Assembly (NCBI GenBank): GCA_023665085.1
Contig: JAMPEQ010000002.1
Location: forward strand, 186,001 to 250,000
Source: Bacteroides sp.
GTDB taxonomy: Bacteria; Bacillota; Clostridia; Oscillospirales; Acutalibacteraceae
Length of the DNA stretch: 64,000 bases
Direction: 5' to 3'
Shown: piece after piece, positions 1-64,000 of the stretch
How positions within the stretch are numbered: position 1 is the stretch's first letter
Layout: each line of letters begins with the position of its first letter
The notes under the pieces: generated by a model
The model's database searches: none
What the model was told of the DNA's origin: nothing
The model's input: the letters and a program-made list of their open reading frames with translations, nothing else
Position numbers and translations under genes: made by a program

Positions 1-3000
1 TATAGAAAAAGGTTATCTCCGCACCTTCTTCACCAACAGGATACATCCTTGTTGCCTGTGCATTTTCAGGATTGATAATATATATACACTGCTCAGTCCG
101 TGTAATTCTGCTCCAATAAAGCATTCCGCTATCGGCATCATAAATCAAATCACTTCCGTAATTGGATGTTGTACTGAGATTTGTCATACCAACCTGTGTA
201 AGCACACCATTTGTACCAATCTTAAAGAGAGTGCCATCAATATTGAGAGCATAAATGTTTCCATTCTCTCCCGCAGCAATTACATGAACAGAAATGAAAT
301 TACCTTCTGAATCAGTTGTTTTACCGATTTCGTACCAACTGCCATCGGTAAGATTAATTTGAACAAGCCGACTGCCGGAATAAGTAATTCCGTACATTAT
401 TCCTGTTGAAAAATCAAATGCCATATCAGAAAGTCGTTCGTTACCTTTACCGATTACTGTTGATTTTTTCGTATTTGCATCAATTTTCACAAAGCTTAGG
501 TTGTCAGTATAACCGTAAATAGTGTCACCAACCTTATCAGCAGCAATAAGTGTATTATCAAGTCCTGATAATTCTTGATAATTTTCGCAGTCATCAATAT
601 CAAATGTAATAAACTCATTAAGTGTAACTTCACTCATAAGTCTGTCATTTTTAATGAAAGCATGAAATGTTCCGGGTCTGTTTAAAACAGTGATTGTAAT
701 ATCATCCGTAAAGGTATTATTCTTATCCTTAGCAGTAACTGTAACTACTGCACTGCCTGATGAATTTGCAGTAATATTTCCGTCCTTATCAACAGAAACA
801 ACGCTGCTGTCAGATGAAGCATAAGAAAGCACTACATCCGTAGCATAAACAGGATTATAGCTTGTTTGTAATTTAAGCTCTGCACTTTCAATTAATGTAA
901 GTGAATCACCCTGTACAATGTTGATTCCGTCAAGTGCAACCTCAACTCTTTCCGGTTCATCCGGTGAATCACAATAAAGTGAAGAAACCTCACTGCCTGC
1001 CGCACCAATCATACCGATTGAACTTGCTTTACCTGTATCAGGATCAACTAAGCACAGTGTTAAATCTCTGCCCTGACCTGCCTTAGCCCATACCTGAGCC
1101 CAGTAAATGACATTGTTCTCAAAATCATAGGTCATTGACTGTTCAAGAACTGTTTTCTTCCCTGTACTGCCAATCAATTTAAGCTTGCCTTTATCCGAAT
1201 CGTACTTAAGAAGTGAAGCATTTGCTTTTTCATCACCATTCTGTCTTGCAACAACATAAATATTGCCTTTTGCATCAGCAGTCATTGCAGTCATCGCCCA
1301 TTCATCCTGCTCAAAAACACAATAGAGATCACCACTGTTCGGATCAACGATACTGATTGAAGTACTATCTGTTATAGCATAGAGAATACCTGTTTTATAA
1401 TCAAATGCCATATCATCTACATCGTGTCTTGTTGATCCCTTATTTTCTGCTTCGCCTGTTTGAGGATCAATTGTATAATAATAGCTGATTCCGGTAGTCG
1501 AACCCGTATTGCTGTAAGCATAAATTGTACCGTGATGATAAGTACCTGCCGAAACAGTAATTTTACTGCGATTAACCGGGCTGTAAATCATAGGCTGAAG
1601 AGGATTAATGTTAATCCATGCGTTATACTCATTTGTATCATAATCCTGCATAAGAAAACCCTTGAGCCCGTCAATAGGCTCCTTAACAGTTATTGTTAAT
1701 TCACAGCTAAATGTTTTTCCACTCTGTTCATCCTTAGCAGTTACTGTTATTTTTGCAGTACCGGTATTATGTGCAACAGCAAGTCCGCCCTCATCAACAG
1801 TAACGATATCGTTTGCACTGCTTTTCCAAGTCAATCCTCTGCTTGTTGCATTGTACGGAACCATTGCAGCCTTAAGTTGAAGCCTTCCGCCCTTAACCAT
1901 CAAACAGTTGTCGTTTTCGAGTTCAAGACCGGTAAGTGGTACATAAGGTATTTCAGTAACAGTACCCTCATTAGGTATAGAGAAAAGACCTGCAACCTGT
2001 GAGCCTACTTTACCGATAACACCTGCATAATAGATTGACGCAGAATCCAAATCAATCACATAAAGTGAAGAATTTTGTGAACCTGCAACTTGAGCCCAAT
2101 AAATATAACCTGTATTATAATCGTATGTCATTGACTGAACATATTCAACAGCAGGAATAGACATACCCTTTCCTTCAGGAGCAACAGATGTGCTGCCGTC
2201 TGCATGATTGATAGTTACAAGCTGTCGCTTATCATTGATTGCATAAAGCTTACTTTCCGTAAATCCGTTTTGAGCATTTCCCGCAGTAGGAACACTTGTC
2301 ATAGCAACAATTTTGCTGTCAGGTGTACCAATTGTTTCGGTTGCACCGGTGTTCATATCAATTCTTACAAGGTCTGTAGTATGACCTGTGCTTGAAATAC
2401 CATACATAGTATTGCTTGCATAATCATACGTCATTTCAACGATTTTATCCTCAGACCTGCCTATAGTTGCATAAATCCATTCCTCAGGATCAACCTTATA
2501 GAAATAACCATTGCTGTCATAGCAATAATACCAGCCGTCAACATATTCACCTGCGTAAACGTAACTGAGCAGTTCTGAAAGTTTCTTATATCTGATAGGG
2601 TCTTTTGCATCAATCTTTATTGCAGATCCTGTTGCTCCGTCATGCCAATCATAAAGCAAATAACCATAGAATGGCTCAGGATCCTCAATAACTTTAACCT
2701 TTACGGTTGCTGTTTGATTTCCTGCCCTTGCAGTAATTATTGTATCACCATCAGCGACTGCTGTAATTCTTCCGTTTTCAACCGTTGCAATTGACGGATT
2801 TGCAGTAGACCATTTTATTTCCTTATCCTTTGCATTCCAAGGAATTACAGAAGCATAAACTCTTGTTTGTTGACCTGAGAACAGAGCGACCGAGTTCTTA
2901 TCAAGATTAATATCCGTAACCTCATCAGCAGACTTAATATCAAGACTGCCGTCATAAGGAATAAACAGCGAAGAAATTTCGCATTTTTCATCAAAGCTGC

Positions 3001-6000
3001 CGACAATTTCCGTTGAAGCATCATCCAAATTCACCTTGTCCAAATGGCTTATAAGTTTAGCTGTAGTCTGATTATAGCAGAATGCATACCAATACATTGT
3101 ATTTGTATTATGGTCATACGCCATTGACTGACGATAATTAAGAGTTACCCACTGCTCGTCGTTCGTTTCTGATACCTTACCGATAACGGTAGGCTCAGCT
3201 GTTTTTGTGTTGATAAGGCACAGCTCACCATCCTTGCTGATTGTATACAGCTTACCATCAGTTGTACAGCCCATTGTTACCATACCTCTACCGAAGGTAC
3301 CAACATCAGTAATCTCACCTGTATAAATATCTATAGTTGATAAATGGCTCTTTGAGTCACTGAAAGTAATGGCATACAGCTTTTGATCTGTATAATTATA
3401 TGCAATATCATAAATATCCAAATCAGTTGAACCAAGCTTACTCTGTGACCACGCTCTGCTTCCCGGTGTATAAACACTCAGTTCACCGAGTGCATTAACA
3501 GTAAATATGTGACCGTCAAGATATTCAGCGGCATAGATACCGTTAAGCTCTGCTGCAACACTGCTGTCTGTTACATCTGTAAGAGGTGCAGTTACCATAG
3601 CAGCTGAAAGTTTTGAGGTTTCACCCATATTAAAACCATAGATATTTCCTTCTTTAAGAGGAACAGGCTCTTTATAACCATCATTTTCAAGACCAAGGTC
3701 AATATCAAAATCAGCCTGATTCATTGCATAATCCGATATGATCATCATAAAGTCATCATCATATCCTGTTACATCAAATGCATAGTCGGTTATTGTTTCA
3801 CCGGCTTTTGTCTGATTTATTGCAATACGGTCGTATTCAACTGTTCCGGTTATATTTTTAAACATAACTGCTGCAATATATTGATTATCTCTAAAGCTTG
3901 CTTTAAGAATTGTTCTGCCGTCAGCAGTCTTTTCAATCTTTGTCGAAATCAGTTCTGGAGCCTTTGTATCAATTGTTATAGGATACTCTAAGGTCTGGGG
4001 CTTACTCTCATAATCAATTACTGCATTTATTGTGAGTTTCACCTTAGTTCCGTCAGGAAGCATATCACCATTTTCATCTCTGCCATTCCAAAGTTTCGGA
4101 GAACGATAGAGCATATATGTCATACTTGAATCACGATAATAAGATTTTGATACATTCTTATCTTCATAGGTGTAAAGCTCATTGCCGCTCTCATCAGTGA
4201 TTTTGTATGAGATACTTCTTGCGTTTCTTAATAAACTTGTTTCAAATACATCCAGCCCGTTAAGGTCTGAAATTGTATTATGCTCAGAATTATATTCTGT
4301 TTCAACATACGGATTAACGCCTAAGATTGATTCCTCTGTCCATAAATATGTTCCATAAGAATTAACTCTGCCTTCTGTGCTGAAATGATGATTTACTGCA
4401 TCAAAAACAGGTGCTGTTCCCCAATCTCCATAAAATCCCATATAAGGAAGTGAAAGATCAAGTGCATCCTCATTTAATGAAGTTAAATATGAATATCCTT
4501 CAACATATCCACCATTTGGATAATACGTATCAAGCACATTTTTTGCATCACTGCTTAAAGTGATATTTACTGTTACAGATGCCTTGCTGTTTGCAGGAAT
4601 AATCAATGCTCTTCTGTCAGTATCAAGTGAATCACTCAATCCGCTTATATTATCAAGAAAAGCCATAATATCATCTTTGTCCAGCATATTTCCATCGCCG
4701 TCAAAATCTGCCATTGCACTCTCACGGTTGCTGAGATTATCACTTTGTGCTAATTTCCAAATATCTCTTGTATCAACTTCACCATCACAGTTTGTGTCAT
4801 AATAAAAGCCTAAATTATTACTGGTTTCTGTTGTAGCTGCGTCTAAAGCAATATTCGTGTCTGCAATAGTAAAATAGCTCTCCCCGTCCTCATCTGTCTG
4901 CGCCTTATAACCATTTGTAAGAACAGATGTATTTGGTTCATAAGCGAGCGAGTCAGATGTAAGATTTGTAACATCATAAGTAAACTTATAAATGCCATTC
5001 TTTTCAGCATCATCAAACAGTTCAACCTTTGGTCTGCCGCCGTTTTGCTCTGCAACACTCAAATAAGCTTCGGTCGCAACAGCAGTTCCGACATTTAACA
5101 AGCCTGCACCCTGTTTGCGAGGTGAATATTCGTTATTGTTATCATCTGTAATCGGAACAGCAGTACTCATAAGTAATTGATTTGTTAGTGCATAAATCTC
5201 TGAATCCTCAAGATTCGGATATTTTTCATTAATATACTGTCTTACAAGTGCGGCTGCACCTGCAATTTGAGGAGTAGCCATTGATGTACCACTCTTTGTA
5301 CCATATCCCGAACCATTAACTGTTGAAAGAACATTTCCACCAATAGCAGTAATATCAGGCTTGAGCGTTAATGAGGGTGTTACACCCCAGGAAGAAAAGC
5401 TGCTTGGTGCAAGGGTTTCATCTGTTTTGCCAATACCGATTGTCAGAGTCTTAGTACCGGACTTAAAGCATTCAATCATATATTCGCCCATTACCTTAGA
5501 AATGGAAATACAAGGAATATTACCATCACCGTCATTTATTTGCATAGAAGTTGTGCCGTCTACACTATTATAAACAATGACACCAACTGCCCCTGCCTGC
5601 TGTGCGTTTTCCTGCTTTTTCATAAAGGTAATTCCGCCGCCTCTTTGAACAAGCGCAATTTTGCCGCTAACCTCTGCCTCATTATAATCATCAACAGAAG
5701 CACCATAATTGCCCACAACAGCAAAGCCGAGTGATTGACCTTCTTCAAAGTTTTTCAAAAACTTTGTTGCATCACTATTAGCAGAATCATTGAATGTGAT
5801 TTTCTTATCTCCGACAGCAAAGTATTCAGCTGCATTATCAATACTTGCAACAGTTGTTGCATTTGTATATGTACCTGGATTTGATACAACACCATTATCG
5901 GGATTAGATGTAAGATTTGCATTTGTGCCTGATGGATTGCCATACGCTGCGGTATAGTCATTACCTGCTGCAACTGAAACAAGAACATCAGATTCAGTTA

Positions 6001-7189
6001 AGCGATTAAAAATATGGTCTATATCCTCTTCATCTTCAACAAAACCTGCAGTTGAGCCAATACTGATGTTAATTGAATCACAGTCCAGACGAATAGCATC
6101 TTCCATTGCAGCTAAAATATCTGTAAAATATGCTCCGCCGCCATTTCCGAATACTTTCATTACCAATATCTGCGCATCAGGAGCAACACCGCAAATGTCA
6201 GTATCTTCAGTTGGTCTTGCTGCTGCAATACCTGCAACATGAGTTCCGTGGTCTGATGCATTTCTGTCATCATGGTCAATACGAGTTGAATTATCAATAT
6301 AATTAAAGCCAAATGGTATTTTAGAATTAACATAAAGCTTATCTGCATTTATTGATGACAAATTCTTGTATGCATTCAGCTCCTTAAGAACATCATTGAT
6401 TTTTTCTTTATTCAAAGATGTATCTGTAGTTTCAAAACCATCGTCGCTGAAGGCAGGATGATTAATATCAAGACCTGTATCAATAATTGCAATTTTTGTG
6501 CCCTTACCTGTGTAATGTCCCTCAGCCCACGCAGTATTTGCTCCATTAATTGTGTTTGTACTGTCTGCAACAGGGACATCGTACTGCGCAGCAAGAATAA
6601 CATCCTTAACACCCGAAAGCTCCTTGATTTCATCAAGGTCACTATAATGAGCAGTAATACCTATGCCGCAAACACCAATCGTATAATAATAATTTGTTTC
6701 GGCATCATCAAAATTCATTTCAACCCTGCTTGCAACACGATCTTGCTTTAATTTCATTAAATATTCTGAGATTGAAGCTTTTGTGCTGTCTATTTCAGAT
6801 GCCTCGTAGCCGCTTTCAAGGAGCGATTTTTGATTTAATACAACAATTGCATTAACGATTTCATCCTCATCGGGTTTAAGAATATCATCATCTTCATTTT
6901 CAACTAATGTAAGCTTATCCTCACTTTCTCTAAAACCATGAACACGGCTCTCATCAGTTGCAGGAATTTCTGTATACAGAGATTCGCTGTTATTCTCGTC
7001 AGCTTCATTATCATTTTCTTCAATATTATAATATGTATCAAGTTGTTCTGAACTTTGTAATACAGAATCATCTTCGTCTGCAGGAGTTAAGGATGATGCA
7101 AACGCAGTAAGATTAACTGAGGTAAAAATCATCGTGAGTGTTAGTATAGCTATAATAACACGATACAAATTTTTATTTATCGTCATCAT
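1..7189 (-). CDS. Secreted subtilisin-like (S8) protease with dockerin-like and Ig-like/propeller repeats, C-terminus outside window
   Basis: The frame stays open from the ATG at 7189 to the window edge, so about 2396 residues are visible and the C-terminus is missing. After a signal peptide (about 1-30) and an acidic propeptide-like region come the S8 triad: Asp237 in IIDTGLD, His314 in DHGTHVAG and Ser636 in GTSMATPQ; all three codons are in frame with the start. A PA-type insert (LVQRGGG...GVIVYNS) sits before the Ser motif. Around residues 795-845 are two calcium-loop motifs (DTNCDGEVDTRD and DFDGDG) spaced like a dockerin. The rest alternates Big_2-like Ig domains with repeated propeller-like segments (YDYNTGYIYWAQ type). 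AAGGAGG precedes the start, which lies inside the end of the cohesin-like gene (17-bp overlap), so translation is probably coupled. Likely cell-surface protein degradation; the substrate is unknown. Confidence 0.85.
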   Translation of the reverse strand, partial: MMTINKNLYRVIIAILTLTMIFTSVNLTAFASSLTPADEDDSVLQSSEQLDTYYNIEENDNEADENNSESLYTEIPATDESRVHGFRESEDKLTLVENEDDDILKPDEDEIVNAIVVLNQKSLLESGYEASEIDSTKASISEYLMKLKQDRVASRVEMNFDDAETNYYYTIGVCGIGITAHYSDLDEIKELSGVKDVILAAQYDVPVADSTNTINGANTAWAEGHYTGKGTKIAIIDTGLDINHPAFSDDGFETTDTSLNKEKINDVLKELNAYKNLSSINADKLYVNSKIPFGFNYIDNSTRIDHDDRNASDHGTHVAGIAAARPTEDTDICGVAPDAQILVMKVFGNGGGAYFTDILAAMEDAIRLDCDSINISIGSTAGFVEDEEDIDHIFNRLTESDVLVSVAAGNDYTAAYGNPSGTNANLTSNPDNGVVSNPGTYTNATTVASIDNAAEYFAVGDKKITFNDSANSDATKFLKNFEEGQSLGFAVVGNYGASVDDYNEAEVSGKIALVQRGGGITFMKKQENAQQAGAVGVIVYNSVDGTTSMQINDGDGNIPCISISKVMGEYMIECFKSGTKTLTIGIGKTDETLAPSSFSSWGVTPSLTLKPDITAIGGNVLSTVNGSGYGTKSGTSMATPQIAGAAALVRQYINEKYPNLEDSEIYALTNQLLMSTAVPITDDNNNEYSPRKQGAGLLNVGTAVATEAYLSVAEQNGGRPKVELFDDAEKNGIYKFTYDVTNLTSDSLAYEPNTSVLTNGYKAQTDEDGESYFTIADTNIALDAATTETSNNLGFYYDTNCDGEVDTRDIWKLAQSDNLSNRESAMADFDGDGNMLDKDDIMAFLDNISGLSDSLDTDRRALIIPANSKASVTVNITLSSDAKNVLDTYYPNGGYVEGYSYLTSLNEDALDLSLPYMGFYGDWGTAPVFDAVNHHFSTEGRVNSYGTYLWTEESILGVNPYVETEYNSEHNTISDLNGLDVFETSLLRNARSISYKITDESGNELYTYEDKNVSKSYYRDSSMTYMLYRSPKLWNGRDENGDMLPDGTKVKLTINAVIDYESKPQTLEYPITIDTKAPELISTKIEKTADGRTILKASFRDNQYIAAVMFKNITGTVEYDRIAINQTKAGETITDYAFDVTGYDDDFMMIISDYAMNQADFDIDLGLENDGYKEPVPLKEGNIYGFNMGETSKLSAAMVTAPLTDVTDSSVAAELNGIYAAEYLDGHIFTVNALGELSVYTPGSRAWSQSKLGSTDLDIYDIAYNYTDQKLYAITFSDSKSHLSTIDIYTGEITDVGTFGRGMVTMGCTTDGKLYTISKDGELCLINTKTAEPTVIGKVSETNDEQWVTLNYRQSMAYDHNTNTMYWYAFCYNQTTAKLISHLDKVNLDDASTEIVGSFDEKCEISSLFIPYDGSLDIKSADEVTDINLDKNSVALFSGQQTRVYASVIPWNAKDKEIKWSTANPSIATVENGRITAVADGDTIITARAGNQTATVKVKVIEDPEPFYGYLLYDWHDGATGSAIKIDAKDPIRYKKLSELLSYVYAGEYVDGWYYCYDSNGYFYKVDPEEWIYATIGRSEDKIVEMTYDYASNTMYGISSTGHTTDLVRIDMNTGATETIGTPDSKIVAMTSVPTAGNAQNGFTESKLYAINDKRQLVTINHADGSTSVAPEGKGMSIPAVEYVQSMTYDYNTGYIYWAQVAGSQNSSLYVIDLDSASIYYAGVIGKVGSQVAGLFSIPNEGTVTEIPYVPLTGLELENDNCLMVKGGRLQLKAAMVPYNATSRGLTWKSSANDIVTVDEGGLAVAHNTGTAKITVTAKDEQSGKTFSCELTITVKEPIDGLKGFLMQDYDTNEYNAWININPLQPMIYSPVNRSKITVSAGTYHHGTIYAYSNTGSTTGISYYYTIDPQTGEAENKGSTRHDVDDMAFDYKTGILYAITDSTSISIVDPNSGDLYCVFEQDEWAMTAMTADAKGNIYVVARQNGDEKANASLLKYDSDKGKLKLIGSTGKKTVLEQSMTYDFENNVIYWAQVWAKAGQGRDLTLCLVDPDTGKASSIGMIGAAGSEVSSLYCDSPDEPERVEVALDGINIVQGDSLTLIESAELKLQTSYNPVYATDVVLSYASSDSSVVSVDKDGNITANSSGSAVVTVTAKDKNNTFTDDITITVLNRPGTFHAFIKNDRLMSEVTLNEFITFDIDDCENYQELSGLDNTLIAADKVGDTIYGYTDNLSFVKIDANTKKSTVIGKGNERLSDMAFDFSTGIMYGITYSGSRLVQINLTDGSWYEIGKTTDSEGNFISVHVIAAGENGNIYALNIDGTLFKIGTNGVLTQVGMTNLSTTSNYGSDLIYDADSGMLYWSRITRTEQCIYIINPENAQATRMYPVGEEGAEITFFY

Positions 7190-8123
7190 CTTTCCTCCTT
7201 TTTGTCAGTATAATAAAAAGCCAGATTAATATTGCTGCAGCTAATGCAATAAGAATAGGAATCAAATATTTCCATATACTCACTTTGGCTTCGCTTTCTA
7301 CAGCATTTTCACCTGTAACAGACTGAGAATTTTCAGTTGTTGTTTCTCTGTTACTTGAGTCATCGGTCAATGCTGTTGGATTTTCTTCTTGTGCATCAGT
7401 CGATTGGCTGTTGCTGACACTATGTGATTTAGTCGTACTACCGTTTTTATTTGAAACGGTCTTTTGTGTTAAATTATTCGCCTTGTCTGCTGCAGAACTG
7501 CTTGATTGTGAAACAGTTTGGCTTTCACTTGAACCCACAGGTGCTTTGTTTCTCTTTGTTGTTGAAATCTCTGCAGAAGTATGATCGGGCTGTTTTTTAG
7601 TGTTGTTTTCATTCACTGATTTTCCTTCAATCGTTACATCTGAGCTTGCTGCTGAAATTTCTAATGCCTTATAATCAGTTCCGTAAACAGCACTGTTTTT
7701 AGAATCAGCATCAAGCTTTAATGACTCTGTTACAAAGCCCTTTATATCCGCCTTAGCTTTAAATTTAACATCAACCAAATCCCCTGTTGATATTGGACTA
7801 CTGTTATTGTTGGAAAAGGCAACAATTATTTTACCTTTTGTTTTTGTATTTATAGACGCATAAACACCTTGTTTCTCTCTTCCGTCAGATAACTGAGCAC
7901 TTACTAACTCAAGATTATCTCCATAAGTAAAGGTTAATTTTCCGTTAGTCACGGTTTCCTGACTTACAGTTATAGTTGCACTCAACTGATTACCTGCATT
8001 AATTTTAGATTTATCAAATTGAATTGCAAACGGAGAAGATGCAGCAAATGCTGTAATTGCAAACACCATAAATAACATAATTGCAGTCAAAGATGTTATT
8101 CCGATTTGTTTAATTCTCCTCAT
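7173..8123 (-). CDS. Membrane-anchored cohesin-like surface protein
   Basis: 316 residues: signal peptide (MRRIKQIG... to about residue 28), a cohesin-like beta-sandwich at about 30-150 (FAIQFDKSKINAGNQLSATI, then FTYGDNLELVSAQLS), a Ser/Thr/Asn/Gln-rich linker (about 160-280), one C-terminal membrane helix (LIPILIALAAAILIWLFIIL) and a charged tail ending KRRKDDDDK. This is the usual plan for a surface anchor that displays one binding module. GGAGG lies 5 nt before the ATG. Its end overlaps the start of the subtilase gene, whose product carries a dockerin-like pair, so the two may form an anchor-protease couple. The cohesin call rests on fold-like pattern and context, not on a search. Confidence 0.7.
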   Translation of the reverse strand: MRRIKQIGITSLTAIMLFMVFAITAFAASSPFAIQFDKSKINAGNQLSATITVSQETVTNGKLTFTYGDNLELVSAQLSDGREKQGVYASINTKTKGKIIVAFSNNNSSPISTGDLVDVKFKAKADIKGFVTESLKLDADSKNSAVYGTDYKALEISAASSDVTIEGKSVNENNTKKQPDHTSAEISTTKRNKAPVGSSESQTVSQSSSSAADKANNLTQKTVSNKNGSTTKSHSVSNSQSTDAQEENPTALTDDSSNRETTTENSQSVTGENAVESEAKVSIWKYLIPILIALAAAILIWLFIILTKRRKDDDDK

Positions 8124-8146
8124 TTTGTCCTCCGATATTTTAATAA

Positions 8147-8575
8147 TTATGCTTCTGCAAGTGCCTTACCAAGTGATTTACAGGCTTCTTCTGCTTCTAA
8201 ATCAGGTGTTTCGTTACAAATAACACTATCACATACAAGAATTGCTCCGTCTGCCCTGCAGGAATCCTCCCAGCTACGCATCCATTCACCGTCGCCCCAG
8301 CCGTATGATCCGAACAAGGCAATTTTTTTACCATTGAGTTTTGACTCACAACTTATAAACATAGGCTCAAATTCTCCATCCTCAAGCTGTTCACAGCCCA
8401 TAGACGGACAACCAAATGCAATGGCATCAAAACTGTCAACCATATCTGAATTAAAATCACCCGGTGTAAACTTGTTAACCTCAGCTCCGGCTGATGCTGC
8501 TCCTTCGGCAACCTTTACCGCCATTGCTTCAGTGTTACCTGTACCACTCCAATAAATTACTGCAATTTTACTCAT
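8147..8575 (-). CDS. Flavodoxin
   Basis: 142 residues, the normal length of a short-chain flavodoxin. The N-terminal strand and FMN phosphate loop are clear (IAVIYWSGTGNTEAMA), followed by AIAFGCPSMGCEQLE and ALFGSYGWGDGEWM, the flavin-flanking loops. It is a cytosolic FMN electron carrier that replaces ferredoxin when iron is short. AAGGAG lies 9 nt before the ATG. It follows the small membrane protein gene and DUF3793 on the same strand and precedes the cohesin-like gene by 23 nt, so it probably belongs to the DUF3793-initiated transcript, whose promoter carries the GTTAGC palindrome. Confidence 0.93.
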   Translation of the reverse strand: MSKIAVIYWSGTGNTEAMAVKVAEGAASAGAEVNKFTPGDFNSDMVDSFDAIAFGCPSMGCEQLEDGEFEPMFISCESKLNGKKIALFGSYGWGDGEWMRSWEDSCRADGAILVCDSVICNETPDLEAEEACKSLGKALAEA

Positions 8576-8600
8576 AAGTAAAATCTCCTTTCAAAAATAC

Positions 8601-8673
8601 ATTTATATGACAAACAGATTTCATCTGTAATATCCTAATTTTAAACTGCAACTGTTAATTACATAATACTTTG
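8601..8673. repeat. Direct repeat copy 1 (DUF3793 gene-end duplicate)
   Basis: This roughly 73-bp stretch between the flavodoxin and membrane protein genes closely matches 9195-9267, where the same sequence forms the last codons of the DUF3793 gene plus its 3' flank. It includes a small hairpin (ACAGAT-GAA-ATCTGT on the minus strand). Here it lies outside any gene, so it is a remnant of a duplication or insertion event. Confidence 0.8.
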
Positions 8674-8678
8674 ATTTA

Positions 8679-9170
8679 TTACCATAGCATCGTGCATATC
8701 CAAGCAGCAAATGCACAAATAAACGGATATGCAATAATGCGTATTATCTGGCTTTTTAGATTAAAGCCATACTTTCTGTATGCTTCACATCCCTCTATTT
8801 CAGGATAATAATGCTGAAAGAAATTTGAGCGGGTTACCAACAACCAGTCAAAGCAGATCATATCGAATGCCTTATATGCATACAGTATAATCAAAAATCT
8901 TGCAAAGAACTGCCGAAATCCAAAATCATTTCGCACGCCGTCCCATACAGCCAAAACTGCAGCTGCCACTACCATAAGCAGGCTTAAAATCAAAAGCACC
9001 CAACCAAGAAAATGTTGTCCTTTAAACCGTTCTGGTTTGGGTTGCATCAGCCTTTGTGCTTCCTTCGGCGCAGAACCGAAGAATCTTTTGTCCTGCACAA
9101 ACGCAACTGCCGAATACAGCATAAGACAAATTCCACCTATCGCAAGTAGTGCAAGTAATAATGTTACCAT
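8679..9170 (-). CDS. Small integral membrane protein, paralogue of the 17622-18101 protein
   Basis: 163 residues with about four hydrophobic segments (near 1-25, 53-77, 88-110, 140-160). It is not a family I recognise. It shares layout and local sequence with the membrane protein at 17622-18101 (WDGVRNDFGF... compared with WNGVQDFKTA..., then YKAFDMICFDWL compared with MNWYDGIVIDRLW), so the two are paralogues inside the same cluster. GGAGA lies 5 nt before the ATG. It sits between DUF3793 and flavodoxin and is flanked by the 73-bp direct repeat, which suggests it was inserted there. Confidence 0.75.
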   Translation of the reverse strand: MVTLLLALLAIGGICLMLYSAVAFVQDKRFFGSAPKEAQRLMQPKPERFKGQHFLGWVLLILSLLMVVAAAVLAVWDGVRNDFGFRQFFARFLIILYAYKAFDMICFDWLLVTRSNFFQHYYPEIEGCEAYRKYGFNLKSQIIRIIAYPFICAFAAWICTMLW

Positions 9171-9194
9171 ATATATCTCCTTTCCTAAAATAAA

Positions 9195-9267
9195 ATTTAT
9201 ATGACAAACAGATTTTTATCTGTAATATCCCAAATCAAACTGCAACTGTTAATTGCATAATATTTCG
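9195..9267. repeat. Direct repeat copy 2 (end of DUF3793 gene and flank)
   Basis: Partner of 8601-8673. It spans the final codons of DUF3793 (IMQLTVAV) and its downstream hairpin. Confidence 0.8.
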
Positions 9268-9789
9268 TTTTTCTTCGCTCCAAAGGCGAGTATAAACCTC
9301 CCTGCATTTTTTGTATTTAGCAAAGGTGCGGATTGCCTCACACTCATTGCAATATACCTTCCAGCAGCCCGTGCATTTGCAATTCTCTCCTGCATTATCG
9401 ATAAAACCGATAACATCCCCCAAAGGATAATCAAGAAAAATTCCGATTTCGTGCGGAAATGAATTATATTTCTGCAGTCTTGCTTTCAGCCTGTTAATGG
9501 CATAATCAACCTCTGTACTTTCATATCCGTAATCTGCCAGAAACTCTTCAACACCGGCTTTGTGCAAATCCTGCTGTAATCTTGTTTTACGGCAAACATA
9601 AATCAAAGCAAAGTGCTCTTCCTTTTTGAGCAAAATCAATTCAATGCCTTTATCCTTGAAATTTGAATTCCACATATCGATATACTCCGAAATATCCTCT
9701 TCATATTCAAAATGATAGGTAAAAAGATTAGCTGTTTTTAAGGATGCAAGTGTCGGAGCACAATGCTCAATCAAATATTTTTCAATCAT
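9235..9789 (-). CDS. DUF3793 family protein
   Basis: 184 residues from the ATG at 9789, chosen because GGAAAGG precedes it by about 6 nt; an upstream in-frame ATG at 9804 lies on the edge of the operator and lacks a ribosome site. The protein begins MIEKYLIEHCAPTLASLKTANLF and has a cysteine-rich motif near residue 145 (CKCTGCWKVYCNEC) that could bind metal. DUF3793 proteins have no established biochemical role that I know; they commonly neighbour flavodoxin and iron-transport genes, and here flavodoxin is in the same run of genes. The upstream promoter carries a perfect 10-bp-arm palindrome. Confidence 0.85.
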   Translation of the reverse strand: MIEKYLIEHCAPTLASLKTANLFTYHFEYEEDISEYIDMWNSNFKDKGIELILLKKEEHFALIYVCRKTRLQQDLHKAGVEEFLADYGYESTEVDYAINRLKARLQKYNSFPHEIGIFLDYPLGDVIGFIDNAGENCKCTGCWKVYCNECEAIRTFAKYKKCREVYTRLWSEEKRNIMQLTVAV

Positions 9790-9804
9790 AATATGCCTTT
9801 CCAT

Positions 9805-9828
9805 TTGAGTTAGCCACCGCTAACTCAA
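9805..9828. promoter_or_regulatory. Palindromic operator 1 (GTTAGC-N4-GCTAAC type)
   Basis: Perfect inverted repeat TTGAGTTAGC-CACC-GCTAACTCAA just downstream of the DUF3793 promoter and 16 nt before its start codon. The same core recurs at 11371, 11471, 15118 and 18968. Confidence 0.8.
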
Positions 9829-9833
9829 TTCCA

Positions 9834-9862
9834 ATTATTTAGTCAGCAATAATATTTGTCTA
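9834..9862 (-). promoter_or_regulatory. Promoter of DUF3793-flavodoxin unit, inside an inverted repeat
   Basis: On the minus strand TAGACA (9862-9857) and AATAAT (9839-9834) are 17 bp apart. They overlap a 13-bp-arm inverted repeat at 9839-9873 (TTAGTCAGCAATA and its complement), which is not followed by a T-run and so looks like a regulatory site rather than a terminator. Confidence 0.55.
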
Positions 9863-9902
9863 TTGCTGACTAATTTAAAATCTAAAAATATAACTGCTAA
9901 TA

Positions 9903-10532
9903 TTATTTTACACCGATAACTGTATATATAAATTTAGTAATATCCTGTGCGTCCTGAATTTTAAAACCTGCTGCACACATCCTATTTTGTATATCATTAT
10001 TACTGTAGGCAGCATAATCACCTGTATTGAAATGCTTAACAATCAGTTTGTTGTAAATGGCATACATAAATTTCGGACAGCGGCCCATCCCTGTGTCAGA
10101 AAGAATATACAATCCTCCCGGTTTGAGAACACGATATGCCTCTGCCATTGCTTTTTCAGGCTTCGGATAATGATGAAAACTCTGAATACAGGTTACAACA
10201 TCAAACGTATTATCATTATACGGCAATTTGTCAGAATATCCCTCAGTCAATGCCACACTGTCAGACAGCTTACTTTTCGCAACCTTTAACATTTCAGGTG
10301 ATAAATCAAGACCATAATAATCAGCTGCCCTTTGCTTTTGCAGAATATCAATAAGATACCCTGTACCGCAACCAATATCAAGCATAGTATTATACTCTAT
10401 GTTGTTCAATTTTTCTGCAACATCCCTACAGCTGATTTTAGGATATTTTGAATAATAAGCCGTATTGGTTTCATCATAAATTTTTGACTGTCCGTCAAAA
10501 TGCTTTTTTGATAATTCTAAATAATCTTTCAT
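9903..10532 (-). CDS. Class I SAM-dependent methyltransferase
   Basis: 209 residues. Motif I (NTMLDIGCGTGYLIDIL, about residues 50-65), the acidic ribose-binding strand (YYGLDLSPEML), motif IV (FDVVTCIQSFHHY) and the post-motif VLKPGGLYILSDTG are all present, typical of UbiE/Methyltransf_11-type small-molecule methyltransferases. The acceptor is unknown. It lies 64 nt below another methyltransferase gene on the same strand and probably shares its promoter at 11470-11498, which carries the GTTAGC-type operator. The two may act together on a small molecule handled by the ABC pair and hydrolases. Confidence 0.88.
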   Translation of the reverse strand: MKDYLELSKKHFDGQSKIYDETNTAYYSKYPKISCRDVAEKLNNIEYNTMLDIGCGTGYLIDILQKQRAADYYGLDLSPEMLKVAKSKLSDSVALTEGYSDKLPYNDNTFDVVTCIQSFHHYPKPEKAMAEAYRVLKPGGLYILSDTGMGRCPKFMYAIYNKLIVKHFNTGDYAAYSNNDIQNRMCAAGFKIQDAQDITKFIYTVIGVK

Positions 10533-10596
10533 AAATTATCTCCCCTTTTTAGAAAAGGAATACAGATATCCGACTTTGTTTTTCAGGGGCATCACA

Positions 10597-11277
10597 CTAT
10601 TTCCTGCATCGAAAAGCCGCCATACCTTCTACTGTATTCACTTCTACTTCTTTATACATAACTTTCAGACGCTTATTCAGACTTTCTGCCGTCTCATAGG
10701 GTGGTGTAAAATATCCTTTTGGTGTATAAATTTTTTCTACAAACCAATCCGTTCTTTTGTTTTCACCCTTTACATAAAAGCATCCGCAGAAAATACCTCC
10801 CGGTTTCAAAACCCTGAAAATTTCACTGTATGCCGTTTCTTTATTCGGAAAAGCGTGAAAACCATTGAGAGAGAGTACAAGCTCAAAGGTATCATTGTCA
10901 AAAGGAAGATTTCCTACATCCCCTTGCATAAAGCGAACATTTGAAATACCTCGCTTTTTTGCCTGACGCTTTGCTCGCTCCATCATATCCATAGAATAAT
11001 CAAGACAAGTAATATCTACATCCGTTAAATTTTCATATATCGGCATTGTCAGTATGCCTGTACCAACAGGAACCTCAAGCATTTTCCCTGAAAAATTTTG
11101 CGGAATACCTGACAGTGCAAGCTCCAAATAATAGTCATTTTCCTGCTTATTCATATTCCATATCAACTTACAAACAGCCTTTCCGGCAAGTGTGGAACAA
11201 GTTATCATACCGTCATAAAATGTCGCTTCACCACCGAGATTTTTATATGCGTTTTGAATTTCATCGTGTCTGCTCAT
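10597..11277 (-). CDS. Class I SAM-dependent methyltransferase
   Basis: 226 residues. The SAM motif is slightly unusual, LEVPVGTGILTMP, followed by ITCLDYSMDMMERA, FMQGDVGNLPF and LNGFHAFP, then VLKPGGIFCGCF. It has an N-terminal extension of about 60 residues before the Rossmann core. First gene after the promoter/operator at 11470-11498 and the second perfect palindrome at 11371-11394. Substrate unknown; the organisation suggests coexpression with the methyltransferase downstream. Confidence 0.87.
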   Translation of the reverse strand: MSRHDEIQNAYKNLGGEATFYDGMITCSTLAGKAVCKLIWNMNKQENDYYLELALSGIPQNFSGKMLEVPVGTGILTMPIYENLTDVDITCLDYSMDMMERAKRQAKKRGISNVRFMQGDVGNLPFDNDTFELVLSLNGFHAFPNKETAYSEIFRVLKPGGIFCGCFYVKGENKRTDWFVEKIYTPKGYFTPPYETAESLNKRLKVMYKEVEVNTVEGMAAFRCRK

Positions 11278-11370
11278 AGGAAGACCCTTTCTCTATTTCA
11301 AATATCATTTTTTCGCCTGACATATTCCTATTGTACCGCTCACTTTTGCAGCACCGCAATATTCCGATAT

Positions 11371-11394
11371 CGAAGTTAGCGTTAGCTAACTTCG
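11371..11394. promoter_or_regulatory. Palindromic operator 2
   Basis: Perfect CGAAGTTAGC-GTTA-GCTAACTTCG, about 95 bp upstream of the methyltransferase start and downstream of the promoter. Confidence 0.75.
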
Positions 11395-11469
11395 TGTTAA
11401 AAAATATAGGCTTTTGCCATATCTTTTAATCAATATATAAATTCAGTGATTTATATTTAAACCACATAT

Positions 11470-11498
11470 AAGTTAGCACAGACTAACCAATTTGTCAA
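11470..11498 (-). promoter_or_regulatory. Methyltransferase promoter overlapped by operator 2b
   Basis: Minus strand TTGACA (11498-11493), 17-bp spacer and a weak -10 TAACTT (11475-11470). The spacer and -10 contain GGTTAGT-CTGT-GCTAACT, a degenerate copy of the palindrome, so binding here would block RNA polymerase. Confidence 0.65.
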
Positions 11499-11508
11499 GC
11501 AAAAATTT

Positions 11509-11534
11509 AAGAGGCAGGAATATCCCACCTCTCA
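11509..11534 (-). terminator. Terminator of the ABC transporter operon
   Basis: Inverted repeat GAGAGGTGGGA / TTCCTGCCTCTT on the minus strand, just past the ABC gene stop, followed by AAATTTTT. Confidence 0.7.
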
Positions 11535-11544
11535 AGTATTAATT

Positions 11545-13278
11545 TTATGCAATTGTCCAATTCTGTGACTGTGTCTGCAAATCAACCATACACTTAAATA
11601 TTCCATTATCCTTCAGCAGATTTTCAGGCGAACCCTGCTCGGCAACATAGCCGTCTTTAAGGACAACAATTTTATCTGCACCCGCAACCGTTCTCATTCT
11701 GTGTGCAATTACAAGAACTGTCTTATTCTGAATAAGCCTTGAAAGTGCAGTCTGAATCAAGGTTTCGTTTTCAACATCAAGTGATGCAGTTGCCTCATCA
11801 AGCAGTATGATGGGTGCATTTTTTAGAAATGCTCTGGCGATAGATATTCTCTGCCTTTCACCGCCTGAAAGCTGACAGCCGTTTTCACCTATGTCCGTAT
11901 TATAGCCATTTGGCAGTTTCAATGCAAACTCATCAACATTTGCAAGCTTAGCGGCTGCAATTACTTCTTCATCCGTTGCATCCTTTCTGCCTACACGGAT
12001 ATTCTCCATAATAGAATTATTGAAAAGCGTTACATCCTGAAATACGATGGAATAAAGCGAAAGGAGTGTTTCTGGCTCAACTTTTGAAATATCCATTCCG
12101 CCAACAGTGATACTGCCCTGACTGATATCCCAAAAGCGTGACGCAAGTCTTGACACAGTCGTTTTTCCTCCGCCGCTTGGACCGACAAGTGCAGTAATTT
12201 CACCCTGCTTTGCTGTGAACGAAACATCATTCAGCACTGTTTCACCCGTATTATATGCAAAGCCTACATTATTAAATTCAATATCATAGCCTTTGTTTGA
12301 AAGCTGAGCACCGCCTGTTTGAACAGGATGGAAAAGGATTTCATCCATTCTTTTCACATTCGTACGAACGGAAATAACAGCGGCAAGATTTTGGAGGGCA
12401 GTCTGCAATGGGTCATAGAGCCTTGATACAACAAGAAGATACATAAAAAATGTAAGTACGCTGATTTCATTTTTAATAAGCAGTGCTGCCCCTGCAAGAG
12501 CAGTAGTTGCAATCCCAAGCTTGAGAACAAGACCTGCCGTTACCACAAATGCCGCAGTAATAAATTCATTTTTTACCGAACGGTTTTCAACAGCCTTTAT
12601 CTTCTTTGTTAATCCGTCAAGATAAGAATGCTCTGCATTATTTGCCTTTAAATCTCTTGAGGTTTCTATACATTCCTGAATACCGTCAGCACAAGCCATT
12701 TTAACAGCCATTGCCTTATCATTCAGCTTTTCCTGCACCTTTGCAGAAAAGCCGACAATCGCAAATGCAACAGGTAAAACCCAAAGGGCTGCTATCGACA
12801 TTCTCCAGTCAAAGAAAAACATACCTATTGCAATAATGGTTGTAGAAATGAGTGAACCGATAAGACCGGGAACATAATGCGAGCCTGTTTGCTCAAGCGT
12901 TGCGCAGTCTGCCATAATGGTACTTGTCAGATCTGCCAAATCCTTTTTGCCAAAAAAGGAAAGGGGAATTTTACGCAGTTTTTCAGCGAGTGTAATTCGC
13001 CTTACACCTGATTCTATATAAGTTGAAAGATATGTTCCGTTATACTGAAACCAGGTTGACAGCATAATCAGTACAATACAGATAACACAGCCCACTGCAT
13101 AAAATGCAATTCTGTTTTTCTCAACACCGCCTTGAAGCAAATCGCCAACAAGATAATACAGCAAGCTTACAGGCAGCATAAATGAAATATTCTGAAAAAC
13201 GCAGGCAGTAATACCCTTTACCAAGTCTTTTGCACCTTGCTCTGAAAGTGCATATTTTCGCTGTAGCTTTTTAATCAT
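11545..13278 (-). CDS. ABC transporter half-molecule (fused membrane and ATPase), second subunit
   Basis: 577 residues from the ATG at 13278, preceded by GGAGG; longer in-frame extensions lie inside the partner gene. An N-terminal six-helix ABC exporter fold (about 20-310) is followed by an ATPase domain with Walker A GPSGGGKTT, Q-loop FQDVTLF, signature LSGGERQR, Walker B IILLDEATASLD and the H-loop VIAHR. It overlaps the preceding ABC gene by 4 nt (ATGA), the hallmark of a heterodimer. Such type IV pairs include drug exporters and YbtPQ/IrtAB-like siderophore importers. The neighbouring flavodoxin and hydrolases make the latter plausible but unproven. Confidence 0.92.
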   Translation of the reverse strand: MIKKLQRKYALSEQGAKDLVKGITACVFQNISFMLPVSLLYYLVGDLLQGGVEKNRIAFYAVGCVICIVLIMLSTWFQYNGTYLSTYIESGVRRITLAEKLRKIPLSFFGKKDLADLTSTIMADCATLEQTGSHYVPGLIGSLISTTIIAIGMFFFDWRMSIAALWVLPVAFAIVGFSAKVQEKLNDKAMAVKMACADGIQECIETSRDLKANNAEHSYLDGLTKKIKAVENRSVKNEFITAAFVVTAGLVLKLGIATTALAGAALLIKNEISVLTFFMYLLVVSRLYDPLQTALQNLAAVISVRTNVKRMDEILFHPVQTGGAQLSNKGYDIEFNNVGFAYNTGETVLNDVSFTAKQGEITALVGPSGGGKTTVSRLASRFWDISQGSITVGGMDISKVEPETLLSLYSIVFQDVTLFNNSIMENIRVGRKDATDEEVIAAAKLANVDEFALKLPNGYNTDIGENGCQLSGGERQRISIARAFLKNAPIILLDEATASLDVENETLIQTALSRLIQNKTVLVIAHRMRTVAGADKIVVLKDGYVAEQGSPENLLKDNGIFKCMVDLQTQSQNWTIA

Positions 13279-15059
13279 ATTGCTGTACCTCCTTCCTTTG
13301 CAACCTTCCACTGTACTGAGTTTTGATAGCTGTTCCACATTTTTGCAAACAATCCATTTTTGTTTATCAGCTCATCGCAAGTGCCTTCTTCAGCAATACT
13401 GCCGTTTTCAAGAACAAATATTTTGTCTGCATTTGCAACAGTTGAAAGCCTGTGTGCAATCATAATTACGGTTTTACCCTTTGAAAGCTCATTCAATGCC
13501 TGCTGAACACGAACTTCATTATCAGGGTCGGCAAAGGCTGTTGCCTCATCAAGAATAATAATCGGTGCATTTTTAAGCATTGCCCTTGCTATAGCAATCC
13601 TCTGCTGCTCACCGCCTGAAAGGTAGATGCCATTTGTGCCGATTACCGTATCAACACCATTTGGCAGCTTATCAATAATATCCATACACTGTGCCGATTT
13701 CAAAGCCTGCATAACCTCGCCTTTTGCAGCATTTGGTCTGCCCATTCGCACATTATCAAGAATGGAGGCTTTAATCAACTTGCTGTTTTGGAATACAAAG
13801 GATATTGTGTTCATAAGCTCCTCTTTAGGAATATCCTTTACATCAACGCCACCGATAAAAACTTTGCCCTCCTGAGTGTCAAAAAATCTTGAAATAATAT
13901 TGGCAAGGGTGCTTTTACCGCCGCCGCTCGGACCGACAAAAGCAACAGTCTGCCCTGCTTTAATGTCTGCAAAAATATGTCTGAGTGCAAAGTTTTCACC
14001 GTCATAGCTGTAGCTTACATTTTCTATATTTACGGCTGAATCAGTCGGATGCTTTGGCTGATTTGTTTCTGTCAGCGGCTCTAAGTTAAGCACACTGTCA
14101 ATTCTTTTCAGTGCATCTTCAACAAGCATTTCGTTTTCACTCTGGTACATAATCTTTGTTAAGGTTACCGAAATTATCGGGGTGAGGATTATATAAAACA
14201 AAAGATTAAGCAAAAATTCATTTGTTACGCCATCTCTTGTAAAATAAATACCTGCTGCAATTAAAAATGCAAAAACAGCATTGATTGCCGTTGTGTATAA
14301 CAGCATCGGCATACGCATATTCTTTGTATATGCAATTACCCATTTCTCATATCTCTCAATAGACTGCTTGAACTTTTTGAAAGAAAAAACAGTCTGACCA
14401 AAGGTTTTAACAACGGGAATACCACGCACATATTCAACAGCCTCGTTTGACATATCCTCAAGTGCATTCTGATATTCATTCATTTTGACCTTTAAGTCCT
14501 TACCCGTCATAAAGCTCACCATTATAATAAATGCCAGAACAACAGGTATAAGACTCAGCAATCCAAGACGCCAGTCAAATGCAAGCAATAAAACAATAAG
14601 TCCGAGTGGTGTTGCAATTGCTCCTGCCTTGTCGGGAAGATTATGGGCAAGATATGTTTCTGTTGATGCACTCGATTCGTCAACAATTTTTCTCAGCTTG
14701 CCACTGCCAAAGCTCTCCGTAAATCCAAGCGGCAGCTTAACAATATGCTCCATAGCTTGTATTTTTATATTCGCCGCAACACGAAACGCTGAAATATGTG
14801 AGCACATAAGCCCTGCAATGTAAATCAAAACTGACAGCACAGAAAATAAAACTGCCATCCAGCCGTTATGTGTAAGATTTTCAGCTTTGCTGAAATCGGG
14901 AGAAACCTCCAGCACCTCCTTAATAATTTTCCATATATACCAAAATGGCAAAAGTGCAAAAACTGCACTGATTGCTGATAATATCCAGGAGGCATAAGTA
15001 AAATATTTATGCCCGCCTGCATAGTCCATCAGCCTTGATAAATTTGATTGCTTTTTCAA
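13275..15059 (-). CDS. ABC transporter half-molecule (fused membrane and ATPase), first subunit
   Basis: 594 residues, starting at TTG (15059) with AAGGAGGG 6 nt upstream. Six-helix membrane domain, then Walker A GPSGGGKST, Q-loop VFQNSKLI, signature LSGGEQQR, Walker B IIILDEATAFADPD and VIMIAHR. The D-loop reads FADPD rather than the usual SLD, also seen in the siderophore-type pairs. Operator 3 lies about 60 bp upstream, and a TetR gene lies 97 bp upstream on the same strand. Confidence 0.92.
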   Translation of the reverse strand: MKKQSNLSRLMDYAGGHKYFTYASWILSAISAVFALLPFWYIWKIIKEVLEVSPDFSKAENLTHNGWMAVLFSVLSVLIYIAGLMCSHISAFRVAANIKIQAMEHIVKLPLGFTESFGSGKLRKIVDESSASTETYLAHNLPDKAGAIATPLGLIVLLLAFDWRLGLLSLIPVVLAFIIMVSFMTGKDLKVKMNEYQNALEDMSNEAVEYVRGIPVVKTFGQTVFSFKKFKQSIERYEKWVIAYTKNMRMPMLLYTTAINAVFAFLIAAGIYFTRDGVTNEFLLNLLFYIILTPIISVTLTKIMYQSENEMLVEDALKRIDSVLNLEPLTETNQPKHPTDSAVNIENVSYSYDGENFALRHIFADIKAGQTVAFVGPSGGGKSTLANIISRFFDTQEGKVFIGGVDVKDIPKEELMNTISFVFQNSKLIKASILDNVRMGRPNAAKGEVMQALKSAQCMDIIDKLPNGVDTVIGTNGIYLSGGEQQRIAIARAMLKNAPIIILDEATAFADPDNEVRVQQALNELSKGKTVIMIAHRLSTVANADKIFVLENGSIAEEGTCDELINKNGLFAKMWNSYQNSVQWKVAKEGGTAI

Positions 15060-15117
15060 GCATATCCCTCCTTAAAATTTTATTTATTAACACCAAAGTG
15101 CATATACAACATCAAAA

Positions 15118-15135
15118 AGTTAGTCTTTGCTAACT
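15118..15135. promoter_or_regulatory. Palindromic operator 3 (upstream of ABC pair)
   Basis: AGTTAGT-CTTT-GCTAACT, one base off perfect symmetry, between the TetR gene and the ABC genes. Confidence 0.7.
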
Positions 15136-15156
15136 CATGTATTAAAAATTAAGGGG

Positions 15157-15774
15157 TTACTGCCCCATAATTTTTTTCCAGCCTGCTGTGTCAAATTCTC
15201 TTAGCTGAGTTGCGAACATTTTCGCACGCTCTTTCGGCATATTGTGGTATAAAACTTCAAACATTCCGTTGAACATTCCGCTTACAATCATATGAGCAAG
15301 ATCAGCATCAACCTCATTCACTTTTTTGCCAAGCTTTTTCAAAGTATCAATATAGCTGAAGGTTGCATTGACTTCAACCTCAACCATTCGGTCAACAAAG
15401 TTCTGATACGATGTTCCGTCATTACAGCAGATAAGTATTTTAACCTCATCAAAATGCTCATATATATAGTCAATAATCCAGTCGATACAATCCTTGGATT
15501 CAACACCCATATGTTCAGGTTGCTCTTCGTCGGGTAAATCTGCAAAAGCAAGTTGTGCTTTCATAAACCTGCTCATAATTGCCGCCGCATGAGGCTCAAC
15601 AATAGAGGTATACAAAGCCTCCTTGCTTGAAAAATAGCCATAAAAAGCACCTGTGGTAACACCTGCCTCTTTAACAATACTCCTCAGCGAAGCTGTCTTA
15701 AAGCCCTTTTCCAAAAATTCCTTTTTACCTGCATTTATTATATTCTGCAAGGTAGCTGCATCTTCGTTACTCAT
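15157..15774 (-). CDS. TetR family transcriptional regulator
   Basis: 205 residues from the ATG at 15774 (GAGGTG 4 nt upstream; the ATG at 15786 lacks a ribosome site). The N-terminal TetR helix-turn-helix is clear (IINAGKKEFLEKGF, then VTTGAFYGYFSSKEALY, about residues 10-55), followed by a helical ligand/dimer domain. Its own upstream region has a perfect 28-bp palindrome, so autoregulation is likely. It precedes the ABC pair on the same strand and probably controls it, but its palindrome is unrelated to the GTTAGC sites, so it is not the obvious regulator of those. Confidence 0.9.
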   Translation of the reverse strand: MSNEDAATLQNIINAGKKEFLEKGFKTASLRSIVKEAGVTTGAFYGYFSSKEALYTSIVEPHAAAIMSRFMKAQLAFADLPDEEQPEHMGVESKDCIDWIIDYIYEHFDEVKILICCNDGTSYQNFVDRMVEVEVNATFSYIDTLKKLGKKVNEVDADLAHMIVSGMFNGMFEVLYHNMPKERAKMFATQLREFDTAGWKKIMGQ

Positions 15775-15787
15775 ACTACACCTCATA

Positions 15788-15841
15788 TGTAACAGTGTTA
15801 TATAACACTGTTACATTATCATATTTCACCCCATTTGTCAA
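15788..15841 (-). promoter_or_regulatory. TetR promoter with perfect 28-bp operator
   Basis: TTGACA at 15841-15836 with -10 candidates TAATGT (17-bp spacer) or GATAAT (15). Overlapping the start region is a 28-bp perfect palindrome at 15788-15815 made of TGTAACAGTGTTAT and its complement. Confidence 0.75.
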
Positions 15842-15863
15842 TATATAATTACCAAAAAATAAT

Positions 15864-15888
15864 GGCGATAGAAAACTCCCATCGCTAT
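15864..15888 (-). terminator. Terminator after the LCM-type methyltransferase
   Basis: Minus strand GCGAT...ATCGC hairpin followed by CATTATTTTTT, about 50 bp past the methyltransferase stop. Confidence 0.55.
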
Positions 15889-15935
15889 ATCCTCAATAGT
15901 AACAATATATAAGCAAAATACTCAATAGCCACATT

Positions 15936-16712
15936 TCACCATTCATAAACAGCAAGGCTGTTATTTAAATTTTTCGCTATTACTTTTCCTATCTTTCCGA
16001 TGAGTGAATACTTTTCCATCTCATCCCAAAAACTGTTCTCTTTTATCAATTTAAGCTTTGCATCAAGCTCAAGCAGCTCATTTCCGTCTTTTGTACCCCA
16101 ACCGAACCTAGCATTCGTATGCTTTACCGTATCGTGTCTTTTTTCCTTCATCATCATTGGATGCATCAACTCCGCAAGCAAAAATCCCTTATCAAACGAA
16201 TTAGTAATATTATTCAAAATTTTCCTTACCTGCTCCTTTGAAAAATACATAAGCAGTCCTTCTGCAATTACAATCACGACCTTATCTTTAGGGATATTTT
16301 CAAGCCAATCTGTTTTAAGGATATCCCCTGCAAGCATATGCTCACGCTCTGTTTCCGTAAAGACCTTCTTTCTCACCTCTATGGAATCCGGAAGGTCAAC
16401 ATTAAACCACTGAACCTTTCCATTATCCACACGAGAAAAGCGATCATCCATACCACAGCCGATATTAACACAAACTGCATCGGGATATTTTTTAAGAATG
16501 CTTTTCACATCCCTATCGAACATAATAGTCCTTGCCACTACTCCCTCATGTGAAAAGAATTTATCTATATCCTTAGTGTCAACTGCCAGTGTTTCTAAGA
16601 TTTCCACAGCTTTTTCATCATGAATACGTGCATTCTTTCGTTTTGTTTCATTCGCCCTGATTGCAAGGGGAATTAACGCTGTTTCCTGAACATCACCTAA
16701 CTGCAAATTCAT
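15936..16712 (-). CDS. Leucine carboxyl methyltransferase-family (PF04072-like) methyltransferase
   Basis: 258 residues from the ATG at 16712 (AAGGA about 10 nt upstream; the ATG at 16757 has no clear ribosome site). It has the LCM/TcmP-type arrangement: TALIPLAIRANETKR near the N-terminus, the SAM-binding VCVNIGCGMDDRFSRVD, WFNVDLPDSIEVRK, and VIVIAEGLLMYFSKEQV. Bacterial members methylate carboxyl or hydroxyl groups of small molecules, including polyketides. It stands alone between the hydrolase operon and the TetR gene, and no GTTAGC palindrome was seen upstream. Acceptor unknown. Confidence 0.85.
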   Translation of the reverse strand: MNLQLGDVQETALIPLAIRANETKRKNARIHDEKAVEILETLAVDTKDIDKFFSHEGVVARTIMFDRDVKSILKKYPDAVCVNIGCGMDDRFSRVDNGKVQWFNVDLPDSIEVRKKVFTETEREHMLAGDILKTDWLENIPKDKVVIVIAEGLLMYFSKEQVRKILNNITNSFDKGFLLAELMHPMMMKEKRHDTVKHTNARFGWGTKDGNELLELDAKLKLIKENSFWDEMEKYSLIGKIGKVIAKNLNNSLAVYEW

Positions 16713-16826
16713 TTTGTTTCCGTCCTTAATAATATTATTTTTATTGTATACCGGCACATATTAAAACTTGTTATCATTCATAAAATAACTTGAATAATAC
16801 AATCATTAACATACAAATACATCTGC

Positions 16827-17606
16827 TCAATCTTTTGAACTTTCATTTGCTGCAATTATTTCTTCAAGAAAACGATCGGGATGTTCCCCTGCAAGTCCGC
16901 CGTGTCCCACATCCGTAAAAATTTTAAGATTGAATGCATAACCTGCATCCTTCCAGCTTTGTATGTCCTTTGCAAGTCTGCGTTCCACAGTGCTGTTCAC
17001 ACCATACCAGATATGCATATCGGTATTTTTAAAAGCATTAAAATCTGTTTTCTTTCCAATCAGGCAGTAATCCTGATTACGCCAACTGTTCCAGGTTGCT
17101 TTGGTGTAGACCAATCGTTCTGCTTCTTCATAGGTTCTTCCTGTAATTTTTGCAAGAAAATTTTTTCGCAGTTTTCCCGCCCTGCCCATTATAATATAGA
17201 AAAACCCTGTAAAGAAAAAGCAGTACAAATTCTTACCCCATTCAGTTTTTATATCAGGATAATCTCTTGTTGAAAATCCATCAGCAATGGTCGTGGTAAT
17301 CGTCAGGCGTTTATCCTGCAATATCTCCATAAGCACTCGGCAGCCATATGATACAGCATAAAGCACATCTATTTTTCCGCTATAATTGCTTAAAATATAC
17401 CCGGCAGTCTTTTCTGCCTCATCTGCGACAGAAACAAATTCCTTTTCAGGCTCTGAAGGATTAAAACCATCATAAGCCACTAACACCACATGAAATTTTT
17501 GAGCCACATATTCAGCGGTTGGCAGTGCACCCAAATAACTCACGCCCCCACCGTGCAGCATCACCATAAGTTTTTCATTTTCTTTTCCAAATTCAAAAAA
17601 TTTCAT
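16827..17606 (-). CDS. Alpha/beta hydrolase
   Basis: 259 residues. The oxyanion region is MVMLHGGGVSYLG, the nucleophile elbow is YAVSYGCRV (Ser near residue 87 in a G/V-S-Y-G context), and the likely catalytic His is in VGHGGLAGEHPD near the C-terminus. It resembles the hydrolase at 18154-18936 in length and in its MKFFEFGK/MKFYEFGK start and YDGF motif, so the two are paralogues separated only by a membrane protein gene. Substrate unknown; an ester-cleaving role on the transported compound is a guess. Confidence 0.82.
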   Translation of the reverse strand: MKFFEFGKENEKLMVMLHGGGVSYLGALPTAEYVAQKFHVVLVAYDGFNPSEPEKEFVSVADEAEKTAGYILSNYSGKIDVLYAVSYGCRVLMEILQDKRLTITTTIADGFSTRDYPDIKTEWGKNLYCFFFTGFFYIIMGRAGKLRKNFLAKITGRTYEEAERLVYTKATWNSWRNQDYCLIGKKTDFNAFKNTDMHIWYGVNSTVERRLAKDIQSWKDAGYAFNLKIFTDVGHGGLAGEHPDRFLEEIIAANESSKD

Positions 17607-17621
17607 ATCATTGTTCCTCTG

Positions 17622-18101
17622 TCAAAAAATTAAAACAACAAGCCCTGCCGCAGCAGCTGCTCCGACAATCCATATTAGAGTCAGAATACCACGCTTTTTC
17701 AAAACTTGTCCCCAGCTTTGCACAAACGCAGCATCCTCAAGCCCGGGTAAAATCCAAAACTTGCTGTGTCCTACCCAAAGTCGGTCAATCACAATACCGT
17801 CATACCAATTCATAACCTCTAAAATGAGAAGTGCCTGCAAGTAGGCTGTTTTGAAATCCTGCACACCATTCCATAAACCGATAATCAGCAGCAAAGCTAC
17901 GAGCATAACAAATAAAAACGGAATCATAAAACACTTTTTCTTTCGTGCTGTACTTTTCCTGTCAGCAATACCAATGGCAAAAGCACGCTCCTGCACAGGT
18001 TTTGGATAAAAGTATAAAACATTAATTGCTTTGCCGCCTGTACCAAGCGCTACCATTACAGTAAAAAGCAGGCAATAAAGAATAAGCTGTAATACAAGCA
18101 T
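17622..18101 (-). CDS. Small integral membrane protein, paralogue of the 8679-9170 protein
   Basis: 159 residues with four hydrophobic segments (about 3-25, 55-80, 88-105, 138-158). Not recognised as a named family. Shares WNGVQDF and MNWYDGIVIDRLW with its paralogue near flavodoxin. It lies 15 nt before the downstream hydrolase gene and 52 nt after the upstream one, clearly in one operon. Confidence 0.78.
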   Translation of the reverse strand: MLVLQLILYCLLFTVMVALGTGGKAINVLYFYPKPVQERAFAIGIADRKSTARKKKCFMIPFLFVMLVALLLIIGLWNGVQDFKTAYLQALLILEVMNWYDGIVIDRLWVGHSKFWILPGLEDAAFVQSWGQVLKKRGILTLIWIVGAAAAAGLVVLIF

Positions 18102-18153
18102 TTTTTAACTCCTTGTCTCAAAATTTAAACTTAGCATAATAAAAAACACTCAA

Positions 18154-18936
18154 TCAATTGCCACTCTCGCAACAATTTTTAATTTCATCCACCCACTGTT
18201 TCGGATAACAAATAAGCAATTCCTCATGTTGTAAATCGTGACGGCATATATTCGGGTTTTTAAAATGCTGTCGGTAACGCTCCTCGTACTGTTCACCCAT
18301 TTTTACAGAAAAAAAGCAATGAACCGTTGTATCAGGAACAAAAATATCATTTTCAATAGGTGTAACCAAATCCGAGTAGAATTGATTATAAATACTCTCC
18401 TTGCTGACAAATGCCATACGGGTAGAATTCATACCAAACATATCAATCATTTTTTCATAGTAGTCACGCTCTTCAGCAGGCTTTTTCTCCAGTCTTTTTT
18501 GCATAAAACCCGGAAGTTTGCCTTTTTGGAACATACCATACAAAACCTTTGCAATCAGCCATGCTTTCAGCTTGGCTGAAACACCATTATCCTGGTCAAA
18601 ATCTGAACTGCCAAGAATACCGTGGTCAATGTGTACCTTTCCACGCTGAATCAGCAATCCTACAAAACTGCCGCCCAATGAGCATCCATAAACTGCTCTA
18701 ATATGTCCATTGTAATTAGTCAGTATGTAGTCCTCAATTTTTGCTGTCTCGGTAAGCATATCCAAAAACTCAGATGCTTCAGTTTCATCAAAACCGTCAT
18801 AGGATACACAAACCACCCGAAAATCTTTTTCTAACAGAGGAATCACTGATTCAAAATTAGATTTCCAGTGGCAACAGGTGCCGGGAAGCAGCAGTATCAC
18901 TGGTGCATCTGTTTTGCCAAACTCATAAAACTTCAT
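18154..18936 (-). CDS. Alpha/beta hydrolase
   Basis: 260 residues. ILLLPGTCCHWKSN (oxyanion loop), the nucleophile elbow GCSLGGSFVG (Ser near residue 96) and a late HDLQHEELL segment that may supply the His. First gene of a three-gene operon transcribed from a consensus promoter with operator 4. Paralogue of the 16827-17606 hydrolase. Confidence 0.82.
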   Translation of the reverse strand: MKFYEFGKTDAPVILLLPGTCCHWKSNFESVIPLLEKDFRVVCVSYDGFDETEASEFLDMLTETAKIEDYILTNYNGHIRAVYGCSLGGSFVGLLIQRGKVHIDHGILGSSDFDQDNGVSAKLKAWLIAKVLYGMFQKGKLPGFMQKRLEKKPAEERDYYEKMIDMFGMNSTRMAFVSKESIYNQFYSDLVTPIENDIFVPDTTVHCFFSVKMGEQYEERYRQHFKNPNICRHDLQHEELLICYPKQWVDEIKNCCESGN

Positions 18937-18967
18937 AATTTTACACCTACAACTATCATTTAAACCC

Positions 18968-18987
18968 GAGTTAGTTATTGCTAACTC
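18968..18987. promoter_or_regulatory. Palindromic operator 4
   Basis: GAGTTAGT-TATT-GCTAACTC directly after the -10 of the hydrolase operon promoter, overlapping the expected start of transcription. Confidence 0.8.
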
Positions 18988-18993
18988 AGGTTT

Positions 18994-19022
18994 ATTATAC
19001 TATTTCATTAAGATTTTGTCAA
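18994..19022 (-). promoter_or_regulatory. Consensus promoter of the hydrolase operon
   Basis: Minus strand TTGACA (19022-19017), 17-bp spacer, TATAAT (18999-18994), both exact. Confidence 0.88.
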
Positions 19023-19093
19023 TTTGTATTAATAGCGCAAAAATTATTTATATAAACTAAAGATAACAGGTACAATCTAATATACTTTTATTC

Positions 19094-19741
19094 CTATTCC
19101 TCAATAAACTGCCATTCACAAAATCTGTCTTGCATACGGCTGTCATCATATGTTTCATCTATGTACTGTTCAACCGAATTACGAGGGGAAATGCCTCTGT
19201 GTCTTTCTGACCAACGAAAAATACACGCTGATGTGACTAACAGATTTATTGCCATAAATACACTCAGGCAAATGCAGGTAATATCATATACATCCCCATG
19301 CATTTTAGAAAATAATATTTGTAACGGAGGCACGCACCACTTGGAAAAGACAATTCCTGCAATTCCCCATCCAACACTGAAGTTCGGACAAACTAAACCG
19401 TCAATATTCAAAAATTGCCTGCTGTAATCCCATGCCTGCATTTGAAGTCCGTATTTTAAAAGTGCACCGCAAAGATATTCAACCACGGTTGCAACAATTG
19501 CAAACACAAAAAACTGCAAAATAATATTTTTCTTTTTCAGCAAAATTGCACCGATATATAACACAACCGCTCCAATGCCGTAAATGATGCAGAATGGTCC
19601 CCATATGGCTACTGTATGCGTTTCCCAATGACCTTTGGTGATTACACAAAATACACCTTCCATCAGAACACCCAACAGACTTCCTATTATAAACAGGCAG
19701 AACAAATCGGAATAAACAATTGTTTTTTGTGTTTTGTTCAT
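19094..19741 (-). CDS. PF06541-type membrane protein (putative ABC-transporter type IV)
   Basis: 215 residues from the ATG at 19741 (AGAGGGG 9 nt upstream). Five or more hydrophobic segments and the family pattern of this domain: GSLLGVLMEGVFC, HTVAIWGPFCIIYGIGAV, EYLCGALL, WDYSRQFLNIDGLVCPNFSVGWG. The family is widespread in Firmicutes and has no proven function. It follows the MATE gene by 44 nt, so it is the last gene of the marR operon. Confidence 0.8.
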   Translation of the reverse strand: MNKTQKTIVYSDLFCLFIIGSLLGVLMEGVFCVITKGHWETHTVAIWGPFCIIYGIGAVVLYIGAILLKKKNIILQFFVFAIVATVVEYLCGALLKYGLQMQAWDYSRQFLNIDGLVCPNFSVGWGIAGIVFSKWCVPPLQILFSKMHGDVYDITCICLSVFMAINLLVTSACIFRWSERHRGISPRNSVEQYIDETYDDSRMQDRFCEWQFIEE

Positions 19742-19785
19742 AAGCATTCACCCCTCTTAAAAATCACACTTCTGTCACTATATTG

Positions 19786-21117
19786 TCACATATATTTATA
19801 TTTCTTTCTCTTGGCAAACAGGAATATAATTGAAATAGCGAATGCGAAAATTTCTGCCACAACATCGGCAAACCAAATTCCGTCAAGCTGAAATAAAATC
19901 GGCAGAATCAAAATGGCTGCCATCTTGAAAATGAAAGTACGCAAGAAAGAAATTGCTGCCGATACACCGCCATCATTGAGTGCCGTAAAGAAAGACGATG
20001 CAAAAATATTAAAACCAACAATAACAAAGGATACCGTAGAAATTCGCAGTGCACGCACTGTCATATCAAACAGCGTGGGATTATAGCCCACAAAAAGCTT
20101 TGCCAAGGGGACGGCAAGCAGCTGTGCTGTCACAACCATTATTGCACCGGTTATAAACATAAGGGTGTTGCTCTTTTTCAGCAGACTTTTTAGTTCAATA
20201 TGATTACCTGCACCATAATGATAGCTGATAATCGGTGCACTTCCCATTGCGTAACCGATAAAAATTGCAGCTAAGATAAACTGCACATACATAAGCACTC
20301 CGTAAGAGGCAACGCCGTTTTCTCCCGCATATTTGAGCAGCTGAAAGTTATATAAAATTCCGATTACTGCGGAAGTAGCATTTGATACCATTTCGGAAGA
20401 ACCATTCGCACAGGCTTTCAAAATCGGTTTTATTTCCAGCCTTGTTTTTACAAGTTTAAGAAGACTTTTATTCGGGCGCAAAAAATATATAAGTGGTATA
20501 ATTGCTCCCACACACTGGCTCAAGCCTGTGGCAAGTGCAGCCCCTGCGATACCCCATTTAAACACGGCAATAAACAGAGCATCCAGCACCATATTCGTTA
20601 CACCTGCCGCAACAGTAGCCAACAGACCGAGATTGGGCTTTTCTGCTGCAATCAAAAAGCTTTGAAAGGAATACTGCAGCATAAAGAAAACCGTAAAGCC
20701 CATTGTAACAGAACCATACAAAACACAGAACGGCAGCATTCCTTCTGTTGCCCCCAACAATAAAGAAACAGGCTTCATCACTGCAATCCCGATAGCAGTA
20801 AGAGCTATTCCTACAATAAGTGATACCAAAATCATCATAGTAAAATAGCGGTTAGCCTTTTCTTTTTTCTGTGCTCCTAATATTTTTGCAACCAAAGCAC
20901 TGCCGCCGCTGCCGAGCATAAAGCCCACGCCTCCGAGTATTGTGTTCATCGGCATAATCAGATTGATTGCGGCAAATGCAGTGTCACCAACAAAGTTGGA
21001 AACAAACAGACCGTCAACAACACCGTAAATGGAAGTAAACACCATCATAATCACTGACGGAAAAACGAACTGCAAAAGCTTTTTATAATTAAAATGATCG
21101 GATAATTGAATCTTCAT
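19786..21117 (-). CDS. MATE family efflux transporter
   Basis: 443 residues from the ATG at 21117 (AAAGGA upstream; the ATG at 21126 sits on top of the ribosome site). Twelve hydrophobic helices in two related halves, with the MATE start FVFPSVIMMVFTSIYGVVDGLFVS and GGSALVAKILGAQKKEKA. Such pumps use Na+ or H+ gradients to export drugs or metabolites. Placed between marR and the PF06541 gene, so the MarR protein probably represses it. Confidence 0.92.
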   Translation of the reverse strand: MKIQLSDHFNYKKLLQFVFPSVIMMVFTSIYGVVDGLFVSNFVGDTAFAAINLIMPMNTILGGVGFMLGSGGSALVAKILGAQKKEKANRYFTMMILVSLIVGIALTAIGIAVMKPVSLLLGATEGMLPFCVLYGSVTMGFTVFFMLQYSFQSFLIAAEKPNLGLLATVAAGVTNMVLDALFIAVFKWGIAGAALATGLSQCVGAIIPLIYFLRPNKSLLKLVKTRLEIKPILKACANGSSEMVSNATSAVIGILYNFQLLKYAGENGVASYGVLMYVQFILAAIFIGYAMGSAPIISYHYGAGNHIELKSLLKKSNTLMFITGAIMVVTAQLLAVPLAKLFVGYNPTLFDMTVRALRISTVSFVIVGFNIFASSFFTALNDGGVSAAISFLRTFIFKMAAILILPILFQLDGIWFADVVAEIFAFAISIIFLFAKRKKYKYM

Positions 21118-21160
21118 AAATAGCATTTCCTTTGACTGTTTATTTTTTACTGATTTTGAA

Positions 21161-21619
21161 TTAATCCGTCAACTGCGAATGCTTCTTTTCATATTCTTCC
21201 TGCATAAATTGATTGAGTTTGCGAAAAACCGAAATGAAAAGCTCTCTTTCTTCCTCTGATACTCGCGAAAAGGAGATTTGCTCAATATCCTGTGTTTCAC
21301 CGATTACTTCATCGCAGAATTGCTTTCCGATTTCAGTAAGCACAATCTGCTTTTTGTTACGGGTGTTCGGAATTACCTCAAGTGTAATCCACTCTTTTTT
21401 CAACATCGCCGCAATAGAGCTGTTAACCGTTTGCTTGGAGTATGACCAGTTATTGCACAAGTCAATTTGCGAAACCGGTTCATCATAGTTGTATAATATA
21501 TATAATATCCAATATATACTGTCAGTAAGACCATAACTGCGTGCTATGCTATGGTAAATCTCGTCACTCTCATTGCAAAGCTGATTAATTTCAATCATTT
21601 GCTTTTTTATTGTATTCAT
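21161..21619 (-). CDS. MarR family transcriptional regulator
   Basis: 152 residues with the MarR winged helix (VSQIDLCNNWSYSKQTVNSSIAAMLKKEWITLE, about 55-90, then the wing RNKKQIVLTEIGKQF). First gene of the MATE operon; its promoter lies within a 17-bp-arm inverted repeat, the expected autoregulatory site. Confidence 0.9.
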   Translation of the reverse strand: MNTIKKQMIEINQLCNESDEIYHSIARSYGLTDSIYWILYILYNYDEPVSQIDLCNNWSYSKQTVNSSIAAMLKKEWITLEVIPNTRNKKQIVLTEIGKQFCDEVIGETQDIEQISFSRVSEEERELFISVFRKLNQFMQEEYEKKHSQLTD

Positions 21620-21642
21620 ATATTATTCCTCCGCATAAAATA

Positions 21643-21696
21643 AAGAGTCTGATTTCGGACTTATTATATGATAATCCGAAATCAGACTCTTGTCAA
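21643..21696 (-). promoter_or_regulatory. marR promoter overlapped by a large inverted repeat
   Basis: Minus strand TTGACA (21696-21691), 17-bp spacer, TATCAT (21673-21668). AAGAGTCTGATTTCGGA and its complement (21643-21659 and 21675-21691) flank the -10, so a dimeric regulator bound here would block transcription. Confidence 0.75.
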
Positions 21697-21730
21697 TGCA
21701 TTTCTAAAAATTTTTACAGTCAGTTAAAAA

Positions 21731-21769
21731 GAGGTAGGAGCACTGCATAAAATGCAGTACCCCTACCTC
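21731..21769. repeat. Element hairpin repeat, copy 1
   Basis: GAGGTAGG...CCTACCTC with inner ACTGCAT/ATGCAGT, a 39-bp near-perfect hairpin followed by a GGTGACAAACAATATAT motif. The same hairpin and motif follow the integrase gene at 53490-53528. No integrase remains to the left here. Confidence 0.85.
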
Positions 21770-21895
21770 ATAATATGGTGACAAACAATATATAAAGGCA
21801 AAATACTTTATTTTGACTGGACTTTGATAACAAGGTGTGATATATGTTGTGTTGCAGAAATGCACGCCCGTTTGTCGCCAGCAAACAATACAGTA

Positions 21896-21925
21896 AAGGC
21901 AAGGGATGGAAATTCCTTGCCTTTA
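21896..21925 (-). terminator. Terminator of the Xre-type gene
   Basis: AAAGGCAAGG and CCTTGCCTTT separated by 10 nt, immediately past the stop of the HTH gene. Confidence 0.65.
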
Positions 21926-21935
21926 TATTTTGATA

Positions 21936-22355
21936 TTAGTTAAGACGATTAAGTATTTTGGACAGCAAAGTTATAATCCAAACCAACGCAACTGCCGACA
22001 AAACAATTTTCCAGATTATAGTCAACCCGGAAATAAAGATAATTGTTGCTAAACAAAATATGCTTATTAATATTGCTAAGACATAAGTCATTATTTTAAG
22101 AATTTTTTTATACTTGTCTGTTTCTTTTACTTTAGTATCAATATCCTTTACTAACTCCATATCCTCTTTTAATAATATATCTAACGATATATTGTATCTA
22201 TCACTTATTTTTATCAGTGTTTCAATATCGGGATAGCTTTTAGAATTTTCCCAATTTGATATTGTCTGCCTTGTTACATTAAAGATTTGTGCAAATTCTT
22301 CTTGTGACATATTATTGTCTTTTCTGATTTTAACTATATTACTTCCCAAAGACAT
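21936..22355 (-). CDS. Xre/Cro-CI type HTH regulator with membrane helices
   Basis: 139 residues from the ATG at 22355 (AAGGAGAA 6 nt upstream). The HTH is at about 5-60 (IVKIRKDNNMSQEEFAQIFNV, then TRQTISNWENSKSYPD), and two hydrophobic helices follow (about 82-104 and 112-130). This class of membrane-tethered repressor is common in Firmicutes. It occupies the slot that in the 53-54.8 kb element holds the 285-residue unknown gene, between the hairpin repeat and the arm-type repeats. Confidence 0.85.
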   Translation of the reverse strand: MSLGSNIVKIRKDNNMSQEEFAQIFNVTRQTISNWENSKSYPDIETLIKISDRYNISLDILLKEDMELVKDIDTKVKETDKYKKILKIMTYVLAILISIFCLATIIFISGLTIIWKIVLSAVALVWIITLLSKILNRLN

Positions 22356-22480
22356 AGCCAATTCTCCTTGAAAAAACATTTTATTACTATGATAAATATA
22401 TGTCAATCAAAATATCTTTTCAATACAGAAAAATCACCGCAAAGTTTCTTTGCAACTATATTTTATAACTAACTATATCA

Positions 22481-22694
22481 TCATCTCTCAAAAGTCTCTC
22501 ACTAAAACGCTCCCAATCGCTCTCGTTCGGTTTTGAAAATGAGAGATTTCAGGTCTCTGAAAGTCTCACACAAAATCTCAACAGAAAAGGCAAAAGAAAA
22601 ATCGCCCTTAAATCAACCACAGATTGAGGGCGATTTTGGACTATTTAAGGCAATTTCGCATAGAAAAAGCGTTGACATCTAAAATGTCAACGCT
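22481..22694. repeat. Arm-type repeat region and two hairpins; rest of 22356-22959 without a gene
   Basis: 22481-22575 has spaced copies of TCTCTCA/GTCTCTCAC like those at 54551-54640, interpreted as integrase arm sites. 22597-22637 is an AAAATCGCCCT inverted repeat and 22668-22694 an AGCGTTGACAT inverted repeat. No coding region is evident from 22356 to 22959. Confidence 0.6.
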
Positions 22695-22886
22695 TGCTGT
22701 CTAATAACTACAAAAAGATGCATTAAGCATTTTGATGTATGGATTTGGACCCTTTTAATTTATATATTATACATAAGAACGAATTTAAATTTGTGTTACT
22801 TATTATCTTTATTTTTTATATTATGATTTTCTATTTTGAACTTTTCAGCTTTTGTGTATAATTTTAATTGAACATATAAAAACCTA

Positions 22887-22953
22887 AAACACACATAAAA
22901 TCAAGAATACCTATAACTATCCAATCTTAAAGGGTTCAGGTTGCTATAGGCAC
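22887..22953 (-). terminator. Terminator/flank shared with 33418-33500
   Basis: Hairpin with outer CCTATA/TATAGG arms directly after the DUF2971 gene. The surrounding 67 bp resembles the sequence after the FRG gene at 33418-33500. Confidence 0.65.
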
Positions 22954-22959
22954 CTCAAT

Positions 22960-24111
22960 TCAATGGTTATTATTCTGAGTGTTATATGGAATTTTAGATT
23001 CGCATATTTCAACATTTTTCAACCAATATTTACTTTTACAATAAATCTCAAGTTTTTTCTTTTGAATTGAGCTATCCTTCATTGGTGCAAGAGTTATCAT
23101 AGTGATTGGCAGATGCCCCTGACAAATTATTTTCAAATTTTCTTTTTTGAAATCATTATTGTTAAGCACCTTTTCTACTATATTGTATATTTTTTCCTGA
23201 TCGTTCCCTTGTGGAATAATGATAGGTGTTTTATATAAAATCTCTGCATATGTACGATTATTTAATAGTTTAATTATTGCCTCTTCCAATTCCTTTTCAT
23301 TTTCTCCATTTATTCCACAAGGACGATCGTTTTTATCATTATCTCCAAATTTCACTTCAATATACGGTGATTTCGTTCCATCATTCCTTTCTCTAAATTT
23401 AACACATCTGTCAAGACGATGATTTTTATTGATGAAAGCAAGTCTTGCCTCACTTTCCTGCTCAAATCCACTATGTTTAAAATAAGGGGCAAGCAATCCC
23501 GGGTCTGCTACAATTGATGATATTACAGAATTATATATGGAATTATTGTTTTTATTTACTTCATCACAATATTGTACATAAACAGGAAAATTCGGATACA
23601 GATAAAATGCAGATTTATCATCACCACAAAGCAAGCTATAATCAAACAAACTTTTTTCTGATTTATTAATCAAATCAAAATGATTTATAGCACTATTTTC
23701 GTAATCCTCATTTGAATCTATTGCTTTTAAATTTATATAATCCTGTCCAAAATAGAATTCTAATGAAGCACCGCCATTTGAGCAATAAGCCAACCACTGA
23801 CTGTATTTATCTCCTGCTGATTTATCTCCTTGATAAAAACTGCAAATGTAAGTATCATAGGTTTTTTCTATTGACATCATTTTGTTTTCCATATAATCAT
23901 TTGACAGTTCTGAGCAACCTAATCGTAACAAGTCAGAATCCAAAAATTTGTAAAGAGAATTGATATTAGTATATGTCACATATTTTGTATTCGGTGTGAT
24001 ATCCTTGTTATCATACTTAGAAATAGAATTCATATTTTCAAATTTAATTTTTATTTCATTTCTTTTACATAATAATTCTTTAACATCAAAATCCTGTATT
24101 TTTTTTAACAT
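22960..24111 (-). CDS. DUF2971 family protein, putative defence component
   Basis: 383 residues from the ATG at 24111 (GGAG 5 nt upstream). The N-terminal half shows the DUF2971 pattern: KYVTYTNINSLYKFLDSDLLRLG, a SNDYMENK motif in the place of the usual NDPxE, and YICSFYQ...YSQWLAYCSNGGASLEFYF. The C-terminal half (about 240-383) is not recognised. DUF2971 genes are frequent in bacterial defence islands, but their activity is not established. Last gene of a three-gene operon, 25 nt after the receiver-like gene. Confidence 0.72.
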   Translation of the reverse strand: MLKKIQDFDVKELLCKRNEIKIKFENMNSISKYDNKDITPNTKYVTYTNINSLYKFLDSDLLRLGCSELSNDYMENKMMSIEKTYDTYICSFYQGDKSAGDKYSQWLAYCSNGGASLEFYFGQDYINLKAIDSNEDYENSAINHFDLINKSEKSLFDYSLLCGDDKSAFYLYPNFPVYVQYCDEVNKNNNSIYNSVISSIVADPGLLAPYFKHSGFEQESEARLAFINKNHRLDRCVKFRERNDGTKSPYIEVKFGDNDKNDRPCGINGENEKELEEAIIKLLNNRTYAEILYKTPIIIPQGNDQEKIYNIVEKVLNNNDFKKENLKIICQGHLPITMITLAPMKDSSIQKKKLEIYCKSKYWLKNVEICESKIPYNTQNNNH

Positions 24112-24136
24112 CTTTTCTCCGCCTTTGTCAACACAT

Positions 24137-24940
24137 CTATTTTTTTTGTATTTTGCTTTCAATTTCCTTAATAAATGCTTCATTATCATTACTATTTCTT
24201 TTTATTTCTTTTCCTCTTCTATTGAAGAATTTTGGTTCTCCACAATCATAAAACTTTTCACATGTTTTCTTCCATCTGTCCACCATTTCATTAGTACAAT
24301 CATATGTTGTATACATAATTACATCGTAACCCTTCTTTATAAAGGCAGAATATAGTCCTATAGAAAATATTGGGAATTCGGTATCATTCATTAATTTATT
24401 CAAATCACCTTCCAACAGACACATATCCAGTGCAATAATGAAATTTTTATCTATGTTGATTTCATCCACAAAATCATCCAAAGAATAATCTTGTTTGAAT
24501 TTGTCAAAATTGATATTATCATTAGTATAATATTTTTTTAATATTTTTTTATTGATTGTTTTCCACTGTGTAAATAATACATCTTTGTCATTATTGAAAT
24601 CATCAACAATATCAACTTCTATCTTTTTTACAGTATTTGATTTTTCCTCAGAATAATTTTTATTTATGAGCGGATAATGTTCGAGAATTTGTTCATCAGA
24701 AAAGCAATCTTCTGAAATCATATAACTTGAAAATTCATGTTGTATGTCACTTTTCAGTTTTTCTACAGATAAATTAAAATTATCCAAAGACAAATTATTG
24801 TCCGTTCTCTCAAAATCACCTAAAATAACAATTGATGATCTTATTCCTTTTCTCCAAAGTTTTCTAATTATAGGGCTGATTAACAACCCCGTTTGATCAG
24901 GACCATCATCAATAAATACAATATTAGCTTTTATTTCCAT
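24137..24940 (-). CDS. Divergent response-regulator receiver-like protein
   Basis: 267 residues. The first strand ends in the acidic pair IVFIDD (Asp11, Asp12), a later strand carries a candidate phospho-acceptor Asp172 in FIIALDMCLL, then DVIMYTTYDCT (Thr211/212) and a conserved-type Lys in EPKFF. Those are the receiver-domain landmarks in order, but with about 100 extra residues between the first and third. No output domain is seen. It overlaps the giant ATPase gene by 17 bp, so the two products are probably made in step. An alternative is an unrelated Rossmann-like fold. Confidence 0.6.
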   Translation of the reverse strand: MEIKANIVFIDDGPDQTGLLISPIIRKLWRKGIRSSIVILGDFERTDNNLSLDNFNLSVEKLKSDIQHEFSSYMISEDCFSDEQILEHYPLINKNYSEEKSNTVKKIEVDIVDDFNNDKDVLFTQWKTINKKILKKYYTNDNINFDKFKQDYSLDDFVDEINIDKNFIIALDMCLLEGDLNKLMNDTEFPIFSIGLYSAFIKKGYDVIMYTTYDCTNEMVDRWKKTCEKFYDCGEPKFFNRRGKEIKRNSNDNEAFIKEIESKIQKK

Positions 24941-27900
24941 TGAAATTAACTCCTTTTCTTATAATAGGTAATCTGGTTACAAAAGAATCATCTTCATATG
25001 AATAAATATTATCAACAATAATTTTTTCACATTCTTTGTGAAGTTTTAAAAAGTATTCCTTCGCTGCCAACAACGACATATGACCATCAGAAAAATCAAG
25101 AGGATCTTTCATCTTCATCTTGAAGTATTCTAATTTCATCTTGTTTTGATCTATACTATATCTATCGACTTTATTTCTTATAACTAACCAGTCAAAAGTT
25201 GTACTTTGCGGACATTCTTCAACACAAAACTCGACAATGCATATCCTATCATCAAAATCATATAATCCTGAAGACTCACGCAATAAATTTGATTCTATGC
25301 TTTCCTTCTTGCTCATATTATCCTTGTGGCAATAATATTTGTTTATCAAATCAATAAAATCATTGCTTGAATACGAATAAATATTATATCGTAATGCATC
25401 TAAGCAAATACGATATATAATATTCTTTACAAACTCTAAATTATAACCATACTGTTTTTCATTGTGACTCTCAACAAAAATATCAAAATCATCATTGAAC
25501 CATTCTTCTGTTGATATGCAATTATTTTCCTTTTTCTGTAAAACTATTATTTCCCTAAACAATTTGAAAAAGGGATCATCATTTTCAAATGGATTGATTT
25601 GACTAAGTTTTTTGAAGGCCACATTTCTTCCATCCTCATAATTCACATCAAGATAAAGCTTATAAGTGTAGTCCTTAGTTTTGTTTTTGCTGTCCGAAAC
25701 CACCTCATCAAAAGTCTTAATTATATTGTTAAAAACTCTGTTATATAACCTTGCTATAACTGAGTTACAATAGTTTCTGGCAAGGACCCAATTTTTTATG
25801 CTGTCATAATGTGCACAATAAACCTTTTCAGTTTCATTAATCAGGGAGGTCACCTCATCATAGTCCTTTTTGTGGGAGGTATGACTTACCACCCTTTCAT
25901 TTTCAAGAATAATACTTGTATCAAGGAAACGATTATAACGTTGCATAACATCACTTGTAAAGTCTTTTTGAAAATAATAAATCAAACTATTTCTATAACT
26001 AAGAATATCTCTCATAAGCATATAAGGAAGCGTCTCGTCAGAATTATCATTAAAGCTAAAATACAAATAAACAGGAACAATTCTCTTGATTTTTTGCTTA
26101 ATCTTTTCATCTTCAATATTGTTATCAAAATCAATAATGCAATAAGAATTACTTTTTAATGCATCGAAAAGATATGAAATGCAACAATTTTTTTTCAATT
26201 CATTTTCTTCATATTTTCCAATATAGTAACCATAGTTTCTAAAATTATTATGATTATTTAGTGCTTTGATGATTTCGTTTTTTACCACATACTTATAATT
26301 CGAAATTGCTTTTGATTTATTGTGAGCACTTATCAAATCATTCTTTATATCGATCTTATCAAAATTACTAATAACAAATTCAAAATCCCTTATATCGTCA
26401 TCATTATCAAACGATTTATGGTAAGTCAACAACGCAATGTGAATTTTGCTTTTATCAATTTTGTATTTTTGGTTTATCGCATTCACTAATAAATTGATAA
26501 GGTCATTATATCTCTTATTAATAATATTTACACCTTCATCACAAATTACATCGTTATTTGAATTACTTAAAAAACTATTTAATTTAGTTTCTTCACTATA
26601 ATTTTCATATTCATCTCCATGATAATTGTTGTCAATTTTTCTTAAATTTATCCACCTTTCCATAAAGTAATCTTCAGTTATACCATTCAATTCATACATT
26701 TGCTTAACACCATCATAAAGTATTACTCCGTTTAGCAAAAAAATCTCGTTGCAAAAATTTTTAAAGATTTGAATTACATTTTCATTTATATTTTCTTTTG
26801 ATACTTCAGATAAAATAAACTCTGAAAAAGTCTTTCTGTTTTCGGCCGTTCTCTGTGGTATATCAGCAATCAGGTCAGAGTATTCATCTTTTCCATTTAC
26901 TAAAAGATGTTCTAATCTCAAGGCTCTTGTTTCGTCTGAACCTGAATCAACAACTTTCTGTATAAATATTGAATACATCCTGAAAAAATCCTCTTTTAAA
27001 GAAATGTCAGCACCATTATCATTAACATATTTCAAAGTGCTTATGATTGTAATCTTTCTCAAAAGATATGTACTATTCAAATCAGACAACGCTTCATAGA
27101 TGTAATCTTTAAGAAAACACAATTTTTCATTATCCTCTTCAAATAAATCAATTATTTTTTTAGCGATATCATATGCCTTAAGATTATCTGTCCCTGACAA
27201 GGATAAGCTATTTTTTATTACACATTCAGCTATAATAATCATAAACTTCAAAATAGCTCTTTTGAGTCTTTGATTATAAATGAAAAATGGTCTTGAAATA
27301 ATTTTTATCAAATTGCAAATTATATTCTTTCTATCTGCAAATTCAAAATAATGTTCTGCAAGTTCATTTTGTACATTATAAAATCCATCTTCATCATTTT
27401 TTGCTATCATTGGCATAATCAAATGGATGGAATCAAACAATATTCTAACATAAGGCTCGCTAATACCTAATGCCTTTATTGACTTTATATCAAACTTTTT
27501 AAGAAGAAATACTTCGAAATAAGTATAAACGAGTTTAAAAAAATTAACTTCTTCATTTTGCTGAATATTAATATAATTCTTAAATGTATGTGACAACAAT
27601 AGCCTCATGTATGATTTGCATTTTTTATTATTATCGTCATGGGAATTACAGAATTCATTTTCATAAACTATAGATTTTTTATACCAATAATCAGCTGCAA
27701 ATTTTGTTGAACTACGCTTATAAAATCTATTTGCTTGCTGTTGCAATTTGCATCCTACACAGGAGTCTCCATGCGTCCTCATATTTGATACATCTATATG
27801 GCAAAACGCATTATAATCCAATTCGTTAACTATATATGATTTTATGCTTGAAGCGGATAATCTATTAATCAACACAAAGCATCTGTCAAAAAGATTTGTT

Positions 27901-30900
27901 GTATAATTTTTCAGTATTTTTTCAGGAATTAGTGATTGAAGCAAACTGCTAGCCTTACGAAATGTTTCTCCAGTAATCAAATTATCATCAACAAATGTAA
28001 ATCTGACCGGCTTAAATGTTTCATCCCCATACTTGTAATAATCGTTTGTCAATCTTTCAATAAGAAGTTTTATTTCATTATGCTCACATATAAAATTCGA
28101 ACGAAAAACCTTATCCTCATCAACACTTATAATTTCAGCACAACCATTGAAATAGTAAGAATTTACATATTGAGAAAATCCAACATTTGAATTATGAACA
28201 GGTGAAAATATAATTTCTATACAAGGATAATCAGCAATTAAACGTTCTTTATCTCTGCCACTTAATTTCTCTAACCATTCTCTAACATCTCCGGATACAT
28301 AATCGAAGTAACTCTGAGTATCAATATAATATTGGAAATGATTTTTTCCTCTGTAAAAATGGCCGTAATTAACAAAACCCAGCAAAGTTGTGAGTCGTTT
28401 TAATTCATCTTTATCGGTATTATCTGTTTGATGTAAATCTTGATTTAGATATAATTGCTGAGAAGGCACAGTTGATGTCTGATCAGTTTCAATAAGTGGT
28501 ATCTCATCTATAACATTTTTTGGAAAACATTCTTTACATGTTTCCGGTTTATTCCATACAGAATTGCCATTTAAAATGTAATAAATCTCTTTTTGGGGTA
28601 AATTCTTAAACTTTGTTTCAACATAATCTTCATTAGGGGAACCATAGTATTTTTGCTCTAAATCAGAGTCTTTTTCTGTATCTCTAACCCAGAACACTGT
28701 ATAATTTTTAACCAAATCAAGTTTTTTGTCACCCTGATTAATAATAATCTTTGACCACATTTTTGAAAATGTCGTAAGTGTGGAACTAATTGGAACTATC
28801 TGAATAATCTTGATTTTTGATGTTTTTTCAATCTTATCAAATGAAAATCTATCATTAATATGCACATCAATCTCTTCAGAGTTTTCGTCACTTTGAGAAT
28901 TATAAATATAAGTAGCATAAAAAATACGATTATTATTAAAACGCAAATTTGCAATATTTGTTAAAGATGTCAGTATAGCTTGAGAATAAGCTGAATAGCC
29001 ATAGAACAAAACATAATCATTATCAAAATCTACAACTTTATTTTTAATCATGTCCTTCAAAATATAGAATGCAACATTATTTGCAACAATTGTTCTGTAA
29101 AACAAAAATGACATTTCATAGAATGAATTCATATGAACCTTATTTCCAATTCGTATATGATTATTCAATAATTTATAGCCCCTGCCTTTAATTAATTCCT
29201 TTTCGGCTAATTTGTTTATTGTATTAAAAAATATTTTTCGATCCTTATCAAATGGGACCAAACATTCAAATGGAAATAAATCGTATTTAATATTATCACT
29301 ATACTCCATATTGAAATTGGAAATAATATCTCCTGCAATTCTGAAATCAGAAGCATCATAACCTTCTGAACCATTTTCAAGTGATACTACATAAGAATTT
29401 CTTATTGCAGAATAATATGAATCTCCGAAAAGGTGCACCTGAACAGTGTTATTTGAGTCAACCAAAAATAGCTGCAACCCATTCGGAAACTCTTTCATAG
29501 GTATTTGTGTAGTTATCTGAATAAATATATTAACAAATTTCTTGCTACAATTATGTATTGCAAAAAACACTTTATCTGCTGTTTCACTTTTATCGGTAAA
29601 AAAAACACCAATAGCATTTATCAAGCCTTTTGCAAACACTTCATTTTGAAACTCTGCTGTTAAATAATTTTCTTTAATGATTTTTTTAAAATCAAGAATA
29701 TAATAAGTTTTTTCCCCATATGTAGTTTTAATACCTTCTAAAAGTTTAAGCCAGTAATTTGTCCATACAGATAAATATTTGTATTTACTTTCGGAGTTTA
29801 TTGTTCCCTCTTTGTTTAACTTTGATATAAAAGCATTAATTTTATTTTTTAAGTCAATTGATACTTGAGTTAACTCTATCTCTTCATAATCCAAATATGC
29901 ATTGTAAGTTGCATAATTCTCCACAAAATATTTGTTAGTTATCCGCGATATACTATAACTTTTCTGCATTCTTGTTTGATTTGTAGGAAGTTTTATATAA
30001 TAACTTGTTCCGGGAAAAGAGCATCTAAGCATTTCATCTTCACTGTTAAATGCGTTTATATCGTTTTCATTTTTGGAAAAATAAACATTATCTGTTGTTG
30101 CATTATTAATTACATACTTATCTGTACTCAAAACGCAAAAGTTACCACTACATCTTTTCACTGCATTTGAAAACAATGTCATTCCTATATGAGCAGAAGA
30201 ATCTATAGATCTATAATTTCGCCAATCGTTAATTTGATTTTCATCAGCATTAGTAAAATCATTAAACAAGCAATCAAGCGTTATACTTTTATCTTTTGGC
30301 ACTTTATCCTTATTATTAAAAATGTTTGTAATGAAACGATTATTCATTTCATTCGAAATATTATCAAACACTTCTCCCATTATGGATTCAGAATTCAACA
30401 TATCTTTAAAACATTTTGTGATACCCTTATTGCTAAAATCAGAAACACAAATACTAAGTTTTTCATCCTCCAAATAAAAAGAAATTATGGAAATTTTGGA
30501 AGTTGAATGTTGCAAAGAATTTTGTATAATTTGCTTTATATTTTCTCCTATTTCATTAGATATAATACTTGTGTTCTTTATATCATCTTTTATATAGATT
30601 TTCCCTTTAGTTGAAAAAATCAAAGCAAAAATTGCAAAAGATAATATATTTGAATTATGGAAGCAAACCTTTAACAATTCTGCATAATCATTAATAGTTG
30701 AGCCTTCACATTCATATAATTTATCTCTTAAAACATATATAGCCGTTTCAAAAATGTAATCTGTTATTGAAACAACCGGTTTGTTGCAGTTAGCAAAACC
30801 AAATCTGCCATTTTTTCTTAATTGACAAGCAGCATCTATATACTTATCAATTATATGAATTACGTTATTACCATCTGTAACTTCACAATTAAAAAGAAGT

Positions 30901-31655
30901 TCGTAATTATTTATAATAAACTTATTATCATCTTTATTCTTTAGAAGTTCAAAACGTTCATCTTCATTTCCAATTTTATTAGCATTAACATATTCAAAAC
31001 TACAGTTCATTGTATTTCTGTTAATGTTCCCATTGAATATAATCATTGGAAATTGATCTTTGACTTTGTTGATATTTCGAAATTCTAAAGCTGAAACTGT
31101 ATTTATTGTTTGCAATCCATACCGATAATTTACGCCAAACATAAAATTATTTGTTTCCTGAGCTAAACATCTGAAATATGAAGAACATAAATCATACGTA
31201 TTATTGTCATAAGCTTCTTTCCTATCCGAGATATAATTATTAGAATCATAAAATTCCGGACAGAAAAACACACTAAATTGATTATCAAAGTCTTTATTCA
31301 ACAATTTAAGCTTATATATAAAAAGTCCAACAAAATGCATAAATTGAACATCATTATAACAATTCATTATTCTAATATGAATTTGTAGATTTTTTAATTC
31401 TTCAGAACATAATAACTCTTCCCAATTTCTGAAAATGTCTGTAAGTTCGCCTTTTTCTAACATGTCCTCTATTTTTGAATTGATAAGCTTTGCTTCCGTA
31501 TAGAAAAATTTCCATTCGCTTTCAGCTATACATTCAAAAATTTTTCTTGATTCTTCTGAGCTTAAATGATCTCTACAATTAAAGATTTTTTCCAGCAGTT
31601 CCATATTTCTCACACAATCAATTCGATTATGAATATCAATACTACAAAGATTCAT
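24924..31655 (-). CDS. Giant GHKL ATPase / phosphoribosyltransferase-like protein, putative defence sensor-effector
   Basis: 2243 residues from the ATG at 31655 (GGGGGAGG 5 nt upstream). Residue numbers here count from 7 codons further upstream. At about 365-565 is a GHKL (histidine-kinase/Hsp90-type) ATPase: N-box IGENIKQIIQNSLQHS, G1-like VSDFSNKG, G2 HIGMTLFSNAVKRCSG, closing FPGTSYYIKLP. At about 855-1050 and 1145-1290 are two segments with phosphoribosyltransferase character, the second with a clear PRPP loop FTFVDDNLITGETF. A CVGC pair follows near 1307. The helical second half is unrecognised; its last 250 residues hint at a degenerate second GHKL domain. No phospho-His box, signal peptide or membrane helix was seen. 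It leads an operon with the receiver-like and DUF2971 genes. Function is inferred. Confidence 0.65.
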   Translation of the reverse strand: MNLCSIDIHNRIDCVRNMELLEKIFNCRDHLSSEESRKIFECIAESEWKFFYTEAKLINSKIEDMLEKGELTDIFRNWEELLCSEELKNLQIHIRIMNCYNDVQFMHFVGLFIYKLKLLNKDFDNQFSVFFCPEFYDSNNYISDRKEAYDNNTYDLCSSYFRCLAQETNNFMFGVNYRYGLQTINTVSALEFRNINKVKDQFPMIIFNGNINRNTMNCSFEYVNANKIGNEDERFELLKNKDDNKFIINNYELLFNCEVTDGNNVIHIIDKYIDAACQLRKNGRFGFANCNKPVVSITDYIFETAIYVLRDKLYECEGSTINDYAELLKVCFHNSNILSFAIFALIFSTKGKIYIKDDIKNTSIISNEIGENIKQIIQNSLQHSTSKISIISFYLEDEKLSICVSDFSNKGITKCFKDMLNSESIMGEVFDNISNEMNNRFITNIFNNKDKVPKDKSITLDCLFNDFTNADENQINDWRNYRSIDSSAHIGMTLFSNAVKRCSGNFCVLSTDKYVINNATTDNVYFSKNENDINAFNSEDEMLRCSFPGTSYYIKLPTNQTRMQKSYSISRITNKYFVENYATYNAYLDYEEIELTQVSIDLKNKINAFISKLNKEGTINSESKYKYLSVWTNYWLKLLEGIKTTYGEKTYYILDFKKIIKENYLTAEFQNEVFAKGLINAIGVFFTDKSETADKVFFAIHNCSKKFVNIFIQITTQIPMKEFPNGLQLFLVDSNNTVQVHLFGDSYYSAIRNSYVVSLENGSEGYDASDFRIAGDIISNFNMEYSDNIKYDLFPFECLVPFDKDRKIFFNTINKLAEKELIKGRGYKLLNNHIRIGNKVHMNSFYEMSFLFYRTIVANNVAFYILKDMIKNKVVDFDNDYVLFYGYSAYSQAILTSLTNIANLRFNNNRIFYATYIYNSQSDENSEEIDVHINDRFSFDKIEKTSKIKIIQIVPISSTLTTFSKMWSKIIINQGDKKLDLVKNYTVFWVRDTEKDSDLEQKYYGSPNEDYVETKFKNLPQKEIYYILNGNSVWNKPETCKECFPKNVIDEIPLIETDQTSTVPSQQLYLNQDLHQTDNTDKDELKRLTTLLGFVNYGHFYRGKNHFQYYIDTQSYFDYVSGDVREWLEKLSGRDKERLIADYPCIEIIFSPVHNSNVGFSQYVNSYYFNGCAEIISVDEDKVFRSNFICEHNEIKLLIERLTNDYYKYGDETFKPVRFTFVDDNLITGETFRKASSLLQSLIPEKILKNYTTNLFDRCFVLINRLSASSIKSYIVNELDYNAFCHIDVSNMRTHGDSCVGCKLQQQANRFYKRSSTKFAADYWYKKSIVYENEFCNSHDDNNKKCKSYMRLLLSHTFKNYINIQQNEEVNFFKLVYTYFEVFLLKKFDIKSIKALGISEPYVRILFDSIHLIMPMIAKNDEDGFYNVQNELAEHYFEFADRKNIICNLIKIISRPFFIYNQRLKRAILKFMIIIAECVIKNSLSLSGTDNLKAYDIAKKIIDLFEEDNEKLCFLKDYIYEALSDLNSTYLLRKITIISTLKYVNDNGADISLKEDFFRMYSIFIQKVVDSGSDETRALRLEHLLVNGKDEYSDLIADIPQRTAENRKTFSEFILSEVSKENINENVIQIFKNFCNEIFLLNGVILYDGVKQMYELNGITEDYFMERWINLRKIDNNYHGDEYENYSEETKLNSFLSNSNNDVICDEGVNIINKRYNDLINLLVNAINQKYKIDKSKIHIALLTYHKSFDNDDDIRDFEFVISNFDKIDIKNDLISAHNKSKAISNYKYVVKNEIIKALNNHNNFRNYGYYIGKYEENELKKNCCISYLFDALKSNSYCIIDFDNNIEDEKIKQKIKRIVPVYLYFSFNDNSDETLPYMLMRDILSYRNSLIYYFQKDFTSDVMQRYNRFLDTSIILENERVVSHTSHKKDYDEVTSLINETEKVYCAHYDSIKNWVLARNYCNSVIARLYNRVFNNIIKTFDEVVSDSKNKTKDYTYKLYLDVNYEDGRNVAFKKLSQINPFENDDPFFKLFREIIVLQKKENNCISTEEWFNDDFDIFVESHNEKQYGYNLEFVKNIIYRICLDALRYNIYSYSSNDFIDLINKYYCHKDNMSKKESIESNLLRESSGLYDFDDRICIVEFCVEECPQSTTFDWLVIRNKVDRYSIDQNKMKLEYFKMKMKDPLDFSDGHMSLLAAKEYFLKLHKECEKIIVDNIYSYEDDSFVTRLPIIRKGVNFNGNKS

Positions 31656-31966
31656 GTTGTCCTCCCCCAAAATCAATTGTTTATAGCATATAGTTGTTTT
31701 TTCACATAAAAATTTAATAATTATAGTAATAGCCTTAAAATCACAAATAAACTCTATCTACAATTAGTACTACACTATATTTTACGGAATCTTACAATAA
31801 AACCGTAAATAATCAATGGTTAATTACCCAAAGTTCAATCACTCCGATGCAGATATAAGACTTTACCAGCTTAAACAAAACTAATGAAACATTAAAGTCA
31901 AAACACCCAAGAAATAAGATGATTTCGTCTTAAAAATCAAAAAATAATATAAAATACTAAATTTTT

Positions 31967-31994
31967 AATATAGCTTTTGTTCGCTTATTGTCAA
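31967..31994 (-). promoter_or_regulatory. Promoter of the three-gene putative defence operon
   Basis: Minus strand TTGACA (31994-31989), 16-bp spacer, TATATT (31972-31967). This gives an AT-rich leader of about 300 nt before the giant gene. Between 31656 and 32178 nothing else is evident. Confidence 0.6.
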
Positions 31995-32178
31995 TGCAAA
32001 ATGCAAAACTGCACATTTTTTCGACAAAAATGTATCATTTTTACATCTTGACATTCAAAAATATCGAAAATTTTGTCTTTCATATATATAGTGTCGAAAA
32101 TTGTAAAAGGTAACACAAAAAGATTAAAATATTTTTAATCATCATATCATGCTATACTTTTCCTGAGGAGATGATAGT

Positions 32179-32346
32179 ATGAATAAATATACTGATAAAC
32201 AAAAACAAGATGTAATTACTCACTATGCTAATGGAGAATCTGTTGCTCGTATTGTTACCGATTCTCAAATACCACGCAGCACAATTTATTCTTGGATTAA
32301 GGAAAACAGAGTAATAATTCCAACAAAAAGAAAGAAGTCAATTTAA
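32179..32346 (+). pseudogene. IS3-type transposase OrfA, interrupted by a stop
   Basis: 55 codons from the ATG at 32179 (GAGGAG 8 nt upstream) encode the helix-turn-helix DKQKQDVITHYANGESVARI and RSTIYSWIKENRV. The stop at 32344 is followed in the same frame by DRALEKKVARIEGIVEIL, the leucine-zipper-like continuation expected for OrfA, so the gene looks broken by one nonsense change. In this family OrfA normally runs into OrfB by frameshift. Confidence 0.75.
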
Positions 32347-32386
32347 GATCGAGCACTTGAAAAGAAAGTTGCTCGTATAGAAGGTA

Positions 32387-33406
32387 TTGTTGAAATACTT
32401 CAAAGTATTTTGCACAGCAAATTCTCCATTAGATATAAAACTTGCTGCATTGGAAGAATTGTATGGACAATACAGTGTACATATGATTTGCGATGCACTC
32501 AAAGTTCCTCGTGGTACTTTCTATAACCATATATTCCGTAACAAACGTGATAACACTTGGTACGCAAAGCGTCGTGAAGAATTTAGAATCAGAATTCAGA
32601 AAATCTATGATGACAATAATCAAATCTTTGGTGCAGCGAAAATCACAGCAATAATGAAAGAGGAAGGTTATCGAATCAGTATTGGTATGGTTCGCGAATT
32701 AATGCACGATATGGGACTTATCAGTATAAGGCAAGATGCAAAAGATTTATATGATAAAGAACAGAAGAAATACAAAAATCATCTTAATCAGGAATTTACA
32801 TCAACCCGTCCAAATGAAATATGGGTAAGTGATGTTACATACTTTCGATGGAAAGATAAAGTATTCTACATATGTGCTATTCTTGACCTGTATTCGAGAT
32901 TGGTTATTGGTTATCGAATCAGTCACAAAAACAGTACTCAACTCACAAAAGGTACATTTAGACAAGCTTATGAAAACCGAAAACCTAACAATAACCTTCT
33001 TTTTCATACAGACAGAGGATCAAATTATCGATCAAACACATTCTGTTCATATCTAAAATCATTAGGAGTAACTCAATCATTCTCAAGAGCACATGTTCCC
33101 TATGACAACTCTGTAATGGAATCATTCTTTTCCTCATTAAAACGAGAAGAACTTTACAGAACAAAATACCGCTCTGAAAATGAATTCAGAACGGCAGTCA
33201 AAAACTATATGGAATTTTATAATGAGAAAAGACCTCATGCGAAAAATGGATACAAGATACCGGCAAAAAGAGAACTTGAATTTTCCAATAAACAATCCAA
33301 TAAATCAAATAATTCACATTATACAAAAGAGTTCAGATTCATCGTTTTTTATCTTTTGATTTTCCGTTTCAGACTTTTTTTAATTTTATGTCCAATTAAA
33401 ATCTAA
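32387..33406 (+). CDS. IS3-type transposase OrfB (DDE integrase)
   Basis: 339 residues with the HTH_21-like region (KITAIMKEEGYRISIGMVRELMHDMGL) and the rve catalytic core: Asp in NEIWVSDVTYF, Asp in FHTDRGSNY, Glu in NSVMESFFSSLK. The apparent TTG start overlaps the lost OrfA frame, so a separate start may not be real. No matching terminal inverted repeats were found; with OrfA broken, the element is probably inactive. It separates the two putative defence operons. Confidence 0.85.
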   Translation: MLKYFKVFCTANSPLDIKLAALEELYGQYSVHMICDALKVPRGTFYNHIFRNKRDNTWYAKRREEFRIRIQKIYDDNNQIFGAAKITAIMKEEGYRISIGMVRELMHDMGLISIRQDAKDLYDKEQKKYKNHLNQEFTSTRPNEIWVSDVTYFRWKDKVFYICAILDLYSRLVIGYRISHKNSTQLTKGTFRQAYENRKPNNNLLFHTDRGSNYRSNTFCSYLKSLGVTQSFSRAHVPYDNSVMESFFSSLKREELYRTKYRSENEFRTAVKNYMEFYNEKRPHAKNGYKIPAKRELEFSNKQSNKSNNSHYTKEFRFIVFYLLIFRFRLFLILCPIKI

Positions 33407-33417
33407 TAATAAAATAC

Positions 33418-33500
33418 TCAAAGCACGCATAAAATCAAGGAAAAATAAAGAAAACCTATAGTTGTCCAACCTTATATGGTTCGGATTTGCTATAGGTTTC
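33418..33500 (-). terminator. Terminator/flank after the FRG gene, related to 22887-22953
   Basis: Hairpin ACCTATAG...CTATAGGT immediately past the FRG stop, within a flank that repeats the sequence after the DUF2971 gene (GCATAAAATCAAG... and the hairpin). Confidence 0.65.
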
Positions 33501-33506
33501 CAGTTT

Positions 33507-35018
33507 TCAACAGTCATATACTAAAGTATCTGATGGAAGTGTTAACAATGGTCTCATCTTAGGGAGTTCTTCTATTTTTTTCATTGCATAATCAGCAGTA
33601 TAATCACGGTTAATTTTAGATAATTTTATCGGATTAAATATAGAAACATTATTTTTTATTTTAATACCATATTCCTCTAATGTGTTTATTAAACAATTAA
33701 AATATTTACTATCAATTTTAAAATCATTTGCAGTAATCTCAAAAACACTAGACGAAAAAGTTTTTTGCTTATTGATTTTTTCTATTTCATTTGAAATATC
33801 TGGAATATCATCATAAGGATAAATTAAACTACCCTGTTCCATTTCATTATAAATCCAATCACACAATTCTTCAGTCAACCTAAATTTATACTTATCAAAA
33901 TATTTATCTTTCAATAAATCATAATTTGCTTGTGTCAACATCATATATGCGTGTTGATGACTACATCTCATAAATGGTTGATATCCGACTGGAGTTATTA
34001 TCTCAAATGCAGCACTTTCCCCTTCTATACACCAACGAAGATCCGTAATTTCAGATGGTGAACGATAAAGAAGACCATATCTTGAATCTCCACCATTATC
34101 AGAAATATAGTGTCTAGAATCAATATGGACAAAATCATCGTTTTTTAATGGATGCCAATGATTATCACTACCATATTTACAACAAGCAAAAAATAATGCC
34201 GTTTTTAAATCACTGGTTATATCCAACATCGACGTCTTAAATCCATAATGCTGAGATAATGCCATATAGTTGATTTCTGAATAATTCCAATATTTTATTG
34301 CATCAAATTGGTCAAGAGTTTCCCAACATTGATACAAACGCATCCTATCAATAATTTTCCGAATTTGTATTGGTGGACTATTATCAATTGTTCGATAAAA
34401 ACTCGCTTTAGAGACACGATAAAAAGCATTCTCTCCACGATAGTAATAACGACCATGTTGCTGTGTCATTACACTGCCTGTCGCTGGAAATTCTAATAAA
34501 TATCCATTATTAAAACTTTGAACAAGCATATCCACTATGACTTCTAACAAATTTCTATTACCAATTAAACTCTTATTTATTTTGTATAATTCCTTCTCAC
34601 ATAATCTGTTTTTTGCAAATATATAACGAAATAGAGCTTCATCGTTTTTATTTGGTAAAACACCTAGAATGTTAGCTATTTCAATAGTATTATCATTATT
34701 GAAATTAAATAGATTCAATACCTTTTGAACATTTTTGAAATAATTTTCTTCTTCAATTAACATATCATTAATATTATCAATATCAATAAGCGGTATATCA
34801 TCACAACAGTTTACAATTTGGCAATTAGTTTTATATTCTTCACAATCAAAATACGATAATAAACAATACTCTGGATTAGCAAATTTACCATATAACTCTT
34901 GAAGATTGTTTGATATAATATTCCAAAATTGCTGATAACTAAAAGAAACCTTAGCTGAATCCTGTAACTCCTTAGGTAATGTCTTTTTAAATTGTTGTGC
35001 CTGAAATGACTCTCTCAT
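33507..35018 (-). CDS. FRG domain protein, putative defence component
   Basis: 503 residues. The FRG signature is clear at about 215-305: YYRGENAFYRVSKASFYR, then YMALSQHYGFKTSMLDITSD and ALFFACCKYG. FRG proteins occur in mobile elements and defence islands and are of unknown activity. The N-terminal 200 and C-terminal 150 residues are not recognised. It overlaps the channel gene by 4 nt (ATGA), with AAGGAG 5 nt before the start, so it is translationally coupled to a K+ channel. Confidence 0.8.
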   Translation of the reverse strand: MRESFQAQQFKKTLPKELQDSAKVSFSYQQFWNIISNNLQELYGKFANPEYCLLSYFDCEEYKTNCQIVNCCDDIPLIDIDNINDMLIEEENYFKNVQKVLNLFNFNNDNTIEIANILGVLPNKNDEALFRYIFAKNRLCEKELYKINKSLIGNRNLLEVIVDMLVQSFNNGYLLEFPATGSVMTQQHGRYYYRGENAFYRVSKASFYRTIDNSPPIQIRKIIDRMRLYQCWETLDQFDAIKYWNYSEINYMALSQHYGFKTSMLDITSDLKTALFFACCKYGSDNHWHPLKNDDFVHIDSRHYISDNGGDSRYGLLYRSPSEITDLRWCIEGESAAFEIITPVGYQPFMRCSHQHAYMMLTQANYDLLKDKYFDKYKFRLTEELCDWIYNEMEQGSLIYPYDDIPDISNEIEKINKQKTFSSSVFEITANDFKIDSKYFNCLINTLEEYGIKIKNNVSIFNPIKLSKINRDYTADYAMKKIEELPKMRPLLTLPSDTLVYDC

Positions 35019-35731
35019 TTTTTCTCCTTATTCAAAACATCTAAATATCCAGCAGTTATAATACCTGATGGAAGGGCAATAATTGCAACACCTACAAATG
35101 CTGAAAGCATTGTAAACAATCTGCCAATATTTGATACAGGTGTAATATCACCATAACCTACACTTGTTAATGAAATTGCAGCCCAATAGATTGCATCAAA
35201 AAAATTGTTGAATGTATCAGGTTCGATATTAAACATAACAAGCGCTGTAAACATAACATAGAATATTGCCATCGAAAGCACGGCTAATAAAGATTTAGAC
35301 TGCGTCTTCAACACCTCAACAAGTCTTGATATATTCTTTGAATATCTGAATATTTTAAAACTGCGAAATACTTTTAATGTTCTTACAATTCTGAATAACC
35401 TTAATACTTTAAATCCTGCATTTATTGGTATAAGTGATGGTAATATTGATAGCAAATCAATTATTGCCATTGGCTGAATCGGATAAAGAAAATATGATTT
35501 TACACCTTTATTTAATTTAACCTTTGCAGTAATCAATCTTAATATGTAATCGGCAATAAATACAGCAACTGTAATTTTATCAATAATACTTAAAATAATA
35601 CTGTCCGATTTTATTGCTAACGGAATCATACTTGCAATAATACAAATCAGCATAACAATATCATAAATTGAACTCAACTTTGAACTTTCGTTATCAGATG
35701 GTTCAATTATCTCATATAAAGTCTTTAACAT
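35015..35731 (-). CDS. Voltage-gated-type potassium channel
   Basis: 238 residues from the ATG at 35731 (AAGGAG 7 nt upstream). Six transmembrane segments; S4 has regularly spaced positive charges (RLFRIVRTLKVFRSFKIFR), the pore helix precedes the selectivity filter TSVGYGDITP, and S6 ends with LPSGIITAGYLDVL. Two nucleotides after the KilA-N gene and overlapping FRG, so it is the middle gene of the operon. In that setting a membrane effector that depolarises the cell is conceivable; an ordinary channel is the conservative reading. Confidence 0.9.
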   Translation of the reverse strand: MLKTLYEIIEPSDNESSKLSSIYDIVMLICIIASMIPLAIKSDSIILSIIDKITVAVFIADYILRLITAKVKLNKGVKSYFLYPIQPMAIIDLLSILPSLIPINAGFKVLRLFRIVRTLKVFRSFKIFRYSKNISRLVEVLKTQSKSLLAVLSMAIFYVMFTALVMFNIEPDTFNNFFDAIYWAAISLTSVGYGDITPVSNIGRLFTMLSAFVGVAIIALPSGIITAGYLDVLNKEKK

Positions 35732-35733
35732 TA

Positions 35734-36324
35734 TCATTCTCCTTTTTGCACAAAACCAATACAATGTTTAATTATCTCGTATCTGAATTTCATATCATTC
35801 CACATTTCAAAATCGCAAGCTATAAAAGGATGAGCCATAGTGTACCCGTTTTTACCTCGTTTTGATGTTAATCCTACTGCATTCACTGCATCAATCCATT
35901 TTGATGGTGTCAATGTATAAGACGGAGAACGAACATCTACCATCAATTTTTCAAATGCAGATTCATCAAAGTCAGGATTATTATTTCGTTCCCACTCCCC
36001 TAAGAATTCAACAGTATTTCTGCTTCGCAGCCAACTTTGGATTAAGTAACTTGGATTTTCATCATTAAATTTTCGTGCAATATCTGTTAATGATATATAA
36101 TCATCTAAAGGATAAAGATATTTTTGTACTGTTTTTTCAAGATAATTACTCATTTTTGACTCATAAATTTCGGCTTCGCCACTAATTATCAAGTTCAATA
36201 AGTGATCTCTAATCTGAATCCAATCATCTTCATAAATCCCAACTTTTTCATCTAATCGTTTCAATATTTCTTCTCTGGTTATGAGATATGCCCAATGCAA
36301 TTCTTCTTTAGTAGCTCTTGGCAT
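35734..36324 (-). CDS. KilA-N domain protein
   Basis: 196 residues. From about residue 70 the KilA-N pattern is visible: DYISLTDIARKFNDENPSYLIQ, WLRSRNTVEFLGEWE, then TPSKWIDAVNAVGL and the C-terminal GKNGYTMAHPFIACDFEMW. KilA-N is a DNA-binding domain of phage and mobile-element proteins. GAGAGG lies 8 nt before the ATG. First gene of the KilA-N/channel/FRG operon; it could regulate it or act as the sensor. Confidence 0.85.
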   Translation of the reverse strand: MPRATKEELHWAYLITREEILKRLDEKVGIYEDDWIQIRDHLLNLIISGEAEIYESKMSNYLEKTVQKYLYPLDDYISLTDIARKFNDENPSYLIQSWLRSRNTVEFLGEWERNNNPDFDESAFEKLMVDVRSPSYTLTPSKWIDAVNAVGLTSKRGKNGYTMAHPFIACDFEMWNDMKFRYEIIKHCIGFVQKGE

Positions 36325-36674
36325 AATAAATACCTCTCATCATTTCGGTTAGTATTTCGTGAGTTAGAGGTTTTCATAACATACACATCACAAAAATCGG
36401 TAAATGATATAATACCTTTCGTATACTTATAATTATTTAATACTTTATTTAAAACATCTCTGCTCCATTTTGTCTTTCCTGTTGGAGAAGAGATATCATT
36501 CTGTAATAAATATACTTGTATCTCCTCTAAACTGTTTCCACCTTTATATAAATCAAAAATCCGTTTTACAACATTTGCCTTTTCAGAATCTATTTCTATA
36601 AGACCTTGTTTATTACGCTTAAAGCCATAACAAACTTTTCCAAATTCCTTTGACTCTAATTTTGATAATGTCAA
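36279..36674 (-). pseudogene. Serine recombinase fragment (recombinase domain only)
   Basis: 131 residues from a TTG at 36674. They match the central recombinase domain of large serine recombinases (VCYGFKRNKQGLIEIDSEKANVVKRIFDLYKGGNSLEEI, then SPTGKTKWSRDVLNKVLNNYKYTKG) but lack the N-terminal resolvase catalytic domain and the zinc ribbon/coiled coil. It overlaps the KilA-N start by 46 bp. Probably a remnant; a small DNA-binding protein of the operon is the alternative. Confidence 0.65.
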
Positions 36675-36828
36675 TTCACTTCAACCTTTCTTTTATTATA
36701 ATTTGATTTTACACTATTTGCAACGCTAAACATAAATATTAGTGAGATTATATCTGAAGATGTTTTTTGTAAATTTTCATATTAGTGAGTTTTGATGAAG
36801 ATATTTTCTAATACTATACGGAATAATA

Positions 36829-36868
36829 AAGAAAAAAGAGCTGATTCACTAAAAAATCGGCTCTTTAC
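36829..36868. terminator. Hairpin terminator
   Basis: AAAGAGCTGATT...AATCGGCTCTTT inverted repeat in the gap 36675-37072. Confidence 0.6.
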
Positions 36869-36896
36869 AGTTAAAATTCATATATTAAACACTATA

Positions 36897-36937
36897 AAAA
36901 AGAGACAAACACTAAAAATTTGTGTTTGTCTCTTTTT
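36897..36937. terminator. Strong hairpin terminator next to attachment core A
   Basis: AAAGAGACAAACAC and GTTTGTCTCTTTTT form a perfect stem ending at the CCA end of the tRNA-Gln fragment. Confidence 0.75.
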
Positions 36938-37055
36938 GGCAGAGGTATAAGGATTCGAACCTTAAATGACGGAGTCAGAGTGTAAAAATCACTTTTTGAA
37001 AAATACCATTTCAAGCCGAATTTTCACTTTTAACTCTCTCAAAAATCTCTCACAG
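36936..37055 (-). other. Attachment-site core A: 3' half of tRNA-Gln plus arm repeats
   Basis: On the minus strand the sequence runs from the CTG anticodon loop (CTCTGACTCCG) through the T-arm (TAAGG-TTCGAAT-CCTTA) and acceptor strand TACCTCT-G-CCA, but the 5' half of the tRNA is absent. A 66-bp block (36936-37001) is identical to 54742-54807, and homology continues to TCTCTCAAAAATCTCTCAC at about 37035-37053. Confidence 0.8.
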
Positions 37056-37072
37056 AAAAATTCTGTATAAAT

Positions 37073-37741
37073 CTAATTAAATGACGGTGGGTTAACCTCT
37101 GTTTTAGAAAACAGATTGTCATTAGGTGATGGCTCAGACATACTGAAATACATTTTCGCTGCCTTTGTTGTTCCGAAATCTCGGTTTGAACCGCTGTTTT
37201 GAACTTTGTTAAATGCCTCTCGAAACATTGCATTATGTGCCTCTTCACGATTCAAAAGGAAATCAATCGTTTCCTTAACCTTTTTATCATCAATCTGTCT
37301 GTAAAGATATTCATAAACAACTTTGGCTCTTTGTTCAGATGCAATATTTGAAAGCAAATCAGCACAAAGATCTCCTGTTACCGTTACATAATCACCTGTC
37401 CAAGAATATCCTGATGCATTGATAAGACCAGGATTAAGTCCGAGCAATACATGCGATTCAATTTCACCTGCAGGTACGGTTGATGCCTCAACATCATGAC
37501 CATTTAAAAGATTTATTGTCTGTGCCACCATTTCCATATGGCCAAGCTCTTCAGCCGCAATATCCAGAAACAAATCCTTAATTTCAGGATCCTTGATACG
37601 AAAACTTTGTGACATATACTGCATTGCTGCCTTTAATTCACCATTTGCACCACCGAGCTGCTCCTGCAAAAGCGCTGCATACTGCGGATTTGGCTTTTCA
37701 ACCTCAACAGGATGAAATAATTGCTTTTCATGTTTAAACAT
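37073..37741 (-). CDS. Manganese catalase
   Basis: 222 residues. The non-haem dimanganese ferritin-like core is visible: LLQEQLGGANGELKAAMQYM with a metal Glu, then DIAAEELGHMEMVA (ExxH) and a later NREEAHNAMF (ExxH). It breaks down hydrogen peroxide in the cytoplasm and resembles the CotJC-type small Mn catalases. It lies just inside element boundary A, followed by a stress-type SDR gene, giving an oxidative-stress pair. Confidence 0.9.
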   Translation of the reverse strand: MFKHEKQLFHPVEVEKPNPQYAALLQEQLGGANGELKAAMQYMSQSFRIKDPEIKDLFLDIAAEELGHMEMVAQTINLLNGHDVEASTVPAGEIESHVLLGLNPGLINASGYSWTGDYVTVTGDLCADLLSNIASEQRAKVVYEYLYRQIDDKKVKETIDFLLNREEAHNAMFREAFNKVQNSGSNRDFGTTKAAKMYFSMSEPSPNDNLFSKTEVNPPSFN

Positions 37742-37895
37742 AACAAAACCTCACTTTCTCGATATAATTGTTTGTATATTTGGATTTTATATACACATTT
37801 TAAAATATTTAATATTTATCTACTAAAACAAAAACAGTGAAAGCTTTCTTGCCTTCACTGTGATATTCGATATCAAATTTTATTAAAAACATTTT

Positions 37896-38798
37896 TCAAG
37901 ATCCAACGATTGTTCCGCCATTCGGATGAAGTACCTGACCTGTCATATAGCTTGAATCATCTGATGCAAGGAAAACATAGCATGGTGCAATTTCGCAGGG
38001 TTGACCTGCACGGTGCATTGGCACCTCCGATGTTTTTGAGCCGAAAGTGCGTACCTCCTCAGCAGAATAGGATGAGGGGATCAATGGTGTCCATATCGGA
38101 CCGGGAGCAACTGCATTCACTCTTATTCCCTTGCTTACAAGCGACTGCGAAAGTGATCGTGTAAGTGCCACAATTGCACCCTTTGTTGCACTGTAATCAA
38201 TCAAATCCTTATTTCCCTGATACGCTGTTACCGATGTAGTATTTATAATGGATGAGCCTTTTTTCAAATACGGCAATGCTGCCTTTATCAGATAAAAAAA
38301 TGAAAAAACATTATTATGAAAGATAAATGATAACTGTTCATCCGAAATATCAAGAATACTTCTTTGAATAAACTGAACGGCGTGATTATTTATCAGAATA
38401 TCAAGTTTTCCAAAGCAGTTTATTGTTTCACTAACACATTTCTTTGCATAGGTAGGATCATTCAAATCTCCTTTTAGTAAAAGACATTTTCCTCCAAGTT
38501 CTTTTATATGCTTTTCTGTTTCCTCTGCATCTTTGGTTTCGTCATAATATACAATTGCAACCTCAGCACCTTCTCTGACAAAACTGTATGCAACTGCTCG
38601 ACCTATACCACTGTCTCCTCCTGTTATCAATGCTTTTTTGCCCTCAAGTTTTTTACATTGATTTCTGCAGCATTCAGATACAGGCTTAGGATTCATTAAG
38701 TATTCCATACCCGGCTGTCTGTTTTGATGTTGTGGTGGAAATGACAAAGGAAATTTATTACAATTATCCGTGCCGTATGATTTGTCTTTGTAATCCAT
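37896..38798 (-). CDS. Short-chain dehydrogenase of the general-stress type (YhdF/GSP39-like)
   Basis: 300 residues from the ATG at 38798. After a 45-residue N-terminal extension typical of this subgroup (FPPQHQNRQPGMEYLMNPKP) comes the SDR Rossmann fold: cofactor loop TGGDSGIGRAVA, NNHAVQ, catalytic Ser and YSATKGA (Tyr/Lys), and the PGPIWTPL loop. Probably an NAD(P)-dependent oxidoreductase induced by stress. Its ribosome site AAGGAGGG lies inside a perfect 18-bp RNA hairpin, so translation should be regulated. Confidence 0.9.
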   Translation of the reverse strand: MDYKDKSYGTDNCNKFPLSFPPQHQNRQPGMEYLMNPKPVSECCRNQCKKLEGKKALITGGDSGIGRAVAYSFVREGAEVAIVYYDETKDAEETEKHIKELGGKCLLLKGDLNDPTYAKKCVSETINCFGKLDILINNHAVQFIQRSILDISDEQLSFIFHNNVFSFFYLIKAALPYLKKGSSIINTTSVTAYQGNKDLIDYSATKGAIVALTRSLSQSLVSKGIRVNAVAPGPIWTPLIPSSYSAEEVRTFGSKTSEVPMHRAGQPCEIAPCYVFLASDDSSYMTGQVLHPNGGTIVGS

Positions 38799-38804
38799 CA
38801 GCAA

Positions 38805-38846
38805 ACCCTCCTTATTTAATATACTATGATATTAAATAAGGAGGGT
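38805..38846 (-). promoter_or_regulatory. Perfect 18-bp hairpin hiding the SDR ribosome site
   Basis: ACCCTCCTTATTTAATAT (transcript order), 6-nt loop CATAGT, then its exact complement, which contains AAGGAGGG 7 nt before the ATG at 38798. Confidence 0.75.
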
Positions 38847-38934
38847 GAACTTTGATTTATTTTTAAAAGACCAAGGAAAAAATCTGATTATTACTAAATT
38901 AATATCAAATTTGGTAGACAAACAATATAAAACT

Positions 38935-39612
38935 CTACTTAAATGCTTTTTTCTTTATTGATTTCAAATAATTCTTTGAAAGCTCCTGTGGTTTATAAAA
39001 GAAATTACTTTCAGATTTCGTAAGTAAATTGTGTTCACGCTTTTGCTTTAACAATTCCATTGAACATACAAAATCTGCAATCTGCAGCAATTTATACTGC
39101 TTTGGTGAAACATGTCTGAAGTCAACATTTGAAAACATTGTATTCAGAATCGTGTTTATTATAACACCCAATTCCTGCTGACCATAATCATAGTAAACAA
39201 TTATCTTGTCAAAGTCAGTAAAATAATTCAAATTTTCTCGGATAAACTGCGATAACAGTTTTGCAATTTTAGCAGACAACTTCATTTTGTTATCTGCCTC
39301 TTTTTTATTTACAACAATATTAAAATATGAAATATCACAGGACATTGTGAAGCGAAGCATTTTATTGAGTATTTTTCTTCTGTCATCAATTGACAAATTA
39401 TAATAAGGATACTCTTTTCTTATCAACGGATGCGTATGAACATATTCATCTGCAAAACCACAATACTTAAGCTGATTTTCAAATCTTTCTATATTTGAAC
39501 TAATATCATTTGCCTGATTATGGAATACAAAGGTAACAATGTAGTATGGTGAGGTATTAACTACATCACCAAAATCACCCGATTCATCAATAAAAATGCT
39601 TAACTTTTCCAT
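38935..39612 (-). CDS. DUF3800 family protein
   Basis: 225 residues from the ATG at 39612 (GGAGA 6 nt upstream). It shows the DUF3800 pattern: IFIDESGDFG at the N-terminus, IVVNKKE and FDKIIVYYDYGQQ in the middle, and LLQIADFVCSM towards the end, acidic strands reminiscent of an RNase H-like fold. Its role is not established; the family is common on mobile elements. The start overlaps the stop of a short upstream ORF (TGATG), suggesting coupled translation. Confidence 0.85.
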   Translation of the reverse strand: MEKLSIFIDESGDFGDVVNTSPYYIVTFVFHNQANDISSNIERFENQLKYCGFADEYVHTHPLIRKEYPYYNLSIDDRRKILNKMLRFTMSCDISYFNIVVNKKEADNKMKLSAKIAKLLSQFIRENLNYFTDFDKIIVYYDYGQQELGVIINTILNTMFSNVDFRHVSPKQYKLLQIADFVCSMELLKQKREHNLLTKSESNFFYKPQELSKNYLKSIKKKAFK

Positions 39613-39716
39613 CACAATTCTCCACAATGAAAATGGCGGGGAATATACTCCCCGCCTACGGTGGCCCCAGAGCATAAAGCCCAAGCCAAAGTTATCTGTA
39701 GTTGCAACAGATACAC
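39612..39716 (-). CDS. 34-codon upstream ORF coupled to DUF3800
   Basis: GTG start at 39716 with AAGGAG 9 nt before it; the stop TGA shares one base with the DUF3800 ATG. The peptide begins MYLLQLQITLAWALCSGATV. The transcript also contains a GGCGGGGA/TTCCCCGCC hairpin. No homologue is recognised from sequence alone; it may be a leader peptide. Confidence 0.5.
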   Translation of the reverse strand: MYLLQLQITLAWALCSGATVGGEYIPRHFHCGEL

Positions 39717-39739
39717 AAGTAGTATCTCCTTGCATCTTT

Positions 39740-39768
39740 ATTATATGCGAAATATATAAATTTGTCAA
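39740..39768 (-). promoter_or_regulatory. Consensus promoter of uORF-DUF3800
   Basis: TTGACA (39768-39763), 17-bp spacer, TATAAT (39745-39740), exact matches. Confidence 0.88.
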
Positions 39769-39777
39769 CGCATAAAA

Positions 39778-42081
39778 TTATTTTATAGTCTTAATTTTTT
39801 TATTAGTAATAACTATTATTGCAACAAATGCGATTGAGAATAATACCACTATTCCGATAACAGTAAAAGTATTTACATCAAAACCTGTTGCAGGGCTCTT
39901 TGTACTATTGTTTTTATTTACATTATCTTTTGAATCCAATAAATTGGTTGCATTAGTACTTGAAGTTGTATTTTCCTTATCTGCAGGCTTTGTCTGAGAT
40001 TCTATAATTGGAATTTCAATTGTTTCCTTTGCCCCACAAACTGAACAAACTCTTTCTTTAATACCACTCTCAGCATCAGTTGCATCTTTAATGACATTCC
40101 ATTCTTTGAAGGCGTGATTAAGAACTGGTATTGTTTCAACAAATTCTTCGTTGCAAATTGTACAAACTGACTTCTTTTCTCCTGTTTCATTACAAGTAGC
40201 TTCCTTTATAATTTGCCACTCATCAGGAGTATGTCCAAGTGCAGGAATAGTTGTTACAACTTCAAGATTACAAACTGCACATTTAGCTTTCTTCTCTCCG
40301 TTATTTGTACAAGTTGCCTCTCGAACAATAATATCATCTCCAAGAGTATGACCATTTGCAGGGATAATTTCTGTATCAATTACATTACCGCACTCAATGC
40401 ACTTTTTCTGTTTTTCTCCTGCATCTGTGCATGCAGGTTCTTTAGTAATGATAAATTCACCTGGCGTATGAGCCTTTATAGCAATAGCCCTTGTTTCTTT
40501 CTCACCACAATGACATGTGCGAGTTTCAACGCCTTCTGTTGTACAAGTTGCAGGAGTAGTTACTTTCCATTCTCCAAATGTATGTCCTGTTGCAGGAACT
40601 GCACGAATTGCAATTGTTACTCCGCACTGTGTACATTTCTGAACCTCTTCACCGAGTGCAACACAAGTAGGTGCTGTTGTTACAGTCCAATTTCCTGCTG
40701 TATGAGCAGTCTTTGCAACAGTCCTTGTTTCCTTTTCTCCGCAATGACATGTGCGGGTTTCAACGCCTTCTGTTGTACAAGTTGCAGGAGTAGTTACTTT
40801 CCATTCTCCAAATGTATGTCCTGTTGCAGGAACTGTTCGTGTTGCAATTGTTACTCCACAATCTGTACATTTTTGAACTTCTTCACCGGGTGCAACACAA
40901 GTAGGTGCTGTTGTTACAGTCCAATTTCCAGCTTTGTGATTACTTGCCGGAATAGCATTTCCTGTGTTTATTACTACATCACAGCTTGAACAATGTATAT
41001 CCCCGGTATAACCCTTGTCTGTGCAGGTTGCATTCTTCTGGTTTGTAACATATGTTCCGCCGACATGATTCCTGTGATTAAAATTCTCTCCTTCAAATGT
41101 GTCTGTTCCTTTTAAGCCGCAATATGAACAGCTCTTATAGTATACAGCTTTTGAAACACAGGTTCCGTCATTTTTCAAATATTCAGGTTGTTCATTATTA
41201 ACATAATTATGATTTGCATATGGCAATTCGGCATTTGAGCCACTGACAATTATTCCGCAATCATTACAAATAACATATTCACTATTTCCGTGAGTATTAC
41301 AGGTTGAAGCTTTTGCAGGATAAGTTGTTGTAACTTTGTGAGCACACTCAACATTTACTGTACAGGAATCTGTGAACCCACCATCTTCTGTAGTTACTGT
41401 AACAATAGCTGTACCTTTTTTTATGCCTGTCATCTTACCGTCTGCATCGACTGTTACTACTGATTCATCACTGCTTTTCCAAGTTAAATTCTTATTGGTA
41501 GCATCATCAGGTGATACTGTAGCATTAAGTGTTTCACTTTCCCCTGTTTTAATTGAAAGTGTATTCTTATCGAGTGATACTCCTGTTACAGAAACAGGTT
41601 TTGCCATAATATCAATACCACCTGGAATGACTTCAAAATTAACATCTTCTTCTGCTTTATTGCTAATATCACCTTCATCATACAAAATTGATATAGGTAC
41701 ATTACCAATTTCAGCATTTTCTAAAATTTTAAAACTCAATGTTAAGAACAATGAATCTGTTGAATCATTATTTTTAACAAAAGTCAAATAAGGTAAATTA
41801 TCATATGACACATTCGCACCTGAAGCAAATTCTCCGCAAAGTTCAGCACTATCCAAATTTATTCTTTCAGCATCATAATCGATTTTTATTGACGCAGTGC
41901 TAAATCCCGGATTATTTTCAAGAGTAACATTAATGTTAACATTATCTCCTCGATAACCTTCTGCTGTCCCTATTATCATATTGCGAGAATTTCCAATTGC
42001 CGCAACACTTGATATAGTTGGTACAATCGTTACAATCAGTAACACCAATGCCAATAATGATGATATAATCTTTTTATTCAT
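39778..42081 (-). CDS. Sortase-anchored cohesin surface protein with Cys-pair repeats
   Basis: 767 residues. Signal peptide (1-28), cohesin (about 30-150; ENNPGFSTASIKIDYD, NVSYDNLPYLTFV), a Big_2 Ig-like domain (about 155-245), then eight or so repeats with a CxxCG pair each (KCTQCGVTIA, RTCHCGEKETR), two adjacent ones nearly identical. The C-terminus has SPATG, a hydrophobic helix and a basic tail, a sortase-type wall anchor variant. AAGGAGG lies upstream. Last gene of the phase-switch operon. Its cohesin is nearly the same as those of the two preceding proteins, which also carry dockerins, so it can serve as their wall anchor. Confidence 0.82.
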   Translation of the reverse strand: MNKKIISSLLALVLLIVTIVPTISSVAAIGNSRNMIIGTAEGYRGDNVNINVTLENNPGFSTASIKIDYDAERINLDSAELCGEFASGANVSYDNLPYLTFVKNNDSTDSLFLTLSFKILENAEIGNVPISILYDEGDISNKAEEDVNFEVIPGGIDIMAKPVSVTGVSLDKNTLSIKTGESETLNATVSPDDATNKNLTWKSSDESVVTVDADGKMTGIKKGTAIVTVTTEDGGFTDSCTVNVECAHKVTTTYPAKASTCNTHGNSEYVICNDCGIIVSGSNAELPYANHNYVNNEQPEYLKNDGTCVSKAVYYKSCSYCGLKGTDTFEGENFNHRNHVGGTYVTNQKNATCTDKGYTGDIHCSSCDVVINTGNAIPASNHKAGNWTVTTAPTCVAPGEEVQKCTDCGVTIATRTVPATGHTFGEWKVTTPATCTTEGVETRTCHCGEKETRTVAKTAHTAGNWTVTTAPTCVALGEEVQKCTQCGVTIAIRAVPATGHTFGEWKVTTPATCTTEGVETRTCHCGEKETRAIAIKAHTPGEFIITKEPACTDAGEKQKKCIECGNVIDTEIIPANGHTLGDDIIVREATCTNNGEKKAKCAVCNLEVVTTIPALGHTPDEWQIIKEATCNETGEKKSVCTICNEEFVETIPVLNHAFKEWNVIKDATDAESGIKERVCSVCGAKETIEIPIIESQTKPADKENTTSSTNATNLLDSKDNVNKNNSTKSPATGFDVNTFTVIGIVVLFSIAFVAIIVITNKKIKTIK

Positions 42082-42095
42082 TCTAATAGACCTCC

Positions 42096-45000
42096 TTAGA
42101 ATATTTCAACATCTTCATGATTTATATACTTTAGTAACCTTGTTAAGTCTTTTGTATTAACCTTTCCGTCCCCGTTAACATCAAGAGCAAGTTCATTGCA
42201 TTCAACATCTTCATGGTTAATATATTTAAGCAAACGAGTTAAATCTTTCGTATTGACCTTTCCGTCATCATTTATATCACCGGGAATATAATTAACTATT
42301 GAAATATTACCATCAATAACACTAAAGTTAACATCCTGCTCATTACTGTTTGAGATATCTCCTTCAGAATATTCCAGCGAAATATAAGCATCTCCGGCTT
42401 CAGCAGTATCAAGAATTTTAAATGTTAAAGTCATCATTTTAATGTCCGAATTAATATCACTTGATTTTACAAAAGTTAAATAAGGTAAATTATCATAAGA
42501 TACATTCGATCCCGAAGCAAATTCATCACTTAGCTTTGCTTCAATAAGCTGTAATTTTGTTTCATCATATATGAACTTAACTGATGCTGTACTGAATCCG
42601 GGATTATTCTCTACAGCAACATTTAATGTTATCGTTTCTCCGACACGGGCTGACTTTGATTCGAATCTAATCACAGGTAAATTTTCAATAGGTTTAAAAT
42701 TGTTAACTGTAATTTTGAATGTTGTTGATTTTTCATCATAAGATACTGTTACCGTCTTTGTACCTGCACTTGACATGTCGGGTGAAGAAACGGTAAAGCC
42801 ATCTGCTATTATTTCTGTTGTGCCGTCACTGTAATTTAATTTGAGTTTTAAGCCAGACTGTTCAAATTGTTCTCCGAGCTCATAAGTCAACTTCGTTGGT
42901 TTGGAAGCTATTGCAATTGAATTTACAGCCACTTCATCTTTTTCCCAAACAGCATACAAGACAACTGATTCGTCCCTTGTATATTTTGCACCAGGTAAAT
43001 AGTCAATGGTATTGGTTTCCGAATCAAGAGTCCAACCCTTAAAAATATATCCCGATTTCAAAGGAATTTGATCACTTAAAATCAAATCAACACCATTCGT
43101 TTTTTCTTGGTCATCAGAAACATTGCTCGCACCCTCTGCATAATAAATAACTGAATATATTTCCTTTTCCCATTGAGCATATAAGGAAGTATCTGCACTG
43201 ATAGCAGATGTAATATCTAATTTTGTTCCTCCGCTTGAGGCAGTATACCATCCATTAAATGTATAACCTTCTCTTGACGGAATCGGATAACTTTCAAAAG
43301 TTGGATTGTTGTAAACAGCATATAAAGTTACATTTGCATTTGGTGTATATGACGAACCCGATTTTATCGTTGTTCCGGTACCGTCAGCCTTTGTATTCCA
43401 CCCAATAAACTCACAATTGAACGAATAATATTGTGTGTCAACTGTTCCACCATTAGCATTAAATTTAACGGTGTATGTTTTGGTTGGTTTTTCATTTGTT
43501 ACAGTTACAGATTCACCATAGGTCTGTGATTGAACTCCTGGAGCATTTTCACCCGAATTTGCATTATATGTAATTGTATAAGCCTGCTTTCTCCAAACAG
43601 CATAAAGAGTTATATTTTTATTATTTGAATATATACTTCCTGCAGAATATGCTGCTGAGGTGGCAGATGCTGTTTCTCCCCAACCAACAAATGTGTATCC
43701 TGTTCTCGTAGGTTTTGTTGAACTAAGTGTCAGATTTGCACCATGATTTTTTGTTTGAGCAGAAGGTGCACCGTTTCCGCCATTTGCATTGTAGGTAACT
43801 GTATATGTTTGAGTCAAATCTGAAGTGTTAACCCAAGCACAGCGTTTACCAACATCAGCCGGATAAATTATCTGTGTCTTATTTCCGCTGGTTGCTACAA
43901 TTTGAATTTTGTTTCCAGAGTCAATCCAGCCGATATTCGTACTCATATCGGTTCTCAAATATGTTTTTGCATATTTTGGAGCCGTCGTATTTTGTGGTGT
44001 AGTAGATGAATTTATAAATACAGATTTATTTACATAAACAGTTTTGGTTGTTCCATCACTCCATGGACAACTCACCTGTACCTTACCGTTTGAATATACA
44101 GCAGTAATTACACAATCATCAGTCGGATAAATATATCCCGGAGATGATGTAAAATTAACATCGTTATAGCATTTTACCTTTTCTGTTGAAATAGTTCTGC
44201 ACTTAAACGGAACATCATATCCGCTTGATTGCTGTGCGGGAGGTAAAACAGCCCAGCCAAGAACATAATATCCACCACTGCTCATTGGCATAAATATTTG
44301 TGTAGCAGAACCTGATGTTCCTATCGTATAGCAAACATCACCCGGATATATTCTGTAAATTTGAGTAGACATTGAAGATGTTGAATACAAATTGATATAG
44401 CTGGTTGCCGTATACTTAGTCAATGAAGTGGATGGTGATTTAATAAAATTAGAAATCTTAGTATATGCAGTTCTTGTTCCTCCCGTATCCATAGGGAAAG
44501 TAACCTTACACCATCCATTTGTATACACTTCATTTATCGTACAAAAATCAGTAGTATATATTTCACCGCCTCGTGTAGTTAAATCACTTGTTTTAACTTC
44601 AAATTTTGATGAAACACAAGGATAAGCCTTAAAACCCTTTACTGTATTGTATTTTGAATCAACTGTCATCGTACATTGTGAACAAGAAGAAACTGTCTTA
44701 TATGCCCCGGTGTATTTAGTGCCACCACAAGAACACTTTTGATATACCTTGTGAGGATGTGCAGCTTCATAATATGAGCCTGAATAGGAATGGACATGTG
44801 CACCACCACCAGATAAAGCATATGGAGCAACATATACATTATATAAATTATTAAACTCGGATTTTTTAAGACTTCTATCCCAACGTATTAAACACCTCCC
44901 GCCATAATTACATTCGGCAAAATAAACAGTATTGCCACTAACACCTGTTACAAATACTGTATGACCAGGGTTACTACCATTATAATTAATAATATCTCCC

Positions 45001-45356
45001 GGCTTTATATTATCTAAATTATATGCCCTTCCCCAATTTTTCGGATTGCTTCCGTATGCATCATAACCCAATTTACAGGCAAATCCAAAACATTGCCAAC
45101 CAATTTTTGTACCTCCATATGTATAAGCATTACAGGTACTAGTGGAGGAATGTGAAGGGCATGGTGTAGAAGTATATCCATTTTCGTTATTTGATGATGA
45201 ACCAACATGGTTCCAATACTTACCCTGTGGAAATTTTGCTTTTAATTGTGATATAGTTAGAGTAGCCGCATTTGCTGTCATTGTTCCTGCTGGTAAAACA
45301 GAAAATAACATAACAAGTACCAAAAATACAGATAATAATTTCTTTGTTTTTTTCAT
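42096..45356 (-). CDS. Secreted CHAP/NlpC-like cell-wall hydrolase with cohesin and dockerin
   Basis: 1086 residues. Signal peptide (1-31); an N-terminal papain-like module with Cys in IGWQCFGFACKLGYDAYG and His in NPGHTVFVTG (about 30-180), typical of CHAP/NlpC peptidoglycan amidases; bacterial SH3-like repeats (about 240-520); InlB-type repeats (FVGWGETAS, FNGWYTASSGG, about 525-800); a Big_3-like domain; a cohesin (about 905-1020); and a C-terminal type I dockerin with two loops (DINDDGKVNTKDLTRLLKYI and DVNGDGKVNTKDL). Cohesin and dockerin in one chain would allow head-to-tail assembly. Gaps to neighbours are 12 and 14 nt, so it is in one operon. Confidence 0.82.
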   Translation of the reverse strand: MKKTKKLLSVFLVLVMLFSVLPAGTMTANAATLTISQLKAKFPQGKYWNHVGSSSNNENGYTSTPCPSHSSTSTCNAYTYGGTKIGWQCFGFACKLGYDAYGSNPKNWGRAYNLDNIKPGDIINYNGSNPGHTVFVTGVSGNTVYFAECNYGGRCLIRWDRSLKKSEFNNLYNVYVAPYALSGGGAHVHSYSGSYYEAAHPHKVYQKCSCGGTKYTGAYKTVSSCSQCTMTVDSKYNTVKGFKAYPCVSSKFEVKTSDLTTRGGEIYTTDFCTINEVYTNGWCKVTFPMDTGGTRTAYTKISNFIKSPSTSLTKYTATSYINLYSTSSMSTQIYRIYPGDVCYTIGTSGSATQIFMPMSSGGYYVLGWAVLPPAQQSSGYDVPFKCRTISTEKVKCYNDVNFTSSPGYIYPTDDCVITAVYSNGKVQVSCPWSDGTTKTVYVNKSVFINSSTTPQNTTAPKYAKTYLRTDMSTNIGWIDSGNKIQIVATSGNKTQIIYPADVGKRCAWVNTSDLTQTYTVTYNANGGNGAPSAQTKNHGANLTLSSTKPTRTGYTFVGWGETASATSAAYSAGSIYSNNKNITLYAVWRKQAYTITYNANSGENAPGVQSQTYGESVTVTNEKPTKTYTVKFNANGGTVDTQYYSFNCEFIGWNTKADGTGTTIKSGSSYTPNANVTLYAVYNNPTFESYPIPSREGYTFNGWYTASSGGTKLDITSAISADTSLYAQWEKEIYSVIYYAEGASNVSDDQEKTNGVDLILSDQIPLKSGYIFKGWTLDSETNTIDYLPGAKYTRDESVVLYAVWEKDEVAVNSIAIASKPTKLTYELGEQFEQSGLKLKLNYSDGTTEIIADGFTVSSPDMSSAGTKTVTVSYDEKSTTFKITVNNFKPIENLPVIRFESKSARVGETITLNVAVENNPGFSTASVKFIYDETKLQLIEAKLSDEFASGSNVSYDNLPYLTFVKSSDINSDIKMMTLTFKILDTAEAGDAYISLEYSEGDISNSNEQDVNFSVIDGNISIVNYIPGDINDDGKVNTKDLTRLLKYINHEDVECNELALDVNGDGKVNTKDLTRLLKYINHEDVEIF

Positions 45357-45368
45357 TATTTTTCCTCC

Positions 45369-48104
45369 TTAGAAAATTTCAACATCTTCATGATTTATAT
45401 ATTTTAACAACCTTGTTAAATCCTTTGTATTAATCTTTCCGTCACCATTAACATCAAGAGCAAGTTTATTACATTCAACATCTTCATGGTTAATATACTT
45501 AAGCAAACGGGTTAAATCCTTTGTGTTAACTTTTCCGTCATCATTTATATCTCCCGGCAGATAGCTGACAATTGAAATATTACCATCAATAACTTTAAAA
45601 TTAACATCATTTTCCTGACTGTCAGAAATATCACCTTCAGAGTATTCTAAAGAAATATATGCATTTCCAACTTGGGCAGTATCAAGAACTTTAAAGGTTA
45701 AAGTCAGCATATTGATATCGGAATTTATATCACTTGATTTAACAAAAGTTAAATAAGGCAAATTGTCATAAGATACATTTGCACCTGTTTCAAATTCATT
45801 ACTCAGCTTTGCTTCCGTAAGCTGTAATTTTGTTTCGTCATACACAAACTTAACAGAAGCTGTACTGAAGCCGGGATTGTTCTCAACAGCTACATTTACT
45901 GTTATTGTTTCTCCTGCACGGGCAGACTTTGATTCAATTCTGATTACAGGTAAATCTTCAATGGGTTTTGAAACATTAACCGTAATTTTAAAAGTGGCAG
46001 ATTTTCCGCCATAGGAAACTGTCACTGTTTTTGTACCTTCACTTGACATATCCGGCAAGGATACGGTAAAGCCATCTGTTATTACTTCTGTTGTGCCATC
46101 ATTGTAAAGTAATTTTAATGTAAGCCCTGACTTGTCTAACTCTTCACCCATTTCATAAATCAGCTTTTGGGGCTTGCTATTAATTGATATAGATATCAGT
46201 ATTTTTACCGAATCATTAACAGTAATATTAAACGATGCCGTTTTTCCTTCATATAAAACAGTTACTGTTTTTTCTCCGGCTGCTGACATATCAGGCAATG
46301 ACAATTCAAAACCGTTCGATATTATTTCTGTTGAACCATCACTGTATTCAAGCATCAAAGCTAAACCTGCACTTGTGAAATTTTCACCGACACTGTATTC
46401 TGTTATATCAGGCAGGCTTTCTATTGAAATATCTGTAAGTATTCTTTGAGGATTATCCGTTTTCAAATCCACCGAGGAGCGTGGAATCCACCCTAATTTG
46501 TATCCGCCTCCATAGGCTTCATCTATCGGATAACAAATTTGTAAGGCAGCATCATATTCTCCTAAAATATATATCGTATCTCCGATTCCAGTCCACCAAT
46601 TGTTACATTGCTGCAAGTCTTTTTTTGTATAAACATCAATTTTATTTGTTGTAATATATGGAGTAATTTCATATTCAGTATCATATATAAAATTACTTAA
46701 TGGTGTATATCCTGTTAACGTTCCACCTGAACTAAGAGGAAATGTTACCTGAGACCAACCATCACTGTATATTTCATTTACAGTGCAATAATCTGTTGTA
46801 TATATTTCGCCGCCTCGTGAAGTATAATCTATTTTCTTAACCTCAAAATTTTTACTTGCACAAGGATAGCCTTTTATCGGACAGAATTGATTTAGATATG
46901 CTTCCTCTTCAACCTTTGACAGATCATCCTTACTTATCCAGCCAAGTTGATAACCCCCTGTTGTCAAAGGATAAAATACGCAGTAAGCGTCACTTGCTTC
47001 ATCAGCAAAATGAATAACTGTTCCCGACTGTATTCGACCTGCGATTTCTGACATAGTACTCTTTGAATATACTGTAATATTTGATTTAGCAGTCTCTGAA
47101 TCTTTTAAAAATTTGTCATTAAAGAATAATGATGTTTTCACATACCCATGATCTAACCCTCCGGTATCAATAGGGAAATTAACATGACACCAGCCATTAT
47201 CAAAAACTGCATCAATAAAGCACAAATCTGTTGGATAAATTTTATTTGTTTTTGCAGCACCATTTATACTATCGTAGACTATGGTTTTTTCACTCGATTT
47301 TGTGTATGCGTTAACAGGCATTGGAATTTCAGTTAACAACCGATTTGTTTTTTCTAAATCATCCCTTATTATTTCATTGCTTTTGGTAACAATATTATAG
47401 GTATTCTTGTTATAAGTTAAATAACCATTGACATCAGTATGGTTAGATTTATCTAAAACAACCTTTTGACAAATAGGTGGAGTCGATTCATATATTGTAA
47501 TTGTCTTATCGGTAACATCACCAACCCAAACAACATGTGCTCCACTTGTACAGCTCAGAGCATCTCCGGGCTGAATAGCTTCAGCCTTCACCTTAGTGTA
47601 TGTCCTTGAATATGTACTGTCTTGTAATGTACCAACGCCATCATATCTCGGATTGGTGCCATTCATAAATTTTCCACCGAAAATCTCGCTGACTAAAGTT
47701 GCACAACAGTTCCCATAGGCAGGACCCAGTCTATAATCCGAAACGGAATTACAATACCTTGATATTGAATAATTATCTGAAGACTTTGTCTTATATTGTT
47801 CTAATGACAAAAGGCTATCGAAGCCAAGTTCCCAAGAAAAAAGAGTATACGGCATACCTCTGACCTTTTCGCCTGCTTCAAAATAATTTCTGCCATTATA
47901 AAGATTATCATTCCAAGTATAAATTCTTTCTTTTGGTGTCCATTCATAATTTATAACAGCATCAGCTCTACTTAACATAGAAGAAAATGTTGTTACCATT
48001 GCGTTTTCTGAAACCGCAGTTGCTTGAACAGGCATTATAACATTAATTGAAATAAGTATTACCAGCGATAAGAAAACAGATATTGTTTTTTGGAATCTTT
48101 TCAA
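45369..48104 (-). CDS. Secreted CHAP-like protein with SH3, Ig, cohesin and dockerin modules
   Basis: 911 residues from a TTG at 48104 (GGGAG 8 nt upstream). Signal peptide (1-33); a papain-like module with Cys in YGNCCATLVSEIFGG and His in SGAHVVWVGDV (about 90-240); SH3-like repeats containing YTTDYCTVNEIY; two Big_3-like domains (about 555-715); a cohesin (about 725-845); and a dockerin like that of the next gene. First gene of the operon. Only 30 bp separate it from an inverted repeat, leaving no room for a promoter except across that repeat. Confidence 0.82.
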   Translation of the reverse strand: MKRFQKTISVFLSLVILISINVIMPVQATAVSENAMVTTFSSMLSRADAVINYEWTPKERIYTWNDNLYNGRNYFEAGEKVRGMPYTLFSWELGFDSLLSLEQYKTKSSDNYSISRYCNSVSDYRLGPAYGNCCATLVSEIFGGKFMNGTNPRYDGVGTLQDSTYSRTYTKVKAEAIQPGDALSCTSGAHVVWVGDVTDKTITIYESTPPICQKVVLDKSNHTDVNGYLTYNKNTYNIVTKSNEIIRDDLEKTNRLLTEIPMPVNAYTKSSEKTIVYDSINGAAKTNKIYPTDLCFIDAVFDNGWCHVNFPIDTGGLDHGYVKTSLFFNDKFLKDSETAKSNITVYSKSTMSEIAGRIQSGTVIHFADEASDAYCVFYPLTTGGYQLGWISKDDLSKVEEEAYLNQFCPIKGYPCASKNFEVKKIDYTSRGGEIYTTDYCTVNEIYSDGWSQVTFPLSSGGTLTGYTPLSNFIYDTEYEITPYITTNKIDVYTKKDLQQCNNWWTGIGDTIYILGEYDAALQICYPIDEAYGGGYKLGWIPRSSVDLKTDNPQRILTDISIESLPDITEYSVGENFTSAGLALMLEYSDGSTEIISNGFELSLPDMSAAGEKTVTVLYEGKTASFNITVNDSVKILISISINSKPQKLIYEMGEELDKSGLTLKLLYNDGTTEVITDGFTVSLPDMSSEGTKTVTVSYGGKSATFKITVNVSKPIEDLPVIRIESKSARAGETITVNVAVENNPGFSTASVKFVYDETKLQLTEAKLSNEFETGANVSYDNLPYLTFVKSSDINSDINMLTLTFKVLDTAQVGNAYISLEYSEGDISDSQENDVNFKVIDGNISIVSYLPGDINDDGKVNTKDLTRLLKYINHEDVECNKLALDVNGDGKINTKDLTRLLKYINHEDVEIF

Positions 48105-48166
48105 ACTTTATTCTCCCTACTTTTTTCATTTATCATCCACATAAATGAAAAATGGATAAAAAATAT

Positions 48167-48217
48167 AATAACCGTCAGGGATTACGGCATTTTGTGACCA
48201 TAATTCTGACGGTTATT
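48167..48217 (-). terminator. Terminator of the recombinase gene
   Basis: AATAACCGTCAG and CTGACGGTTATT with a 27-nt loop and ATATTTTTT after it, between the recombinase stop and the left inverted repeat. Confidence 0.75.
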
Positions 48218-48230
48218 GTTTTATTTATAA

Positions 48231-49307
48231 CTATGAAATTAAACTCATTTCAAACTGTTTCATACTCTTTTGCTTTAGTTCGAATGAGGAATGAACATAT
48301 CTGTTGAGTGTAGTTTTTACATCTGAATGACCGAGTATTTCCGATAAGGTTTTAACATCTACACCAGCTTCAACACATCGTGTAGCAAATGTGTGACGGA
48401 GTGCATGAAAATTAGTCTTTTCTAAACCTGATTCTTCAATTATCTTTTCAAACTTAATTTGCATTAAGCGTGGTTCAGTATAATTTAATTTATCTGTTGA
48501 TAATACATAACCTACATTCCTGAATTGATTTATCAATGGTAACAAACATTGTGGTGTAGGTATCAGCCTTTTGGAACTATCACTTTTAGGAGTACCAATT
48601 TTAATTTCTGTTTTATTATCTATTTTCACTCTTGTCATAGTTTTGTTAATTTGAATATAGTCGTTAGTTATATCATCCCATTGTAATGCACAAAGCTCAC
48701 CAACTCTGATGCCAGTATATAGCGCAAGCAGAATTCCAAATTTGTAAATATCAATGTTTAGATTAAGATAAGTTGTTAATTGTAATTGCTCATTTACAGA
48801 CAACACTCTCATTTCCTTCTTTTCTTCTTTAAGATAACGGATTCTTGGAGTGGCTATTTCATATTCTTCTTCAGCATACTTAAAAGCTAAACCTAACATA
48901 ATCAAAATATCATTAATACTTTTTGCAGACAAATGCTTTTCTTTAAGTTTGTTTGTGAAATTAATAATTGTGTAATTAGAAATCAACTTGACTAACACTG
49001 AACCAACCTCATTAACTATATGATTTTTACATACACTCTCATATTTTTGATAAGTGTTAGGCTTAACTTGGTTTTTTATACTGTCAAGCCACTCTGCAAT
49101 CAAAACATTAACTGTTAAATTCATTGAATTACAAACGGCTTTAGTGGGATGCAACAAACATTGCTGTTGCTTAGCTTTAACATCCTTGTAATTATCAGCA
49201 TAAACAGAGCCATACTTTTTCTTGCCGTCAGGTAAAACCTCTTTAACATATCTTGCTTCCCATCTGCCGTCTTTACGCTTGTAAATATTCTCGCCTCGTC
49301 TTGGCAT
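48231..49307 (-). CDS. Tyrosine recombinase, probable DNA invertase
   Basis: 358 residues from the ATG at 49307 (AAGGGTG upstream). It has an N-terminal arm-binding-like segment (MPRRGENIYKRKDGRWEARY), a SAM-like core-binding domain (about 65-170) and a catalytic domain with Arg in TGIRVGELCAL, HALRHTFAT (His-x-x-Arg) and the nucleophile in LNRYVHSS. Perfect 16-bp inverted repeats enclose it and little else, and it faces a surface-protein operon, so a promoter-inverting role is more likely than element integration. Confidence 0.85.
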   Translation of the reverse strand: MPRRGENIYKRKDGRWEARYVKEVLPDGKKKYGSVYADNYKDVKAKQQQCLLHPTKAVCNSMNLTVNVLIAEWLDSIKNQVKPNTYQKYESVCKNHIVNEVGSVLVKLISNYTIINFTNKLKEKHLSAKSINDILIMLGLAFKYAEEEYEIATPRIRYLKEEKKEMRVLSVNEQLQLTTYLNLNIDIYKFGILLALYTGIRVGELCALQWDDITNDYIQINKTMTRVKIDNKTEIKIGTPKSDSSKRLIPTPQCLLPLINQFRNVGYVLSTDKLNYTEPRLMQIKFEKIIEESGLEKTNFHALRHTFATRCVEAGVDVKTLSEILGHSDVKTTLNRYVHSSFELKQKSMKQFEMSLIS

Positions 49308-49456
49308 ATCATCACCCTTTCTGTGCAAGCACAGATATATTTTAGTTTATCAGTCTTTCAGTACCAAATTTTTGACCAGAAATAGATAAAAACAGTACAA
49401 AAACATCTACAAAAATCATTAAAATTTATAAAACATATTGAAAAAAAGATAATTAT

Positions 49457-49496
49457 TTGATATACTTTTCAAGTAAATGTACATATATGGTACAAT
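49457..49496 (+). promoter_or_regulatory. Outward-facing promoter at the right end of the invertible segment
   Basis: Extended -10 TGGTACAAT (49488-49496), no strong -35 at 17 bp (TTGATA at 49457 is further away). Transcription would start near 49503 and cross the right inverted repeat. As drawn it runs into the terminator at 49548. Confidence 0.5.
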
Positions 49497-49547
49497 TCTT
49501 ATTGAAATTGTTATTCATTTATGTGGATGTTCTACGAAAAAGTAATT

Positions 49548-49580
49548 GCCGTTGGTATTGTCACCAACGGCTTATTTTTT
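49548..49580 (+). terminator. Terminator facing the invertible segment
   Basis: GCCGTTGGT/ACCAACGGC stem followed by TTATTTTTT. Confidence 0.8.
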
Positions 49581-49629
49581 CTGTATGTTAACTCTGTTGC
49601 AGATTGATTGCAAGTCTTGTTTTTTTATA

Positions 49630-49658
49630 TTGACATCAATGTAAAACTTTGCTAAACT
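49630..49658 (+). promoter_or_regulatory. Promoter of structured RNA copy 1
   Basis: TTGACA, 17 bp, TAAACT. The copy at 63232-63260 has the same boxes with a diverged spacer, which supports a true promoter. Confidence 0.8.
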
Positions 49659-49664
49659 AAATAG

Positions 49665-49875
49665 TGTTGGCAGAGGAAGCCAACATTATACATTACAATT
49701 GAATATTTATTTTTACTTGTAGTTTAACCAATGAGTTAAAACTAATCTTTAAGTTTAATGTACGATAGGATCATTAAGTCGGACATTGAAACGAATACAT
49801 ATTTACATAGCAATTCCTCACACAAGGGGGTAGTCTGTGTAAAAGTATGTATAGGTTTCAGTGCCCGACTTTTTT
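49665..49875 (+). ncRNA. Unassigned structured RNA, copy 1
   Basis: About 210 nt between the conserved promoter and a T6 tract. Predicted helices are GTTGGC/GCCAAC near the 5' end, AGTTTAAC/GTTAAAACT, and a long terminal hairpin made of GTCGG/CCGAC, TGAAAC/GTTTCA and ATACATA/TATGTAT that ends in TTTTTT. A second copy lies at 63267-63481, with an HTH gene after this copy but none after the other, so it is unlikely to be merely that gene's leader. Not matched to a family I know. Confidence 0.65.
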
Positions 49876-49918
49876 GCGTTCTGATGCCTATAAAAATTCA
49901 AAAAGGAGGTCAAATAAG

Positions 49919-50197
49919 ATTAACGGAAATTATTTTCTATTACCCAATTGTATTTTTGACGAAGATATGAAACCGAGAGATTTTGCAGTGTACAGTTTTC
50001 TTGTCAGCAGAAAAGATAGTGTGAATGAGTGTTGGTATTCGGTCGAACACATTGCAGAATACTGCAACATCAGTATAAATACTGCTCGACGAGCACTACA
50101 CTGGCTTGAAGATAATGGTTACATTGAAATCAAAAAATCTTTTCTCGGTGGAGTGCAGCAAACGAACTTATACAAGGTTCACAGAATCGCTGCCTGA
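49919..50197 (+). CDS. HTH (winged-helix) element protein with apparent ATT start
   Basis: 92 residues beginning INGNYFLLPNCIFDEDM..., with a winged-helix region (WYSVEHIAEYCNISINTARRALHWLEDNGYIEI) typical of small replication or transfer regulators of mobilizable elements. AAAGGAGG lies 9 nt before ATT at 49919, and no ATG, GTG or TTG is available in frame between the ribosome site and the conserved start of the protein. The in-frame ATG at 49847 lies inside the RNA hairpin before its terminator. Confidence 0.7.
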   Translation: MNGNYFLLPNCIFDEDMKPRDFAVYSFLVSRKDSVNECWYSVEHIAEYCNISINTARRALHWLEDNGYIEIKKSFLGGVQQTNLYKVHRIAA

Positions 50198-50354
50198 CAT
50201 CAATTTTGGTAGACAAACAATACAAAACCCTTTCACTGCGAAAAAGTGAAATACAACAAAACTAATCGAAACAGATATAAAACTCGATTTGTGGGCATTT
50301 GTCGAGGTCAGAAAAACAAATAAAAGCAGATTGATTTTTACTGTCTTATCCAAA

Positions 50355-50450
50355 GCAGATACGATAGTAGATGCTTTGGTATCTGCGAGTTTCGGCTTTG
50401 TATTACGCTCGCCAAATGGCAGCGAAACAAAGCCATTGGGCTAAGCCCAA
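50355..50450. other. Candidate oriT (three consecutive inverted repeats)
   Basis: GCAGATAC/GTATCTGC, then GGCTTTGT...ACAAAGCC with inner CGCT-GCC/GGC-AGCG, then TTGGGCT-A-AGCCCAA, directly upstream of mobC and the relaxase. The gap 50198-50497 has no gene; it also contains a TTTGGTAGACAAACAATA motif at about 50206. Confidence 0.55.
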
Positions 50451-50497
50451 ACCCCTATCTTTTCAAAACAAAAACGTAAAATTGGAGGTAAAAAATT

Positions 50498-50818
50498 ATT
50501 AGTGATAACAGAACTGAAATATTAAATTTCAGAGTAAGTAAAGAAGAAAAAAGAATAATTGAGGATAAGGCATTTATCAAGTACGATACACTTGCTCCCT
50601 ATCTTCGTGACTGTGCGTTAGATAAAGAAATACTTGTCATTCCCGGATTGAGTGGAATACAAGATGAATTAAATGCAATCGGTAATAACTTAAATCAATT
50701 AACTCGTGCAGTCAATAGCGGTATGTGTTCTGCTGTTGATTTATCTGAAATGCGAAAGGAGGTCGCTGGTATTTGGCAATTATTAAACTCAGCTCTGCAA
50801 AAATATCTGCTCGTATAG
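50498..50818 (+). CDS. MobC-like relaxosome protein with apparent ATT start
   Basis: 106 residues beginning (I)SDNRTEILNFRVSKEEKRIIEDKA, a ribbon-helix-helix-like start, with DTLAPYLRDCALDKEI and IGNNLNQLTRAVN, the typical MobC tail helix. An in-frame TAA precedes AAA-ATT-ATT, so no ATG, GTG or TTG start exists; TGGAGG is 9 nt before the second ATT. It overlaps the relaxase gene by 46 bp, as mobC genes often do. Confidence 0.8.
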   Translation: MSDNRTEILNFRVSKEEKRIIEDKAFIKYDTLAPYLRDCALDKEILVIPGLSGIQDELNAIGNNLNQLTRAVNSGMCSAVDLSEMRKEVAGIWQLLNSALQKYLLV

Positions 50819-51759
50819 GAATTGATTATATCTGCAATAAAGAAAAAACTTTAGGCAAATTGATAAGTGGTAAAGACTGTATGCCCGAAAGTTGTTACGA
50901 TGAATTTGAAATGGTACGAAATAATTTTAACAAGCAAGGCGGCAGAACTTACTATCATATGATACAATCCTTTGCTCAGGATGATGACATTACACCTGAA
51001 AAATGTCACAAAATCGGTATGCAAATGGCTGAACATTGCTTTCCAAATTTCCAAGTTCTTGTTGCAACGCACATTGATAAAATGCATATGCATAACCACT
51101 TTATTATTAATTCCGTTAGTTACAAAGACGGAAAGAAGATGGATATATCACCTCAGGATTTAATCGATATAAAAAATTATTCAAATAAACTTTGTCAGGA
51201 AAATGGTTTCATAATTACTGAAGCAAAAACAAGACGAAATGAAAATCCGAAATGGAAACTAAAAATCAGATATTGGGCAATAAAAATGATGCAAGAGTCT
51301 TGTGATATGGATGAGTTTGTTTGGAAAATGAGTATGCACGGAATCAATATTAAATACGATCCGAAATATAAATATATGACCTACACAGACAGTGAAGGTC
51401 ATCGTTGCCGTGATGCGAAGTTATTTGATGAGAGGTTACTAAAAAAAAATCTTGAAATGTATTTTGATTTAGGCGGCTGCAATTCAATTCTTGCAGAGGA
51501 CATACTCGATTATCAAACACCAACAACAGGAAACTGTACTGACGGATTGACTGCAAATATTTTTGAAATGCTTTCAAATCTACCAACAATTGAACAAAAC
51601 GAAGATTACTATGATGGTGGTATTGAAGATATTGAACTTGATAAAATCGTTGAGAAAATGCGTGCTCACGGATTAAAAATCACAAAAGCACAGCTTGCTC
51701 ATTGCAGAAATGAATATGACAATCAACAACAAAATCAAGGAATTGGAATGTTTATGTAA
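50773..51759 (+). CDS. MOBP/MobA-type relaxase
   Basis: 328 residues from a TTG at 50773 (AAAGGAGG 10 nt upstream). The three-His metal motif HIDKMHMHNHFIINS is clear at about 97-111, following the Tyr-containing region IGIDYICNKEKT and YYHMIQSFAQDD, as in Relaxase/mobilization nuclease domains. It is short compared with the usual 400-600 residues; C-terminal domains are missing. It would nick the element's oriT to start conjugal transfer with helper machinery. Confidence 0.88.
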   Translation: MAIIKLSSAKISARIGIDYICNKEKTLGKLISGKDCMPESCYDEFEMVRNNFNKQGGRTYYHMIQSFAQDDDITPEKCHKIGMQMAEHCFPNFQVLVATHIDKMHMHNHFIINSVSYKDGKKMDISPQDLIDIKNYSNKLCQENGFIITEAKTRRNENPKWKLKIRYWAIKMMQESCDMDEFVWKMSMHGINIKYDPKYKYMTYTDSEGHRCRDAKLFDERLLKKNLEMYFDLGGCNSILAEDILDYQTPTTGNCTDGLTANIFEMLSNLPTIEQNEDYYDGGIEDIELDKIVEKMRAHGLKITKAQLAHCRNEYDNQQQNQGIGMFM

Positions 51760-51768
51760 GGAGGCATT

Positions 51769-51975
51769 ATGAAGAAAACAAAAGCAGAACTAAAAACTAT
51801 GGCAAATGAAATCTCAGCACAATACGGTTGTTTTCTCAATATTACCGAGGTAGGTAAAGTGCTTGGCATCAGCAGAGAAACAGCGAGAAAGTTAGTTTCA
51901 AACCTATCGTGTGCAGAAATTGGTAACACCAAAAAATACTACATTTACGATGTGCTTGAATTTGTTTACAAATAA
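51769..51975 (+). CDS. Excisionase-like DNA-binding protein
   Basis: 68 residues with a MerR/excisionase-type helix-turn-helix (LNITEVGKVLGISRETARKLV) and a short wing ending YYIYDVLEFVYK. It lies between relaxase and integrase genes, the usual place of an excisionase that directs the integrase toward excision. Confidence 0.82.
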   Translation: MKKTKAELKTMANEISAQYGCFLNITEVGKVLGISRETARKLVSNLSCAEIGNTKKYYIYDVLEFVYK

Positions 51976-52041
51976 TCTCTATATTAGCTGGACTTTCCAA
52001 AATCTCTGTGGTAATGTGTGTTGCTGAAAGGAGGGTGTCAA

Positions 52042-52326
52042 ATGCCGAAACTTATTGATTATTTTACTGTAACTGAACTTGTTTCAGTCAAAAAAATTTC
52101 AGATATGGATTACAAAAAATGGAAATGGCGTGAACAGTATCTCAACTACCAATGTGAACTTTTCATATTTGAAAGTGAAGAAAAACGCAAAGGTGAAAGA
52201 TATTTGTATTTCACCGACCATCACAATTATCTGAAAACATACTATGGAACATACAAAATCAGTGATAACATTATCACAATGACAACACAAAACAGCATTT
52301 ATAAATTCAAAATTATACACAAATAG
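52042..52326 (+). CDS. Hypothetical element protein
   Basis: 94 residues from the ATG at 52042 (AAAGGAGGG upstream). It begins MPKLIDYFTVTELVSVKKIS and is charged and aromatic-rich. No domain recognised; it sits 11 nt before the integrase gene. Confidence 0.65.
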   Translation: MPKLIDYFTVTELVSVKKISDMDYKKWKWREQYLNYQCELFIFESEEKRKGERYLYFTDHHNYLKTYYGTYKISDNIITMTTQNSIYKFKIIHK

Positions 52327-52337
52327 GAGGTGCGTTT

Positions 52338-53480
52338 ATGTACGAACTATACGATAAGAACGGAAACCTTATCTGTTATCGTATGACAAAACGAATTAAA
52401 AATGATAGTGGCGAGTACGATGTGCTCACTGCAAGGTCAAAGAAAAGCGAAAAAGAATGCAGAAAGATTATGGATGACAAAATTCGTGACTACTACATTC
52501 AAAAAGAAACAGAAAAGCACAAAGGTGTATTCTCTGATATGTTATTTAAGGACTTCGCTGATAATTGGTTTGAACTGAATGTTAAAAATGCTGATTGCAG
52601 CCAAGTCAACAAAGATAACTACAAAAACTATGTTTACACACATATCATCCCCTACTTTGCTAACTACAAGTTATGCGAGATACACGAGGATGATTGTCAG
52701 AGATTCCTTAATCAATATGTCGGCAAAAGCAAGGCTATGGTATCCAAATTAAGAATGACTTTAAGACGAATCATGCGTAAGGCTAAGAAACAAAAGTTAA
52801 TACCCGACAATCCTGCTGAAGATATTATCTTGCCAAAGGTAACACAAGGACAACAGCGGCCGATAACGGATGAAGAAAGAGCGATGATACTTGAAACTGC
52901 TAAAACTCATTATGCAGGAACAATGGTATTAACAATGCTCTATTGCGGACTCAGACCGATTGAAATTCGCCGAATGGAATGGAGTTGGATAGACTTTGAA
53001 AACAGTATCTTAACAGTCGGTAAATCAAAAACCGAAGCAGGAACAGGCAGAAAGATACCGATACCACCTCAATTAAAATCAGCATTGATAGAGCACAAAC
53101 TCAAAGGACAAAACGATAAGTGGGTATTTGTAAGATGCAAAAATCACAACTTACCACTTGACGAAAATGCATTCTATCATGCATGGCACAATTTTTGCAG
53201 AGAGATGGACATTGCCAATGGTGCAACGGTCTACAGAAATCAAATTACAAAATCAACTCTTGCATCAGATCTTGAGCCATATCTACTCAGACACACCTTC
53301 TGTACAGACTGCCAAGCTGCAGGTGTACCACTCAATGTTGCTAAAGAACTTATGGGACACTCAGACATATCCGTAACGGCAAAAATCTATACTCACATGG
53401 TTGACGAGGTGTTTGAACAAAACCGAAAACGATTAACTGAATATGCAAATCAAAAGGAGCTAAAAGCAGTAAACGAGTAA
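52338..53480 (+). CDS. Tyrosine integrase of the mobilizable element
   Basis: 380 residues. An N-terminal arm-binding region (about 1-60), SAM-like core-binding domain (FKDFADNWFELNVKNAD, about 70-165) and catalytic domain with Arg in YCGLRPIEIRRM, LLRHTFCTD (HxxR), GHSDISVTAKIYTHM with the Tyr nucleophile. It ends 10 bp before the hairpin repeat and 1.26 kb from the tRNA-Gln core at 54742, the expected place of an integrase that targets tRNA genes. Confidence 0.9.
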   Translation: MYELYDKNGNLICYRMTKRIKNDSGEYDVLTARSKKSEKECRKIMDDKIRDYYIQKETEKHKGVFSDMLFKDFADNWFELNVKNADCSQVNKDNYKNYVYTHIIPYFANYKLCEIHEDDCQRFLNQYVGKSKAMVSKLRMTLRRIMRKAKKQKLIPDNPAEDIILPKVTQGQQRPITDEERAMILETAKTHYAGTMVLTMLYCGLRPIEIRRMEWSWIDFENSILTVGKSKTEAGTGRKIPIPPQLKSALIEHKLKGQNDKWVFVRCKNHNLPLDENAFYHAWHNFCREMDIANGATVYRNQITKSTLASDLEPYLLRHTFCTDCQAAGVPLNVAKELMGHSDISVTAKIYTHMVDEVFEQNRKRLTEYANQKELKAVNE

Positions 53481-53489
53481 ATACAAAAA

Positions 53490-53528
53490 GAGGTAGGGGC
53501 ACTACACAAAATGCAGTACCCCCACCTC
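53490..53528. repeat. Element hairpin repeat, copy 2 (after integrase)
   Basis: GAGGTAGGGGCACT...CCCCCACCTC hairpin just past the integrase stop, probably its terminator; partner of 21731-21769. Confidence 0.85.
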
Positions 53529-53611
53529 AAATTTTGGTGACAAACAATATATATTGGCAAAGAACATTTTCTATTGCCGTTCTTGGTATAAACAACAAAC
53601 AATTGATTATC

Positions 53612-54469
53612 TTATAATTTTTCTTTTAATGTTTCAATTTTCTTAATTCTACTAATATTATCCAATTCAAGATATGCCAATAAAATCATTTGATATAATT
53701 CATCATACCATTTTTCAAGTGTCGTTTTTTTCATTTTAGCAACATATTCTTTATAATGCTTACTTTCCTTATTCTTATTATTGTGCCTGATATTAAGATT
53801 GTTTAATATAAAAAATATATTGTCGGTTAAGATTTTATCAACCTTCGCTAATTGTTGCCTTTTTGGTTCTAAATCAGTTGCAAGAGCAAGCAAAATAGAT
53901 TTTTTAGCTTCAACATCACCTTTTAACGCATGATGATTGTACCTTATAACTTCACATGCTAAATTTTCTTCTATAATTTCAGATACAGATGTTGCTGTTT
54001 CATTCTTTGGTACTATTATTGCACAATCGTATTTTGGTAAATATTTTGCTTCGTAATTTATCCAATCTAAAGATGAAGCTAAATTTTCTTTAGCCGCGTA
54101 AACAGTATCAGTATAATAGTCTTCACTATTCTCGTTTTTATCTAAAAGGAATAGCATATTGGAAGCATATTCGCAAAAATTCAGAAAATGTTCCTCTGTA
54201 AACTCTTCTTCAGACAAAGTACAATTTAAATCTAATTCAGCTTTCATATCATATGTCCCAATACAGTTAGTTCTCTGTACCCATGTTTTGAAAAGTTTTT
54301 TATCTATGTAATTTTCTATAGAACAAAAATTATAATCACTATCTGTTTCAGGGAAAACCGCCCATGGAATTCCTATAGCGTGTTGATCTTCAAATAATAA
54401 TTTTAATCGATCATAATCATCGTATAAATTCCTATTATTTTTTATAATATCAAAAATACTTTTTCTCAT
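53612..54469 (-). CDS. Unknown protein in the element's cargo slot
   Basis: 285 residues (AAAGGCG 5 nt before the ATG). Not recognised. It is mainly helical and charged with a central strand-rich part (YDCAIIVPKNETATSVSEIIEE, then VIRYNHHALKGD) and a C-terminal RHNNKNKESKHYKEYV helix resembling the tails of some abortive-infection proteins. It lies on the opposite strand to the integrase and between hairpin and attachment core, where cargo is expected, so a defence role is possible. Confidence 0.6.
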   Translation of the reverse strand: MRKSIFDIIKNNRNLYDDYDRLKLLFEDQHAIGIPWAVFPETDSDYNFCSIENYIDKKLFKTWVQRTNCIGTYDMKAELDLNCTLSEEEFTEEHFLNFCEYASNMLFLLDKNENSEDYYTDTVYAAKENLASSLDWINYEAKYLPKYDCAIIVPKNETATSVSEIIEENLACEVIRYNHHALKGDVEAKKSILLALATDLEPKRQQLAKVDKILTDNIFFILNNLNIRHNNKNKESKHYKEYVAKMKKTTLEKWYDELYQMILLAYLELDNISRIKKIETLKEKL

Positions 54470-54550
54470 TTATTCGCCTTTCAATTATTAATTCCAATAT
54501 TTAGATTATTACATAAATTTTTATGAATTTCAATAGAAATTAAATTAACC

Positions 54551-54640
54551 ATTATATCATCTCTTAAAAGTCTCTCACTAAATTGGCAAAGTTTGGCGAG
54601 TTTGTGAGTCTCAGAAAGTCTCACAGAGGTCTGCTATACA
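54551..54640. repeat. Arm-type repeats near core B
   Basis: TCTCTTAAAAGTCTCTCACTAAA and spaced GTCTC motifs, matching the region at 22481-22575. With the core below this covers 54470-54874, which has no gene. Confidence 0.6.
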
Positions 54641-54712
54641 AAATTCAAGGTAAACACAGAAACTAAAAAAGCACCTTTTCAGGTGCAAAAACGTGCCAAA
54701 AGGCGAAAGAAA

Positions 54713-54858
54713 ATGGACAGTTCGTTATGAACTGTCCAACTTTGGCAGAGGTATAAGGATTCGAACCTTAAATGACGGAGTCAGAGTGTAAAAATCACTT
54801 TTTGAAACACACCATTTTAAGCCATATTTCCATTTTTGAGTCTCTCAAAAATCTCTCA
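54713..54858 (-). other. Attachment-site core B: 3' half of tRNA-Gln plus flanks
   Basis: Hairpin GGACAGTTC/GAACTGTCC (54713-54739), then the 66-bp block 54742-54807 identical to core A with the tRNA-Gln 3' half on the minus strand, then TCTCTCAAAAATCTCTCAC. The 5' half of the tRNA is absent here also. Confidence 0.8.
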
Positions 54859-54874
54859 CAAAAGATTTAAGGGA

Positions 54875-55276
54875 TTAATTTGTTTTTTCGTCAAGATAGT
54901 TTTCTATTGCATTTACAATTTCTTTAGCCATTTGGTAATATTCTTTAGCTGAGTCTAAATCATACTGAATAACCATATCATAATCGCTGTCTTCACGAGC
55001 CTCCTGCAAATCACCAATCATATCAGAAAGTGCAGAATCAAACAAACCTGTTTTTATATAATTCTTTCTGAAATATGCAATAACACCTGAATGCTTTTTT
55101 GAATCAAAGCCAGCTAACAATTCAACCGCTTTCATTGCATGAAATGCAGCGTAATATGAACGATTTACAACTGAGTTGTAATCGCCAAGTTCAATATATC
55201 CGGGTATAAAGTTAATCAATTCTTTTGCTCTGTTAAATTGTAATTCAGACAATTCTTTTAATTCCTGATCAGGCAA
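54875..55276 (-). CDS. HEPN domain protein (toxin-like partner of MNT)
   Basis: 133 residues, all helical, with the HEPN motif in NRSYYAAFHAMKAVELL (Arg-x4-6-His) and a matching C-terminal helix. In MNT/HEPN pairs the HEPN protein is an RNase-like toxin and the nucleotidyltransferase modifies and silences it. Overlaps the MNT gene by 8 bp. Confidence 0.85.
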   Translation of the reverse strand: MPDQELKELSELQFNRAKELINFIPGYIELGDYNSVVNRSYYAAFHAMKAVELLAGFDSKKHSGVIAYFRKNYIKTGLFDSALSDMIGDLQEAREDSDYDMVIQYDLDSAKEYYQMAKEIVNAIENYLDEKTN

Positions 55277-55607
55277 TTTTTATACCCTCCGATTCAACAT
55301 TTTTATAAAACGGCAAATGATTTCTGTAACGATTAAAGGTTTCTGTATCCACAATATTAAGCGAAACAACAATATCATATTCAAGTGATAACGAGCTTGC
55401 AAAATGAACAAATAATTTCCTATACTTTAATCGTTCTTCCTTTTTGCAAATCACTCTTACCATAACATCTATATCAGACTCATCATCATAGTCACCACGA
55501 GCATAAGAGCCGTAAAGAATAACAGCATCAAGCTTGTCACCAAGAAGCCGCTTTGCTTCCTCGGCAACAGCAGAGGCTATAATATTCACTTCACGCTTTG
55601 TGCACAT
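55269..55607 (-). CDS. MNT-type nucleotidyltransferase (antitoxin-like)
   Basis: 112 residues from the ATG at 55607 (GGTGGTGA upstream). The minimal nucleotidyltransferase motif is intact: LYGSYARGDYDDESDIDVMV with both metal Asp residues, and a third acidic strand LEYDIVVSL. Likely AMPylates or otherwise neutralises the HEPN partner. Confidence 0.87.
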   Translation of the reverse strand: MCTKREVNIIASAVAEEAKRLLGDKLDAVILYGSYARGDYDDESDIDVMVRVICKKEERLKYRKLFVHFASSLSLEYDIVVSLNIVDTETFNRYRNHLPFYKNVESEGIKIA

Positions 55608-55742
55608 AAAATCACCACCGATAATTATCTTACTATTAGTATACATAAAAATTATAACAAAATCAACTTTATTATAAAAGAGCGAGCAAAGATTTTGGAA
55701 GAATACTGACAGTAAAATAAATTTTGCTTAATGCGATAAAAG

Positions 55743-55776
55743 AAAGCCGTTCGTACGGGGAGGTACGAACGGCTTA
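55743..55776 (-). terminator. Terminator of the SipW/TasA/LRR operon
   Basis: AAGCCGTTCGTAC and its complement around a 6-nt loop, with TCTTTT after it on the minus strand. Confidence 0.88.
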
Positions 55777-55802
55777 AATTGGTTATTAAATTGTGACTGC
55801 GG

Positions 55803-58800
55803 TTACTTTTTGATGTAGGTAACTGCATCTGTTGCAGAGGACTGATAAGTTACAATCTCTGCAGGAGTGAAGGTTGTTGAATCATCACCCTGAACATACC
55901 ATGCAGTACCTGTTGCAGCAGTTGGCAGATAACCCTTTGTGCCGACAAAGCGGAATTTTGCACCAAGTGTTACATCTGTAAGTTTTGAACAACTCTGGAA
56001 CATATTATCCATTTTTGTTACCTTGCCTGTGTCAAAACTTGTTAAATTGAGCGTTGTCAAATTGTTACAACTGCTGAACATATACGACATATCTTTTACA
56101 TTGCTTGTGTCAAAACTTGTTAAATTAAGTTCTGTTAAACCTTTACTACAACCTTCAAACATATGCGACATATCTGTTACATTACTTGTATTAAAGTTGC
56201 TCAAATCATATGTTGTCAAACCTGAACAACTATTGAACATATACGACATATTTGTTACCTTGCTTGTATCAAAGCCTGTTACATCAAGTTCTGTTAAGCC
56301 TAAACAACCACCGAACATATGCCTCATACTTGTTACATTGCTTGTATCAAAACCTGTTACATCAAGTGTAGTTAAACCTTTACAACTACCGAACACAGTC
56401 GACATATCTGTTACCTTGCTTGTGTTGAAGTTTGTTACATCAAGTGCAGTTAAACCTGAACAGCCACAGAACATATATGCCATAGTTGTAACATTGCTTG
56501 TATCAAAACCTGTTACATCAAGTGAGGTCAAACCTGAACAACCATTAAACATATAATCCATTTTCGTTACCTTGCTTGTATCAAATTCTGTTATATCAAC
56601 TGCCGTCAATCCTGAACAACCACTAAACATATTCGTCATACTTGTTACCTTACTTGTAACAAATTTTGTCACATCAAGTGTTGTCAATGCTGAACAACCA
56701 TTGAACATAGATGCCGTATTTGTTACCTTTCTTGTATCAAAGCCTGTTACATCAAGTGAGGTCAAACCTGAACAGCCACTGAACATACTCGTCATAGCTG
56801 TAACATTGCTTGTATCAAAACCTGTTACATCAAGTGATGTCAAGCCTGAACAACCATTGAACATAGACGACATATCTTTTACCTTGCTTGTGTTAAAGTT
56901 TGTTATGTCAAGTGCAGTCAAACCTGAACAGCCATTGAACATAGATGATATACTTGTTACATTGCTTGTGTCAAAATTTGTTACATCAAGTGATGTCAAA
57001 CCTGAACAGCCATTGAACATAGATGATATACTTGTTACCTTGCTCGTGTCAAAATTTGATACATCAAGTGATGTTAAACTTGAACAGCCATTGAACATAG
57101 CCGACAGGCTTGTTGCCTTACTTGTGTCAAAATTTGTTACATCGAGTGATGTCAAACTTCTACAGCTATAAAACATCAGTGACATAGTTCTTGCCTTGCT
57201 TGTATCAAAATTTGATACATCAAGTGTTGTCAATTTTGAACAGCCATTGAACAACCATGACATATCCTCTACATTACCTGTATTCCAGTTTGATACATCA
57301 AGTGATGTCAAACCTGAACAGTTATAGAACATATTATACATATTTGTTACATTACTTGTTTCAAATCCCGATACATCAAGTGTTGTCAATTTTGAACAGC
57401 CATTGAACATATATTTCATATCTTTAACATTGCTTGTGTCAAAACCGCTTACATCAAGTTTCGTCAATTTTGAACAGCGATAGAACATATATGACATATT
57501 CTCAGTATTGCTCGTGTCTATTAATTTGAAAAAAACAGATTCAAGGTAATTACATTTTTCAAACATACTATCTGAATTTTGCGGAAATTCTACTGCACAG
57601 CCTTTTTCAGCAAGTACATATGCTGTGCTGCCTTTTTGAAACACCTTAATACGGTCACGAAGATTAGTATCGCCCTCCTTTGGTTCCTGTGCATAATTTG
57701 TGTTATTTGCCCAATCCTCGTCTGTAAGACTAAGCATTCCCTTCCTGTTATTAAAACTGTCAAATACAATACTTGTTATGCTGCTGTTATTCAAGCCATA
57801 CTCTGTAACAAATTTCTGATAAAGCACAGGATTAACAGGCGGATGCTGAACATAAGTTGTTGCTGCGGTTACATTTTTTTGATTTACTGCAATCTGTGCA
57901 GGAGTTAATGCGTTTTCATCATCACCCTGAACATACCAATCATTGCCTGTTCTTGCATTCGGCAGATATCCGACTGTACCGACAAATTGGAAATTTGTAC
58001 CGAGGGTTACCTCTGTCAAAGCAGTGTCATTTAAGAACATATTTTCCATTGTTGTAACCTTACTTGTATTCCACTTTGACAAATCAAGTGCTGTCAAGCC
58101 TGAGCAACCACTGAACATACTGTTCATAGCCGTTACCTTGCTTGTATTCCAGTTTGATACATCAAGTTCGGTCAAGGATGAGCATTCGATGAACATTTTT
58201 TCCATCGTTGTAACATTGCTTGTATTCCAGCCTGATACATCAAGTTCGGTCAATAATGAGCAGCGTTGGAACATACAGCACATATCTGTAACTTTACTTG
58301 TGTCAAATCCCGACACATCAACTGCGGTCAAGGAGTAACAGTCACAAAACATCGTCCGCATAGTTGTAACATTGCTTGTATCAAAACCCGATACATCGAC
58401 CGAAGTCAGCGCCTTACAAAGAGTGAACATTGATGCCATATCTGTTACCTTGCTTGTGTCAAAATTTGACACATCGACCGAAGTCAAAGAGGCGCATTCG
58501 TAAAACATCTGCTTCATATTTGTAACATTGCTTGTATCAAAACCCGATACATCAACTGAACTCAGTTTTGGACAAACATTGAACATAAGTGCCATATCCG
58601 TTACCTTGCTTGTGTTAAAGCTTGACACATTAACTTTTTCCAGGGATGCGCAATTCTGAAACATAACACGCATCGTTGTAACGCTGCTTGTGTCAAAGCT
58701 TGATAAATCAAGCGATGGCAAGGAGGAACAATGATTAAACATTTTCCACATCGTTGTGACATTGCTTGTATCTATTGCGTTAAACTCAATAGAGGTAAGG

Positions 58801-59246
58801 TTTCCGCAAAAATCAAACATCAAGCTTGAATCAGCAGGAAAGGTTACAGGATAATCCTCTTTCGCAAGGATGTATGCAGTATTGCCCGACTGAAAGAGTT
58901 TGATGCCCTTGCGAAGATTATCGGCAGATGATGGAGCACCCTTAGCCTCCTGAACATAGTTTGTGTTATTTTTCCAATCCTCGTCTGAAAGACCAAGTGC
59001 GTCTTTCTGATTATTAAAGCTGTCAAACACAATTTTTGTTGTGCCGTTATTTTTCAAATCATATTTGGTGACAAAATTCTTATAAAGCACAGGTGCATTT
59101 GCTGTAATTTCAATATTCACTGTGCCTGCGTTTTTTGTTTGTGCAAATTTTGCAAATGTAAAGCTTGTGCATATTGTAAGTATAACAGCCACAAGGCAAA
59201 TAAAAGCAGAGAAAAATGCTCTGTTTTTCTTATTCGATTTTTCCAT
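55803..59246 (-). CDS. BspA-like leucine-rich repeat (DUF285) surface protein
   Basis: 1147 residues. The N-terminus has a SipW-type export signal (FTFAKFAQTKNAGTVNIEI). Two arrays of about 23-residue DUF285 repeats (LDVSNFDTSKVTDMSxMF) follow, about 12 copies near 145-410 and about 24 near 560-1090. Each array is preceded by the same capping module (VLYKNFVTKYDL / VLYQKFVTEYGL) and followed by the same cap (FVGTVGYLP / FVGTKGYLP), so the protein is an internal duplication. No wall anchor is seen. Probably an adhesive component of the fibre made by this operon. Last gene, with a strong terminator after it. Confidence 0.9.
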   Translation of the reverse strand: MEKSNKKNRAFFSAFICLVAVILTICTSFTFAKFAQTKNAGTVNIEITANAPVLYKNFVTKYDLKNNGTTKIVFDSFNNQKDALGLSDEDWKNNTNYVQEAKGAPSSADNLRKGIKLFQSGNTAYILAKEDYPVTFPADSSLMFDFCGNLTSIEFNAIDTSNVTTMWKMFNHCSSLPSLDLSSFDTSSVTTMRVMFQNCASLEKVNVSSFNTSKVTDMALMFNVCPKLSSVDVSGFDTSNVTNMKQMFYECASLTSVDVSNFDTSKVTDMASMFTLCKALTSVDVSGFDTSNVTTMRTMFCDCYSLTAVDVSGFDTSKVTDMCCMFQRCSLLTELDVSGWNTSNVTTMEKMFIECSSLTELDVSNWNTSKVTAMNSMFSGCSGLTALDLSKWNTSKVTTMENMFLNDTALTEVTLGTNFQFVGTVGYLPNARTGNDWYVQGDDENALTPAQIAVNQKNVTAATTYVQHPPVNPVLYQKFVTEYGLNNSSITSIVFDSFNNRKGMLSLTDEDWANNTNYAQEPKEGDTNLRDRIKVFQKGSTAYVLAEKGCAVEFPQNSDSMFEKCNYLESVFFKLIDTSNTENMSYMFYRCSKLTKLDVSGFDTSNVKDMKYMFNGCSKLTTLDVSGFETSNVTNMYNMFYNCSGLTSLDVSNWNTGNVEDMSWLFNGCSKLTTLDVSNFDTSKARTMSLMFYSCRSLTSLDVTNFDTSKATSLSAMFNGCSSLTSLDVSNFDTSKVTSISSMFNGCSGLTSLDVTNFDTSNVTSISSMFNGCSGLTALDITNFNTSKVKDMSSMFNGCSGLTSLDVTGFDTSNVTAMTSMFSGCSGLTSLDVTGFDTRKVTNTASMFNGCSALTTLDVTKFVTSKVTSMTNMFSGCSGLTAVDITEFDTSKVTKMDYMFNGCSGLTSLDVTGFDTSNVTTMAYMFCGCSGLTALDVTNFNTSKVTDMSTVFGSCKGLTTLDVTGFDTSNVTSMRHMFGGCLGLTELDVTGFDTSKVTNMSYMFNSCSGLTTYDLSNFNTSNVTDMSHMFEGCSKGLTELNLTSFDTSNVKDMSYMFSSCNNLTTLNLTSFDTGKVTKMDNMFQSCSKLTDVTLGAKFRFVGTKGYLPTAATGTAWYVQGDDSTTFTPAEIVTYQSSATDAVTYIKK

Positions 59247-59263
59247 AGCATTTTTCTCCTTTC

Positions 59264-59779
59264 TTAATCTATCTGTTCAAACTGAACATCAACTGAAATG
59301 TCCTCATACAAATCACTCTCTGCATCATCAAGAGCGGTAAAAGTGATTGTGTCCTTGTCATTCTGACCTGCTCCAAGATTTACTGCATCAAATACAGCAG
59401 TATTGATTTCATCAGTGGTTGTTACTGCCTGACTGCCAATACTCACGCAAACCTCAGGCGGCAGGTTGCCGACAACCACTGTGTACTGCACTGCCGTTTC
59501 GGAATCATTCAAAACCTCAAATGCATATTCGCCCGAAATACCCTCTGTATTGTCCAGTTCAATAAGGCTTGGCTGGTCTGCACTTGCTGTGGCAGAAACG
59601 CTGAAGCGTGCCATTCTTGCTGAATCAGAGCCCGTTGCTGAAGCTGTGTATCGTGCAAGACTCACACCGCTTAAAAGCAGAGTAACCACGAGCAGATAAC
59701 TGACGATTGCCGACAGCGGAAGCCTGAATCTTTTTCCCTTATTAACATGTATGGAGTTTCGTTTTTGTTTCTTCTCCAT
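59264..59779 (-). CDS. SipW-dependent TasA/camelysin-like small protein
   Basis: 171 residues (AGGAGG upstream). Long basic N-terminus, hydrophobic helix, then the SipW-type box LARYTASATGSDSARMARFSV, close to that in the 61229 protein, followed by a beta-rich domain (GEYAFEVLNDSETAVQYTVVVG). Probably a minor matrix subunit. Overlaps the second SipW gene by 38 bp. Confidence 0.78.
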   Translation of the reverse strand: MEKKQKRNSIHVNKGKRFRLPLSAIVSYLLVVTLLLSGVSLARYTASATGSDSARMARFSVSATASADQPSLIELDNTEGISGEYAFEVLNDSETAVQYTVVVGNLPPEVCVSIGSQAVTTTDEINTAVFDAVNLGAGQNDKDTITFTALDDAESDLYEDISVDVQFEQID

Positions 59780-60284
59780 AATCTACATCCTCCTGAATTT
59801 TGCCCGAAGGTATGCACATCAGCAAACCTCCTGCAAGAACAATACAAAGCATACCCCAAGGTGATTTCAGTGCTGAAATAATCAGCCCTGCTTTTGGAAT
59901 TATCGTAACCACACAGCCAACCACATTATCCTTTGAAACAGGATCCTTATCAGTTGTGTTATTTGCATCACCCTGTGTAATATAACAGCCGTCCTGTGTG
60001 ATTTCCTTGATACGATGTGTTACAAGGTTTGTACCTGTTTTGTAAGTAACAATATCGCCGACTGCATAATCATTTTTTTCGTGGATAACAACCATATCAT
60101 CCACCTCAAATGCACCTGACATACTGCCTGACATAACAACTGCTGAGGAGTATCCGAATATCGACGGCTGATCTCCTGTCAGGGCTTTGGCTGCCATTAA
60201 GTACAGATTACACATCAAAATCACTGCCAACAAAACTATAAGCACCGAGCGAATCATTTTAACCGTAACTTTTATTCCCTGCAT
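59742..60284 (-). CDS. SipW-type signal peptidase I (second)
   Basis: 180 residues with an N-terminal and a C-terminal membrane helix. ER-type catalytic Ser in VMSGSMSG and His in NLVTHRI; GDIVTYKTG and ITQGDANNTTDKDPV are the conserved boxes. Processes TasA-like precursors at the membrane. Overlaps both neighbours (13 and 38 bp). Confidence 0.9.
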   Translation of the reverse strand: MQGIKVTVKMIRSVLIVLLAVILMCNLYLMAAKALTGDQPSIFGYSSAVVMSGSMSGAFEVDDMVVIHEKNDYAVGDIVTYKTGTNLVTHRIKEITQDGCYITQGDANNTTDKDPVSKDNVVGCVVTIIPKAGLIISALKSPWGMLCIVLAGGLLMCIPSGKIQEDVDYGEETKTKLHTC

Positions 60285-61051
60285 TTTTTATCCCTTCTTT
60301 TATCAATAATCAAGAATATGAGCACAACTGCACTGATACACATAAGTGAAACATAAGCACCCATTTCTGCAGGCTGCTGCCATGCATCATCAGCACCTGT
60401 GTTTGGTGATGTATAGGTATTGCCGTCCTCAACAACGATATACATGCCGATTGTTATATCCATATTTTCATCTACGGCTTGGTTGCCGAGGTAAGTATCA
60501 ATGGTGTCCTGCACATCACTGTTCTGATAATCCCAGTTCCAGCCAATGTCAAAATCCTGAATCATACCACCGCCGACAGTTCCGCTCACAGCACGGATTA
60601 TGTCATCGCTCTTTACACCGTCAGGCAAAAAATAATTCTGAGTATCAGCAAGATTTTCACCTTTAAGATAAGCCTTAACAGGCAGCTCCTCAACTGATTT
60701 GATACTGTATAGTACCGCTGTATAATGAACAGGCTTGCCGACACTGTTTTTCAATCGAATGATATTGTTTGAACTACTGCCCGGTGCGATGATTTTACTG
60801 CCGTCATCAGACCTTGCATTCTGATATACTGTATCAAACAGCGAGAGCCTTGCCGCTCCGTTTTCATCAACACCATCTGTATTACTCCAGGTCAAATTAC
60901 CCTGCGTATATGTAAGAATATGATTTGGAGATTCACTCCTGTCTGCCCAGGTAAAATTGATTACAAACGGAAAGGTAACAACCTCTAATATAAATAAAAT
61001 CAGCACAACCGGGAGCAGCCAGCCTTTTTGCTTTTTCAAAAAAGTATTCAT
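60272..61051 (-). CDS. Membrane-anchored TasA-operon surface protein
   Basis: 259 residues. N-terminal hydrophobic export segment, an extracellular beta-rich domain (IIAPGSSSNNIIRLKNSVGKPVHYTAVL, similar to the IVAPGTKGT segment of the 61229 protein), a TSPNTGADD segment and a C-terminal membrane helix with basic tail (IDKRRDKK). May anchor or cap the fibre as TapA does in Bacillus; not a clear TapA homologue. Confidence 0.72.
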   Translation of the reverse strand: MNTFLKKQKGWLLPVVLILFILEVVTFPFVINFTWADRSESPNHILTYTQGNLTWSNTDGVDENGAARLSLFDTVYQNARSDDGSKIIAPGSSSNNIIRLKNSVGKPVHYTAVLYSIKSVEELPVKAYLKGENLADTQNYFLPDGVKSDDIIRAVSGTVGGGMIQDFDIGWNWDYQNSDVQDTIDTYLGNQAVDENMDITIGMYIVVEDGNTYTSPNTGADDAWQQPAEMGAYVSLMCISAVVLIFLIIDKRRDKKCRE

Positions 61052-61143
61052 ATTAATTCCTTTCCTGTAGTATTTTGGTCTAATTAAATCGGTTCTTAAA
61101 CCTGTGTCAATGCCCTAATTACAGGGCACTCATACAGACTCAA

Positions 61144-61182
61144 GAAAGCAGCCCCGTCCTGCTTATGAACGGGACCGCATCT
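61144..61182 (-). terminator. Internal terminator/attenuator after the main fibre gene
   Basis: GCGGTCCCGT/ACGGGGCTGC stem with TTTCTT after it, between 61229 and 61051. Partial readthrough would keep later genes lower than the fibre gene. Confidence 0.65.
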
Positions 61183-61228
61183 TCTGTAAATAATATTAAC
61201 GATTTGCTGCGAACTGTTTTAACTGAAA

Positions 61229-61894
61229 TTAGTTATTCTGAGTTACAGTAGTTGTAATATCAAGCTGGATGTCTGCAGCATTACCGGCAGCAGCCTGATT
61301 ACTGAGTTCAGTATCTTTAATATTATCGTTGCCTTCAATAGACCAAGCCCATGTAACTACAGGTGCTTTAGCCTCTGCCATATCTGCATTTGCCTCATAA
61401 TCTGCACTGTCTGCGTGAATTGCATCCTCAACTGCTTTCTCAAATTCTTCTGCAGTGTCAAATGCCGTACCCTTAATTATATCACCATCAACTGTAATTT
61501 CGATTGGGCAATAGAATTCATCGTCGATTTCCCAGTTTGCAAGTTTAAGGTCTGCTGTATAATCAACATGTACCGCAACCTCAGGTTCACCTGTGATTTC
61601 CATAGCAGTTACCGTGCCCTTTGTGCCCGGAGCAACAATTTTATTGCCATTGTTAGAAACAACAAGTTCATTGTTATACTCTTCTGCGAAAGATTGACCA
61701 TTTGCTGTAACAGCCACGCCGAACTGAGCAACCCTTGCACTGTCACCTCCATTATCAGCAGCTGTGTATCTGGCGAATGTGCCGCCCGCAAAACAGCTTG
61801 TTACCAATGTAAGTGCTAATGCAACTGCTGCAACCTTCATACTCTTTGACTTCTTTGTTGTGTTTACCTTCTTTATGTTATTTGCCTTTCTCAT
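61229..61894 (-). CDS. TasA-like fibre protein (SipW substrate)
   Basis: 221 residues (AAAGGAG upstream). Basic N-terminus, hydrophobic helix, GGTFARYTAADNGGDSARVAQFGV (SipW-type signal and mature start), then a beta-rich acidic domain (IVAPGTKGTVTAMEITG). It follows the first SipW gene and is followed by an attenuator-like hairpin, as fits an abundant structural protein. Confidence 0.8.
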   Translation of the reverse strand: MRKANNIKKVNTTKKSKSMKVAAVALALTLVTSCFAGGTFARYTAADNGGDSARVAQFGVAVTANGQSFAEEYNNELVVSNNGNKIVAPGTKGTVTAMEITGEPEVAVHVDYTADLKLANWEIDDEFYCPIEITVDGDIIKGTAFDTAEEFEKAVEDAIHADSADYEANADMAEAKAPVVTWAWSIEGNDNIKDTELSNQAAAGNAADIQLDITTTVTQNN

Positions 61895-62002
61895 AATAAA
61901 AATCTCCTTTAAATTTAAAATTATTTTTGGGCTCTACTTATTTGCCCTATTATTTTTCGGGACTCTCCTTTTATTTGTCCCTTGTTTTAGTTATTAAGCA
62001 AA

Positions 62003-62662
62003 TTAGCTTGCAGGATATGTGTCACTGCGCTTTTCCTCATTTAATTTTCGCAGTCTGTCTATCTCTGCCTGCATCTGGATCGCTTTTTCATTTTCAGTAC
62101 AAGCGTACCTCTGACGGCGAATGATATCATACATAATGAATACCAACACCGGAACACCGATGAACAAAACCATTCCGAGCGGCTGCTGTAAGAACATAGC
62201 GAAATTACCAAGCTTTGGAATACGCTGTTCATATATTCCCACAACATTATCTGCTGTTACCGAGTTTGCATCTTCAACATTATTTGCATCACCCTTTGTT
62301 GTAAACAACAACTTTCCGTTTTCATCCTTTTCAATGGATTTAATCCTGTGTGTAACAATAATGTTTTTATCCTTGAAAGCGATGATGTCGCCCTCTTTCA
62401 GATCCTGAGTGTCAACCTTATCAATCAAAACAAGATCGCCTACCTCAATGTGATCCGCTGCAGTTCCACTCATTGAGCCTGACTGCACCACCAACGGCGT
62501 TACACCCCAAACAGACGGTGGACTATCCGGATAAATTGCACCTTTTACAATGATTGTCAGATTGCTCAGCAGCATAAATCCAAAAACAATGCAAAGGATT
62601 ATTCCGATAACGGATATTGTTAACTGTAAACCACTCTTTTTTTCTTTTTGTTCCGTGTTCAT
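62003..62662 (-). CDS. SipW-type signal peptidase I (first)
   Basis: 219 residues from the ATG at 62662 (AAGGAA upstream; longer in-frame extensions run into the riboswitch terminator). N-terminal helix, catalytic VQSGSMSG (Ser) and IVTHRIKS (His), FTTKGDANNVEDANSV, C-terminal helix and a charged coiled tail (IQMQAEIDRLRKLNEEKR). First gene after the tandem riboswitches. Confidence 0.9.
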   Translation of the reverse strand: MNTEQKEKKSGLQLTISVIGIILCIVFGFMLLSNLTIIVKGAIYPDSPPSVWGVTPLVVQSGSMSGTAADHIEVGDLVLIDKVDTQDLKEGDIIAFKDKNIIVTHRIKSIEKDENGKLLFTTKGDANNVEDANSVTADNVVGIYEQRIPKLGNFAMFLQQPLGMVLFIGVPVLVFIMYDIIRRQRYACTENEKAIQMQAEIDRLRKLNEEKRSDTYPAS

Positions 62663-62703
62663 AATACTTATTCCTTTCGTGCTGCCTTTATTGTTTTTTT
62701 GCA

Positions 62704-62748
62704 AAATAAAAAGCAGCCTTTTTCCTGCTAAGGGAAACCGGCTGCTCG
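62704..62748 (-). terminator. Terminator of riboswitch 2
   Basis: AGCAGCC/GGCTGCT stem followed by TTTTTATTTT, just before the first SipW gene. Confidence 0.82.
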
Positions 62749-62772
62749 CTCTGTGTTTTTGGCACAAAAATA

Positions 62773-62880
62773 AAGAATTACGCTTCTTTAACGGCAACTG
62801 GCTGACATATCTTTCGACTTAGTCCCTTTAGCTTTGCGTCACCGATTTTCATCGGCTTTGCTATTGAAATATTCAATTTC
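62773..62880 (-). promoter_or_regulatory. c-di-GMP-I (GEMM) type riboswitch 2
   Basis: Minus strand contains TAGCAAAGCCGAT-GAAA-ATCGG, TGACGCAAAGCTA, GGGACTAAG, and ATGTCAGCCAGTTGCCG, the conserved parts of the GEMM-I aptamer in order, followed by its own terminator. Confidence 0.82.
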
Positions 62881-62933
62881 ATTTGTGAATCAGTATGTTT
62901 TCAAAATTGTCACTTAAAATGTGATGTAATCAT

Positions 62934-62976
62934 AAAAAAGCGACCTCCTTCCTGCTAATGGTTACCTGGCCGCTTC
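62934..62976 (-). terminator. Terminator of riboswitch 1
   Basis: AGCGGCC/GGTCGCT stem (one G-U pair) followed by TTTTTT. Confidence 0.8.
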
Positions 62977-62997
62977 GTGTTTTGAAAAACAAAAATA

Positions 62998-63105
62998 AGA
63001 ATTACGCTTCTTATGCGGCAACTGGCTGGCATATCATTTCTGACTTAGCCCCTTTAGCTTTGCGTCACCGACTTTCATCGGCTTTGCTATTGAAATATTC
63101 AATTT
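62998..63105 (-). promoter_or_regulatory. c-di-GMP-I (GEMM) type riboswitch 1
   Basis: Same aptamer as riboswitch 2 with a few changes (GGTGACGCAAAGCTA, GGGGCTAAG, ATGCCAGCCAGTTGCCG), directly after the promoter. Confidence 0.83.
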
Positions 63106-63118
63106 CGATTACAAACGC

Positions 63119-63147
63119 ATTATACACCCACCAAATTCACTTGTCAA
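63119..63147 (-). promoter_or_regulatory. Consensus promoter of the riboswitch-controlled operon
   Basis: TTGACA (63147-63142), 17-bp spacer, TATAAT (63124-63119), exact. Start is expected about 7 bp before aptamer 1. Confidence 0.92.
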
Positions 63148-63231
63148 TACCTTTTTTGAAATTTTTTTAAATTTTTTCAGGGGGGGCAATTTTCCCTTCT
63201 GTTTGCATTAATTGCAAGTCTTATTTTCTTG

Positions 63232-63260
63232 TTGACAGAAAAGTGGAATTTTGCTAAACT
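63232..63260 (+). promoter_or_regulatory. Promoter of structured RNA copy 2
   Basis: TTGACA, 17 bp, TAAACT, as in copy 1, with the upstream ATTGCAAGTCTT also conserved. Confidence 0.8.
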
Positions 63261-63266
63261 AAATAG

Positions 63267-63481
63267 TGTTAGCAGAGGAAGCCAACATTATACATTACAA
63301 CTAAATATTTTACTTATTATTTTTATAGTTTAACCATTGAGTTAAAACGAATCTTTTAAGTTTAATGTACGATACGGGAATTAAGTCGGACATTGAAACG
63401 AATACATACTTACATAACTATTCCTCACACAAGGGAGTAGTCTGTTTAAAAGTATGTATAGGTTTCAGTGCCCGACTTTTT
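63267..63481 (+). ncRNA. Unassigned structured RNA, copy 2
   Basis: About 215 nt, aligned end to end with 49665-49875. The GTCGG/CCGAC, TGAAAC/GTTTCA and ATACATA/TATGTAT helices are kept, and the inner ACTATTCC/GGAGTAGT helix is stronger here. Ends in TTTTT. No HTH gene follows. Confidence 0.65.
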
Positions 63482-64000
63482 GCGTTCTGAAATCTATAAA
63501 ATTGAAATTCATTGGCTCAAAGTAGATTACTTAACGGCTAAATAAGTGGGAGGTGTCATAATGCAAATTTTTAATAGCATATAAAATTTTTTCAAAAAAT
63601 GGTTTACAAAACATTTTTAAGTGTCCTTATATATGGAGAGAATTTTCGATTTGAATTTTTGACAGTTTTGAATATGACCAATGTGGTCATATAGTGAACG
63701 GTAATATATAAACAAGATAAATAAAACAAGTTACAAACCCCTGTGTGACGATATAACGAGATTTTGTTTCACTGTAAGCACCGTTACTAATTCAAAATAA
63801 AAATCGATTGTGGCAAAAATAAAAGAAAAAAATTTAAAAATTATGGCCCTTTTACTGCTTTGCCACTGCCTACTATATTGGAAGGTGTATTTATAAACAA
63901 TCTGTAAATAAAATTTTTAAAGCGTGATATTTTGATATTTTAATGTCCGTATAGTGAAGAGTAATTTAAAATCTTCATATTTTGCTTTTCTCGTGGCTAT
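63482..64000. other. Non-coding right end of window
   Basis: A ribosome site GGGAGG precedes a 7-codon ORF (MQIFNSI) at 63561-63584, in the position of the HTH gene of copy 1, possibly a remnant. ATATGACC-AATGT-GGTCATAT (63672-63692) is an operator-like inverted repeat, and TATAGTGAA-N-GGTAAT-like sequence recurs near 63691 and 63950. No gene is seen. Confidence 0.5.

Follow-up and report, generated by a model that had tools for sequence, protein, structure and literature searches.

The window, which is the whole stretch of 64,000 nucleotides analysed here, gives exactly two matches in an Rfam cmscan, and both are full-length c-di-GMP-I riboswitch aptamers (RF01051, gathering score 35) on the minus strand (Table 1). 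The two aptamers lie in one leader with no gene between them, and each is followed by a terminator of its own, which is the make-up of a tandem riboswitch. The original prediction placed such a pair behind a single consensus promoter at positions 62704-63147; the coordinates are accurate, the covariance-model scores (73.6 and 70.6 bits) and the T1 and T2 hairpins bear out the riboswitches and their terminators, and the promoter matches the consensus at 12 of 12 positions, with no good promoter for unit 2. Both aptamers are complete, as had been proposed, and in the RF01051 alignment each retains the conserved core, which comprises the GAAA tetraloop, GACGCAAA, CUAA, AGCC, UGCC and the base-pairing C. 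The 3' arm of T1 (window 62950-62910, minus strand) contains a perfect Shine-Dalgarno sequence, AAGGAGG, which recurs in the terminators of the first units of C28, C29 and G008; at 10 nt beyond it, the window has an ATG that opens a 7-codon ORF (MITSHFK). A fossil ribosome site, a leader peptide or a pairing constraint are alternative explanations of this sequence.

Table 1. Features of the tandem riboswitch leader, of the operon behind it and of the other aptamer loci of the genome.
Feature	Position	Strand	Basis
Sigma-70-type promoter, TTGACA-17-TATAAT	63119..63147	-	12/12 consensus match; sole good promoter of the leader
c-di-GMP-I aptamer, unit 1	63014..63098	-	RF01051, 73.6 bits, E 1.5e-12, model 1-87
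Aptamer 1 strand GCUAAAGG, predicted pairing with T1 loop CCAUUAGC (62961-62954)	63051..63058	-	Folding
Aptamer 1 strand GCCGC, predicted to form the antiterminator with T1 5' arm GCGGC (62973-62969)	63015..63019	-	Nascent-transcript folding
Spacer hairpin AUAAGAA-GCGUAA-UUCUUAU, directly 3' of aptamer 1	62995..63014	-	Folding; alignment with unit 2
Terminator T1, stem GCGGCC/GGUCGC (62973-62940), then UUUUUU	62934..62973	-	Hairpin -11.2 kcal/mol, U6
c-di-GMP-I aptamer, unit 2	62790..62872	-	RF01051, 70.6 bits, E 8e-12, model 1-87
Aptamer 2 strand GCUAAAGGGA, predicted pairing with T2 loop UCCCUUAGC (62735-62727)	62823..62832	-	Folding
Aptamer 2 strand GUUGC, predicted to form the antiterminator with T2 5' arm GCAGC (62745-62741)	62794..62798	-	Folding; 8/1000 shuffles
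Hairpin UAAAGAA-GCGUAA-UUCUUUA, directly 3' of aptamer 2	62771..62790	-	Folding
Terminator T2, stem AGCAGCC/GGCUGCU (62746-62712), then U-tract UUUUUAUUUU	62703..62746	-	Hairpin -19.2 kcal/mol
SipW-type signal peptidase I, first operon gene	62003..62662	-	TIGR02228, 95.7 bits
Secreted protein, ARYT...DSAR N-terminus, candidate SipW substrate	61229..61894	-	ORF; homologues in SipW operons of relatives, up to 48%
Terminator-like hairpin within the operon, 3' of the gene for the first candidate substrate	61148..61178	-	Pattern scan
259-aa protein, kept in the operons of relatives	60272..61051	-	tblastn
Second SipW-type signal peptidase	59742..60284	-	TIGR02228, 91.3 bits
Second candidate SipW substrate	59264..59779	-	33% to the first candidate substrate where the two align
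1147-aa PARCEL/DUF285 leucine-rich-repeat surface protein	55803..59246	-	TIGR02167, 937.7 bits; DUF285, 814.8 bits
Aptamer pair ahead of a transglutaminase/FnIII surface protein	L011
Two aptamer pairs at C28, one ahead of a truncated LRR surface protein and one ahead of an intact one	L010
Single aptamer leading a decayed copy of the window operon	L012		Altered -10, terminator lost, leader fused into the 259-aa gene

The two units share 90% identity across the aptamer and 20 further nucleotides, and the sequence 5' of unit 2 aligns to the promoter of unit 1 in a degenerate form. A promoter belonging to unit 2 itself was rejected, as this region is only a weak match. The alignment upstream of unit 2 makes it appear that the whole promoter-riboswitch unit was duplicated, and the pair therefore probably arose by such a duplication, followed by loss of the inner promoter. 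The stems of the hairpins that follow the aptamers are kept through paired substitutions (AUAAGAA/UUCUUAU in unit 1, UAAAGAA/UUCUUUA in unit 2, a compensatory A-U/U-A swap), which suggests selection on structure.

The genes behind the leader had been described as a SipW/TasA/LRR operon. The two SipW-type peptidases, which score well above the TIGR02228 cut-off of 51.85, and the PARCEL/DUF285 leucine-rich-repeat protein are firmly assigned by their model scores, so these parts of the description stand. The TasA part does not, since searches of Pfam, NCBIfam and the PDB (by sequence and by profile) match none of the secreted proteins to TasA or CalY; a structure prediction of the TasA-like protein, made from two sequences, has a pLDDT of 33, which is too low to be of use. 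The first secreted protein is a candidate TasA-like protein through the context of its gene and through the ARYT...DSAR motif at its N-terminus. A search of a collection of genome contigs with SipW returned only distant relatives (34-35%). The order SipW, secreted protein, 259-aa protein, SipW, secreted protein is found in G061, G059 and G060, and partly in G011, and no RF01051 match was found around SipW in these operons or in six further SipW loci, so riboswitch control is a lineage-specific addition. The terminator-like hairpin inside the window operon has the loop AUAAGCAGG, which resembles the loops of T1 and T2, and might favour the first product above the rest. A HEPN/MNT-type nucleotidyltransferase pair, which is toxin-antitoxin-like, follows directly after the LRR gene (window 54875-55646, minus strand).

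In the expression platforms of both units, the terminator starts 38-45 nt past the end of the aptamer, at 38 and 42 nt for the two window terminators, and does not overlap it, so the bound aptamer and the terminator can coexist and the aptamer does not block termination. The aptamer strands are complementary to the 5' arm and to the loop of the terminator that follows, and the lowest-energy fold just before terminator closure is an antiterminator built from aptamer strands; this holds for both window units, for C28-1 and for C29-1. In growing-transcript folding of unit 2, for example, GCUAAAGGG and GUUGC of the aptamer are paired with the T2 loop and 5' arm before closure. The predicted cost of holding the aptamer fold at this point is about 7 kcal/mol for unit 1 and about 14 kcal/mol for unit 2, against 2-3 kcal/mol earlier in transcription, in nearest-neighbour folding that disregards the tertiary contacts of the aptamer. 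The spacer hairpin after aptamer 1 is paired in both predicted states.

The duplex between the aptamer and the 5' half of the terminator exceeds that of shuffled sequences in five of six units of the window class (6, 8, 18, 18 and 26 of 1000 shuffles reach it), which are homologous units, so that these tests are not independent; window unit 1, whose duplex is reached by 109 of 1000 shuffles, is not significant alone. None of six ON-type controls from the same genus has such an excess (213-987 of 1000 shuffles reach the duplex). In C29-1 and the G061 relative, antitermination goes through a different aptamer strand (12-13 bp), apparently an independent solution. A separate terminator with an antiterminator predicted to be built from an aptamer strand is the OFF arrangement of Cd1 of Clostridioides difficile, which is experimentally an OFF switch (PMC9262584), and C. 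difficile class I riboswitches behaved as off switches (PMC6200980). Because the platform matches Cd1 and this behaviour, both units are most likely transcriptional OFF switches, in which c-di-GMP is predicted to stop expression.

The opposite wiring, in which c-di-GMP would block termination in both units and activate the matrix operon in an AND-like manner, is known from Bc3-5 of Bacillus thuringiensis, the best studied tandem c-di-GMP-I system (PMC4759541), and would agree with the general promotion of surface attachment by c-di-GMP and with the occurrence of ON-type units in the same genus. In these ON-type relatives, the 3' strand of the aptamer is itself the 5' arm of the terminator and the hairpin begins 10-12 nt before the aptamer end, whereas the window terminators stand 38-45 nt apart from the aptamers and match the aptamer strand by complementarity and not by identity, and an ON wiring of the window pair is for this reason considered unlikely.

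The interpretation held to be probable is an OFF-OFF tandem, in which two c-di-GMP-I riboswitches in series behind one promoter would allow expression of the operon only at low c-di-GMP. Without ligand, the emerging 5' arm of the terminator would pair back with the aptamer strands to form the antiterminator, and the polymerase would continue; with c-di-GMP bound, the aptamer would retain its own strands, the terminator hairpin would form and transcription would end. Either bound unit would be enough to halt transcription, so the SipW/surface-protein operon would be on only when c-di-GMP is low, and the AND-like response that had been suggested is not expected from this architecture. The activation of matrix genes by c-di-GMP that was implied along with it is also opposite to the predicted direction. 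The steeper response, which was part of the same proposal, is expected: by calculation, read-through of two independent OFF units is the product of both unbound fractions, and with equal Kd the midpoint falls at 0.41 Kd and the 10-90% range is 40-fold for the pair, compared with 81-fold for a single unit. c-di-GMP usually promotes matrix proteins and does not repress them, and this counts against the OFF reading; if the direction is true, c-di-GMP represses a SipW-dependent surface-protein operon, contrary to the usual matrix-gene expectation. Pseudo-cooperative behaviour of tandems that bind the same ligand is known (PMC9481103).

In equilibrium folding without ligand, unit 1 prefers the antiterminator and full-length unit 2 prefers the terminator, so unit 2 may always terminate partly and, the preferences being opposite, the set points of the units may differ. 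The stability of T2 in this state, together with the lack of an own promoter, would suit a leader in which regulation comes from unit 1 only, unit 2 or T2 being a duplicate of weak function whose main effect is to cut read-through. Such a division is unlikely, since aptamer 2 has all the conserved residues, its antiterminator signal is among the strongest of the class (8 of 1000 shuffles; 14 kcal/mol) and the substitutions in the spacer hairpin are compensatory.

The base that precedes GCAAA in the aptamer (model position 11), which is a variable position within RF01051 where G is commoner than A, is presumably equivalent to G20 of Vc2, so an A at this place corresponds to the A20 type. The mapping leans partly on PMC9262584. 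All nine aptamers of the genome, both window units included, have A here, as do both G061 aptamers; G008 has one A and one C, and the ON-type aptamers of the genus have G. An A at the specificity position goes with a preference for c-AMP-GMP in Geobacter and Desulfobacca (PMC9481103), which, with the difference between this genome and the ON-type aptamers, would speak for sensing of 3',3'-cGAMP (c-AMP-GMP) or of both dinucleotides. The G11A change in Cd1 had no large effect, however (PMC9262584), and the enzymes of the host point away from this ligand. The sole GGDEF protein of the genome, a REC-HD-GYP-GGDEF protein (C22:137601-138047), carries the canonical Asp (GHxxGD), as do the GGDEF proteins of G008 and G061, the other two species with the window aptamer class, whereas Hypr GGDEF enzymes carry Ser or Thr (PMC6456294); the canonical Asp thus indicates that there is no Hypr enzyme. 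A SMODS nucleotidyltransferase (CD-NTase) was not found in the genome either. Recognition of cGAMP is therefore judged quite improbable. The aptamers share with GEMM-Ib the A at the specificity position, and the c-AMP-GMP synthase that would go with it is missing from the host, where the sole GGDEF protein has Asp and no SMODS protein was found; that these A20-type aptamers are tandem OFF switches for 3',3'-cGAMP or both dinucleotides, outside the Hypr-GGDEF setting of Geobacter and its relatives, is very improbable.

Of the 13 genomes of the genus with the riboswitch, 12 have GGDEF proteins, as against 11 of the 67 without it (Fisher p 2.5e-7), genomes of one genus not being independent. Because only canonical diguanylate cyclases accompany the aptamers, GGDEF proteins co-occur with the riboswitches and no SMODS protein was found, c-di-GMP is the likeliest ligand of both aptamers. 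Neither an EAL nor a PilZ domain was found in the genome, so its c-di-GMP network appears very small, with one GGDEF/HD-GYP enzyme and nine aptamers, other receptors being possible. Elsewhere in the genus (L037, L040, L046 and L049, for example), c-di-GMP-I riboswitches of ON architecture adjoin GGDEF genes in several species, and some of these aptamers, separated by about 1.2 kb, flank a GGDEF gene. Such arrangements may provide feedback on the cyclase. The occurrence of ON-type and OFF-type species in one genus offers a natural comparison of one sensor wired in opposite ways.

The nine RF01051 aptamers of the genome are mostly paired before surface-protein genes, and besides the window pair they make up three further pairs and a decayed single. 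The transglutaminase/FnIII locus may be compared with the listing of COG1305 for Bacillota c-di-GMP-I tandems in PMC12452182. A quadruple tandem at C28 was considered and rejected, as the locus consists of two units of pair and gene, of which the first gene is truncated. The C28 and C29 pairs lack a terminator in the second unit, the platform of which may therefore work at the level of translation. A pattern search of 394 genomes sampled from the order detected the window class in just two species of the genus, this one and one other; G061 is a third with this class, with a changed core. An integrase with the SipW/LRR operon is present in two copies about 70 kb apart on one contig (L012 6186-8180; window 52338-63147), and the far copy is decayed, with a broken -10, a lost terminator and a truncated LRR gene, which points to a mobile or duplicating region.

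A very stable long hairpin RNA (fold z -6.2, reached by 0 of 200 shuffles) is encoded at window 63262-63486 on the plus strand behind a TTGACA-17-TAAACT promoter, and has no match in Rfam. It occurs three times on the contig of the window, the other copies being at window 49660-49880 (plus strand) and at C22:181299-181522 (L012 about 9300-9523), and copies of 81-92% identity are found in five other genomes of the genus. In the L012 copy, a 116-aa HTH-like ORF begins within the 3' arm and has its Shine-Dalgarno sequence inside the stem, so the hairpin may be the leader of a mobile-element gene and sequester its start.

The window pair is a well-formed example of a known device, the tandem c-di-GMP-I riboswitch, and such pairs are common: this is the most numerous tandem riboswitch class, with 347 doublets and 12 triplets (PMC9481103). 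With so many doublets known and four more instances in the same genome, to call the tandem notable, as was done at first, is an overstatement. As in other c-di-GMP-I tandems (PMC9481103), including Bc3-5 (PMC4759541), an RF01051 aptamer is repeated in one leader with a terminator for each unit, a surface-protein operon lies downstream, and a steeper, pseudo-cooperative response is expected. Unlike the ON switches of Bc3-5, the window units have an OFF architecture, and their genes form a SipW/secreted-protein/PARCEL-repeat operon. Cd1, in the flgB leader of C. difficile (PMC9262584, PMC6200980), has the same separate downstream terminator and an antiterminator between the 3' strand of the aptamer and the 5' arm of the terminator, but it is single, controls flagella and has G, where the window pair has A, at the specificity position. 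The c-AMP-GMP riboswitches of Geobacter (GEMM-Ib), which are sometimes in tandem (PMC6456294), belong to the same RF01051 family and share the A; they are ON switches beside Hypr GGDEF enzymes, and the window genome is without such an enzyme. The operon itself resembles SipW-TasA of Bacillus subtilis and SipW/BsaA of Clostridium perfringens (PMC7395162), which have a SipW-type peptidase beside small secreted proteins, and it differs from SipW-TasA operons in that its secreted proteins lack a TasA model match and that it combines two SipW genes with a PARCEL repeat protein.
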